Shown here in pieces: positions 1 to 43,658 of a stretch of 43,658 nucleotides of DNA; the stretch's first letter is position 1; every line of letters begins with the position of its first letter. A program made the position numbers and the translations under genes. The notes under the pieces were generated by a model, which was not told where the DNA came from, did no database searches, and saw nothing but the letters and a program-made list of their open reading frames with translations. Origin of the DNA: an uncultured Clostridia bacterium (GTDB lineage Bacteria > Bacillota > Clostridia > Christensenellales > Borkfalkiaceae); contig CANQUD010000015.1 in NCBI GenBank assembly GCA_947626935.1, positions 1 to 43,658 on the forward strand. The letters run 5' to 3'.

Positions 1-513
1 ATCATTCTTGTCTATCACGTTTTCCGCAGAAAAGCCGTCAAGGCGGGACAAACGGAAGAAATTACCGAGCGGAAAGATACGCGCATTTACAGCATTTGCG
101 GTGTGGTTTTGCTTCTGCTCCCGATCGCGCTTTCGTTCGCCATTTTACAAATGGTGCGGGCAAACGATTCATTTGTCCATACGGGCATTACCATTTACGC
201 CTATGCGATTTACGCTTTTTATAAGATCATCGTGTCGATCTATAATTTCGTCAAGACACGGCGAAGCAGTGAGATGACCGTGCGGGCGGCAAAGAATATC
301 AACCTTGCAGACGCTTTTGTTTCTATTCTTGCCTTGCAGACGGCAATGTTTCGGGAGTTCGATGCGGGCGATACCGTCAATGTCGCCACCATGAATGCAA
401 TTACGGGCGCAATCGTCTGTGCGCTCACCGCCGCGCTTGGCGTTTTTATAATCATCATTGCCGCAAAAAAGACAAGACGGAGAACAGAGCATGAAGCAAG
501 CAGTATTGAATAA
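1..513 (+). CDS. Membrane protein, 5' end cut by the window
   Basis: The reading frame is open from the first base, so the true start lies upstream; about 170 residues are visible. Four hydrophobic stretches are seen, roughly residues 36-52, 60-80, 100-115 and 133-153, with a basic tail (KKTRRR). No catalytic motif or family is recognised. The stop overlaps the start of the TetR gene by 23 bases, so the two are probably co-transcribed and the regulator may control this protein. The function is unknown. The frame is well supported by its length and membrane pattern; an internal ATG at 103 would give only the last 136 residues. Confidence 0.75.
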   Translation: MILVYHVFRRKAVKAGQTEEITERKDTRIYSICGVVLLLLPIALSFAILQMVRANDSFVHTGITIYAYAIYAFYKIIVSIYNFVKTRRSSEMTVRAAKNINLADAFVSILALQTAMFREFDAGDTVNVATMNAITGAIVCALTAALGVFIIIIAAKKTRRRTEHEASSIE

Positions 514-1000
514 TACGGAAATTCGCATCGAACACGCGCTTTTTGGGCTTATGCGCGAGCGCGATTACAGACAGATCGGCGTTACGGATATTGCCGAAGC
601 CGCAGGTATCGGCAGAGCAACTTTCTACCGTTATTTCAAGCGCAAGGAAGAAGTGATAGCGGCATATTTCATGCGCAACGCGGAAACGTTCGGACTGCAA
701 AATTGCCCGAAAAACAAAGAGAATCATGTTCAAATCGTCCGAGCCGTCCTCGAAATTGTCAAAGCGGAAAAAGAGCGTTTTGCGCTTATCAGACAGGCGC
801 ATTTGGAATATCTCTTTCTTGATTTCCTCAATCGGCAAACGAGGGAAGCGTTCAAAGACGCCGACGACGAGCATACCTCATTTGAGGCGCACCTTTTCGC
901 GGGCGTGATCTTCAATGTCAGCATGGCTTGGCTCGACGGCGGCTGTGCAGAACCGCTCGACGAGGTTGCGAGGGTATTGACCGCGCCGACGCGCCGATAA
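491..1000 (+). CDS. TetR/AcrR-family transcriptional regulator
   Basis: A 169-residue protein whose N-terminal third carries a TetR helix-turn-helix: VTDIAEAAGIGRATFYRYFKRK fits the family pattern, with the recognition helix around GIGRATFYRYF. The C-terminal part is helical and would bind an unknown ligand. An ATG at 458 is possible, but the ATG at 491 is preceded by a GGAG site at a suitable distance and gives the usual short N-terminus. It overlaps the upstream membrane-protein gene, which is its likely target. A terminator follows directly. The family is clear; the ligand and operator are not visible. Confidence 0.88.
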   Translation: MKQAVLNNTEIRIEHALFGLMRERDYRQIGVTDIAEAAGIGRATFYRYFKRKEEVIAAYFMRNAETFGLQNCPKNKENHVQIVRAVLEIVKAEKERFALIRQAHLEYLFLDFLNRQTREAFKDADDEHTSFEAHLFAGVIFNVSMAWLDGGCAEPLDEVARVLTAPTRR

Positions 1001-1021
1001 GCATTTTCAATCAAAGTAACG

Positions 1022-1055
1022 AAAAAAGCGGGGAACTTGTTCCTCGCTGTTTTCG
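1022..1055. terminator. Bidirectional intrinsic terminator between converging units
   Basis: An 8-bp stem (GCGGGGAA / TTCCTCGC, one G-U pair, loop CTTG) lies at 1028-1047. Six A residues lie on its left and a T-rich run on its right. Read on the minus strand it ends in six T residues and would stop the clpC-lipoprotein transcript; read on the plus strand it would stop the TetR transcript. Confidence 0.75.
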
Positions 1056-1118
1056 TTGCCCTTGTCCGAAAGTGTATTCCGATATAAAATTAAGATTTTT
1101 TCTGATTCCCTATGGAAT

Positions 1119-1140
1119 CCCCGCCGAGCGGGGCATTTTT
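1119..1140 (+). terminator. Second terminator hairpin, plus-strand orientation
   Basis: A 6-bp GC stem (CCCCGC, loop CGA, GCGGGG) is followed by CATTTTT on the plus strand. It lies just left of the stop codon of the minus-strand lipoprotein gene and backs up termination of the TetR transcript. A further inverted repeat, GATTCC-CTAT-GGAATC, is adjacent on its left. Confidence 0.6.
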
Positions 1141-1143
1141 CTG

Positions 1144-2493
1144 TCAACGGGAAGCGGCGGAGACGTTCATCTTCGAGACATCTGCAAATGTGTGCCCGTC
1201 TGCAAAGGAGAGCCGTATCTCCGCCTCTCCCGCAAGGGTGACTTCGTCCGACACTCCGCTGAACTTTCGGACAACGGCATTCATGCCCGTGAAGTTCTTG
1301 GCGGCATCGAAGGTCAGATGCACTTCCGTCTCGGCGTTCCCCGTAAAGGCGAGGTTCCCTCTCCGCGCATAGAGCAGTTCGAGAAGCCCGCCGATCGGGT
1401 CCTTCATCATCGTGTCGAATACGTCTTTGAGACGGGAGAGAAAGTTTTCGGTGTATGCCGAGAGTTCCTCGCCCTTGAGGGATTGTCCGTCGCCGTCCTT
1501 GGCGTTTCCCGACACGTCGACGAGCTGTTCGACGGTCAGATCTCCGAGGCACTTGACGGTCTCGGGGAAGGCGCCGCCGAAAGAGGACAGTTCACGGTAG
1601 AGTCCTTCCGAGGAGACGGCGTCCTTCAGATAGGGATAAAAGTCGAGTTCTCTCGAATTGGTGAGGATGCTTCTGTAGTTCTCGAACATGGGCAGGCTCG
1701 TCACTTCGTACGCCTTGACGCCGCGGAAGAGCGCTTCCAAAGCCCGATCCATGAAGAGATTGGAGAGGATCTCGGAGAGTTTGGTCTGCGGCGTCACCGT
1801 TCCCGAGACAATGGAGAGTCCCATGAGAAGGGTCTTGACCGCCTGCACGGGATCGTAGACGAGTTCATATCCGCCGACGACGCCCTTTACCGTCATGCCG
1901 CCCGTGATGTCGGGCACATTCAGAAGGAGCTTTTTGAGGAGCGTGAACGGGACTTCCGCCGCCTGCTCTTCCGTGTAGAGCACACGGCTTGCGAGCGGCT
2001 CTCCGCCCTCTTCGGCAAAGGACTTGAGGAGCGTTTCATAGTCCCCCTTTTGGGCGTCCGACGATGCCCATGCGCCCGTCGCAAAGGAGAGGTTGCCGCC
2101 GCGGAGAAAGGCGACGCCGAAGTCGTCCTCTTCCGTTCCGTCGCCGAAGAGGTCGGCGATGAGACCCTCTTCCGTCTGCTCGAACCAGACGGTCGTGTCA
2201 AGCGTCTTGAAACGGACGGCTTTTTCCCCGTCTCTGTAAGTAACGTCCTGAAAGGCGACGTCGAGGACGCCGTGCGCGATCTCGGCACCGAGGACCTTGT
2301 CGATGAGCTGTCGGCGGGTATCCCGATCGACGCTCGGGACCGTATCCTGCGGCTTGGGCGTCTCCTGCGGCTCTTCCTTGGGCGGCTCGGTCTGTCCGCC
2401 CGAAGGCTCTTTCGGGGTGCTGTCGCAGCCCCCGAAGAGGATACCGCCGAGCGCGATGACCGCCGCGAGCGCAAGACATGCAAATTTCTTCAT
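1144..2493 (-). CDS. Predicted lipoprotein of unknown function
   Basis: A 449-residue protein. It starts with a signal peptide (MKK, hydrophobic core) ending in FGGC, so Cys23 would be the lipidated residue. A Pro/Glu/Lys/Thr-rich spacer follows (about residues 24-55), then a soluble extracellular region of some 390 residues with no family I recognise. The lipobox is imperfect because Phe lies at -3. The start is supported by GGAGAG seven bases upstream. It lies 34 bases after clpC and is probably the last gene of the clpC transcript, although a short CCCC-GCA-GGGG hairpin occupies the gap. Why a surface lipoprotein follows clpC is not evident. Confidence 0.75.
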   Translation of the reverse strand: MKKFACLALAAVIALGGILFGGCDSTPKEPSGGQTEPPKEEPQETPKPQDTVPSVDRDTRRQLIDKVLGAEIAHGVLDVAFQDVTYRDGEKAVRFKTLDTTVWFEQTEEGLIADLFGDGTEEDDFGVAFLRGGNLSFATGAWASSDAQKGDYETLLKSFAEEGGEPLASRVLYTEEQAAEVPFTLLKKLLLNVPDITGGMTVKGVVGGYELVYDPVQAVKTLLMGLSIVSGTVTPQTKLSEILSNLFMDRALEALFRGVKAYEVTSLPMFENYRSILTNSRELDFYPYLKDAVSSEGLYRELSSFGGAFPETVKCLGDLTVEQLVDVSGNAKDGDGQSLKGEELSAYTENFLSRLKDVFDTMMKDPIGGLLELLYARRGNLAFTGNAETEVHLTFDAAKNFTGMNAVVRKFSGVSDEVTLAGEAEIRLSFADGHTFADVSKMNVSAASR

Positions 2494-2527
2494 TCCACTC
2501 TCCGTTCTGTCCCCCTGCGGGGAGCTT

Positions 2528-4972
2528 TTATTCGTTGTAGAAGATCAACCTTCCGTCCTTCTCGTCCACGGCGACGGTGCCGCTCTTGAGCCGTCCGCGG
2601 AGCAACTCTTCCGAGAGTCCGTCCTCGACCATCTTCTGGACCATGCGCTTGAGCGGACGCGCCCCGTACTCATCGTTGTAGCCTCTGTCGACGATGAGCT
2701 GTTTCGCCGCCGCCGTCACATGCAGGCGGATACCGCTCGGCTGCAGTCTCTTTCCGACGCCCGACAAGATCTTGTCGCAGATGAGCGCGGCATCGTCCTT
2801 TGTCAGCTTGTGGAAGATGATGACGTCGTCGAGCCTGTTCAAAAACTCGGGACGGAACTGTTTTTTGAGCGCTTCTTCGATGTTTTCACGCATCTCGTCG
2901 TATTCGCTCTCCTCGTCCTGCGTGCCGAAGCCGAGGGAAGAAGTCTCCTTGACGGCATGGGCGCCGACGTTGGAAGTCAGAATGACGACCGTGTTCTTGA
3001 AATTGACCGTTCTCCCCTTGCTGTCCGTCAGGCGTCCGTCGTCGAGGATCTGAAGGAGCAGGTTGAAGATGTCGGGATGTGCCTTCTCCACCTCGTCGAA
3101 GAGGACGACGGAGTAGGGCTTCTTGCGCACCTTTCCCGTCAGGTACCCCTCTCCCTCATCGTAGCCGACGAACCCCGGGGCGGCGCCGATCAGCTTGGAG
3201 ACCGAACTCTTATCCATGTATTCGGACATGTCGATGCGGATCATGAGGTCCTCGTCGCCGAACATGACCTCGGCAAGCGCCTTGCAGAGGTCCGTCTTGC
3301 CGACGCCCGTGGGACCCACGAAGATGAAAGAGCCGATAGGACGGTTGGGGTCCTTCATGCCCGCCCTCGCCCGACGGATCGCCTTTGCGACGGCGGATAC
3401 GGCTTCGTTCTGCCCGATGATGCGGCGGTGAAGTTCTTCCTCGAGATGCAGGAGCCGTTCGCTCTCCTGTTCGGTGAGCCGCGAAACGGGCACGCCCGAC
3501 CAGCTCGAGACGATCGCGGCGATGTCCTCGGCGCCGATCGCGATGTGGGCGCGGTTGCGCTTCATCTGCCAGTCGCGGCGCATCGCATTGACCTTTGCCG
3601 TGAGTTCTTCCACTTCCGCGGCGAGCTGCCGCTCGTTCTCGTCCCCCCACTTTCTCGCCTTGTCTCTGTCCGATTTGAGACGGACAAGCCTGTCCTCCGC
3701 CTCGTGCAGTTCGGTGGGACCGTTGTAGGCGTTCAGCCGTGCGCGGGAAGCCGCCTCGTCGATGAGGTCGATCGCCTTGTCGGGCAAAAATCTGTCGGTG
3801 ATGTAGCGGTCGGACAGCCTCGCCGCCGCTTCGATGGCTTCCTCGGTGATGATGACGTTGTGATGGGCTTCGTATTTGTCGCGGACCCCCCGCAGAATGA
3901 TGATCGTGTCCTCGACGGAGGGCTGGTCGACGGTGACGGGAGTAAATCTCCGCTCGAGGGCGGGATCCTTCTCGATATAGCGGTATTCCTCGATCGTGGT
4001 CGCGCCGATGGTCTGCAGCTCTCCCCTCGCGAGCATGGGCTTGAGGATGTTGGAAGCGTCCATTGCGCCGTCCGTGGAGCCGCCCGCGCCGACGAGGGTG
4101 TGGATCTCATCGATGAAGAGGATGATGTCCTTGTCCGCCGTCACGGCGTCGATGATGGTCTTGAGCCGTTCCTCGAAGTCGCCGCGGTAGCGGGTGCCCG
4201 CCAAGAGTCCCGTTAGGTTGAGCGAAAAGACGATCTTCCCCATGAGAAGGTCGGGAACTTCGCCCTGCGCGATCGCCTGCGCAAGTCCCTCGATGACGGC
4301 GCTCTTGCCGACGCCCGGTTCGCCGATAAGGACGGGGTTGTTCTTCGTCCTTCTCGAAAGGATCTGGATGACTTTCTCGATCTCCTTTCTCCTGCCGATG
4401 ACGGGGTCGAGCTTTCCTTCCCTCGCCTTCTTCGTGAGATCGACGCCGTACGGGAGCAAACTTTCGTCCACCGTGCGGACGGGTCTTTGCCCCGCCTGTT
4501 TTCCGCTCTCGGGCGCTTCCTGCGTCTTTTCGTAGGACGAGCCGCTGATGAACGCCTCCGTCCGCTCGATGAGAAGGGGCAGATCGATGCGCATGCCCGC
4601 AAGCAGGGTGTAGGCGATGCTCTCTTCCTCGTTCAGGACGGCGAGGAGCAGATGTTCCGTCCCCGTCAGCGCCCCGAAGGTCTCATCCCTCCGCGCGTAG
4701 CTCTCCGCATTCGTGAACATATTCTTGGTGCGGGGGGTGAAGTCGAATTTCTTGGTCGCCTCGTGCGTGATGGCGCGGCGGAAGAGGTCGCGGTAGACGT
4801 TGTGGTCGACGCCCGACGCCGCAAGGAGCCTGCCCGCCGTGCTCTCGGGCACTTCGAGCATGGCGAGGATGAGATGTTCGCTGCCGATGTAATTCGTCTT
4901 GTAATACTTGGCGATCTTGTCCGCCTGCATGACGACCTGTTTCAGGTGGTCCGAATAAAATCTGCTGTTCAA
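2528..4972 (-). CDS. clpC: ClpC, AAA+ unfoldase of the ClpCP protease
   Basis: 814 residues, the normal ClpC length. Two N-terminal Clp repeats (1-145) are followed by AAA+ domain 1 with Walker A GEPGVGKS (217-224) and Walker B LFIDEIHTLVGAG. A helical middle domain comes next, then AAA+ domain 2 with GPTGVGKT and VVLFDEVEKAHP. ClpC unfolds substrates, including arginine-phosphorylated proteins marked by McsB, and feeds them to ClpP. The start codon is TTG with GAGAGG about seven bases upstream; no ATG lies at a plausible place nearby. It follows mcsB by 48 bases in the standard mcsA-mcsB-clpC order. ClpP is encoded separately at 25556-26146. Confidence 0.97.
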   Translation of the reverse strand: MNSRFYSDHLKQVVMQADKIAKYYKTNYIGSEHLILAMLEVPESTAGRLLAASGVDHNVYRDLFRRAITHEATKKFDFTPRTKNMFTNAESYARRDETFGALTGTEHLLLAVLNEEESIAYTLLAGMRIDLPLLIERTEAFISGSSYEKTQEAPESGKQAGQRPVRTVDESLLPYGVDLTKKAREGKLDPVIGRRKEIEKVIQILSRRTKNNPVLIGEPGVGKSAVIEGLAQAIAQGEVPDLLMGKIVFSLNLTGLLAGTRYRGDFEERLKTIIDAVTADKDIILFIDEIHTLVGAGGSTDGAMDASNILKPMLARGELQTIGATTIEEYRYIEKDPALERRFTPVTVDQPSVEDTIIILRGVRDKYEAHHNVIITEEAIEAAARLSDRYITDRFLPDKAIDLIDEAASRARLNAYNGPTELHEAEDRLVRLKSDRDKARKWGDENERQLAAEVEELTAKVNAMRRDWQMKRNRAHIAIGAEDIAAIVSSWSGVPVSRLTEQESERLLHLEEELHRRIIGQNEAVSAVAKAIRRARAGMKDPNRPIGSFIFVGPTGVGKTDLCKALAEVMFGDEDLMIRIDMSEYMDKSSVSKLIGAAPGFVGYDEGEGYLTGKVRKKPYSVVLFDEVEKAHPDIFNLLLQILDDGRLTDSKGRTVNFKNTVVILTSNVGAHAVKETSSLGFGTQDEESEYDEMRENIEEALKKQFRPEFLNRLDDVIIFHKLTKDDAALICDKILSGVGKRLQPSGIRLHVTAAAKQLIVDRGYNDEYGARPLKRMVQKMVEDGLSEELLRGRLKSGTVAVDEKDGRLIFYNE

Positions 4973-5020
4973 AAGCGCACCTCTCTTCGGAAAGGACAGC
5001 CGTCCCTTCCGTCAAAACCA

Positions 5021-6061
5021 TTATACGATGAACTCCGAGCGGCGGAGAAATTTCCCCGTCTGTTCCGCGCGGTAGGCGTTCTGCTCGATCTCGGAGATCG
5101 TCCGACTGTGCAGTTTGTTGATGTTGGCGGGGCGCATGGCGATGATGTGATCGTCGAGATCGGACATCACCTCTTCGGGCTGCTTCCCCGCATTGAGATA
5201 GCCGAGCATGACGCCGAGCTTGACGTCTGCGACCAGTTCCATGAATTCCTTCATGCCGATGAGACAGCAGTTGGAGAGGATCCCGTAGGAGCGGAGAACG
5301 CGGTCCTTGAGTCCGATCCCCTCTTCCGCCTTCATGCGTTCCCGCTCGCGCAGCTCGAACTGTACGAGGATCCTGACAGCCTTCTCGACGGCGGAGAGGA
5401 TCTCCGTCTCCGAGACGCCGAGCGTCACCTCGTTGGAGATCTGGAAGAGATCCCCCTCCGAGCCGCTCCCCTCGCCCGAGGCGCCGCGGACGGTCAAGCC
5501 CAAACGGTTGAGTTCGGGGACGGTCCGCTTCATGAGTCCCCGCCGAGAGATCGCGGGAAGGAACATCATGACGGAAGCCCGCATGCCCGTTCCCAAATTG
5601 GTGGGACATGCCGTGAGGTAGCCGAATTGTCTGTCGAACGCGAAGGGAATGGACTCCGAGATGACGTCGTCGATGCCCGTGATGCGCTCGTATGCCTTTT
5701 CGAGGTCGTATCCGCGCATGAAGTACTGCTCGCGGATGTGGTCCTCTTCGTTGATCATGACGGAAATGCTCTCGTCGGGCGTGATGAGCGCCGCGGAGAT
5801 CGCGCTGTTGCGGACGAGGTCGCGCGAGATGAGGTTGCGTTCGACGAGATATGCCGCCCGTTCCTCGGTCAGCGTGCCGACGTCATAGAGGTCGAATTCC
5901 TCGAGCGCGTTGAGTTCCTCGTTGATGGTGCGGACGATCTCGCTCGCCTGTTCCCGCGCGTGCGGGCTGCGGAGCAGTCTGTTCGGGAAGGGATAATCGC
6001 GGAAATTGCGGGCGAGGCGGATGCGCGAGGACACGGCGACGCTCTCATAGGAGATCTTCAT
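5021..6061 (-). CDS. mcsB: McsB, protein-arginine kinase
   Basis: 346 residues, full family length. McsB is related to phosphagen kinases and phosphorylates arginines on proteins to tag them for ClpCP. Visible family features are the N-terminal SSRIRLARNF, the CPTNLGTGMRASVM segment containing the active-site loop cysteine, and the C-terminal R-rich region ending near the SDLDDHIIAMRPANIN stretch. Its ATG overlaps the mcsA stop as ATGA, which points to translational coupling with its activator. clpC follows directly. Confidence 0.97.
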   Translation of the reverse strand: MKISYESVAVSSRIRLARNFRDYPFPNRLLRSPHAREQASEIVRTINEELNALEEFDLYDVGTLTEERAAYLVERNLISRDLVRNSAISAALITPDESISVMINEEDHIREQYFMRGYDLEKAYERITGIDDVISESIPFAFDRQFGYLTACPTNLGTGMRASVMMFLPAISRRGLMKRTVPELNRLGLTVRGASGEGSGSEGDLFQISNEVTLGVSETEILSAVEKAVRILVQFELRERERMKAEEGIGLKDRVLRSYGILSNCCLIGMKEFMELVADVKLGVMLGYLNAGKQPEEVMSDLDDHIIAMRPANINKLHSRTISEIEQNAYRAEQTGKFLRRSEFIV

Positions 6062-6513
6062 TCGTCCCCTCCCCCGAGCAGTCTGTTGATGACGGAGAGA
6101 CGGTAACGGATGCGCTGTTCCATGAACCTGTCCCCCATTTTCTGCGCGTCCTTGAGTTCATCCTCAAGCTCCCGCTGCTCGTCGTCGAGGGCGCGGACGG
6201 GATCCTTGCCCGTGTGGCTGATCCGTCCTTGGACGACCTGCACGGTGGGGATGAGGGCTTCGCGGAACACGGAGTAGCAGTCCGCGCAGCCGAGCAGACC
6301 CGTGCGGCGGAATTCCCCGAGCGTTGCCCCGCAGGACGGACACTCCTTGGGGACTCCCTTCGCGCTGTCGCGGTACGGAGAGGTCTCGTTCTCCCTTGCC
6401 CCGCCGTAGAGACGGCGGTAGCAATCGGGGCAGAGATAGACGGCTTTCTCCCCCTCATTCGTGCGCCTGACGTACTTTTGCGCTTGATTTTTTCCGCACT
6501 GTGCACAGAGCAT
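6058..6513 (-). CDS. mcsA: McsA, zinc-binding activator of McsB
   Basis: 151 residues. Four CxxC zinc motifs are present: CAQC at the N-terminus, then CPDC, CPSC and CADC. The C-terminus carries a UVR-type coiled segment (from about RALDDEQRELEDEL to the end). McsA binds McsB and stimulates its arginine-kinase activity. The start was set at MLCAQC, preceded by AAAGGA seven bases upstream; a longer frame exists but adds only non-conserved residues overlapping the previous gene. In Bacillus the gene before mcsA is the repressor ctsR; here it is an unrelated membrane protein. Confidence 0.95.
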   Translation of the reverse strand: MLCAQCGKNQAQKYVRRTNEGEKAVYLCPDCYRRLYGGARENETSPYRDSAKGVPKECPSCGATLGEFRRTGLLGCADCYSVFREALIPTVQVVQGRISHTGKDPVRALDDEQRELEDELKDAQKMGDRFMEQRIRYRLSVINRLLGGGDE

Positions 6514-6535
6514 ATCGATGTCCTTTCGGTAAAAT

Positions 6536-7597
6536 TCAAAGTTCGGGCGGGCACTTGTCGGGATGGGTCTCCGCCAGATACTCATAGGCGCCCGCGATGT
6601 CGGGAAGGTGATAGGCGCCGTAGATACATTGCAATTTGACGGCGGGCGTGTCCCCGACTTGCGTGCGGGTGACGCTTTCGATCTCTTCCCATTTCAGGAA
6701 GATGCGTTCGCCGTTCGCGTCCTTCCAGTAAATTCCCTCCTCGTACACGGCAAGGACGCTCTTCGCGCTGCGGAAGGACGTCAGACCGCGGATCGCCATG
6801 AAGGCGCCGATGCAGGAGAGAAAACTTCCCGCCGTGATGTTCCAGAGGATCGCGACGGGGATCCCCGCCGCCGCCAGAACGGCTCCGATGACGGTCAAAA
6901 GGAGAGCCTTTTTCCGTTTGTCGGCAACGGGCACATAATACTTCGTTTTGAGGGAGAATTTGTGCTTTTCGGGGGGCTTTTTCTCCTCGCCGAGAAGGGA
7001 GAGTCCGCATTCTTCGATCGTGCGGTAAAGCCGCTCTTTCGCGTCCGTCTGCACGAGGACTTTTTCGTCCTGCTCCGCCTTGCCGCCCTTGGCGAGATAG
7101 CGGGCGGGAAGCTCCAGAACGACGCTCCATTCCCCCTTTTCCTTGGGCGCTCTCCGCGTACAGACGGAGAAGAGCCTGACTTCGGAATAGGGAATGCGGA
7201 TGCGCTTTCCTTCCCCCGTATCGCCGTGGAGCACGAGGTCCTCGCCGAATGTCGCAAGCGTCCCCTCTCCGACATAGAAACTGCGCTCCGAAGAGCAGCG
7301 TTCGGCAAAGTCGAGCCGTTCGAGGTCTGCCCGCGAGAGGAGACGGGACAGAAGGCAGCAGACGGCGCCGCTCACCGCACCGCCGCCGAGGAAGGCGGCG
7401 AGCAGGAGGTAGCAGAGCTTTGCGGGCATGCCGTCCTTGAGTTCGAATACGATGACGGTGACGACCGCGCCCAAAAATCCCGCCACGACGAGGGCGAGAA
7501 AGAGGTAGAAAAACACGTTGCAGACCGTGCATTTCCGTCGATCGGACGCCATAATCTTGCGCCGCGCTTCGGCGGATGCGGGAATGTCTCTTTTCAT
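6536..7597 (-). CDS. Membrane protein with two PH-like segments, unknown function
   Basis: 353 residues. Two membrane segments lie near the N-terminus (about 28-50 and 62-84) and one or two around 230-265. Between and after these are two regions that look like bacterial PH-like folds: about 105-200 (RIPYSEVRLFSV) and 278-345 (VLAVYEEGIYWKD, FLKWEEIESV). This is a pattern judgement. A CTVC motif sits close to the N-terminus. The start has GGAG seven bases upstream and lies 3 bases after the stop of the XRE gene, so the two form one unit; mcsA begins 22 bases downstream. No enzymatic motif was seen. It may sense the envelope together with the XRE regulator, but that is inference. Confidence 0.75.
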   Translation of the reverse strand: MKRDIPASAEARRKIMASDRRKCTVCNVFFYLFLALVVAGFLGAVVTVIVFELKDGMPAKLCYLLLAAFLGGGAVSGAVCCLLSRLLSRADLERLDFAERCSSERSFYVGEGTLATFGEDLVLHGDTGEGKRIRIPYSEVRLFSVCTRRAPKEKGEWSVVLELPARYLAKGGKAEQDEKVLVQTDAKERLYRTIEECGLSLLGEEKKPPEKHKFSLKTKYYVPVADKRKKALLLTVIGAVLAAAGIPVAILWNITAGSFLSCIGAFMAIRGLTSFRSAKSVLAVYEEGIYWKDANGERIFLKWEEIESVTRTQVGDTPAVKLQCIYGAYHLPDIAGAYEYLAETHPDKCPPEL

Positions 7598-7600
7598 AAT

Positions 7601-8227
7601 TTACTCCTTCAGCTTCGCCTTCTTGCGCCACAGGAAATAGATGAGCGCCAAGACCTGCAGCGGCACGCCGATGAGGAAAATCAGCCACATATCATACACT
7701 TGACAGACCCAGAGCGTCAGATAGATGCAGGCGAGAAGGGTCCAGATGAGGACGGAGACGGCGGCGACTCTCGTCCATTTCCAATGCCAGATGCTGCTGA
7801 AAACGGTGACGACGACCGCGCTTGCGGGCACGGCATAGACGAAGGCGAGCCATGCGCCTTCCCGCCATGCTTCCTGTTTTGCGTTCCAGACGACGCCGAT
7901 GAGCACGAAACAGGCGACGGCGACGAGCCAGCAGACGCCGACGGACAAGAGGGTGATGACGATGCGGCGGATCTTCCGCTCCCGCTTGGGGACGACGGGC
8001 TTTTCCTTGTGTTCGCGCACGAGGTCGTCGACGGAGACGTTGAAAAGCTCCGCCAGCTGCACGAGGATGCGCACGTCGGGAATGCCGTTGCCCTGTTCCC
8101 ACTTTGAAACGGACTTGTCGGAATAGTTCAGCTTCTCGGCAAGTTCCAACTGCGTCATGCCGAAAAGTTTTCTCAACCGCGTGATATTTTTTCCGATGAT
8201 GATCGCGAGGGTATCCTGTTCTTCCAT
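7601..8227 (-). CDS. XRE-family DNA-binding protein with a membrane C-terminus
   Basis: 208 residues. Residues 9-66 are a Cro/C1-type helix-turn-helix domain (IGKNITRLRKLFGMTQLELAEKLNYSDKSVSKWEQG, written here in parts: GMTQLELAEKLN, SDKSVSKWEQG). A basic linker (about 72-88) leads to about four membrane helices (90-110, 123-145, 152-172, 180-200). Such proteins are common in Bacillota and presumably pass a membrane signal to promoter binding. The ATG at 8227 is the only credible start, because the next Met is inside the helix-turn-helix. No ribosome binding site precedes it and the promoter ends six bases upstream (see promoter entry). It heads the transcript leading into mcsAB-clpC. Confidence 0.88.
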   Translation of the reverse strand: MEEQDTLAIIIGKNITRLRKLFGMTQLELAEKLNYSDKSVSKWEQGNGIPDVRILVQLAELFNVSVDDLVREHKEKPVVPKRERKIRRIVITLLSVGVCWLVAVACFVLIGVVWNAKQEAWREGAWLAFVYAVPASAVVVTVFSSIWHWKWTRVAAVSVLIWTLLACIYLTLWVCQVYDMWLIFLIGVPLQVLALIYFLWRKKAKLKE

Positions 8228-8233
8228 GCCTTT

Positions 8234-8262
8234 ATTATAGCCCCGATTCCGCCCCTTGTCAA
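8234..8262 (-). promoter_or_regulatory. Consensus sigma-A promoter of the XRE gene; predicted leaderless start
   Basis: On the minus strand, TTGACA (8262-8257), an exact 17-bp spacer and TATAAT (8239-8234) form a perfect consensus promoter. Seven bases beyond the -10 element is position 8227, the A of the XRE start codon. The intervening AAAGGC is too close to the ATG to be a working ribosome binding site. The mRNA is therefore predicted to be leaderless. Confidence 0.85.
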
Positions 8263-8266
8263 CAAT

Positions 8267-8302
8267 TCTACCATGAGTAGAGCAAGATTTTCAAACTCTA
8301 CC
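8267..8302. promoter_or_regulatory. Candidate operator: repeated TCTAC/GTAGA motifs
   Basis: Immediately upstream of the XRE -35 box is TCTAC-CATGA-GTAGA (8267-8281), and a third TCTAC lies at 8297-8301. Arms of five bases and the position next to a regulator's own promoter suggest an autoregulatory site. The arms are short, so this is tentative. Confidence 0.4.
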
Positions 8303-8344
8303 GCCCTCTTGGGGCACAATAGAGGGAAATTTGCAAAGAGTAGG

Positions 8345-8373
8345 TTGCAATCGGCGGGCATCTGTTGTACAAT
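8345..8373 (+). promoter_or_regulatory. Divergent sigma-A-like promoter
   Basis: On the plus strand, TTGCAA (8345-8350), a 17-bp spacer and TACAAT (8368-8373) point rightwards, away from the XRE gene. The predicted start is near 8380. No coding frame follows; a hairpin-rich stretch ending in a long terminator-like stem does. Confidence 0.55.
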
Positions 8374-8379
8374 CGAGTC

Positions 8380-8466
8380 ATCCCAAGGCGCGAGCGGTCC
8401 CAGCCGCGGACGCCTGACTCTCCAATATTTGTAAGACCCGAGACGTCTGTCTCGGGTCTTATTCAC
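8380..8466 (+). ncRNA. Candidate small structured RNA of about 85 nt
   Basis: After the promoter at 8345-8373 comes a hairpin: AGGCG (8386-8390) pairs with CGCCT (8411-8415), inside which GCGG (8394-8397) pairs with CCGC (8404-8407), with a symmetric CGA/GGA internal loop. A second hairpin at 8432-8461 has a perfect 13-bp stem and a GTCT loop, followed by a modest U-rich stretch. GAGTC at 8375-8379 could pair with GACTC at 8416-8420 if transcription started a few bases earlier. No open frame or known RNA family is recognised. It could instead be a leader that reads into the repeats beyond. Confidence 0.45.
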
Positions 8467-8750
8467 TTCCGCCGAATCGTCCCACGGAGAAGGCAAAGCC
8501 TTGCCGCCCTGCTTGGAGCAATCAGAATTCACGCGGGACGAAAGGACATGAATGCGGAATGACGCAGAGTTCCCTTGGCGTCCCCTCGGGGTCCCCGATT
8601 TCTCTTGTCGCCCCTCTTAGGGGAGATGTCGAGGTGAAGCCGAGACAGAGGGGTTTCAAAACCCCTTTGGCTCACTGCGTTCGCCACTGTCTCGGACGGG
8701 TAGAGACCCGTCCTCGGTCACCGTTCGCGCGGGAGAATGCGCTCACTCAC

Positions 8751-8804
8751 CGCAAAACGCAGCGCACAGCACACTGTGCTGATGCGCAAGAATTGCGTTT
8801 TGCG
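8751..8804. repeat. Nested palindrome A
   Basis: Outer arms CGCAAAACGCA and TGCGTTTTGCG (11 bp, perfect) enclose GCGCA/TGCGC and then CAGCACA/TGTGCTG around a single C. One unpaired A sits on the 3' side, followed by AAGAAT. The same ground plan, with different bases in the stems, is repeated at 8928-8972. Confidence 0.9.
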
Positions 8805-8927
8805 ACCCTAAAAGGGGCAGCGAGGGAATGGGGTGGGCGTTATCCCCCCCACCACCCGCTGCGCGGGAGCCTCTTGGGGCGGCAGGGACCGCCGCAAAGC
8901 CCGTCGCGCCTGCCAGCGCTCCTGTCA

Positions 8928-8972
8928 CGGCGCAGCTCACAGTCCACTGGACTGTTGAGCAGAATTGCGCCG
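8928..8972. repeat. Nested palindrome B, covarying with palindrome A
   Basis: Outer arms CGGCGCA and TGCGCCG enclose GCTCA/TGAGC and CAGTCCA/TGGACTG around a single C. A single unpaired T and then AGAAT lie on the 3' side. All three stems differ in sequence from palindrome A yet remain fully paired. Confidence 0.9.
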
Positions 8973-9060
8973 CTCCACCCCGAAGGGGTAGGCTCTGACC
9001 TTACCCCCTACGGGGGGAAGGTGGCACGGCGCAGCCGTGACGAATGGGGGGGGACATTCT

Positions 9061-9295
9061 GAATTACTGCGCGTAGCAAAACCACGCTTTTGCGGAGCGC
9101 ACCCCATTTGCCACACTACCGTAGGCTTAATGTCCTTGCATATAACGTATTCGGAGTGACCTAATTGATGAACAAAGCAACATCGCTCGAACGTATTTTG
9201 TTTTGAAGGACACCCCTTCCGCCTCGCCGCAAAGCGGCGAGCCACCCACCCCTCAAGGGGTGGGCAAGGGGTGGACGAAAAAACAAAATCGTTCG
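9061..9295. repeat. Further repeat modules between the mosaic and acpP
   Basis: A hairpin at 9069-9100 pairs GCGC with GCGC and GCAAAA with TTTTGC, with a GTA/GGA internal loop. A less structured stretch (9101-9205) follows. At 9210-9275 is a module also found at 23910-23954 and, in part, 42421-42452: ACACCCCTTCC, then stem CTCGCCGC/GCGGCGAG (9223-9241), then CCCACCCC/GGGGTGGG (9245-9264). The minus-strand frame through here is repeat-derived, and I see no gene. Confidence 0.7.
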
Positions 9296-9325
9296 AAATA
9301 AAAAAAATTTGACCCTTTCGGGTCA
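9296..9325 (-). terminator. Intrinsic terminator of acpP
   Basis: On the minus strand TGACCC-GAAA-GGGTCA (9325-9310) is followed by a run of T residues (A-run 9296-9307 on the plus strand). It lies 15 bases after the acpP stop codon. Confidence 0.85.
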
Positions 9326-9339
9326 TTGAAGGCGGGAGG

Positions 9340-9567
9340 TTATCCCTTGATCTTGTTCATCATGTCGACGATGTCCTGCACCGTCTTGATGCTTTCGATC
9401 TCATCCTCGGGAAGGGTGATGTTGTACTCGTCCTCGAGCGTCATCAGAAGTTCCACGACGTCGAGAGAGTCGGCACCCAAGTCCTTGACGACCTCAGACT
9501 CCGGCGTAATGCCCGAAGCATCGATCCCCAGTTGTTCCGCAAGCATTTTACAAACCTGTTCAAACAT
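9340..9567 (-). CDS. acpP: Acyl carrier protein
   Basis: 75 residues, standard length and strongly acidic. The DSLD motif places the 4'-phosphopantetheine-bearing serine at Ser34, flanked by the usual DLGADSLDVVEL. It carries acyl chains during fatty-acid synthesis in the cytoplasm. The start at 9567 has an excellent AGGAGG site; a longer frame upstream only reads through the repeat-rich leader. It has its own promoter (9697-9725) and a 120-base leader. No other fatty-acid gene is adjacent, which is unusual because acpP often follows fabD/fabG or plsX. Confidence 0.95.
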   Translation of the reverse strand: MFEQVCKMLAEQLGIDASGITPESEVVKDLGADSLDVVELLMTLEDEYNITLPEDEIESIKTVQDIVDMMNKIKG

Positions 9568-9578
9568 GATTCTCCTCC

Positions 9579-9668
9579 TGTTTTCGGGAAGTGTCTTTTC
9601 AGAAAGCGTCCTTTTCGAAAAGTGTTGTGAAGAGTCGCCGAGATTCAGAGCGTTCTTTTCAGAAAACG
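9579..9668 (-). promoter_or_regulatory. Four palindromic motifs in the acpP leader
   Basis: On the plus strand the units TGTTTTCGGGAAGTG, TGTCTTTTCAGAAAGCG, TCCTTTTCGAAAAGTG (9579-9624) and TTCTTTTCAGAAAACG (9653-9668) share the near-palindrome CTTTTCnGAAAAG. Three are head-to-tail with a period of about 16 bases, and one stands alone about 30 bases further up. They lie between the predicted transcription start (about 9690) and the ribosome binding site, so they could be repressor sites or an RNA control element. Confidence 0.6.
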
Positions 9669-9696
9669 TTCTCTGTAAAAATAATCCGTTGAGTCT

Positions 9697-9725
9697 ATTG
9701 TACCCCATCTTCTCCTGCTTGTCAA
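9697..9725 (-). promoter_or_regulatory. Sigma-A promoter of acpP
   Basis: On the minus strand TTGACA (9725-9720), a 17-bp spacer and TACAAT (9702-9697). The -35 box lies within the last codons of the upstream glycosylase gene. The transcript is predicted to start near 9690. Confidence 0.85.
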
Positions 9726-10204
9726 GAGTTTTTTTCGGACAGGGAGTTCTGCCACGGCTGTACGGAGAATCGGGGGTTGGCGGGCGACGTCGACGGAAGT
9801 CTCACCGCCATCGGCGCGTACTGCGGAAAATGCTCTGTCAACAGCGAATACGCCTTGCTGCCGTTGCAGAGGATCGTTCCGATCGGCGCGGCGTGCAGGA
9901 CGCGCGGAAGGTCGGAGAGGACGATGTTTTGAATGGAAGCGTCCGAGGAGCCCTCGATGTCGCAGCTTGCGACGACGTCCCAGAGGGCGATGCGATGCCC
10001 GAGAAGGAATTTCTTCTTCCCCTCAACGTCCCGCGGGACCTCGCAGCCGAAGATCCCGCAGACGGTCGTCCAGAATCTGTTCTGCGGGTTGCCGTAGTAG
10101 AAGGAGATCTCCCTGCTCTTCACGGAAGGGAAGCTCCCGAGAATGAGAATGCGGCTCTCCCCGTCAAAGACGGGCGGAAATCCTTCCGCATGTCCCCTCT
10201 TCAA
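9722..10204 (-). CDS. DNA-deoxyinosine (hypoxanthine-DNA) glycosylase, UDG superfamily
   Basis: 160 residues. The N-terminal ILGSFPSVKSREISFYYGNPQNRFW and the C-terminal LPSTSPAN segments (read in parts: ILGSFPS, YYGNPQNRFW, LPSTSPAN) match the family of small UDG-like enzymes that remove hypoxanthine from deaminated adenine in DNA. The start codon is TTG, overlapping the stop of the preceding peptidase gene by three bases (TTGA), with AGGGG eight bases upstream. No in-frame ATG is available at a suitable position. Translation is probably coupled to mlpA. Other UDG-family substrates such as G:U mismatches cannot be excluded. Confidence 0.85.
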   Translation of the reverse strand: MKRGHAEGFPPVFDGESRILILGSFPSVKSREISFYYGNPQNRFWTTVCGIFGCEVPRDVEGKKKFLLGHRIALWDVVASCDIEGSSDASIQNIVLSDLPRVLHAAPIGTILCNGSKAYSLLTEHFPQYAPMAVRLPSTSPANPRFSVQPWQNSLSEKNS

Positions 10205-11439
10205 AGCGAGATCCCCTTTTCGAGGTTGCCGACCGTGGCAGTGGCAGCCCGTCCGAAGTCAAAGCATTGCCCGATCGCCGCAAGGACGTCCCCCTTCGTC
10301 AGCGCGGACAGCTCCGCCATGCGCTTTTCGAAGTCGTAGACCTCGCCGCGGTAGAGCATCTGCTTTCCGTAGAGGAGCATCTGCGAGGACGTATTCTCCT
10401 GCGAAAAGACGGTGCCCGAGAGCAGCTGTTCCTTGCCCCGCGAGAACTCCTCGTCGGAGAGGTCCCCTCTCTTGAATTCATCGAGGACGGAAAGCACCGC
10501 TTCCGCCGCCTTCTCCGCCTTTTTGGGGTTGACACCCGCATAGATGGTCAGAAGTCCCGTCTCCTGATAATTCGACGTGTACGAATAGACGGAATAGGCA
10601 AGTCCCAGCTCCTCGCGCACCCGCTTGAAGAGGCGGGAACTCATGCCGCCGCCCAAGATGACGTTCATCACCTGCACGGCGGGATAGGAAGGGTCATCCC
10701 GCGGGACGGAGGGAAATCCGATCGCGAAATGCGCCTGTTCGATGGGCTTTTTGCGGAACAGCCTGTCCGTCCCGAAAACAACGTGCTTGTCCCTGTCCGA
10801 AAACTTCGTCCTCTGCATGCCGCCGAAGAATTCCTCCGCGAGGGCGACGGCTTCCCCGATCCCGATGTTCCCCGCAAAGGAGACGACGATGTTCTCGGGG
10901 CAGTAGCGCTCCTTTTTATAGGCGAACATCTCTTCCCGCGTGAAACGGGAGACGTTTTCGGCGGGTCCCAAGATGTTTCTGCCGTAATTTTCCTTCCCGA
11001 ACGAGGCACGGGCCAGCAGATCGAGGCAGAGGTCCTCGGGGGAATCCTCGTCCATGTTGATCTCCTCGATGACGACTCCCTTCTCCCGCGCCATCTCCTC
11101 TTCGGGGAAAGAGGCGTTGAGGAAGAGGTCGCTCAAGAGTTCGAAGCTCTTCTTCGCGTGTTCGGACGTCGACTTGCAATAGTAGCAGGTCATGTCCTTC
11201 CCCGTGAAGGCGTTGACCTGCGATCCGAGCGCGTCGAAGGCGTCCGAGATCTCGAATGCCGTGCGCGTCGGTGTGCCCTTGAACTGCATGTGCTCGATGA
11301 AGTGGGAAATGCCGTCCTCGCTGTCGCTCTCGAACGCCGCACCCGTGCCGACGAGAATGCCCATCGTGACGGAGAGCAGTCCTTCCATGCGCTTGACGAT
11401 GACTCTGATCCCGTTCTCCAAACTTCTGCTTTCTACCAT
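10201..11439 (-). CDS. mlpA: M16-family zinc metallopeptidase (MlpA/YmxG-like)
   Basis: 412 residues, the usual length of single-domain M16B peptidases. The inverted zinc motif HFIEH lies at 46-50 (His46, Glu49, His50), and the third ligand is in the EEINMDED segment near Glu126, at the expected spacing of 76 residues. The second half has the typical inactive-like repeat with a GGGMSSRLFKRVREELGLAYSV region. AGGAGA lies seven bases before the ATG. It follows a YlxY-like gene, the same order as ylxY-mlpA in Bacillus subtilis. Its natural substrate is not established. Confidence 0.92.
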   Translation of the reverse strand: MVESRSLENGIRVIVKRMEGLLSVTMGILVGTGAAFESDSEDGISHFIEHMQFKGTPTRTAFEISDAFDALGSQVNAFTGKDMTCYYCKSTSEHAKKSFELLSDLFLNASFPEEEMAREKGVVIEEINMDEDSPEDLCLDLLARASFGKENYGRNILGPAENVSRFTREEMFAYKKERYCPENIVVSFAGNIGIGEAVALAEEFFGGMQRTKFSDRDKHVVFGTDRLFRKKPIEQAHFAIGFPSVPRDDPSYPAVQVMNVILGGGMSSRLFKRVREELGLAYSVYSYTSNYQETGLLTIYAGVNPKKAEKAAEAVLSVLDEFKRGDLSDEEFSRGKEQLLSGTVFSQENTSSQMLLYGKQMLYRGEVYDFEKRMAELSALTKGDVLAAIGQCFDFGRAATATVGNLEKGISL

Positions 11440-11454
11440 AGGTATCTCCTGTTT

Positions 11455-12156
11455 CTATCCGATATTTTCTCCGACGGGGATCGTTTTGAACCCGTGATCC
11501 CTGTAATATTCCAAAATGCGCGGAAGCGCCTTGACGGTGTGCTCCATCGGGTGCATGAGGATGAGGTCTCCCCCCTCGATGTCCTTCGTCGCACGGGAAA
11601 AGCACACTTCCTCGTCCTTGTCCCGCCAGTCGATCGTGTCCTTGCTCCACATGACCGTCTTGAGTCCGAGGCTCTCGGCGGCGGTCAGCGTGTCGCCGTT
11701 GTAGGCGCCCGAGGGCGGGGCGAAGAGTCCGATCTTCCTTCCCGAGGCGAGCGTCAGAAATTCGCAGCTCGTGCGGATCTCGTCCAAATTCTCCTGCAGG
11801 GAGAGCTTGTCGTGGTCCTTGTGAAAGTAGCCGTGCGAGCCGATCTCGTGCCCGCGCGAGGCGATCTCCCTGACGCACGGGACGTTGCCGTCCGCCCAGC
11901 TTCCGCCGAGGAAGAAGGTCGCCGTCGCGGAGTATTCGTCGAGGATGTCGAGGATCTTCAGGACCTCGTCGGCGCCGCGGTAGACGTTGAACATCAGCGA
12001 GACGCCGTTTTCGCTCGACCCGCGGTAGTACACGCGGCTGTCCACTTCGGAAGCGGGCGAGACGGCGGGCAAAAAACAGACGGCGCCGAGCGCGATGACG
12101 ATGAGGGCGAGGGCAAGATTGGTGAATGCCCCGACGAGACTTGACCGCTTTTTCAC
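11455..12156 (-). CDS. ylxY: YlxY/PdaB-like polysaccharide deacetylase homologue, probably inactive
   Basis: About 233 residues: an N-terminal signal anchor (around 7-30) and an extracellular NodB-type domain. ATFFLGGSW, the HxxxH-type segment GSHGYFH and the AFF/LFAPPSGAYN region are present. The first catalytic motif is changed: active enzymes have FDDG, but here it is FNVYRG, so the catalytic Asp is missing, as in YlxY-type proteins. I chose GTG at 12156 because GAGG lies six bases upstream; a TTG at 12168 has no binding site. It sits 15 bases before mlpA, repeating the Bacillus synteny. It is secreted or membrane-anchored; the role is unknown. Confidence 0.85.
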   Translation of the reverse strand: MKKRSSLVGAFTNLALALIVIALGAVCFLPAVSPASEVDSRVYYRGSSENGVSLMFNVYRGADEVLKILDILDEYSATATFFLGGSWADGNVPCVREIASRGHEIGSHGYFHKDHDKLSLQENLDEIRTSCEFLTLASGRKIGLFAPPSGAYNGDTLTAAESLGLKTVMWSKDTIDWRDKDEEVCFSRATKDIEGGDLILMHPMEHTVKALPRILEYYRDHGFKTIPVGENIG

Positions 12157-12224
12157 AGTATACCTCAAAAGAATGGGTTATCAAACGTATTCTATTGAGA
12201 AAACCGTGAAAATATGACCGTTTG

Positions 12225-14573
12225 CTATCTCAACGTGACGATCGTGACGCCGCTCTCCCCTTCGCCGTACTTGCCGAGGCGGAAACTCTCCACGCGGGGG
12301 TGCTTGCGGAGGACTTCCTGCACCGCCGCCCGTACTTTTCCCGTCCCCATGCCGTGAACGATCCTCACTTCGGTCAGCCCCGCAACGAGCGCCGCATCCA
12401 GAAAGTTCTCCGTCTCGATCTCCGCTTCCGCCGCCGTCAATCCCAAGAGATTGCATTCGCGGGGAAGGGTCTCGCGGGCGGCGAGGTGTTTGACGACCTT
12501 CACTTCACGCTTTTCTTCCTTGACTTTGGACGGGTAGAAGAGGTCGTCCGTCTTTGCCCGCACTTTCAGAGACCCTACCTGAACTTCGGCGGTGTTTTTT
12601 TCTTTTTTGAGGGAAATGACGACTCCCTGCGCGGACATGGACCCCACAAAAACGGTCTCGCCCACCTTCAAAGCGTCCCTGTCGACGGGCGTAAGGCGGA
12701 CCTTTTCCTCTTCCTCGGGCAAGGTCTCCCCCATCTTATTTTTGAGGGTGCGGACCTTGATGACGTCCCGCTCCGAGAGGGTCTCCTGCCTCATGATCTC
12801 CTCGATCTCGGCGAGCAGTTCTTCCGCCCGCGCCGTGCGTTCCGTGACGATGCGCCGCGCTTCCGCCTTGGAAGCATAGAGGAATCTCTCCTTTTCCCGT
12901 CTGAATGCCGCCTCTTCCTTCTCGAGCGCCGCAAGACGGTCGTTCCACTCCTGTTTGAGCTTTTCCGCCCTCTCCCGCTCGGCTTCCGCGCGGATCCTGC
13001 TCTCCTCGGCGGCGCGGAGGGTGTGTTCGAAGGACCTTGCCCCTTCCGAGAGATATCCCCGCGCTTCCTCGATCGTCTCCTCGGGAAGTCCGAGCCGTGT
13101 GCCGATCGCGAGGGCGTTCGACGACCCCGGCGCTCCGATCCTCAAGCGGTAGAGCGGGCGGAAATCTTCCGCATCGAACTCCATACACCCGTTTTGCATG
13201 CGTTCCTGCTCATATGCGAACTCCTTCAGGGCGGAATAGTGGGTGGTGACGATGCCCCTGCACCCCTTCCGCGCGAGCGAGGAGAGAATGGCGCGGGCGA
13301 GCGCCTGTCCCTCTTCGGGATCCGTCCCGCCGCCCGGTTCGTCGATGAGGACGAAGCTGTTCCGCCCCGCCTCTTTGAGGATGTCACGGATGTTGACGAT
13401 ATGGGAGGAGAAGGTCGAAAGGTCCTCCTCGATGGACTGGCTGTCGCCGAGGTCGCAGTAGACCCCTTCGAACACGGCGAGGCGGGTCCCTTCGGCGGCG
13501 GGAACGAAGATGCCGCACGCCGCCATGAGGCAGAAGAGTCCGCACATCTTGAGAGTCACCGTCTTGCCGCCCGTGTTCGCGCCGCTGATGAGGAGAAAGT
13601 CGTACTTCTCCCCCAAGGAGACGGTGACGGGCACAGCTCTCTTCCTGTCGAGGAGAGGGTGTCTGCCCTGTTCGATCTCGAGAATGCCGCGGTCGTTGAG
13701 GCGGGGACGGATCCCCTTGTTTTCAAATCCGTATTCCGCCAAGGCGAAGTAGAGGTCGACCTCGGAGAGGACGGCGATGTCCGTCCCGAGGGCGTCCCGC
13801 AGATGCCCGACGGCGTGGGAAAGCTGTTTTAAGATGCGCTCCGTCTCTTCCTTTTCGTCGAGGATGAGATCGCGCAGTTCGTTGTTCATCTCGAGGACTT
13901 CCTCGGGTTCGATGAACACCGTCGCGCCGCTCGCCGAGCGGTCGTGGACGAATCCGCGGATGCTGCGCTTGTATTCCGCCTTCACGGGAATGACGTATCT
14001 GTCGCCACGGACGGTGACAAGTCCGTCCTGCAGGTATTTTCTGTCCTCTCCCGTCAGATAGGAGCCGAGCTTTGCGCGGATGCGTTCGCTCAACATCGCG
14101 ATCTCGCGGCGGATCGTGTACAGCGTCTCGCTCGCCGTGTCGGCGATCTCGTCTTCGTTGACGATCTTCCTCGTGATGTCCTGCTCGAGCGCCTCGTCGA
14201 AGCAGAGACGGTCGGTGAGCGCCTTCATCTTTTCGATGCGGGGATCGGAGAAGGCGCGGATGCTCCGATAGCATGTCCGTGCGGCGGCGAGTAGCCTTGC
14301 GATGTTGAGAAGTTCGGCATTGCTCAACGTGGATCCCTTCTCCGCCCGCTCGAGACAGTCGCCGACGGGAGAAAATTCTTGGATCCTGCCCGAACCCAGT
14401 TCATAGAGGAGAAGATGTGCCTCTTCCGTCATGTCGAGACGGCGGACCGCTTCCGAAAGTTCCGTCGCGGGGACGAGGGAAAGGACGGCTTCACGGCTCT
14501 CCGCAAGCGCGGCGTGCGAGGAAGCGGCGGCGAGGATCTTATCGAGTTCGAGACGTTTTGCGTGTTTCGTCAT
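12225..14573 (-). CDS. mutS2: MutS2 (RqcU-type) ATPase with Smr domain
   Basis: 782 residues. It has a MutS-like core and ABC ATPase with Walker A GANTGGKT and Walker B FVLIDEPGGGTDPEEG. A long coiled coil (about 510-610) follows, then a C-terminal Smr domain with HGMGTGKVR. MutS2 acts in recombination control and in splitting collided ribosomes; which matters here is unknown. The usual Smr motif LDLRG reads CNLLG, lacking the acidic residue. The ATG at 14573 has AAGGAG upstream and overlaps the stop of the U32 gene (ATGA). A 70-residue longer frame overlaps that gene and is not conserved. Confidence 0.94.
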   Translation of the reverse strand: MTKHAKRLELDKILAAASSHAALAESREAVLSLVPATELSEAVRRLDMTEEAHLLLYELGSGRIQEFSPVGDCLERAEKGSTLSNAELLNIARLLAAARTCYRSIRAFSDPRIEKMKALTDRLCFDEALEQDITRKIVNEDEIADTASETLYTIRREIAMLSERIRAKLGSYLTGEDRKYLQDGLVTVRGDRYVIPVKAEYKRSIRGFVHDRSASGATVFIEPEEVLEMNNELRDLILDEKEETERILKQLSHAVGHLRDALGTDIAVLSEVDLYFALAEYGFENKGIRPRLNDRGILEIEQGRHPLLDRKRAVPVTVSLGEKYDFLLISGANTGGKTVTLKMCGLFCLMAACGIFVPAAEGTRLAVFEGVYCDLGDSQSIEEDLSTFSSHIVNIRDILKEAGRNSFVLIDEPGGGTDPEEGQALARAILSSLARKGCRGIVTTHYSALKEFAYEQERMQNGCMEFDAEDFRPLYRLRIGAPGSSNALAIGTRLGLPEETIEEARGYLSEGARSFEHTLRAAEESRIRAEAERERAEKLKQEWNDRLAALEKEEAAFRREKERFLYASKAEARRIVTERTARAEELLAEIEEIMRQETLSERDVIKVRTLKNKMGETLPEEEEKVRLTPVDRDALKVGETVFVGSMSAQGVVISLKKEKNTAEVQVGSLKVRAKTDDLFYPSKVKEEKREVKVVKHLAARETLPRECNLLGLTAAEAEIETENFLDAALVAGLTEVRIVHGMGTGKVRAAVQEVLRKHPRVESFRLGKYGEGESGVTIVTLR

Positions 14574-16678
14574 ACCATACTCCTTATGCTGTGACCGCGG
14601 GTCGGCTCCCCCTTCGGCTCTGCCGAGCGGTCGGTAAGGCGGGCGGCTCCGAGATCGCAGAGGAGCGGAGCGCAGTTGTAGACCTCGAAGCGGCAGCCGT
14701 TCAGGACATACCGCCTCAGCGGGAATTTCCTGCCCTCGGCGTCGGTCAGCGTGTAAAATTCCCGCCTGTCGCAGGAAGAACAATTCTTTTCAAAGGGACA
14801 GTAGCAGAGGTCCATGACCTTGATCGCCCCCTCGCACAGGGCAAACGCGCCCTCGGTGTCGAGCGCCGCCTGTTCGGCAGCGGAAATTTCCTTGGAAAGC
14901 GCAAAAAATTCGACCCCATGCCGCAAGATCGCAGCGACCGCATAGCGGTTCGTGAGGTTGAACCCCGTCCCCGCGAAGAGCTTCACGCCGTATTTTTCCG
15001 CCAGAGAAAGCCCGTAATCGCCCTCGCAATAGATCCCCTCGAAGTCCTTGAAGCGGGGCGCGAGGAGTGTTTCATCCGCCTCCGTGAAGAGGGGCGGAAG
15101 ATAGAGATAGACCCCCTTTCCGCCCGACGGGAGACGGGAATAGTCGCTCGGCTTGACGATATTGATGTCTGCATTTCCGACATTCCGTGCAATAAGTGCG
15201 CATTTTTTCGTCTTTGCGGGGGGAAGTTGCGGGACTTCGAACACGGCTTCCCCGACCGTCCGCTTGGGATCGATCCTCTCGCACAGGGCGGCGTAGAAGG
15301 CTCTCCGCAGGCTGTTGAGCGCGGATCTCGGCAAAAAGACGCCGTCCGTCTCGAGGGTGACGGCGGGGGTGAAGGGCAGTCCGTCCGTCCTTTCGAACGA
15401 GGCGGAAACCTGCGCCTCGTCGAGGGGCGCATTCTTGGCGCTCTCGAGGCGCGTTTCTCCTATAAATTCCCACCCCATCCATGTAATTTTTGGGAATTCT
15501 CCCGCAAAAAGGCGGAGATGGAGTTCAATCTTTCTCGTTCTTTTCCCCTGCAGGACGCGGCTCGAAGATGCTCCGTCCGTCGTCACGCAGACGGTGTCTC
15601 CGCCGAGAAGTCTTGCGTCCGCGTGCAGGTAGAAGCCGCCCTTCCCCCCTCCCGCGGGGACGGCGCCGCCCACTTCCCTGCCGCCGCGCAGGATCTTGAA
15701 TCCGTCCCCCTTTTGAGGGCGGAAATCGCTCTCGCAGAAGGGCTTTCCCCCCTTCAGCACGACCTTGCCGACTTCCTCGCCGATGTGTCCCTGCACGCTG
15801 CGGGAGAGAAGGTTGTCCTGCCCGAACATGAGTCCTCGGGTGTAATTGCCGCGGTTGAAGGCGCGTTTGAGGTCGGAGATAGCCCCGCGCATCCCCTCTT
15901 TGTCTCCGCCGAGACATTCCCGCACGTACTTCACCGCCGCGGCGCAGTAGGCGGGACGGCGCATCCTTCCCTCGATCTTGAGGGAACGCACGCCCGCTTT
16001 GAGCAGTTCCCCGACACATTCCCCGACGCTCAGGTCGGCGAGGGAGAGTGCATACGCCCTCTCCTCATACCCCTTTCTGTCAATGGAATAGAGCTTTCTG
16101 CACGGCTGTTTGCATCTGCCGCGGTTGCCGCTGTTGTTTCCCGCAAAGGAGCTGAAATAGCATTGTCCCGAAAAGCAAGTGCAGAGCGCTCCCTGCACGA
16201 ATCCTTCCGTCTCGATGATGTCGGAGATGTGTCGGATGTCGGAGAGCGGCGTCTCCCGCGCGAGCACGACCCGTGAAAAGCCGTGTTCCTTTGCGACTTT
16301 CGCCCCGTGGACATTGCAGCATCCCCCCTGTGTGGAGAGATGGAGCACGATCTCGGGATATTTTTCCTTGACGGCGGCGCCGAGAAAGATGTCCTGCATC
16401 AGAATGGCGTCCGCGCCCCTCTCCCAAGCCTCTCTCACGGCGGAGAAGAAGGCGGCGGTCTCGCTGTCCTTGACGAGCGTGTTGAGGGCGACGTACACCT
16501 TCACGCCCAAAAGATGGGCAAAACGGGTGACGCGCGAAAGTGCGTCCCCGTCGAAATTTGCGGCTCCCTCGCGGGCGGAAAACTGTGTGAGACCCAAATA
16601 AATGGCGTCCGCACCCGCATGAATTGCCGCATATGCCGTCTGTTCGTCCCCCGCAGGGGCTAAAATCTCCGCCGTCAT
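14570..16678 (-). CDS. U32-family protein with DUF3656-like C-terminus (RlhA/YdcP type)
   Basis: 702 residues. It starts with MTAEILAPAGD, typical of U32 proteins. The conserved core has the cysteine cluster CFSGQC plus GNRGRCKQPCR, expected to hold an iron-sulfur cluster, and the basic KIEGRMRRPAYC stretch. Length and C-terminal region resemble RlhA (YdcP), which hydroxylates C2501 of 23S rRNA in E. coli; that function is inferred by family. Old annotations call such proteins collagenases, which is probably wrong. It begins 7 bases after hprK and overlaps mutS2 by ATGA. The ribosome binding site is poor, so translation is probably coupled. Confidence 0.85.
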   Translation of the reverse strand: MTAEILAPAGDEQTAYAAIHAGADAIYLGLTQFSAREGAANFDGDALSRVTRFAHLLGVKVYVALNTLVKDSETAAFFSAVREAWERGADAILMQDIFLGAAVKEKYPEIVLHLSTQGGCCNVHGAKVAKEHGFSRVVLARETPLSDIRHISDIIETEGFVQGALCTCFSGQCYFSSFAGNNSGNRGRCKQPCRKLYSIDRKGYEERAYALSLADLSVGECVGELLKAGVRSLKIEGRMRRPAYCAAAVKYVRECLGGDKEGMRGAISDLKRAFNRGNYTRGLMFGQDNLLSRSVQGHIGEEVGKVVLKGGKPFCESDFRPQKGDGFKILRGGREVGGAVPAGGGKGGFYLHADARLLGGDTVCVTTDGASSSRVLQGKRTRKIELHLRLFAGEFPKITWMGWEFIGETRLESAKNAPLDEAQVSASFERTDGLPFTPAVTLETDGVFLPRSALNSLRRAFYAALCERIDPKRTVGEAVFEVPQLPPAKTKKCALIARNVGNADINIVKPSDYSRLPSGGKGVYLYLPPLFTEADETLLAPRFKDFEGIYCEGDYGLSLAEKYGVKLFAGTGFNLTNRYAVAAILRHGVEFFALSKEISAAEQAALDTEGAFALCEGAIKVMDLCYCPFEKNCSSCDRREFYTLTDAEGRKFPLRRYVLNGCRFEVYNCAPLLCDLGAARLTDRSAEPKGEPTRGHSIRSMV

Positions 16679-16685
16679 CTTTTGT

Positions 16686-17612
16686 TCATCGTCCGATCGT
16701 GCGCTGGATGAGTTCCTGCGCCGCGTCATAGCCCATGTCCTTGAGCCTGTAGTTGCGGGCGGCGACCTCGATGAGAATGGCGAGGTTCCGCCCGGGGGAA
16801 ACGGGAATGGTCAGTTTTGGGACCTGCTTCCCGAGGATCGTCTCGCTGCTCCCTTCGCCGCCGATGCGGTCATATTCCTTGTCCCGCTTCCAGTGTTCGA
16901 GTTCCATCACGAGTTCGATCTCTTTCTCGCCGAGCACCGACCCCGAACCGTACATATTCTTGACGTTGATGATGCCGATGCCGCGCAGTTCCATGAAGTA
17001 GCGGATGCGCTCGGGAGCGCTCCCCACGAGTTCGTTCTCGATCTTCTTGATGAGGACGGAGTCATCCGCGACGAGGCGGTGTCCGCGCTTGATGAGTTCC
17101 ATTGCCGTCTCGCTCTTGCCGACGCCGCTCTCCCCCGTCAGAAGGATCCCCGCGCCGAATACGTCCATGAGGACGCCGTGCATCGTCGTCTTGGGAGCGA
17201 GCAGGCGGGAGAGGTACCCGTACAGTTCCGCCATGATGACCGTCGTCATCTTGCCCGTGCGGAACACGGGGGTCCCCGTCTTTCTCGCGAACTCCATCAT
17301 CTCGGGCGGGACGGGCAGATCGCGGGCGAACACCACGCAGGGGATCTGTCCGCATTCGAAGAGCTTCCCCACCCTCTCCATCCGCTCGTCGGGGGAGAAG
17401 GAACGCATGTACTCATGCTCCGTCTGTCCGATGAGCATGATGCGCTGGGCGTCGAACATGCTGAAAAAGCCCGCAAGCCGCAGCCCCGGGCGGTCCACGC
17501 TGATGTTCGTGAACGTCAGGATCCCCCGCCCCGCATGCAGGACCTCGAGGTTGAGGTCGGATGCGAACTTGTCGAGCATGACCGTCTCGTGCGGCAACCA
17601 GATTTCGTTCAT
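16686..17612 (-). CDS. hprK: HPr kinase/phosphorylase
   Basis: 308 residues, normal length. The P-loop GESGVGKS lies at 160-167, the catalytic-region His at 145 (TMHG), and the HprK signature is RGIGIINVKNMYG. It phosphorylates and dephosphorylates Ser46 of HPr, linking sugar uptake to carbon catabolite control. Two ATGs are possible (17618 and 17612). The second is preferred because GGAG lies seven bases upstream and it starts two bases after the stop of the HAD gene (TGACTATG). It lies within a uvrC-HAD-hprK-U32-mutS2 run. Confidence 0.96.
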   Translation of the reverse strand: MNEIWLPHETVMLDKFASDLNLEVLHAGRGILTFTNISVDRPGLRLAGFFSMFDAQRIMLIGQTEHEYMRSFSPDERMERVGKLFECGQIPCVVFARDLPVPPEMMEFARKTGTPVFRTGKMTTVIMAELYGYLSRLLAPKTTMHGVLMDVFGAGILLTGESGVGKSETAMELIKRGHRLVADDSVLIKKIENELVGSAPERIRYFMELRGIGIINVKNMYGSGSVLGEKEIELVMELEHWKRDKEYDRIGGEGSSETILGKQVPKLTIPVSPGRNLAILIEVAARNYRLKDMGYDAAQELIQRTIGR

Positions 17613-17614
17613 AG

Positions 17615-18424
17615 TCATTCTCCCAAAGCGTATTTCATGAGCGCTTCCGCGACGCCGTTCTCCTCGCAGGAGGAGACAACGGTCGCCTTTTCTTTGAGTT
17701 CCCGTTCGGCGTTTGCGACGGCGAATCTCCCGCCCGCCCGCTCGAGCATGGGCAGGTCGTTGAGCTGGTCGCCGATGGCGGCGACTTCTTCCCGCGGAAT
17801 GTGATAGTACTCCGCAAGGGAATCGACCGCGCACGCCTTGCTCTGGTCCTTCGGCATGACTTCCACGAGGAAGGACGAGGAGCAGGTAACAAAAAATTCA
17901 TCGCCGAGCGCAAGTTCGGTCTCCCGCTTGACTCTGTCGCGTTCCCGCGGGTCGACCATGGCGAGGATCTTGATGACTTCGGCGGAATTTTCGGCTACCA
18001 TGTCCGAGAGGTGCGGCTCGATTTTCCCTTTGACCCGACAAATTTCCTCATATTGGCGAAGAAACGAGTCGTCCATGTTGGAATAGAACGTATCTCCCGT
18101 GTAGACGTGGACATGGTATCCCCTTTTTTCGAAATGGCCGATCGTTTTCAAGGCTCCCTCGCGGGAAAAGCAGCCCTTCTTCAGAATTGCTCCCGTGCGC
18201 ACATCTGCGATCACGGCGCCCTGATAGGCACAGACGAGTCCGTCGCGCAGCCCGATCTCCTTCAGCCGCGGCAGAATGGAAACAAGCATCCGTCCCGTCA
18301 CGACGGCAAAGATCCCGCCCGCTTTCCTGTAAACTTCGATCGCCTTTCGGTCGGTCTCGGAGACCGTCCCGTCGGCGCGGACGAGCGTCCCGTCGAAGTC
18401 CGATAAAAAGAGTCTGTATCTCAT
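17615..18424 (-). CDS. Cof-type HAD-superfamily hydrolase
   Basis: 269 residues. HAD motif I is DFDGTL near the N-terminus, motif II is VVTGR, and motifs III/IV are KACAVDSL and AIGDQLNDLPML. A Cof-type (C2B) cap lies in the middle. These enzymes dephosphorylate small metabolites such as sugar phosphates or flavin precursors; the substrate cannot be deduced. The ATG at 18424 overlaps the uvrC stop (ATGA), and the gene is followed by hprK after two bases. Because of these overlaps it is surely part of the uvrC transcript. Confidence 0.92.
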   Translation of the reverse strand: MRYRLFLSDFDGTLVRADGTVSETDRKAIEVYRKAGGIFAVVTGRMLVSILPRLKEIGLRDGLVCAYQGAVIADVRTGAILKKGCFSREGALKTIGHFEKRGYHVHVYTGDTFYSNMDDSFLRQYEEICRVKGKIEPHLSDMVAENSAEVIKILAMVDPRERDRVKRETELALGDEFFVTCSSSFLVEVMPKDQSKACAVDSLAEYYHIPREEVAAIGDQLNDLPMLERAGGRFAVANAERELKEKATVVSSCEENGVAEALMKYALGE

Positions 18425-20223
18425 AGTTCTTCGAAATGTGTCTTGATGCGCCGCGCAAGTTCTTCCCCGATCCCCTCTGCGGTGCAAAGCTCTTCGATGT
18501 CCGCGTGCATGATCTTGTCGATCGTGCCGAACTTCCGCATGAGGGAAAGCCGCTTTTGCTTGCCGACGCCGTCGATCTCCTCGAGGACGGATTCGAGGTT
18601 GCGCTTGGAGTGAATGGAGCGGAAGTAGGTGATGGCGAAGCGGTGCGCCTCGTCGCGGATGCGCTGGAGCATCTTCAGGGCGTAATCGCGCCTGTCGATC
18701 CTGATCCCATCGCTCTTTGAAAGGGTAAAGACTTCCTCTTCCTGCTTTGCGAGGGAGACGAGGTCGATGTCCGTGACGTTCATCTCGTCAAAGATCTCTT
18801 TGACCGCGGAGAGCTGCCCCTTGCCGCCGTCGATGACGATGAGCTGGGGACGGGAAAATCTCTCCTCTTCCTCTCCCCCGAGTTTCGAGAGCCGCCGCCG
18901 CAACACTTCCTGAAGGGACGCAAAGTCGTTCGCCCCCTCGACCGTCTTGATGCGGAAACGGCGGTATTCGTACTTGTCCGCTTCGCCGTCCGTAAAGACG
19001 ACCATGCTGCCGACCTTGTCGACGCCCGAAATGTCCGAAATATCGTAACATTCCATGCGCTTCGGATAGCGGGAGAGGGACAAGAGATCTTTCAGCCTCT
19101 CGCAGGCGCGGACGGTCATGTCGTCCCTGTGTGCGATGGCGGAAATGGACTTTTCGAGGTAGTCCTTGGCATTCGCCGCCGCCATATCGAGCAGTTCCCG
19201 CTTCACGCCGAGCTTGGGATGGACGATCTCGACGTTTCTCCCCGCTTTCTCCCTCAAAAAAGCCGCGAGCGCCTCATCCTCCGTTTCCTCGGCGATGACC
19301 TCATGCGGGGTCTCGTGGGCGGAATAGTATTGGGTGATGAAGCTCGTGAGCGCCTCTCCCCCTTCCGCCGCGCCCGCGTCCGAGTGGAAGGTGCGGCTGC
19401 CCTGCATGATCCCCTTCCGCGTGACGAGAAGGGAGACTGCCGTATACAGCCCGTTCGTCTCGATCGCCCAGACGTCGGCGTCGACGTCCTTCGGCATGGA
19501 AGTGATCCGTCTCCGCTTGAGAGCGGAGAGCATTCCGATCTTGTTGCGGTAGTCGAGCGCGAGTTCGAACTGTTCCTCTTCGGCAAACTTCGCCATCTTT
19601 TCCCGCAGGACTTCCTCGGCTTCCTCATAGTTGCCCGAGAGGAAGGAGAGTACTTTTTCCACCCGCTCGGCGTACTCTTCCTTCGTGCACAGTCCCGCAC
19701 AGGGGGCGAGACAGCGGTGCAGATGATAGTCGAGACAGGGCTTTGCGGGCTTTTCCTTGACGGAGACTGCGCAGGTGCGGATCTGATAGACCTTTGCGGC
19801 GATGTCGACGATCTCCTTGCAGTTCACGCCCCCCATGAAGGGACCGAAATACCTGCCGTCCTTTTTGATGCGGCGGGTGACGGAGATGTGCGGAAAGTCC
19901 TCCCGCGTGTGGACCTTGATGTAGGGGTAGGTCTTGTCGTCCTTCAGGAGAATGTTATACTTGGGCTTGTACTTCTTGATGAGGTTGTTCTCGAGCGCAA
20001 GCGCATCCGCCTCGGAAGGTGCGACGATGTAGTAGAAATCGGCGATGCAGTCGACCATCGCCTGAACTTTTGCCGTCTTTTCGGTGGAATGGAAATACTG
20101 TCGGACACGGTTTTTGAGGACTCTCGCCTTCCCGACATAGATGACGGCGCCGTCCTTGTCGAGCATGACGTACACGCCGGGGGAATCGGGCAGGAGTTTG
20201 AGTTTTTCCCGTATCACATCCAT
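18421..20223 (-). CDS. uvrC: UvrC, excinuclease ABC subunit C
   Basis: About 600 residues, standard length. The N-terminal GIY-YIG nuclease is SPGVYVMLDKD...AVIYVGKA (about 13-33). A cysteine-containing linker, a UVR segment (about 200-235), the RNase H-like endonuclease region (CYDISDISG, VIDGGKGQL) and C-terminal helix-hairpin-helix motifs follow. It makes both incisions in nucleotide excision repair with UvrA and UvrB, which are not in this window. The ATG at 20223 lies exactly at the predicted transcription start of a strong promoter, so the mRNA appears leaderless. A GTG at 20238 would overlap the -10 box and is rejected. Confidence 0.97.
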   Translation of the reverse strand: MDVIREKLKLLPDSPGVYVMLDKDGAVIYVGKARVLKNRVRQYFHSTEKTAKVQAMVDCIADFYYIVAPSEADALALENNLIKKYKPKYNILLKDDKTYPYIKVHTREDFPHISVTRRIKKDGRYFGPFMGGVNCKEIVDIAAKVYQIRTCAVSVKEKPAKPCLDYHLHRCLAPCAGLCTKEEYAERVEKVLSFLSGNYEEAEEVLREKMAKFAEEEQFELALDYRNKIGMLSALKRRRITSMPKDVDADVWAIETNGLYTAVSLLVTRKGIMQGSRTFHSDAGAAEGGEALTSFITQYYSAHETPHEVIAEETEDEALAAFLREKAGRNVEIVHPKLGVKRELLDMAAANAKDYLEKSISAIAHRDDMTVRACERLKDLLSLSRYPKRMECYDISDISGVDKVGSMVVFTDGEADKYEYRRFRIKTVEGANDFASLQEVLRRRLSKLGGEEEERFSRPQLIVIDGGKGQLSAVKEIFDEMNVTDIDLVSLAKQEEEVFTLSKSDGIRIDRRDYALKMLQRIRDEAHRFAITYFRSIHSKRNLESVLEEIDGVGKQKRLSLMRKFGTIDKIMHADIEELCTAEGIGEELARRIKTHFEEL

Positions 20224-20229
20224 GCCTCT

Positions 20230-20258
20230 ATTATACACATATCCCCGTGCTTTTTCAA
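20230..20258 (-). promoter_or_regulatory. Sigma-A promoter of uvrC; predicted leaderless start
   Basis: On the minus strand TTGAAA (20258-20253), a 17-bp spacer and TATAAT (20235-20230). The start codon begins seven bases beyond the -10 box, separated by AGAGGC. This is the same layout and nearly the same sequence as the XRE promoter at 8234-8262. Confidence 0.85.
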
Positions 20259-20264
20259 GCGTTC

Positions 20265-20316
20265 AAAATCAAAAATTCAAAATTGCGGGGCAAAATCGGC
20301 ATTTCCCGCCGCCCCG
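20265..20316 (-). terminator. Probable terminator of arsR
   Basis: On the minus strand CGGGGC (20316-20311) pairs with GCCCCG (20291-20286), with an inner GGC/GCC pairing. A T-rich tract (20285-20265) follows. It lies between the arsR stop and the uvrC promoter. The stem is interrupted, so confidence is moderate. Confidence 0.5.
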
Positions 20317-20329
20317 TTCCCCGAAACGG

Positions 20330-20668
20330 TCAATCCCCCAAAAATTCCACGCCCTTCAGGAGTACGTCGTTGACGATCTCCCCCGATGCCATGTAAAAGA
20401 TGATCTTTCCGTGCCGCTCGCTTTTAACAAGCCCCGCATCCTTCAAAAATCGCAGTTGATGGGAGACCGTCGTCTGGTTGATGCGGAGCACTCTCGAAAT
20501 ATCGGTGACGCACATCTCCGAAATGGCGAGCGCGGACAGGATGCGGAGCCGCGTTCCGTCCGAAAAGATGGAGAAAAAACGCACGAGGGAAGAGAGGATC
20601 TCCCCGTCGGGAACGTAATCCTCCACCATATCCTTCGTGCGTCTGTCGAGCAACAAGGTTTCCGCCAT
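20330..20668 (-). CDS. ArsR/SmtB-family regulator
   Basis: 112 residues with a winged helix-turn-helix (TDISRVLRINQTTVSHQLRFLKDAGLV, in parts: VTDISRVL, NQTTVSHQLRFL). The metal-binding helix that reads ELCVCD in arsenic sensors here reads EMCVTD, so only one cysteine (Cys53) remains, and the C-terminal DxHx...H site of zinc sensors is not seen. The ligand is therefore uncertain and may not be a metal. The ATG at 20668 has AAGGAGG eight bases upstream. A long palindrome (20706-20729) in its promoter region is the likely operator. It lies downstream of the copper operon but has its own upstream region. Confidence 0.9.
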   Translation of the reverse strand: MAETLLLDRRTKDMVEDYVPDGEILSSLVRFFSIFSDGTRLRILSALAISEMCVTDISRVLRINQTTVSHQLRFLKDAGLVKSERHGKIIFYMASGEIVNDVLLKGVEFLGD

Positions 20669-20705
20669 AAAAAATACCTCCTTTTTATGACAGAATAACA
20701 CTTGT

Positions 20706-20729
20706 AAACTCGCACATATGTGAAAGTTT
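20706..20729. promoter_or_regulatory. Candidate ArsR operator palindrome
   Basis: AAACT (20706-20710), two bases, the perfect palindrome CACATATGTG (20713-20722), two bases, then AGTTT (20725-20729): arms are fully complementary over 24 bases apart from the two spacers. It lies about 40 bases upstream of the arsR start codon, where a repressor site is expected. Confidence 0.7.
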
Positions 20730-20757
20730 TTTCGTCTTTTGACGAATTTTGGCGAAT

Positions 20758-20970
20758 TTATAGGATCGCCTTGGGTTCGTAGCCTGCCTCTTTCACGGCG
20801 GCAAGCAGAATGTCGTCGGAGACCGCTTCGGAAAGCTCCACGACCGCCGTCTTGTTCTCGAGGCTGACGTCCGCCTTCTTGACACCCGCGACCCGTTCGA
20901 GCGCGTCCGTCACGTGCTTGGCGCAATGTACGCACATCATTCCGTCCACAAGAATTGTCTTTTTCATCAT
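20758..20970 (-). CDS. copZ: Nested start giving a free CopZ-like copper chaperone
   Basis: The last 70 residues of the copA frame are a complete HMA copper chaperone (MMKKTILVDGMMCVHCAKH, Cys ligands CVHC) of normal CopZ length. A strong AAAGGAG lies five bases before the ATG at 20970, inside the long frame. This is what an independent copZ gene would have, so the chaperone was probably a separate gene before the repeat joined it to copA. It may still be made separately as well as in the fusion. The domain is certain; its independent translation is inferred. Confidence 0.7.
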   Translation of the reverse strand: MMKKTILVDGMMCVHCAKHVTDALERVAGVKKADVSLENKTAVVELSEAVSDDILLAAVKEAGYEPKAIL

Positions 20971-23403
20971 TTTATCTCCTTTTTGATTTGTTTCGGTTTG
21001 TTGAGGGTGGACCCACTCCCCTACCCCTCTCCCATGGAGAGGGTAAGAAGCGGGGTCCTTCTCCGACGCAGAGGGAGCGCTTGAGACCGCCCGTTCGTTT
21101 TGAGACAAAGCCGAGGAACCCTCTCCAGTGGAGAACTCCTCTTTCCCCTCTCCGAGGGAGATCCCCTCTTTACCCCCTCTGGTGGAGGGGGGTAGGGGGG
21201 TGGGCGTCCTTCCCCCGAACCGCACGAGGCGCAGGGCGTTGGTCACGACGAAGAGGGAGCTTAAACTCATCGCCGCCGCCCCGATCATGGGATTCAGGCT
21301 GATGACCCAATAGAAGGCGCCCGCCGCGAGCGGAATGCCGATACAGTTGTAGAAAAATGCCCAGAAGAGGTTCTGTTTGATGATGCGCATGGTCTTTTTG
21401 GAGAGGGCGATCGCCCGCGGGAGCGCACGCAGGTCTCCGCTGACGAGCACGGCGTCCGCGCTCTCGATGGCGACGTCCGTTCCGTTCCCCATCGCAATGC
21501 CGACATCCGCCTCTTTGAGGGCGGGAGCGTCGTTGATGCCGTCCCCCACCATGGCGACATAGCGGTTTTCCCGCCGCGCCTGACGGTGTTCGCGCTTCGC
21601 CTGTTCGTTCTGCTCCCTTGCCCCCTTCACATAGCGAAGTTTCTCCTCGGGGAGAAGTTCGGCGCAGACACAGCTCTCATAGGACGGAAAGCCCGCTTCC
21701 GCGGCGATGTGCCGCGCGACCGCCTCGTTGTCCCCCGTGAGCATGACGGGAAGGCAGCCCCCCCTCACGAGCGCTTCGACGGCTTCCCTGCTTCCCTCTT
21801 TGAGGGTGTCGGCGAGGGCGAACACGCCGAGAACGGTTTTCTCGTCCGCGAGGAAGAGGACGGTCTTTCCCTCGGCGGAAAGTTTCTCGAAAATCGCAAG
21901 ATATGCTTCGAATTTCACGCTTCTGTCCTGCATCATGCGCTCGTTGCCGAGGAAGTACGTCCTGCCGTTCACCCGTCCGACGGCGCCCTGTCCCGTGATA
22001 TATTCGACGGCTTCGGCGACCTCTCCGCTTCCGCAAAAATCGGCGATACATTGCGCGAGCGGGTGACGGAGCTTGCTCTCGAGCGCGTAGGCGATCGCTT
22101 TGGCGCTCTCTTCCCCCTCAAAGTACACGACTTTTGGCTTTCCCTCGGTGAGGGTCGCCGTCTTGTCGAGCCACACTTCATGCACCGTCGCCATTTTCTG
22201 CAGGGCTTCGGCGTTTTTGTAGAGAATGCCGAGCGCCGCCCCTCTTCCCGTCGCCGCCATGACCGCGACGGGCGTCGCGAGTCCCAGAGCGCAAGGACAG
22301 GAAATGACGAGCACCGAGATCGCGTAATTCATCGCATCCGACAAATTCCACGTCGTAAAGTACCAAATGAGGAAGGTAAGGACGGCGATCCCCAGCACGG
22401 CAGGGACAAAGACCGCGGCGACCTTATCGGCAAGTTTTTGGATGGGAGCCTTGGACGTTCCCGCCTCGCGCACCATCTTGATGATGCCCATGAGCATGGT
22501 ATCCGCCCCCACTTTTTCGGCACATATCTTCAGAAAACCGCTCGTGACGATGCAGGCGGAGACCGCCTTCTCCCCCGCAGACAGCTCCACGGGCAAGCTC
22601 TCCCCCGTGACGGCGGAGCGGTCCACAAAGGCATGCCCTTCGACCACCGTCCCGTCCACGGCGATGGATTCCCCCTGTCTGACGATGACGAGGTCGCCCT
22701 CTTCCGCCTCGGAGAGAGGGACCGTCATCTGTATGCCGCCCCGTTCCACCGTCACCGTATCGGGTGCGAGGAAGCGGAGCTTTTCGATCTCCCGTCCCGT
22801 GCGCTTTTTGGACCTGTCCTCGAGCCACTTACCGAGACAGACGAGGGTGACGATCATCGCCGCCGATTCAAAGTAGAGCGCATGGGTCGCGGGGTCGAAA
22901 CAGGCGAGCACGATGCTGTACACGAAGGACACGCCCGCGCCTAAAGAGACGAGGGTGTCCATGTTCGGCACGAGCTTCACCGCCGCCCGCACGCCGCTGA
23001 CGAAAAATTTGTAGTTGACGAGCAGGATGAGGGCGGTCAGACCGAGTTGGAAGCCGTGGTTCCACCATCCCATCGGCGCGGGAAGATGCACCATGTGCCC
23101 CATCGAAAGGTACATGACGGGAAGGAGCAGGACGAGGGAGACAAGGAAACGGACGAAGAGGGTCAGAATTTCCCTCTTTTTTTCGGGCGTCTTACCGTAT
23201 TCGAAGATGCCGTACCCCAGCCCGACGACGGCGGAGAAGATCTCCTTCTCGTCCAAGATGCCCCCGTCAAAGTCGACGTCCATGCACTCACCCATCAGGG
23301 AAACAGCGCAAAATCGCACCCCATTCAGCTTTTTTACCGTACGTTCGATGCCCGCCGCACATGCCGCGCAGCTCATGCCCGTCACGGAATATCTCTTCTT
23401 CAT
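20758..23403 (-). CDS. copA: Copper-exporting P1B-type ATPase CopA fused to a C-terminal CopZ-like domain
   Basis: 881 residues. An N-terminal HMA domain has the Cu site GMSCAAC (Cys12, Cys15). Membrane helices follow, with CPC in VISCPCALG, actuator TGES, HP in RHPLA, TGDN and GDGINDAP: a copper exporter. The phosphorylation motif reads DKTATLT instead of DKTGTLT (Asp413). After about residue 730 (TNALRLVRFG) the frame runs through roughly 82 residues encoded by repeat DNA, then a second HMA domain with MMCVHC. Ordinary CopA proteins end near residue 730. The ATG at 23403 overlaps csoR (ATGA) with AGAGG upstream. Confidence 0.92.
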   Translation of the reverse strand: MKKRYSVTGMSCAACAAGIERTVKKLNGVRFCAVSLMGECMDVDFDGGILDEKEIFSAVVGLGYGIFEYGKTPEKKREILTLFVRFLVSLVLLLPVMYLSMGHMVHLPAPMGWWNHGFQLGLTALILLVNYKFFVSGVRAAVKLVPNMDTLVSLGAGVSFVYSIVLACFDPATHALYFESAAMIVTLVCLGKWLEDRSKKRTGREIEKLRFLAPDTVTVERGGIQMTVPLSEAEEGDLVIVRQGESIAVDGTVVEGHAFVDRSAVTGESLPVELSAGEKAVSACIVTSGFLKICAEKVGADTMLMGIIKMVREAGTSKAPIQKLADKVAAVFVPAVLGIAVLTFLIWYFTTWNLSDAMNYAISVLVISCPCALGLATPVAVMAATGRGAALGILYKNAEALQKMATVHEVWLDKTATLTEGKPKVVYFEGEESAKAIAYALESKLRHPLAQCIADFCGSGEVAEAVEYITGQGAVGRVNGRTYFLGNERMMQDRSVKFEAYLAIFEKLSAEGKTVLFLADEKTVLGVFALADTLKEGSREAVEALVRGGCLPVMLTGDNEAVARHIAAEAGFPSYESCVCAELLPEEKLRYVKGAREQNEQAKREHRQARRENRYVAMVGDGINDAPALKEADVGIAMGNGTDVAIESADAVLVSGDLRALPRAIALSKKTMRIIKQNLFWAFFYNCIGIPLAAGAFYWVISLNPMIGAAAMSLSSLFVVTNALRLVRFGGRTPTPLPPSTRGGKEGISLGEGKEEFSTGEGSSALSQNERAVSSAPSASEKDPASYPLHGRGVGEWVHPQQTETNQKGDKMMKKTILVDGMMCVHCAKHVTDALERVAGVKKADVSLENKTAVVELSEAVSDDILLAAVKEAGYEPKAIL
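20995..21222. repeat. Repeat DNA inside the copA frame
   Basis: Several hairpins of the window's G/C-tract repeat family are packed here, among them CCCTCTCC-CAT-GGAGAGGG (21025-21043), CTCTCCAGTGGAGA near 21121, and a CCCCCT/AGGGGG stretch at 21172-21200. The part at 21008-21047 matches, in reverse complement, the copy at 24131-24173. It encodes a low-complexity linker of the CopA-CopZ fusion. Confidence 0.8.
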
Positions 23404-23702
23404 GAAAACCTCTTGAACAGATCGACGATCTCGTCGAGGACGTCCGTGTCCCCTTCCCGCACATGCTCCGCGACGCATCCATGCAGATGATTTTTGAGAA
23501 TGAGAGCGGAGAGGCTCTTGACGGAAGCGTCCACCGCGGCGAGCTGAATGAGAATGTCGTCGCAGTAGCGGTCCTCATCCACCATGCGTTTGATGCCGTT
23601 CATCTGTCCCATGATGCGATTGAGACGGGACCGAATGCTCTTTTTGTCCTCTTCCGACCGTACGGTCTTGCGTTCGCTTGTGTCACGGCAACAATGTTCC
23701 AT
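23400..23702 (-). CDS. csoR: CsoR-family copper-sensing repressor
   Basis: 100 residues, helical. The Cu(I) ligands of CsoR proteins are in place: Cys47 (RYCDD), His72 and Cys76 (NHLHGC). An additional Cys-Cys pair lies at residues 4-5. It represses the copper operon until Cu(I) binds. The ATG at 23702 has GGAG about seven bases upstream; a longer frame runs back through the operator and promoter and cannot be real. The stop overlaps the copA start (ATGA). The operator at 23714-23730 is of the classical CsoR type. Confidence 0.95.
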   Translation of the reverse strand: MEHCCRDTSERKTVRSEEDKKSIRSRLNRIMGQMNGIKRMVDEDRYCDDILIQLAAVDASVKSLSALILKNHLHGCVAEHVREGDTDVLDEIVDLFKRFS

Positions 23703-23713
23703 GATATCTCCAT

Positions 23714-23730
23714 ATACCCCCGTGGGGTAT
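23714..23730. promoter_or_regulatory. CsoR operator
   Basis: ATACCCC-CGT-GGGGTAT, a perfect 7-bp inverted repeat with the G/C tracts typical of CsoR sites. It lies just downstream of the predicted transcription start (about 23733) and directly before the csoR ribosome binding site. Confidence 0.88.
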
Positions 23731-23739
23731 CTTGCCGAC

Positions 23740-23768
23740 AGTATATCATATGCAGGGTGTCCTGTCAA
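23740..23768 (-). promoter_or_regulatory. Sigma-A promoter of csoR-copA
   Basis: On the minus strand TTGACA (23768-23763), 17-bp spacer and TATACT (23745-23740). The operator covers about +3 to +20. Confidence 0.88.
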
Positions 23769-23849
23769 GGGAAAATTCAAAGAAAAATGAAACATTTTGG
23801 CGGAAGATGCTGTTACTTTTGTGTGTGCGCCCGTTCATTGTAGAATGAC

Positions 23850-24175
23850 ACCCCCTCAGTCTCGCTCCTCTCGACAGCTCCCCCTCAAGGGGGAGCCAAG
23901 GGATTCTTGCCCACCCCTTGAGGGGTGGGTGTCACGAAGTGACGGAAGGGGTGTTATGCTGGCATACCCGCCGCTCATTCTGAGCCGTAGGCGAAGAATC
24001 CCGGCAAACGGGCGGAGCGACATTGTTCTCCATAGGTTTAACGGGATGCATCGCTACGCTCTGCATGAACGGCTGCGGTGACCCACCCCCTGTCGCGTTG
24101 CGACATCCCCCTCCCACGGAGGGGGTTCAAATCTACCCCTCTCCATGGGAGAGGGGTAGGGGTGTGGGTCACAAC
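23850..24175. repeat. Repeat cluster between csoR and clpX
   Basis: Consecutive hairpin modules: CTCCCCCTCAAGGGGGAG (about 23877-23895), CCCACCCC/GGGGTGGG (23910-23929), GTCAC-GAA-GTGAC (23931-23943) followed by GGAAGGGGTGT, and a 12-bp stem CTACCCCTCTCC/GGAGAGGGGTAG (24133-24159). Between them is CATTCTGAGCCGTAGGCGAA, resembling a short repeat common in gut Clostridia. Plus-strand frames here are repeat-derived; no gene is supported. Confidence 0.8.
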
Positions 24176-24179
24176 ATTC

Positions 24180-24215
24180 ACGCGGGGCGGGTTTCAGAAG
24201 AAACCCGCCCCGCGT
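24180..24215 (-). terminator. Long GC hairpin after clpX
   Basis: A perfect 16-bp stem (arms 24180-24195 and 24200-24215, loop of four bases) lies 30 bases beyond the clpX stop. The U tract is weak on both strands, so it may also act as an mRNA 3'-end protector or as a barrier to the neighbouring repeats. Confidence 0.6.
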
Positions 24216-24244
24216 TCCGTTCAAATTCAATTTCTCTCAACAAT

Positions 24245-25477
24245 TCATGCCGACTGTTTGTACACGAGTCGGGGTTTGGCGGTCCCCGTCACGCAGTCGC
24301 GCGTGATGATGACCTCTTCCACGTCGTTCTCGGACGGGATGTCGAACATCACATCGATCATGAGGCTTTCGATGATCGTGCGGAGTCCCCTCGCGCCCGT
24401 CTTGAGGCGGATCGCCGTGTTGGCGATCTCCCGCACGGCTTCGTCCTCGACCGTAAGCTTGACGCCGTCCAGTCCCACGAGCTTCTGATATTGCTTGATG
24501 ATGGCGTTCTTGGGCTGGGTGAGAATGCTGACGAGCGCGTCCTCGTCGAGCGCCTGCAGGCTGACGACGATGGGAATGCGTCCGACAAATTCGGGGATGA
24601 GACCGAACTTTGTAAGGTCTTGCGGTTTGACGTCCTCGAGAAGAGTGTAATCGACTTCCTTCTCGCCGAGCTTCACTTTTCCACCGAAGCCCAGTCCCGA
24701 GTCGTCCTTCCGTGCGGAGACGATCTTGTCAAGTCCCACGAACGCCCCGCCGCAGATGAAGAGGATATTCGTCGTGTCGATGTGCATGCAGTCCTGCTGG
24801 GGGTGCTTTCTGCCGCCCTGCGGGGGAACATTGGCGACGGTGCTCTCAATGATCTTGAGGAGCGCCTGCTGGACGCCCTCGCCCGAGACGTCGCGGGTGA
24901 TGGAGACGTTTTCCCCCTTGCGGGCGATCTTGTCGATCTCATCGATGTAGATGATGCCCCGCTGTGCCTTTTCGATGTCGTAATCGGCATTCTGGATGAG
25001 CTTTAAGAGGATATTTTCGACGTCCTCGCCGACGTAGCCCGCTTCGGTGAGCGTGGTCGCATCCGCCGTCGCGAAGGGCACGTTCAGAATTTTTGCAAGG
25101 GTACGCGCGAGAAGGGTCTTGCCGCTTCCCGTGGGACCGAGCAGGAGAATGTTGCTCTTTTCGATCTCGACGTCATCGTCCTTGACGCCGTCCGCCATCG
25201 CATTGATGCGCTTGTAGTGGTTATAGACGGCGACGGAGAGGACGCGCTTCGCCTTATCCTGCCCGATGATATACTGATCCAGCTCTTCCTTGATCTCCGT
25301 GGGTTTTTTGAGTTCCACCTTCTCATGCGGCGTGGTGGAAGGGACTCTGTCGAGCATCTCCCTGCAAAGTTCCACGCATTCGTCGCAGATGAAGATCCCC
25401 TCGGGACCCGCAATGAGCTTTTTGACTTTGGACTTCTCCTTCCCGCAGAAGGAGCAGCGTTGTTCGTATTTTGCCAT
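24245..25477 (-). CDS. clpX: ClpX, AAA+ unfoldase of ClpXP
   Basis: 410 residues. The N-terminal zinc-binding domain has CSFC and CDEC pairs. The single AAA+ domain carries GPTGSGKT and [11 protein letters not shown], with the later sensor region RIPIVV...LQALDEDAL. It delivers unfolded substrates to ClpP; the IGF-type ClpP-binding loop is expected around residues 265-275, where the sequence reads GLGFG. GGGGAG precedes the ATG. Order tig-clpP-clpX is the common one in bacteria and suggests a single transcript, although 78 bases separate clpP and clpX. Confidence 0.97.
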
Positions 25478-25555
25478 TCTTACTCCCCAATTTGTGATGT
25501 GTCCGTCCCGTTCTATTCGGTCCTTCCCGAAAGAAAGAGACGAGAAAACAGAAAC

Positions 25556-26146
25556 TTATCGCTTGAAATAGACCTTATCGATGAGACCGTACTGCATCGC
25601 CTCTTCCGCCGTGAGATAGTTGTCTCTATCCGTGTCGCGGGCGATCTCCTCGTACGCTCTTCCCGTGTTCTCGGAGAGGATACGGGTCATCTTTTCCTTG
25701 ATCTTCAGAATATGGTCGGCTTGGATCTTGATGTCGCTCGCCTGACCCTGTGCGCCGCCGAGGGGCTGGTGGATCATGATTTCGCTGTTGGGCAGGGCGA
25801 ACCGCTTCCCCTTCTGCCCTGCGGCGAGAAGGAAGGCGCCCATGGACGCCGCAAGCCCGATACAGATGGTCGAGACGTCGCATTTGATGTAGTTCATCGT
25901 GTCATAGATCGCCATACCCGCCGTGACCGATCCGCCGGGGCTGTTGATGTAGAGGCTGATGTCCTTCGTGGGGTCTTTCCCCTCAAGATAGATAAGCTGT
26001 GCGACGACGGTGTTGGAGAGAGCGTCGTCGATCTCTCCCGAGAGGAAGATGATCCTGTCCTCGAGGAGACGGGAATAGAGGTCATAGCTGCGTTCGCCGC
26101 TCGACGTGCGTTCCACGACGTAGGGAATGAGTACATTTTTCGTCAT
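25556..26146 (-). CDS. clpP: ClpP, protease subunit
   Basis: 196 residues, normal length. Catalytic residues are Ser101 (AASMGAF), His126 (MIHQPLGG) and the Asp of the RDTDRD segment near 171. It forms the double-ring protease chamber served by both ClpX (next gene) and ClpC (2528-4972). No propeptide longer than a few residues is evident. GGAG lies about nine bases before the ATG. It begins 20 bases after the trigger factor gene. Confidence 0.97.
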
Positions 26147-26166
26147 TTTCTTGTTCTCCTTGCGCC

Positions 26167-27480
26167 TTATGCCTCGGCTTCCTCTCTGTAGACGACCATC
26201 TCGTTGTTTGCCATGAGGAAGTCGAAGAGTTTTGTGATCTTTATGTCGTTTTCGATGTACTCTCTCTGGCGGGGATCGAGGGTCTTTTCGTATTCCGCGG
26301 GTTCCTTCCCGATGGAAGCCGCCTGCTCGGCAATCTTTGCCCCGATCTCCTCTTCGGAAGCCGTGATGTTCTCCGTCTCGAGGAGCTTTTCGATGATGAG
26401 CTGGTGCATCACCATCTTCTTTGCCTCTTCCTCGAACTTCTTCTTATATTCTTCGCGGGTCGTGCCGAGGTAGCTGTAGTAGTCCTCGGGACGGATGCCC
26501 TGATAGGCGATGTTCTGCTCCATTCTGCGGACGTCCATCTCTTCCTGCCTGTCGATGAGCGCATCGGGGATCTCCGCCGCCGCGGTCTTTGCGATCTCTG
26601 TGAGGATCGCCTCTTCCGTCTCGTTGCGGGAACGGCTCTCTGCGTTCTTTTCGAGGCGTTCTCTCACCTTTGCCTTGTAGGCTTCGACGCTCTCCGAGCC
26701 GAGCTTCTTCGCAAATTCCTCATCGAGGGCGGGAAGGTCCTTGCCCGTGATCTTGTGGAGCGTCACCGTAAAGACGGCGGGCTGCCCCTTGAGGGATTCT
26801 TCCTGATAGTCCTCGGGGAAGGTGACGTTGATGTCCCTCGTCTCGCCTAAGGTCATGCCGACGACCGCTTCCTCGAACCCCGGGATAAAGCTGTGGGAGC
26901 CGAGCGTCAGATCGTACTTTTCCGCCGTGCCGCCCTCGAAGGCGACGCCGTCCTTCTTGCCGACAAAGTCGATGTTGACGGTATCCCCGTTCTGCGCGGG
27001 ACGGTCGGTGACTTCGACGCTCTTCGCGAGGCGGGTACGGGTGTTTTCGATGTCCTGCTCCACGTCGGCGTCCGTAACAGTATACTCATACTTGTTGATT
27101 TTTATACCCTTGTAGCTGCCGATGGTGACGTCGGGCTTCACGGGGACCTGTGCGATGAGGACGACATTCGTTTCCGAGAAATCGTCGCCGAGGGAGAGAA
27201 CGGGTTCCCCGACCGCGGTGAAGTTGTCCTTCTCCTTCTCGAGGATCTCGTCGTAATGCTCTCCGTAGAGAAGATTGAGCGCATCCTCATAGAAGAGTCC
27301 CTTGCCGTAATACATTTCGAGCACCGCCTTGGGCGCCTTGCCCTTGCGGAAGCCGTTTACCGTGTAGCGCTTTCTGTTCTCGAGATAGGCTTTGTCGTTC
27401 GCCGCCGCCCATTCTTCGGGCGTGAAGGCAATTTCGATCTTGACCGTGCTCTTTTCTGCGGGGGTGACTTTGTAATTCAT
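26167..27480 (-). CDS. tig: Trigger factor
   Basis: 437 residues. The N-terminal ribosome-binding domain contains the GFRKGKAPK signature. It is followed by an FKBP-type peptidyl-prolyl isomerase domain (about 150-240: [18 protein letters not shown]) and a helical C-terminal chaperone domain. It meets nascent chains at the ribosome exit. The ATG at 27480 has AGGAG upstream; a longer frame extends through the promoter and is not real. It is divergent from rqcH, which also acts at the large subunit. Confidence 0.97.
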
Positions 27481-27524
27481 GTTCGTTTGCTCCTGTCTGT
27501 ATCGGAATTCTTGTATCGCTATCC

Positions 27525-27533
27525 ATTTTAGCA
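27525..27533 (-). promoter_or_regulatory. Candidate extended -10 promoter of tig
   Basis: On the minus strand TGCTAAAAT (27533-27525) forms an extended -10 element; the region where a -35 box belongs is only T-rich. Transcription would start near 27518, giving a leader of about 38 bases. Confidence 0.5.
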
Positions 27534-27562
27534 TAACTGTCCGCAAAAGAAAAGCGATTTTA

Positions 27563-27591
27563 TTTACAATTTTGTTTTTTTGGAGTATAAT
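27563..27591 (+). promoter_or_regulatory. Sigma-A promoter of rqcH
   Basis: TTTACA (27563-27568), 17-bp spacer with a T7 run, TATAAT (27586-27591). Start expected near 27598, about 22 bases before the ATG, which has GGGAG as binding site. Confidence 0.85.
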
Positions 27592-27619
27592 GGAAAGCAA
27601 GATCGCTTGGGAGACGTCT

Positions 27620-29257
27620 ATGCCGCAAGATGCTTTTACCCTTCGCCTCGTCGCAAGGGAACTGAACGCCGCGCTCGTCGGGGGCAAGATCAACCGTATC
27701 GTCCAGCCCGACAGGGAAGAGCTTTCTCTTCTTATATACACGGGAAAACGCACGGTCAAACTCATTCTGAACGCAAATGCTTCGGCTTGCGGCGCTTATT
27801 TTTGCGAGGACGACAGGGAAAGCCCCAAAACCGCCCCCGCATTCTGTATGCTGCTGCGGAAATATGTGCAGGGCGCGGACATCCTCGGCGTGGAGCTTGC
27901 GGGGTTCGAACGCATTCTGCGCTTCCGTCTCCTCTGCCACAGCGAATTTCAGACGGCGGAACGGTTCCTCATCGCCGAGATCATGGGGAAATACTCCAAT
28001 CTCATCCTGACCGAGAACGGCGTCATACTGGGTGCGCTCAAGACGACGACCCTCGACGAGAACACCAAGCGGATGATCTTCGCGGGCGTGCCCTACTCTC
28101 CCCCCGCCGCGCAGGACAAGACGGACCCTTCCGACCTTCCCGCGCTTCGGGCGCTTCTCCAAACCTGCACGGGCGACAGAGCCGACTTCCTCTTCCGCCA
28201 TGTCCGAGGGCTTGCCCCCGTGACGGCGCAGGCGATCGCGGACGGGTACCGAGGGGGCGATTTCGCGCAATATGTGCACGATTTTATCTTCTCCGACGAC
28301 ATCTCTCCCCGCATCGTCGAGCGGGACGGCGCCGTCGTCGACTTCGTCGCAAGGGGCAGTGAAGGCATTCCCTTTGCAACGCTGTCCGAGGCGCAGTCGG
28401 AGTTCTACCGCAGAAAGCGGGCGGGAAAGAACTTCGACGGGCAGAAGCGCAAGCTTCTCTCCGTCCTGCAGAATGCCAAAAAAAAGCAGGAAAAACAGCT
28501 CCTGCAAAATCTCGAAAAACAGCTCTCCTGCCGCGACGCCGAGGAGAACCGCAGAAAGGGAGAACTTCTCACCGCAAATCTCTACGCCCTCTCGCGGGGC
28601 ATGCGGGCGTGCGAGCTTGAGAACTGGGAGACGGGAGAACGGGAGAAGATCGCCCTCGACCCCCGCCTCTCCCCCGCCGAAAATGCGCAGGCATATTACA
28701 AAAAATACCGAAAACAGAAGCGGACGGTGGAAGTTCTCCTTCCCCGCGAGCGGGAGACACGGGACGAGATCCTCTACCTCGAGAGCCTCATCGCGCTGAC
28801 GGACAGCGCCGCCGAGGAGCATGACCTTGCGAGCATCGGAGAGGAGCTACGCTCCGTCGGTCTCCTCGAAGCGCCGAAGGAGAAAAAGAAAGTCGTCAAG
28901 GCAGAAATTCCCTTCCGCACATATGAAACGGAAGGCATGCGCATCCTTGCGGGACGGAACAACCTGCAAAACGATGCGCTCCTGCGGCAAAGTGCGCCCG
29001 ACGACATATGGCTCCACGCGCAGCGGTACCATTCCTGCCACGTCGTGATCAAGTCGAACGGGATGCCCGTCCCCGAAAAGGTCCTCTCCTTCGCGGCGGG
29101 CGTCTGTGCGCTCTACTCCGATGCGCACGGCGAGAAGGTCCCCGTCGACTACTGTCCCCTGAAATACGTCAAAAAACCGCCTCATTCCAAGGCGGGATTC
29201 GTGATCTATTCCAATTTCAAGACGACCCTCGGCGACCCGAATTTCATGAAAAATTAG
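27620..29257 (+). CDS. rqcH: RqcH (NFACT/Rqc2 homologue), ribosome quality control
   Basis: 545 residues. The NFACT-N domain (EIMGKYSNLIL is its hallmark) is followed by a helix-hairpin-helix region, a long charged coiled coil (about 300-420) and the NFACT-R domain (DDIWLHAQRYHSCHVVI, in parts DDIWLHA and SCHVVI, then YVKKPP). RqcH binds stalled 50S-peptidyl-tRNA complexes and directs alanine tailing. Old annotations call it a fibronectin-binding protein. The ATG at 27620 was chosen because GGGAG precedes it and it follows the promoter; the frame upstream crosses the promoter. Its stop overlaps that of hemZ on the other strand. Confidence 0.95.
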   Translation: MPQDAFTLRLVARELNAALVGGKINRIVQPDREELSLLIYTGKRTVKLILNANASACGAYFCEDDRESPKTAPAFCMLLRKYVQGADILGVELAGFERILRFRLLCHSEFQTAERFLIAEIMGKYSNLILTENGVILGALKTTTLDENTKRMIFAGVPYSPPAAQDKTDPSDLPALRALLQTCTGDRADFLFRHVRGLAPVTAQAIADGYRGGDFAQYVHDFIFSDDISPRIVERDGAVVDFVARGSEGIPFATLSEAQSEFYRRKRAGKNFDGQKRKLLSVLQNAKKKQEKQLLQNLEKQLSCRDAEENRRKGELLTANLYALSRGMRACELENWETGEREKIALDPRLSPAENAQAYYKKYRKQKRTVEVLLPRERETRDEILYLESLIALTDSAAEEHDLASIGEELRSVGLLEAPKEKKKVVKAEIPFRTYETEGMRILAGRNNLQNDALLRQSAPDDIWLHAQRYHSCHVVIKSNGMPVPEKVLSFAAGVCALYSDAHGEKVPVDYCPLKYVKKPPHSKAGFVIYSNFKTTLGDPNFMKN

Positions 29258-30630
29258 GAATTTCCCCAGAGGTTGTTCTTTTCTTCGATGATCTTCTCCG
29301 TCTTTTCGAGGTAAGTCGGGATGTCCTTGGGGGAGCCGTAGCGTTCGATGCGGTTCTCCTTCAAAAACAGCTTCTTCGAAATCGCGTTCGCGCCGACGGC
29401 GAGGTTGTCGCAGGTCTCTTCCATGACGTCGACGTTGTAGACGCAAGCCTTGTTCGGCTTCGTCCATCCGACATTCTCGTGCGCCCCCGCCATGTACTTC
29501 TGGCGGTACAGATAGTACGGTCCGTATCCCGCCGCCGTCAGTGTTTCGCGGGAATATCCGATCATTTCCGATAACAGCCCGTCGGGGAGAGACTGCGTCT
29601 CTTCCTTTAATTTTGCCCCTTTCTTGAGGCAGAGCGTGTGGACGGTGATGTTGGCGGGCGAGAGGGAAACGGCGCTGTCGACGCTCATGCAAAATTCCCC
29701 GAGCGATTCCCCCGTCAGCCCCGCGATGAGGTCACAGTTGATGTCGAATCCGTACGGCGCAGCCATTTCGAAGGCGGAGACCACCTGCTCCGCCGTGTGT
29801 TTTCTGCCGATCGCCTGCAAGGTGCGGTCGGAAAAGCTCTGTGCGTTGATGCAGATGCGGGTGACGCCGTACTCCTTGCAGAGGCGGAGCTTTTCGTCCG
29901 TAAAGACGTCGGGACGTCCCGCTTCCACCGTAAATTCGCACCCGTTCGTCCGAAGGGGAGAGATCGCCTCGAGGACTTCGGCAAGCTCCCCTGTCTCGAG
30001 GACGAAGGGGGTTCCCCCGCCGATATAGACGGAGCGAAGGCATTGTATGAGCGGTTTTGCTGCAATAAGTTCCCGTTTTAATGCCTCGAGATAGGCGGGC
30101 ATGAACTTCCTCGTCTGCGCGATAGGCGCCGTGATGAAGGAGCAGTAGACGCATTTCGTCGGGCAGAACGGCAGAGAGACGAAGAGGTCGACGTTGCCCT
30201 CTTTCCGTTCATAGATCCCCTTCTGTCCCTCGAGAACGCGGGCGACGAGGTCGATATTCTCCTCTGAGACGCCCAATTCCCTGAAAAATGCAGAAAATTC
30301 CCCCGTCTTTTCGGTCTGCGCATAGGCGAGACGGGTCGGGCGGATGCCCGTGAGAGATCCCCACGGCAATTTTCTGTGATAAAATTCGGACAGAACTCTG
30401 TAGAGAGCGAGCTTTGCGTACCGCTTGAGAAGGCTCTTGTGTCCGAGTTCGTCCGTGCTGCCGTCCCTGTCCGAAAAGACATGCTCCCGCTCGCAAAGGC
30501 GGACGGTATTTTCGAACACGCCGTCCCTGCAGACGGTCGTCTGCGCGATGTCGAGGCGGTCGGCGCCGTCGAAGAGACGGACGACGTCCATCAGTTCAGG
30601 CTCTAACCATTGCGGGGAAACTGTCATCAT
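29254..30630 (-). CDS. hemZ: HemZ-type radical SAM protein (coproporphyrinogen dehydrogenase family)
   Basis: 458 residues. An N-terminal extension typical of HemZ (about 1-145, with LPWGSLTGIRPTR) precedes the radical SAM core, whose cluster motif is CPTKCVYC (Cys156, Cys160, Cys163). IGGGTPF and GRPDVFTDEKL follow, as in HemN/HemW relatives. The family is annotated as anaerobic coproporphyrinogen III oxidase, but no other haem gene is in the window, so the true substrate is uncertain. Two adjacent ATGs (30630 and 30627) overlap the stop of the metallo-hydrolase gene. In this lineage it commonly follows relA and the MBL gene. Confidence 0.92.
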   Translation of the reverse strand: MMTVSPQWLEPELMDVVRLFDGADRLDIAQTTVCRDGVFENTVRLCEREHVFSDRDGSTDELGHKSLLKRYAKLALYRVLSEFYHRKLPWGSLTGIRPTRLAYAQTEKTGEFSAFFRELGVSEENIDLVARVLEGQKGIYERKEGNVDLFVSLPFCPTKCVYCSFITAPIAQTRKFMPAYLEALKRELIAAKPLIQCLRSVYIGGGTPFVLETGELAEVLEAISPLRTNGCEFTVEAGRPDVFTDEKLRLCKEYGVTRICINAQSFSDRTLQAIGRKHTAEQVVSAFEMAAPYGFDINCDLIAGLTGESLGEFCMSVDSAVSLSPANITVHTLCLKKGAKLKEETQSLPDGLLSEMIGYSRETLTAAGYGPYYLYRQKYMAGAHENVGWTKPNKACVYNVDVMEETCDNLAVGANAISKKLFLKENRIERYGSPKDIPTYLEKTEKIIEEKNNLWGNS

Positions 30631-31256
30631 AGAAAATACCTGTTGTGTGTTTTTTCGAAGTTGAGATCGGTGTTGTCGCCGTGCCCGGGAAAGACCTTGC
30701 AATCGCCGAGCGAAGAGAGTTTTTTGAGACTTTTTTGAAGGTCCTCATCGCTCCCCGTGGGAAGATCCGTCCTTCCGACGTCCCCGCGGAAGAGGGTGTC
30801 GCCGCTGAAGAGGGCGCGTTCCGTGTCCGATTCGGGGGCAGATGCGGACGAAAAAAGGTAACATGCGCTGCCAAAAGTGTGACCCGGGGTCGAAAAAACG
30901 CGGATACGCAGTCCGCAAAGCTCCAAAATTTCCCCGTCATGGACGGTAAAATCGATCATAAATGGGGAAATTTGCCCTTCCCCGAACTCTTTTGCGAGGT
31001 TATGAAAAAGGGCAAGATCTTCCTCACCCTTCAAAATTCCGACCACAGCTCCCATTTTTTGAAATTCGGAGACGCCGCCGATGTGATCGAAGTGTCCGTG
31101 CGTCAAGAGCACATATCTTACCTGCAGCCCAAGTCTTTGCGCCTCTGAAACGGCTCGCGGCTGGGCGGGATCGACGGCGACGGCATGGACTCCGTCCTCT
31201 GTCACAAAGTAGGTATTCGCCGCAAATCCGTGCGGCAAGAGCTTGTAGATCTGCAT
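30627..31256 (-). CDS. Metallo-beta-lactamase-fold hydrolase (glyoxalase II-like)
   Basis: 209 residues. The metal motif THGHFDH is at 52-58, with further ligands in TPGHTFGS, FSGDTLFRGDVGR and FPGHGDNT. This set matches glyoxalase II-type hydroxyacylglutathione hydrolase relatives; the substrate is unknown, and Clostridia generally lack glutathione. The ATG at 31256 lies one base after the relA stop (TGAAATG). A GTG at 31280 would add eight unconserved residues. No strong binding site is visible, so translation is probably coupled to relA. It overlaps hemZ downstream. Confidence 0.9.
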   Translation of the reverse strand: MQIYKLLPHGFAANTYFVTEDGVHAVAVDPAQPRAVSEAQRLGLQVRYVLLTHGHFDHIGGVSEFQKMGAVVGILKGEEDLALFHNLAKEFGEGQISPFMIDFTVHDGEILELCGLRIRVFSTPGHTFGSACYLFSSASAPESDTERALFSGDTLFRGDVGRTDLPTGSDEDLQKSLKKLSSLGDCKVFPGHGDNTDLNFEKTHNRYFL

Positions 31257-31257
31257 T

Positions 31258-33387
31258 TCAGTTCGTCGTCCTGCGGACACCGAGGATCTTCTCCTTGGCG
31301 GAGAGACGGTTGATGAGCACTTCGATGTCCTGTTTGCTCAAGAGCGAGACAGTCACTTCCACGATGGCGTCCCCGCTCTTGTCGTACCGTCCGTTGATGG
31401 ATGTGAGGGAAAGTTTCATGTCGGCAAGCACGGTGGAGATCGCCGCGAGCGCCGCGCCCTGTTCTTCCGCCGTGACGATGAGTCCCGCCTTGAACCGTGC
31501 GTCCTGCACCCTCTCCCCCGTCCACTCGGCGGGCTGGAGACGGTCGGGGTCGGCGTTCTTGAGGTTGGGACAGTCGCATCTGTGGATGACGATGCCTCTG
31601 CCGCGCGTCACGAAGCCGACGATGTCGTCCCCGGGGACGGGCGAACAGCAGCCCGCAAAGGAGACGAGAAGTCCCGTCATGCCCTTGATCGTGACCGTTC
31701 CCGTCGCATGCCTCTCCTTGAAGGGCTGCAGAACGGGCGTGGGTACTTCCTTTCTGAAATAGTCGACGAGCTTGAAAAAGACTTGGTTGACGGAGACGGC
31801 GCCGAATCCGATCGCCGAGAACATTTCATCCTGCGTGTCGAAGGAATACTTCTCGGAGACCTTCTTGAAGCTGTCGGGCGTCAGGATCTCGGAGAGCTGG
31901 TACCCCTTCCGCTTGGCGGCTTCTTCGAGCATCGTCTTTCCGAGCTTGATGTTGTCCTCCCGCATCGCCTTGCGGAAGAATGCCTTGATCTTCGCCTTCG
32001 CCGAGGGCGATTTGACGAATTTGAGCCAGTCGCGGGACGGACCCTTGCTCGTGGGGCTTGTGATGATCTCGACGACGTCGCCGAGTTCCAGAACGGAGTC
32101 GAGGGGCACGATCTTGCCGTTGACCTTCGCGCCCGTACAGCGGTTGCCGACCTCGGAGTGGATGGCGTACGCAAAGTCCACGGGGGTGGCGTTTTCGGGA
32201 AGGGAAATGACCTTGCTCTGCGGGGTGAACACGAGCAGTTCGTTGGAATACAGCTCCTCTTTGACGCTGTTCATGAACTCCTTGGAGTCACGGAATCCCC
32301 CCTGCAGGTCCATCATCTCGCGGATCCACGAGATCCTCTGGTCGAGCTTGGTCTCGCTGTCGCGGTTCTCCTTGTACTTCCAGTGGGCGGCGATACCGTA
32401 TTCCGCCGTGCGGTGCATCTCCTCGGTCCTGATCTGGATCTCGAAAGGCTGCCCGAAGTTCGTGACGACGGTCGTGTGGAGCGATTGATACAGGTTGGGC
32501 TTGGGCGTCGCGATGTAGTCCTTGATCCGCCCGGGGACGGGCTTCCACTTCTTGTGGATCTTGCCGAGGACTTCATAGCATTCGTCCACGCTGCCGACGA
32601 TGACGCGGACCGCCGTCAGATCGTAGATCTGGTCGAGCGTCCTGTCCTTGGTCTTCATCTTCTTATAGATGGAATAGAAATGCTTGGGGCGCCCGAACAC
32701 TTCGCCCGAAATATTCGATTCGACAAGGATCTCCTTGATCTCCTCGACGACGAAATCGACGAAACGATGGCGCTCTTCCAACTTCTGATGGATATTCTCG
32801 ACGAGAAATTCAAACGCTTCGGGGTCGAGGTATTTGAGGCAGAGGTCCTCGAGTTCGCACTTCACCTGACTGATACCGAGCCTGCCCGCGATGGGTGCGT
32901 AGATGTCGAGGGTCTCCTTCGCCATCTTCTGCTGGCGTTCCTTGGAGAGGAAGTTGAGGGAGCGCATGTTGTGAAGGCGGTCGGCAAGTTTGATGATGAT
33001 GACGCGGATATCCTTCGCCATCGCGATGAAGATCTTGCGGAAATTTTCCGCCTCTTCCTCTTCCTGCGACTTAAAGACGATCTTGTCGAGCTTTGTGACG
33101 CCCGAGACGAGGGTCAGGACTTCTTCCCCGAACTCGCGGCTGATGTCCTCTTCCGTGGCGGGCGTATCCTCGATGACGTCATGCAGAAGGGCGCCCGCGA
33201 CGGTCGCGGCGTCCAGTCCTAAATCGACGAGGATCTCCGCAACGGCGCAGGGATGGATGAAATAGGGTTCGCCCGAGGCGCGTTTTTGGCTCTTGTGGGC
33301 TTTGGCGGCAAAATCATAGGCGCGGAGCAGCATATCTCTGTCTCCGCCGCTATAATATTCATAGATCTTCATGAGGATGGGTTCCAT
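31258..33387 (-). CDS. relA: Bifunctional (p)ppGpp synthetase/hydrolase (Rel)
   Basis: 709 residues, the normal long-Rel size. Its HD hydrolase domain has ALLHDVIEDT and KLADRLHNMR, so the hydrolase is predicted active. The synthetase domain carries RIKD in PGRIKDYIATPK, the RxKD form of bifunctional enzymes. TGS (VFTPQSKVISLPENATPVDFAY, in part), a zinc-finger-like region (GCCSPVPGDDIVGF) and a C-terminal ACT domain follow. It controls the stringent response. GGGGG lies before the ATG, which is two bases after the recJ stop. The apt gene often found between recJ and relA is missing here. Confidence 0.97.
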   Translation of the reverse strand: MEPILMKIYEYYSGGDRDMLLRAYDFAAKAHKSQKRASGEPYFIHPCAVAEILVDLGLDAATVAGALLHDVIEDTPATEEDISREFGEEVLTLVSGVTKLDKIVFKSQEEEEAENFRKIFIAMAKDIRVIIIKLADRLHNMRSLNFLSKERQQKMAKETLDIYAPIAGRLGISQVKCELEDLCLKYLDPEAFEFLVENIHQKLEERHRFVDFVVEEIKEILVESNISGEVFGRPKHFYSIYKKMKTKDRTLDQIYDLTAVRVIVGSVDECYEVLGKIHKKWKPVPGRIKDYIATPKPNLYQSLHTTVVTNFGQPFEIQIRTEEMHRTAEYGIAAHWKYKENRDSETKLDQRISWIREMMDLQGGFRDSKEFMNSVKEELYSNELLVFTPQSKVISLPENATPVDFAYAIHSEVGNRCTGAKVNGKIVPLDSVLELGDVVEIITSPTSKGPSRDWLKFVKSPSAKAKIKAFFRKAMREDNIKLGKTMLEEAAKRKGYQLSEILTPDSFKKVSEKYSFDTQDEMFSAIGFGAVSVNQVFFKLVDYFRKEVPTPVLQPFKERHATGTVTIKGMTGLLVSFAGCCSPVPGDDIVGFVTRGRGIVIHRCDCPNLKNADPDRLQPAEWTGERVQDARFKAGLIVTAEEQGAALAAISTVLADMKLSLTSINGRYDKSGDAIVEVTVSLLSKQDIEVLINRLSAKEKILGVRRTTN

Positions 33388-33388
33388 A

Positions 33389-35686
33389 TCATTCCCCCTT
33401 CATGCGGACAGCCGCCGTATAGATGGATGAATCGTTGAGGTCCTTCTTCTCCCCGCGGATGATGTGCACTTCGCCGCCGCCGAGGACGATGAGACCGAGT
33501 TCTTCGAACACGGAGAGCGCAAAGAGGAGCTGTTTTTCGCCGAAGCCGAGTCCCCTTCCGAACGCCGCCGCTTCCGCGAGCGTGTCCCCTTTCAGATGTG
33601 CCGTCCGCACCGCCGCGAAGATCTTCAGGAGTTCCTCGCGCCTCACTTCGCTCTTCTTGAGCGCTTCATAGCCGCAGATCTCCCCGTTATAGTAGACCTT
33701 TGCGCCGCCCGTCACGCACGGAGACCCCGCGGGCGCATCGAGGTAGACGACTTCTCGGTAGGCGGAGAGGTCGCACCCGTCCTCGGGCGCATACAGCACG
33801 GTGTTGCCGACATTGGGCGAGGAGAGACGGAAGACGTCCACGGGAAGTCCCTGCAATGCGGGGAAGGCGCGGAGCGTGTCCCGCGAGAAGTACACCGCGG
33901 CAAGCCCGTAGGCGCATGCCCGCAGTCTGTCCGAGAGCAATTCGTTCAGCTCTTCCGTGTTCATCGCCATCCCCGCGGGGGGAACGCCGAGGGCATGGAG
34001 CTGCCCTTCAAAGGCGTCAAGCTCCACTTCCCTGCCGCTCTTGCCGTCTGCGAGGACGGCGCGGACAAAGCCCTTCAGATATTCCCTGCCGCGGAACATC
34101 GAGAGGTTGTATTCATAGACGATCGTCTTTCTGACGTCGCTCCGTAGCAATTTGAGGTCCTTGATCCCGCTGAAATACATGAAGGACATCCCGCCCAAGG
34201 GGAAGGAGAGATGGGGCGAGGAGAGCTTGACGGGTGCCGCTTCCACTCTGCCCGCCTGCACGGCAAAGAGCGGTCTCTTGTTGCCGATGCCGAAGGGTTC
34301 CAGCCGTTCCAGTTCATGGGCGAGGAGCTGCGGGTCCTCCTGCGCCGTACAGACGGGAAGAGTCGGTTCGAAGTCCTCCCGCGCGTAATTGGCTGCGATG
34401 TATTCGTTGAGCGCGTCCTTGAGGTGTTCGAAATTCTCCTCTTTGACGTTGATGCCCGCGGCTTGCGCGTGTCCGCCGAATTCCTCGATCCACTCCGAGC
34501 AAGCCTTGAGCGCCTCGAAGATGTTGACGGCTTCGATGCTCCTCGCGCTTCCCTTGAGCATTCCGCCGTTCTTGACGAAGAGCAGGGCGGGGCGGGAAAA
34601 TTCCTCGGCGATGCGGGCGGCGACGATGCCGACAAAGCCCGCATTCCAGTCCTCTCCCGCGAGCATGACGACGCTGCCGTATGCCCCCTCTTCCCGTATC
34701 CGTGCGGAAGCCTGCGCGTACAGTTCGTCACAGCAGCGCTGCCGTTCGGCGTTGTATAAGTTGAGCTTTTCCACGAGGGGGACGATCTCCGTCTCGTCCT
34801 GCGTGGTGAAGAGGCGGAGCGCTGCCTTTGCGTCCCCCATTCTCCCCGCGGCGTTGATGCGGGGCGCGATGGTGAAGGCGAGCGTCTGCGCCGTGATCTC
34901 GGACGTCTTTGAGAGCAGTTCCCGAAAGGCGGGACGGGGATCTTTTTGGATCAGTTTGAGTCCCTCCGCCACGATGTCGCGGTTCTCGCCGAGGAGCGGG
35001 ACACTGTCCGCCACGGTCGAAAGAGCGGCAAAATCGAGATATGCGTACGCTTTTTCGCCGAGGAGCGCACAGGCGAGCTTGAAGGCGACGCCCGCGCCGC
35101 AGAGGTTGTCGTACGGGTAATCGTCGTGCAGTTTTGGATTGACGACGATGCAGTCGGGGAGACGTTCGGGCAGTTCGTGGTGGTCGGTGACGATGACGTA
35201 CGCCCCCTGCTCCTTGATGTATTCCACTTCGTCGGCGTTGGAGATGCCGCAGTCGACGGTGACGATGAGGTCGGGCAGGCATTCGTCGAAGATCTGGTCG
35301 ATGGCGGAAATGCTCATGCCGTACCCTTCCGCCCGCTCGGGCACATAGAGATAGGGTTCGATGCCGAACGTCCGCAGCGCCCTCGAGAGAATGGCGCATG
35401 CACCGATCCCGTCCGCGTCGTAATCGCCGAACACGGCGACGCTCCACCCCTCGTCCCGCGCCCGCGTGAGGAGCGCGACGGCTTCCTTCATGCCCTGCAT
35501 GAGGAAGGGCGACAGAAAGCGATCCTTCCCGGGGGCGAGGAAGGAGAGCATCTTCTCCTCGGTATCCATGCCGCGGGCATAGAGAAGGCTCGCCGTCGTC
35601 TCGGTGAGAGACAGCTTCCTTGCAAGCCCCCTTACGGTATTCAGTTGTTCGGGAGAAAATTCATACTCCCGCACAAGTCTCTTCAT
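33389..35686 (-). CDS. recJ: RecJ, single-strand-specific 5'-3' exonuclease
   Basis: 765 residues, the long Gram-positive form with an extra C-terminal domain. DHH motifs are FGDYDADG, TVDCGIS and TDHHELPE; the DHHA1 motif is GGHAQAAG. It acts in recombination and repair. The ATG at 35686 begins MKRLVREYEF, with only a weak purine-rich site (AAAGAG) upstream; the longer frame crosses a terminator and is rejected. It follows secF with a terminator between, and I see no separate promoter, so expression may depend on read-through. Confidence 0.95.
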   Translation of the reverse strand: MKRLVREYEFSPEQLNTVRGLARKLSLTETTASLLYARGMDTEEKMLSFLAPGKDRFLSPFLMQGMKEAVALLTRARDEGWSVAVFGDYDADGIGACAILSRALRTFGIEPYLYVPERAEGYGMSISAIDQIFDECLPDLIVTVDCGISNADEVEYIKEQGAYVIVTDHHELPERLPDCIVVNPKLHDDYPYDNLCGAGVAFKLACALLGEKAYAYLDFAALSTVADSVPLLGENRDIVAEGLKLIQKDPRPAFRELLSKTSEITAQTLAFTIAPRINAAGRMGDAKAALRLFTTQDETEIVPLVEKLNLYNAERQRCCDELYAQASARIREEGAYGSVVMLAGEDWNAGFVGIVAARIAEEFSRPALLFVKNGGMLKGSARSIEAVNIFEALKACSEWIEEFGGHAQAAGINVKEENFEHLKDALNEYIAANYAREDFEPTLPVCTAQEDPQLLAHELERLEPFGIGNKRPLFAVQAGRVEAAPVKLSSPHLSFPLGGMSFMYFSGIKDLKLLRSDVRKTIVYEYNLSMFRGREYLKGFVRAVLADGKSGREVELDAFEGQLHALGVPPAGMAMNTEELNELLSDRLRACAYGLAAVYFSRDTLRAFPALQGLPVDVFRLSSPNVGNTVLYAPEDGCDLSAYREVVYLDAPAGSPCVTGGAKVYYNGEICGYEALKKSEVRREELLKIFAAVRTAHLKGDTLAEAAAFGRGLGFGEKQLLFALSVFEELGLIVLGGGEVHIIRGEKKDLNDSSIYTAAVRMKGE

Positions 35687-35712
35687 ACTCTTTCCCGAGC
35701 GAATGCCGCCGA

Positions 35713-35742
35713 TTACACAAAACGGCGGGAAAGCTCCCGCCG
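35713..35742 (-). terminator. Terminator after secF
   Basis: On the minus strand CGGCGGGA-GCTT-TCCCGCCG (35742-35723) is followed by TTTTGTG. It separates secDF from recJ-relA, at least partly. Confidence 0.8.
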
Positions 35743-35759
35743 CTTGATACCTTTGTACT

Positions 35760-36749
35760 TTACTTGTCGGTCTTTTTCTCTTTGCCGACGTACTTGAATT
35801 TGTTGCCGCGCGAGAGTTTGTCGAATGCCCGCTTGACGTGAACGTGGATCGCGGGACCGACAATCAGCGAGGAATACACGGGCGCCACGACGCCGATGAG
35901 GAGCGGCAGCGCCAATGCTCTGACTCCCGCAGTCGCAAGCCCGCCCGTGAGCGCGAGGACGACTACGACGATGCCCGCAAGCACGAGCGTCCATTTCCAT
36001 GCGCTCTGATAGACGGTCGCGACGGAAGTTTCCGCATCGAGGGGCGTCTGGGACTCCTTCTTGAGGGAGCGGAGCTTGATGCAATGGACGAGCCAGAACA
36101 CGAGGGACAGGAGCGCCGCGAAGGCTGCGTACCACACGGGCGCCGCGCCGTAGACGGGGATCCGCGCGATCGCGAGGAGCGCGAGGGTAAAGAGCGCGTC
36201 ATGCACGGAGAGGACAAGCCCTGTCAGCGCACAGCCGACGCCGAAGCGGAATCCGACATAGACGAGCGCGACGACGACGCCGACGGCGATCGCTCCGCGC
36301 CAGAGATGCCCCGTTCCCGACACAAGGCTCTCGCTGTGCCAAGCCGTGTAGATCTCGGCATGTTCGGCAGAGAGACCCGTATCCGCCGCGATCTTTGCGG
36401 CAAGGTCGGTCTTGACTTTCTCCTGTTTCTCGGCGGAGATCTCTTCGGTGAAGGTGTAGTTGAACGAAGCCATGTCGGCTCCCCCCGAGACGCCCGTCGC
36501 CTTCTTCATGTCGCAGACGGAGAGTCCGTTGCTCTCAAACACGTCCTCGCAGTAGCCCTCGAGCTTGTCCTGCAATTCTTCGCTGTTTTCGACGACGACA
36601 TTGTACTTGACTTCGAACTGCGTATTTTCGGGACGGTCCGACACCGTATTGAAGCCGAGCAGAGCCATCAGGATGATGCCTGCGATGATGACGACCGCGG
36701 AGACCGCGAGCCAAATGGGGAGACGTTTCCAAGGCTGGAACTTATTCAT
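35760..36749 (-). CDS. secF: SecF, Sec translocase accessory subunit
   Basis: 329 residues. One N-terminal membrane helix (about 10-32), an extracellular domain (about 35-150) and five C-terminal helices, with the conserved LVLSVHDALFTLALLAI segment of SecF. The C-terminus is basic. It works with SecD and YajC in proton-driven protein export. The ATG overlaps the end of secD by eight bases, with GGAGG upstream, so the two are translated together. The sequence is diverged from model SecF proteins, but position and topology leave little doubt. Confidence 0.93.
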   Translation of the reverse strand: MNKFQPWKRLPIWLAVSAVVIIAGIILMALLGFNTVSDRPENTQFEVKYNVVVENSEELQDKLEGYCEDVFESNGLSVCDMKKATGVSGGADMASFNYTFTEEISAEKQEKVKTDLAAKIAADTGLSAEHAEIYTAWHSESLVSGTGHLWRGAIAVGVVVALVYVGFRFGVGCALTGLVLSVHDALFTLALLAIARIPVYGAAPVWYAAFAALLSLVFWLVHCIKLRSLKKESQTPLDAETSVATVYQSAWKWTLVLAGIVVVVLALTGGLATAGVRALALPLLIGVVAPVYSSLIVGPAIHVHVKRAFDKLSRGNKFKYVGKEKKTDK

Positions 36750-38232
36750 CTTCCGTTTCCTCCCTCTTGAAGTTGCAGAAGGCGCCCTTTTTGGGAGTGT
36801 ATGCCATGAGGATCGCCCAGTTGAAGCGGTTCACGAGGAGCGTCCCGAGTCCCGAGAACACGGCGGTAAGCCCGACGAGGAACCCGAACGAACTCAACGG
36901 GGACAGCGCCACGAAGAAGGTGAAGAATCCCGCGAGCGCGACGACGATGTGCAGATCGAAGAGATTCCAGAAGCACTTCGAATACCCCGTCTTGACGGAA
37001 GAGACCATCGTCTTGCCCGTCGCGTATTCCTCTTTCGCCTTCTCGAAGGTGACAACGTCGGAGACGCTGAGGAGCACGGAAGTGAACAGGAAGGCGACGA
37101 AGGTCTCGACGCTCAACGTGAGGAACGGGATCGCCCAGACGCAGAGCACGGTCGCGCACAGGAAGAGCAGATAGGTGTAGAGGTGCACAAAGCCCAAAAG
37201 GTGATAGCGCACGAAAAAGAACACGAGCATCGCGAGCGCGAGGACGCCGTAGACGATGTACAGCCACATGAGGGAATTTTCCCCGTACATGGCGTGATAG
37301 TTCATGGTGTCCCCCACCGTGAAGGAAAGTTCCGTCCGGGTGCCGTTGAGCGCCGTGTCGATGAGGACCGCCGAGGACTTTGCGGAGATGTCCGTAAAGC
37401 TCGAATTGGAGATGTAGAGGCTGTCCTGATCGATCTTTTCGCTGACGGAGAGCTGCAATGCGTCATTTTCGCCGACACGGAAGAAGGCAGTCGCGGAAGC
37501 ATCCGCAGCGCCGTCCGTAGCCTTTGCAAGGGCTTCCCTGCCCTTCTTTGTGAAGTCGATGACGACATAGCTCGTGCCGTCCGCTCCCGCTCTCGAATAG
37601 GCGCCCTTGACGTAATCCTTGATGGTCTCCGTCGCGCGGGCGGGCATGATCGTCGTTGCGCTCGACGAATCGGACCCGTACTTCACGGTGAATTCGCCCG
37701 TATAGGAGAGCGTCGTGAATGCCGCCGTGTCGCTTTGGGGAACGAACACGCGCACGGCATATCCGTCAAACACGCTGACGCGGACGTCCTCGAGGTGGAG
37801 AGAGGTGTACCGTTCCGTGAAGAGATCCACGGCGCTCTGGAACTGCGTCTCGAAGTCCTCGTCGGGCTTGCCGTCCTTCAGCTTGATCTTTTCGGTATCG
37901 AAATAGAGGTTGCCGACTTTCTCGTACTGTTCCTCGTATTCCGCCTTTTCGTCATCCGTCATATTCAGGAGAGACGTATCATGCTCCTCTGCGGAGATGA
38001 CGCCCTCGGGATAATAGACTGCGGTGTAGCCGCCGCCCAGATATCTGCCGCTCATGTCCTCGGCTCCGCCGTAGCGCATGCCGAGATCCGCGTCTTTCTC
38101 CGTCATGGTGAGAATGGAATTATAGGTATCCGTCCCGTTCGGCAAATCAAACGAGACGAAGCATATAAAACACAGCGCGGCGATCAGCAGCGACATAAGC
38201 GTCAGACAAATTGCCGATTTAACTTTGCTCAT
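36742..38232 (-). CDS. secD: SecD, Sec translocase accessory subunit (diverged)
   Basis: 496 residues. The topology is that of SecD: one N-terminal helix (about 6-28), a large extracellular domain (30-320) and five C-terminal helices. The last part keeps SVSDVVTFEKAKEE, which corresponds to the DANVLIFERIKEE motif of SecD, but the common GxDLxGG motif after the first helix is not recognisable (GGAEDMSGRYLGGGY is in that area). GGAGG lies just before the ATG. It has its own promoter and a leader with a hairpin. Confidence 0.9.
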   Translation of the reverse strand: MSKVKSAICLTLMSLLIAALCFICFVSFDLPNGTDTYNSILTMTEKDADLGMRYGGAEDMSGRYLGGGYTAVYYPEGVISAEEHDTSLLNMTDDEKAEYEEQYEKVGNLYFDTEKIKLKDGKPDEDFETQFQSAVDLFTERYTSLHLEDVRVSVFDGYAVRVFVPQSDTAAFTTLSYTGEFTVKYGSDSSSATTIMPARATETIKDYVKGAYSRAGADGTSYVVIDFTKKGREALAKATDGAADASATAFFRVGENDALQLSVSEKIDQDSLYISNSSFTDISAKSSAVLIDTALNGTRTELSFTVGDTMNYHAMYGENSLMWLYIVYGVLALAMLVFFFVRYHLLGFVHLYTYLLFLCATVLCVWAIPFLTLSVETFVAFLFTSVLLSVSDVVTFEKAKEEYATGKTMVSSVKTGYSKCFWNLFDLHIVVALAGFFTFFVALSPLSSFGFLVGLTAVFSGLGTLLVNRFNWAILMAYTPKKGAFCNFKREETEDE

Positions 38233-38252
38233 TGCCTCCTCCTATCTGAAAC

Positions 38253-38267
38253 GCGGGCATAGCCCGC
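38253..38267 (-). promoter_or_regulatory. Hairpin in the secD leader
   Basis: GCGGGC-TAT-GCCCGC on the minus strand lies about 20 bases before the secD start, between the predicted transcription start (about 38296) and the ribosome binding site (AGGAGGAGG). A weaker TTCC-CAAG-GGAA hairpin followed by five T residues lies just upstream. Together they might modulate secDF expression. Confidence 0.4.
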
Positions 38268-38302
38268 CCGAAAAATTCCCTTGGGAAATTCCGCTATCTA
38301 TC

Positions 38303-38331
38303 ATTATATATAAAATGCGCAACATCGTCAA
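38303..38331 (-). promoter_or_regulatory. Sigma-A promoter of secDF
   Basis: On the minus strand TTGACG (38331-38326), a 17-bp spacer and TATAAT (38308-38303), between scfB and secD. Confidence 0.85.
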
Positions 38332-38362
38332 GCCGAATTGCAAGCATTTTCTCAAATTTCGT

Positions 38363-39658
38363 CTAAATTTCTTTGATTTTGCGCATGGCAAGCACGCGCA
38401 TGGCGCACTCGATGCGCTTTTTCATCATGGCGCAGGTGATTTCGTACGGCTCGTTGACGTCGCCGTTGAAATGGTAGTTGTTGGCGCTGCACCCGCCCGA
38501 ACAGATGAACTTCGCAAAGCAGCCCTCGCACTTCTTGCGCGTGAAGAGGCAGTTGTCTGCGAATTGCGCACGGAGAACGGGGTCGAGCGTCCCCTCGAAC
38601 ACGTTTCCCATCTTCCATTTCGGGTCCCCCGCAAACTGGTGGCAGGGATAGATGTCGCCGCTCGGGACGACGGAGAAATATTCATTCCCCGCGCCGCATG
38701 CGGAGACTCTCTTTTCGAGGCAGGGTCCCCCCTCGAGGTCGACGTTGAAGTGGAAGAAGTTGAATCCCTTCCCCTCCGCTTCCCGCTTCACATACTCGTC
38801 GCAGAGAACTTCGTATTCCCTTTCGATCTGCGGAAGATGCTCCTCTTTGATCTCGAGGTCGGGAATGTCCGTGACGACGGGTTCCACCGAGAGGGAATCG
38901 AATCCCTGATCGGCGAGGAAGAGGACGTCCTTGGAAAAGTCGAGGTTTTTCGCCGTGAAGGTGCCGCGGACATAGTAATGCTTGTCCCCTCTCGCGCGGA
39001 CGAACTTCTTGATCTTCTCGATGACGGCGTCGAAGCTGCCCTTGCCGTTCACCGTCTTGCGGACGGCGTCGTTGACTTCCTTTCTGCCGTCGAGGGACAG
39101 GACGACGTTCTCCATCTCTTCGTTGAAGAACCGGATCGTCTCGTCGTCGAGGAGAAGGGCGTTCGTCGTCGTCGTGAAGAGAAAGCGCTTGCCGCGCTTT
39201 GCCGCTTCCTCTTTGGCGTAATAGACGGTCTGCTTGATGACGGGAAGGTTCATGAGCGGTTCGCCGCCGAAGAAGTCCACTTCGAGCACCTTGCGCTTTC
39301 CGCTCTTTTCGAGCAGGAAGTCGATCGCCGCCTTCGCCGTCGCGAAGGACATCATCTCCCGCGCGGCATGGTAAGCGCCCTCGTCCGCAAAGCAATACTT
39401 GCAGCGAAGGTTGCAGTCGTGACAGATGTGAAGGCAGAGCGCCTTGACCTCGTGGGACTTGATGGGACGGGCGGACGTTTCGGGCGCACCGAGAAGTCCC
39501 TCTTCCTTGAGAGACAGGATCTCCTTGAGTTCTTCGTCGGTAAGTTCGATCGCCTCTCCCGAGAGATACTTCGCCGTCCTCTCGTCGCAGGCGTGCAGGC
39601 TGCCGCTGCCCGTATCATAGACGTAATGGTCGCTGTGATAACTGAAAACGTGGATCAT
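38363..39658 (-). CDS. scfB: Radical SAM maturase of the SCIFF peptide
   Basis: 431 residues. The radical SAM cluster motif CNLRCKYCF-type is HDCNLRCKYCF (Cys82, Cys86, Cys89). The C-terminal SPASM region has CGAG, CHQFAG and the Cys-rich CEGCFAKFICSGGCSAN, holding auxiliary iron-sulfur clusters. It makes thioether cross-links in the SCIFF peptide encoded directly upstream. The N-terminal segment (about 1-70) is the peptide-recognition region of this family. The gene starts 51 bases after scfA, beyond a terminator-like hairpin, so it should be made at a lower level than its substrate. Confidence 0.96.
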   Translation of the reverse strand: MIHVFSYHSDHYVYDTGSGSLHACDERTAKYLSGEAIELTDEELKEILSLKEEGLLGAPETSARPIKSHEVKALCLHICHDCNLRCKYCFADEGAYHAAREMMSFATAKAAIDFLLEKSGKRKVLEVDFFGGEPLMNLPVIKQTVYYAKEEAAKRGKRFLFTTTTNALLLDDETIRFFNEEMENVVLSLDGRKEVNDAVRKTVNGKGSFDAVIEKIKKFVRARGDKHYYVRGTFTAKNLDFSKDVLFLADQGFDSLSVEPVVTDIPDLEIKEEHLPQIEREYEVLCDEYVKREAEGKGFNFFHFNVDLEGGPCLEKRVSACGAGNEYFSVVPSGDIYPCHQFAGDPKWKMGNVFEGTLDPVLRAQFADNCLFTRKKCEGCFAKFICSGGCSANNYHFNGDVNEPYEITCAMMKKRIECAMRVLAMRKIKEI

Positions 39659-39665
39659 AATACCG

Positions 39666-39692
39666 AAAAAAGCGACGCGACGCGCCGCTTTT
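39666..39692 (-). terminator. Attenuating terminator between scfA and scfB
   Basis: On the minus strand AAAAGCG pairs with CGCTTTT around a GC-rich loop that can itself pair. Six T residues follow (A-run 39666-39671 on the plus strand). It would let only part of the transcripts continue into the maturase gene. Confidence 0.7.
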
Positions 39693-39709
39693 ATGTTGTT
39701 CGCGTATGC

Positions 39710-39865
39710 TTATTTCTGCTCGTCGATCTTCTGCTCTCTCGTGATACGCTCGCAGGACTGGTTGCCTACCGTGCAGCTCGTTTTGCAGGCGGACTGGCAA
39801 GTGCTTCTGCATTCGCCGCAACCCGTGACTTTCTTCTCGGCGGGTTTCGCTATCGTCTTGATCAT
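39710..39865 (-). CDS. scfA: SCIFF ribosomal peptide precursor (six cysteines)
   Basis: 51 residues. The core GCGECRSTCQSACKTSCTVG (up to here 20 residues) and a further NQSCE give six cysteines within 24 residues, the defining pattern of SCIFF. The N-terminal IKTIAKPAEKK is the leader part. ScfB converts cysteines to thioether bonds with Thr residues. The peptide is nearly universal in Clostridia, but its role is unknown. The ATG at 39865 has GAGG nine bases upstream; a longer frame overlaps the promoter. It is transcribed from its own promoter at 39897-39925. Confidence 0.96.
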   Translation of the reverse strand: MIKTIAKPAEKKVTGCGECRSTCQSACKTSCTVGNQSCERITREQKIDEQK

Positions 39866-39896
39866 GGAAATTTCCTCTCTTTCTGGGTTTTTCACC

Positions 39897-39925
39897 ATTA
39901 TACAACCTTATGGGGAAATTTGCAA
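39897..39925 (-). promoter_or_regulatory. Sigma-A promoter of scfA
   Basis: On the minus strand TTGCAA (39925-39920), a 17-bp spacer and TATAAT (39902-39897), just beyond the stop of the TIGR04086 gene. Start near 39890, leader about 25 bases. Confidence 0.85.
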
Positions 39926-39933
39926 GTATTTTT

Positions 39934-40314
39934 TCACGCTTTCCGCAATTTCGCGCCGAGAAGTCCGCCCGCGCCGCCGAGAATGGCGCAGACGGCAAGC
40001 TCGAGCACAAAAAAGCCGTCGATGTGAAACCCGCCGCCGATCGCGGCGAAGAGGAGAAGGGTCAGGACCGTGAACGAGACGCCCGCGCCGATCCCCTTGG
40101 GGACCGCCCGCTCGCCGCGGATGAAGAGCGCACAGGACAGGAACGCCGCGACGCATTTCACGCACCAGCCGATCGCCGTGACGGTCGTCTGCGGCAGGAC
40201 GAACTGTTTGACGAAGATCGCCGCGACCGCAAGCGCGGTGAGGGAAAAGATCGTCCCGAAGAGCGCCGCAAGCGCGATCTGCTTTGCCGTTTTCAGCGCA
40301 AATTCTCTTTCCAT
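39934..40314 (-). CDS. TIGR04086-type small membrane protein
   Basis: 126 residues with four predicted membrane helices (about 12-36, 44-64, 73-92, 98-120) and a basic end. Sequence and position between yajC and scfA match the TIGR04086 membrane family found near SCIFF genes in Clostridia; the function is unknown. The ATG at 40314 has GGAGG about ten bases upstream, but that site is part of a terminator hairpin (see 40317-40349). Expression may therefore need read-through and unfolding of this hairpin. Confidence 0.88.
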   Translation of the reverse strand: MEREFALKTAKQIALAALFGTIFSLTALAVAAIFVKQFVLPQTTVTAIGWCVKCVAAFLSCALFIRGERAVPKGIGAGVSFTVLTLLLFAAIGGGFHIDGFFVLELAVCAILGGAGGLLGAKLRKA

Positions 40315-40316
40315 AG

Positions 40317-40349
40317 AAAAAACCTCCGCACACCGTAAGGTATGCGGAG
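40317..40349 (-). terminator. Terminator-like hairpin holding the ribosome binding site of the next gene
   Basis: On the minus strand CTCCGCATACC (40349-40339), loop TTAC, GGTGTGCGGAG (40334-40324), one base, then six T residues (40322-40317). The stem is 11 bp with one G-U pair. The GGAGG site of the TIGR04086 gene (40327-40323) forms the end of the 3' arm, and the ATG follows the T run by two bases. Confidence 0.8.
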
Positions 40350-40359
40350 AAAATTTCTC

Positions 40360-40965
40360 TTATTCCTGCTTTTCTTCGGGCTGTTCCTCGGTCGGCTCTT
40401 CGGAAGGCTCTTCCGTCGCCTCGGTCGGCTCTGCCGTTCCCCCGTTCTTTGCGGCGTTCTTCGCCGCGAGCTTCGCTTCCTTTTCCTGCTTTCTGCGAAG
40501 TTCGGCTTCCTCGCGGGCGAGCTGGGTGGGACCCTTTGCGTCCGTCTCATAGATGCACTCTTTCATGAGCTTGATGCGGGACTTGCCCGATTCCTCGCTG
40601 CCCGTCTCGAGCACGACGGTGTTGTCGTCGCAGACTTCCACGACGATGCCGCAGATGCCGCCGCGGGACGTCACCTTGTTGCCGGGCTTGATCGCCTCGA
40701 TGGACTCGGCATATTCCTTCTCGCCCGACTTGTTCTTTCTCCCCGAGAGGAAGAACCATGCGATGATCATGATAAAGACGGCTGCGATGATGATAATAAA
40801 GCCCCAGTTGAACGGCTCTTTTTCCTTATCGGCATTCGGATCCGCCGTCTGGTTGGGGTCCGCCGTTCCCTGCTGCTGCGCATCATCCGTTTCGCCTTCG
40901 AGCATCTCTGCCGCGAGCGATTCGCTGTGAACGAGCTTATAAGTTTCAGAAAGTTTGAGTTCCAT
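40360..40965 (-). CDS. yajC: YajC-like Sec accessory protein with long extensions
   Basis: 201 residues, about twice the usual YajC length. The membrane helix is at 55-74 and the conserved YajC domain follows (about 85-125: IKPGNKVTSRGGICGIVVEV). An N-terminal extension of some 50 residues, rich in Asp, Asn and Gln, and a C-terminal tail of some 65 residues, first Lys/Ala- then Glu/Pro/Thr-rich, are additions. YajC associates with SecDF. The ATG at 40965 has GGAG upstream and its own promoter. Position between tgt and the SCIFF block agrees with other Clostridia. Confidence 0.9.
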   Translation of the reverse strand: MELKLSETYKLVHSESLAAEMLEGETDDAQQQGTADPNQTADPNADKEKEPFNWGFIIIIAAVFIMIIAWFFLSGRKNKSGEKEYAESIEAIKPGNKVTSRGGICGIVVEVCDDNTVVLETGSEESGKSRIKLMKECIYETDAKGPTQLAREEAELRRKQEKEAKLAAKNAAKNGGTAEPTEATEEPSEEPTEEQPEEKQE

Positions 40966-40984
40966 TCTCGTCTCCTTTTTCTCT

Positions 40985-41013
40985 ATCATACTCTTTCGGG
41001 ACAAATTTGGCAA
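40985..41013 (-). promoter_or_regulatory. Sigma-A-like promoter of yajC
   Basis: On the minus strand TTGCCA (41013-41008), a 17-bp spacer and TATGAT (40990-40985), between tgt and yajC. Confidence 0.75.
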
Positions 41014-41060
41014 GCGTTTTCGCGCCGCTTTTTTCCTTTCACAGGAATTTCACGCGCGGT

Positions 41061-42191
<1,131 letters not shown>

Positions 42192-42249
42192 TCACGGTTT
42201 GATGTTGGATTTTGAATGAAAATGCGATGATGGTCCGCCTGCGCGAGGG

Positions 42250-42455
42250 GAAGCGATCCCCCCCATTCGTCACGGCTTCGCCGTGCCACCTTCCCCCCGT
42301 GGGGGGTCAGGTCAAAGCCTACCCCTTTGGGGGGAGGCTCCCGCATAGCGGGTGGTGGGGGGGATTCACGCCATTTCGCGTCTTTTTTGCGGAGACCTCA
42401 AGGGGGAGCCAAGACGCTTGCTCGCCGCCCTGCGGCGAGACGGAAGGGGTGTCAT
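42250..42455. repeat. Repeat cluster between queA and tgt
   Basis: Modules in order: CACGGC-TTC-GCCGTG (about 42271-42285), CCCCCC-GT-GGGGGG, CCCCTTTGGGG and CCCGC-ATA-GCGGG, ending in a run of G. Together these are the reverse complement of the block at 8841-9058. Then comes a CTCAAGGGGGAG-type element with CTCGCCGC-CCT-GCGGCGAG (42421-42439) and GGAAGGGGTGT, as at 9210 and 23950. No gene is visible. Confidence 0.82.
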
Positions 42456-42471
42456 TCTGATCTCCCCGCCA

Positions 42472-42506
42472 CAATTTTCAATTCTCAATTTTCAATTTTC
42501 AATTAT
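42472..42506. repeat. Five tandem heptamers
   Basis: Five copies of CAATTTT with small changes (CAATTCT, CAATTAT in two units) abut the queA stop codon, the last copy overlapping it. The tract is AT-rich in a GC-rich neighbourhood. Confidence 0.85.
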
Positions 42507-43522
42507 AAGAACAAGCATGCGTCGCCGAAAGAGAAAAAGCGATACCTCTCCCCAACCGCGATCCTGTAAATTTCCAGCACTTCCTCGCGGGAGCAGAGAC
42601 AGCTGACGAGCATCAGAAGCGTGCTCTCGGGCAGGTGGAAGTTGGTGATGAGGGCATCCACACACTTCATGCGATAGGGCGGATAGAGAAAGATGGACGT
42701 GTCTCCGCTGCCCGCCCGCACCGTTCCGTCGGGCGCGGCGACGGTCTCGAGGGTACGGACGGATGTCGTGCCGACGCAGATGACCCTTCTCCCCTCTCTC
42801 TTCGCGGCGTTGATCTTGGCTGCCGCCTCTTCGCTCACTTCGTAATATTCGCTGTGCATGACGTGGTTTTCCACATCGTCCACCTTGACGGGGCGGAAGG
42901 TCCCCAGTCCTACATGGAGCAGGACTTCGACGACTTCCACGCCCATGTCTTTGATTTTTCGGAGCAGTCCCTCGGTGAAGTGAAGTCCCGCCGTGGGCGC
43001 CGCCGCCGAGCCGTTCTCGCGGGAATACACCGTCTGATACCGTTCGGGATCCTTGAGTTTTTCGTGGATATAGGGGGGCAAGGGCATGCTCCCCGCGCGG
43101 GAGAGAACGTCCTCAAACGCCCCCTCGTACTCAAAGGCGACGTGACGTTCCCCCGTCTCCGTGACGGAGACGATCTCGAGGGAAAGCTCATCGTTGACGC
43201 GGAGTCTGACCCCCGTCCTGCACTTTTTGCCGGGGCGGACGAGGCATTCCCAAGTATTGAGGTCGAGCCGCTTCAGGAGCAGAACTTCGACCTTTGCGCC
43301 GTGCTCTGTCCTCGCAAAGAGGCGGGCGGGAAGGACGCGGGTGCGGTTGACGACGAGGACGTCCCCCCGTTTGAGGTAGTCGGTGATGTCGCGGAAGATA
43401 CGGTGTTCGACCGCCTTCGTGTCGCGATGATAGACAAGGAGCCGTGCGCTGTCCCGCGGTTCGGCGGGCGTCTGCGCGATCAGCTCCTCCGGAAGATCGT
43501 AATAAAAATCGGAAGTTTTCAT
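42503..43522 (-). CDS. queA: QueA, S-adenosylmethionine:tRNA ribosyltransferase-isomerase
   Basis: 339 residues, full length. It begins [17 protein letters not shown], with the family motifs [28 protein letters not shown] and [13 protein letters not shown]. It adds the epoxycyclopentane moiety to preQ1 in tRNA. The ATG at 43522 fits the family; a GTG at 43540 would add six residues. No ribosome binding site precedes either start. Repeats border the gene on both sides. No preQ1-type riboswitch was recognised upstream. Confidence 0.95.
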
Positions 43523-43589
43523 AGATGTTGAAATCAACACGCCGCTTTTGACCGCGGCAACGTGGTGACGGCGGTGGGCATCTCGCTGC

Positions 43590-43658
43590 CCCTTTTAGGG
43601 GAAGTCCCCGAGCTTGCGAGGGGAAAGGGGTTTCAAAACCCCTCTGTCACTCGCGTTG
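43590..43658. repeat. Repeat copy cut by the window end
   Basis: CCCCTTTTAGGGG, then CCCC/GGGG around GAGCTTGCGA, then AGGGGTTTCAAAACCCCT (43626-43643) and a CTCGCG tail. It is the same module order as at 8618-8690. Confidence 0.8.

Follow-up and report, generated by a model that had tools for sequence, protein, structure and literature searches.

A copper-pump gene that runs on, through a stretch of repeat DNA, into a second metal-binding domain raises the question of whether it makes one protein or two, and whether it was the repeat that joined the two parts. Here, this question was examined at the csoR-copA locus of a DNA stretch of 43,658 nucleotides (the window), by comparison with copA loci of the same genus, family and class. 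The reading that we prefer, and to which we give a probability of roughly 0.8 on comparative grounds, is that copA would be a conserved one-gene, two-protein arrangement working by internal initiation, and that repeats later entered the linker of a gene already fused.

Layout of the locus and identity of its domains

The features of the locus are collected in Table 1. On the minus strand, positions 20758-23403 form a single open frame of 881 amino acids, in which CopA is followed by a linker and a CopZ-like HMA domain. The frame starts at the copA ATG (23401-23403), ends at the stop codon at 20758-20760 and has no stop codon after the NALRL motif. The sequence-only reading of this DNA had described such a frame with a linker of about 82 residues, and this was borne out with 85 residues counted up to the first ATG. 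It had also assigned to the HMA domain its own AAAGGAG and an ATG at 20970; both are present, together with a second ATG at 20967, which lies 8 nt after GGAG and is the conserved one. The copA ATG overlaps the stop codon of csoR (ATGA), the start of csoR at 23702 being our choice of ATG. On account of this overlap and of the promoter-like site upstream of csoR, one transcript for csoR-copA(copZ) is likely; two promoter-like sites were found in the region against 1.1 expected, so that the site is weak evidence taken alone. Directly after copA-copZ, a gene for an ArsR/SmtB-type metalloregulator was observed (window 20330-20668, minus strand), and the DNA after the unfused copA of one genus locus, L050, encodes by eye a similar start to this gene.

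Table 1. Positions of the features of the csoR-copA locus in the window
Feature	Position	Strand	Basis
Promoter-like TTGACA-17-TATACT, possible csoR-copA-copZ promoter	23740..23768	-	Upstream of csoR; 11/12 consensus matches
csoR-like gene for a metal-sensing repressor	23400..23702	-	PF02583, 95.7 bits (cutoff 22.8) on 23403-23696
Core of CopA (HMA domain at the N terminus, copper P1B-type ATPase, NALRL at the end)	21226..23403	-	TIGR01511, PF00122, PF00403
In-frame linker, 85 residues up to the first ATG, largely repeat-derived	20971..21225	-	Repeat matches, translation
Repeat-derived linker stretch, G-rich hairpin units	21139..21215	-	e.g. C27:23785-23851, 84%, linker bases 12-77
Repeat-derived linker stretch	21010..21075	-	Core 21010-21050 up to 100% identical elsewhere in the genome
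AAAGGAG, Shine-Dalgarno-like, within the fused frame	20976..20982	-	Duplex energy -9.3
Two in-frame ATGs (20970, 20967)	20965..20970	-	20967 is the position conserved among relatives
C-terminal HMA domain, CopZ-like, 69 residues and stop if begun at 20967	20758..20967	-	PF00403
Inverted copy of the linker repeat, upstream of csoR	24132..24170	+	Inverted pair I2 with the 21010..21075 stretch

The CopA part passed both curated models to which it was compared (TIGR01511, 534.5 with a cutoff of 397; TIGR01525, 560.4 with a cutoff of 346.25). The P-type signature DKTGT, a position normally near-invariant among P-type ATPases, was not matched letter for letter; the window CopA has DKTAT, in which the Asp, the Lys and both Thr are kept. 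The motif DKTATLTEGKP was observed in the frame at 20761-23403 (minus strand), where the P-type signature would read DKTGT. All 55 unique loci of the set L001-L060 share DKTAT, as do 27 of the 91 loci outside it, and a search of the open-licence literature for 'DKTAT' together with 'P-type ATPase' found no paper. The window protein is placed among the P1B ATPases as a predicted pump through the curated models, with its DKTAT variant noted.

The C-terminal HMA domain scored 60.3 bits against PF00403 (Pfam cutoff 24.8) and has the GMxCxxC motif, here GMMCVHC. The 69-residue product alone remained below all NCBIfam CopZ cutoffs, with scores of 68.5 (cutoff 85), 58.3 (95) and 53.1 (91), and hence it is named CopZ-like and not CopZ. 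The N- and C-terminal HMA domains are 31% identical over 64 positions; therefore, the second is no fresh copy of the first.

Spread of the fused frame and conservation of the inner start

The fused frame is widespread beyond the genus. With a fused protein of 811 residues as query, the family search gave a match at E<=1e-150 in 84 of 101 genomes and in 14 of 18 genera, and among the 85 family matches listed, 67 extend to residue 799 or beyond. When the genus, the family and the titled contigs are taken together, 136 of 146 unique loci are fused, a count biased to fused genes in its titled part, as these contigs were picked for their resemblance to the entire fused protein (they include a few records titled outside Clostridia, e.g. 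Eggerthellaceae L155 and Saezia L159). A fairer fusion count than that of the titled contigs comes from 59 loci sampled across the class, with two from each of three families and one from each other family, which were drawn from matches listed in score order (163 of 196 genomes matched). In this sample 31 loci are fused, 18 have a separate downstream copZ-like gene, 9 have none and 1 reaches a contig end; the script gave 29, 18, 11 and 1, and L185 and L204 were reassigned from none to fused after their tails were read by hand.

A tree of the C-terminal ATPase pieces of 87 rows has one large group in which most rows are separate and another in which most are fused. At least six changes between the fused and the separate state are needed on it, a number that rises to 14 when rows lacking a chaperone are scored as not fused. 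Separate copA-copZ pairs are found on this tree at L103, L139 and L160, in addition to the 18 of the class sample. The fusion is deep and, the tree being unrooted, gain and loss are indistinguishable in it. At L146, the CopA was seen to carry two C-terminal HMA domains in tandem, and a Met closely precedes the last one only.

The start inside the fused frame is conserved. An in-frame ATG stands before the C-terminal HMA domain in 132 of the 136 fused loci, 4-16 codons (usually 8) before GMxCxxC; one of the four loci without it, L061, has GTG with a strong Shine-Dalgarno (SD) site. The energy of the anti-SD duplex was -6 or lower at 131 of these 132 inner ATGs, whereas 544 of the 3235 remaining in-frame ATGs in these genes reached this value; the comparison has a slight bias to strong sites, as the best ATG within 13 codons was taken per locus. 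In 80 of the 132 genes no other ATG scored as well as the inner site. In the other 52 some other internal ATG scored equal or better, and therefore an SD-like site alone proves nothing. Shared ancestry of the rows causes p-values to be overstated, and counts from thinned and class-wide sets are more trustworthy. After thinning at 70% identity, 39 of 41 representatives have the ATG, 38 with an energy of -6 or lower and 33 with -8 or lower. In the class sample, a Met lies 6-12 residues before GMxCxxC in 29 of 31 fused loci; L183 has GTG and L219 has no start, and among the 29 fused loci found by the motif, 27 have an ATG with a duplex energy of -7.9 or lower.

The nucleotides before the inner ATG were also compared. 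Gly codons just before it are GGA in 67 of 80 cases against 1623 of 8778 in the core (Fisher p 5e-36, the rows not being independent). Of 131 sites, 63 have the SD core in codon register 0, 64 have it in register 2 and 4 in register 1; with two main registers in use, it is the nucleotides that are kept, and conserved residues do not explain the SD. The local 45-nt fold had a median of -1.7 kcal/mol at 131 inner sites against -10.7 kcal/mol at 3205 other ATGs, and the A-rich, weakly folded DNA around the inner start could partly be a property of the linker. For a control, 20 CopA loci from other genomes of the phylum were searched for a second N-terminal HMA domain. It was recognised by motif in 13, the 7 loci with a single N-terminal HMA domain were dropped from the count, and an in-frame ATG was found in 1 of the 13; the first locus set, tried as a source for this control, contained no inner N-terminal HMA domain (n=0).

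These data bear on an alternative that we consider unlikely, in which the fused protein is the sole product and the inner SD and ATG are leftovers from a separate copZ. In favour of this alternative, terminal HMA domains tethered to copper pumps have precedents, two being described in AfCopA (PMC11970713), and the synonymous-recoding test is weak; when each upstream stretch was recoded, 10 of 132 reached p<=0.05, and the inner site does not stand out in this test because the encoded lysine, glycine and glutamate by themselves call for a string like the SD. Leftovers should decay, yet both ATG and SD are kept in 38 of the 41 thinned loci, and 27 of 29 class loci keep the ATG at the low energies given above, within linkers that are highly divergent and have little else conserved in them. 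Furthermore, the codon choice and the register point to selection at the level of nucleotides. The start, the SD-like site and the codon choice lend strong comparative support to the earlier proposal that one transcript yields the chaperone in both tethered and free form; the size of the free product in that proposal has to be changed. On the preferred reading of two products from one gene, the free protein would most likely have 69 residues rather than 70, because the conserved ATG of the relatives corresponds to 20967.

Repeat DNA in the linker

The proposal that the linker comes from repeat hairpins agrees with our results. With a threshold of E<=0.001, the linker DNA (221 bases) has at least 48 matches in the genome of the window, itself included, a number that may be an undercount as it was obtained from 40 of 126 candidate stretches scored. 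Most of these matches fall on linker bases 166-206 (window 21010-21050) and fewer on 21139-21215, and a 27-nt tandem unit is present in 2.6 copies at 21118-21187. Folded as DNA, the linker region gave a z-score of -3.65 against shuffles, none of 200 being as good. The repeat ends at 21010, which is 27 nt before the SD, and thus leaves the inner start intact. Within the linker, a stem resembling a terminator (21141-21113) was at shuffle level (4 found, 4.5 expected) and was given no weight. Other dispersed inverted repeat pairs with 93-94% complementarity were seen in the window at 8842-9052/42258-42365 and 9238-9268/23906-23936. When 20 stretches carrying 25 other copies from the window genome (G000) were checked, 18 of the 25 copies lay within some stop-to-stop frame of at least 90 aa, and a Pfam scan of six of the longer frames among these gave no match, so that a second repeat-bearing gene did not emerge from this check.

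In the genus, 61 genomes were searched and one copA locus was taken from each of 50, the window's own included. In 45 of the 50 loci the CopA frame continues through a C-terminal HMA domain like that of the window. In the remaining five (L010, L019, L041, L044 and L050) CopA stops, and neither a fusion nor a downstream HMA domain or copZ was detected, so that the domain is dispensable in some. The fused frame is therefore common to other genomes, which makes it highly improbable that a sequencing or assembly error joined the frames in the window genome alone, even in a draft genome of 55 contigs with repeats that are hard to assemble.

Linkers of the fused genus loci were compared with six repeat stretches as queries. 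In 32 of the 45 loci the linker is short (11-26 residues), and none of these 32 matches the repeats. The other 13 have linkers longer than 26 residues; 8 of them have a repeat match, and all eight repeat-bearing linkers are in frame. With these six queries a match was absent from five of the 13 (L003, L011, L012, L013 and L018), so long linkers are not always made of repeats. The proteins of L007 and L009 are 95.1% identical and their linkers have 22 and 37 residues, respectively; a repeat unit is found in the linker of L009 and not in that of L007, and it is 93% identical over 45 nt to the L005 unit. Units of these repeats are scattered through the genomes that carry them. For the linker of L002, 52 matches were obtained in its own genome, G044 (itself included), and the G031 linker is matched by one of its units. 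For the linker of L005, the matches number 15 in its own genome (G041), 28 in G024 and 5 in G060, numbers which count the linker itself where it was matched, and the linkers of G024 and G060 are among these matches.

Repeats are thus found inside genes that are fused, and they entered the already fused gene several times; 45 of 50 loci are fused, 32 of them have short linkers free of repeats and the near-identical pair L007/L009 fits repeat entry into a fused gene. On the same evidence we give almost no credence to the proposal that, in the window lineage, two genes were fused by a repeat landing on the stop codon of copA, although the window linker is repeat DNA and separate copA-copZ pairs exist elsewhere in the class (18 of 59). 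The sequence-only reading, from which this proposal came, had named the same linker without repeats in all related genomes as one result that would speak against it, and the outcome is close to that, with the fused frame present there without the repeat. On the reading of later entry, repeat DNA at this locus only lengthened the joint of a fused layout that is old and common.

In three relatives (L004, L047 and L048) an extra in-frame stretch of roughly 15-30 residues was observed between DKTATLTEGKP and HPLA, in the ATP-binding part. That of L048 is the same kind of dispersed repeat, with 47 matches in its own genome G052, itself included; the window genome has no repeat stretch at this place. 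In-frame repeat copies were therefore seen at two places of a single gene, the linker and this one.

Proposed two products from one gene and comparison with known systems

According to the reading that we prefer, copA and a copZ-like gene would have been joined in one frame long before the repeats arrived, and the joint would have kept the ribosome-binding site and the start codon of the second part. A single csoR-copA(copZ) mRNA may then be read in two ways. Initiation at copA would give the 881-residue pump with one HMA domain at each end, and initiation at the inner AAAGGAG-ATG would give the free 69-residue chaperone, which may deliver copper to the pump, the tethered HMA domain presumably binding copper as well. 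Provided that copA is translated, the open frame yields the tethered product; the free product is suggested by the comparison of relatives. Relief of CsoR by copper is established for the CsoR family and would apply here as well; translation of the mRNA would begin both at copA and at the inner site. Dispersed hairpin repeats would later have entered a tolerant linker, changing its length and keeping the frame and the inner start, and other repeat families would have entered the linkers of several relatives.

Among the known systems, E. coli copA/CopA(Z) is reportedly a case of programmed ribosomal frameshifting, as described by Meydan 2017 and Drees 2017. The E. coli chaperone is the N-terminal part of CopA, ended early by frameshifting, whereas the separable domain of the window protein is C-terminal, lies in frame and would be freed by an inner start. 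In the CopA of Archaeoglobus fulgidus, a further system compared here, we know of no inner start. The likeness to E. coli is that one copper-pump gene is described as yielding both the pump and a free HMA chaperone, in that case by frameshifting (PMC10187127, PMC9548414). The A. fulgidus CopA is described with 'two MBDs' (PMC11970713) and its C-terminal domain is named in a reference title (PMC7558416), so that it resembles the window protein as a pump with more than one metal-binding domain; unlike in the window, CopZ of A. fulgidus is presented as a separate protein (PMC11970713, PMC7558416).

Internal in-frame initiation is described for Cas8/Cas11 and Cas10/Cas11, in which the C-terminal part is made separately (PMC11899642). 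These genes resemble the window copA in having one frame for two proteins and an inner start late in the gene, and the conserved in-frame start with a ribosome-binding site that marks the Cas11 type is found here. The proteins differ, and when the inner start of Cas11 was mutated the small product is reported to have vanished (PMC11899642). For the repeats, a parallel by description is given by the Rickettsia palindromic elements (RPE), which are dispersed palindromic repeats lying in frame inside protein genes (PMC10969869). The linker repeats are likewise both dispersed in the genome and in frame within a protein gene; RPEs are described from many unrelated genes, whereas in-frame copies of the window type were seen in one gene. 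A description of an inner copZ start in copA was not found among the titles and abstract beginnings listed from the open-licence literature.

Overall, it seems probable that in many families of Clostridia copA is a nested gene for a pump with a tethered C-terminal chaperone and for the free chaperone, which would have evolved separately from the frameshifting of E. coli, and that hairpin repeats go on colonising this gene within a single species cluster, in frame and both in the linker and in the ATP-binding part. Usual gene calling gives one long pump protein at such loci, and a free chaperone from inside it would be missed. The locus is also a clean case of repeat DNA repeatedly entering a gene with the frame unbroken. 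If the inner start is used, there would be two unrelated ways, the frameshift of E. coli and inner initiation, to obtain a pump and a chaperone from one gene, and the contribution of tethering would be directly testable.
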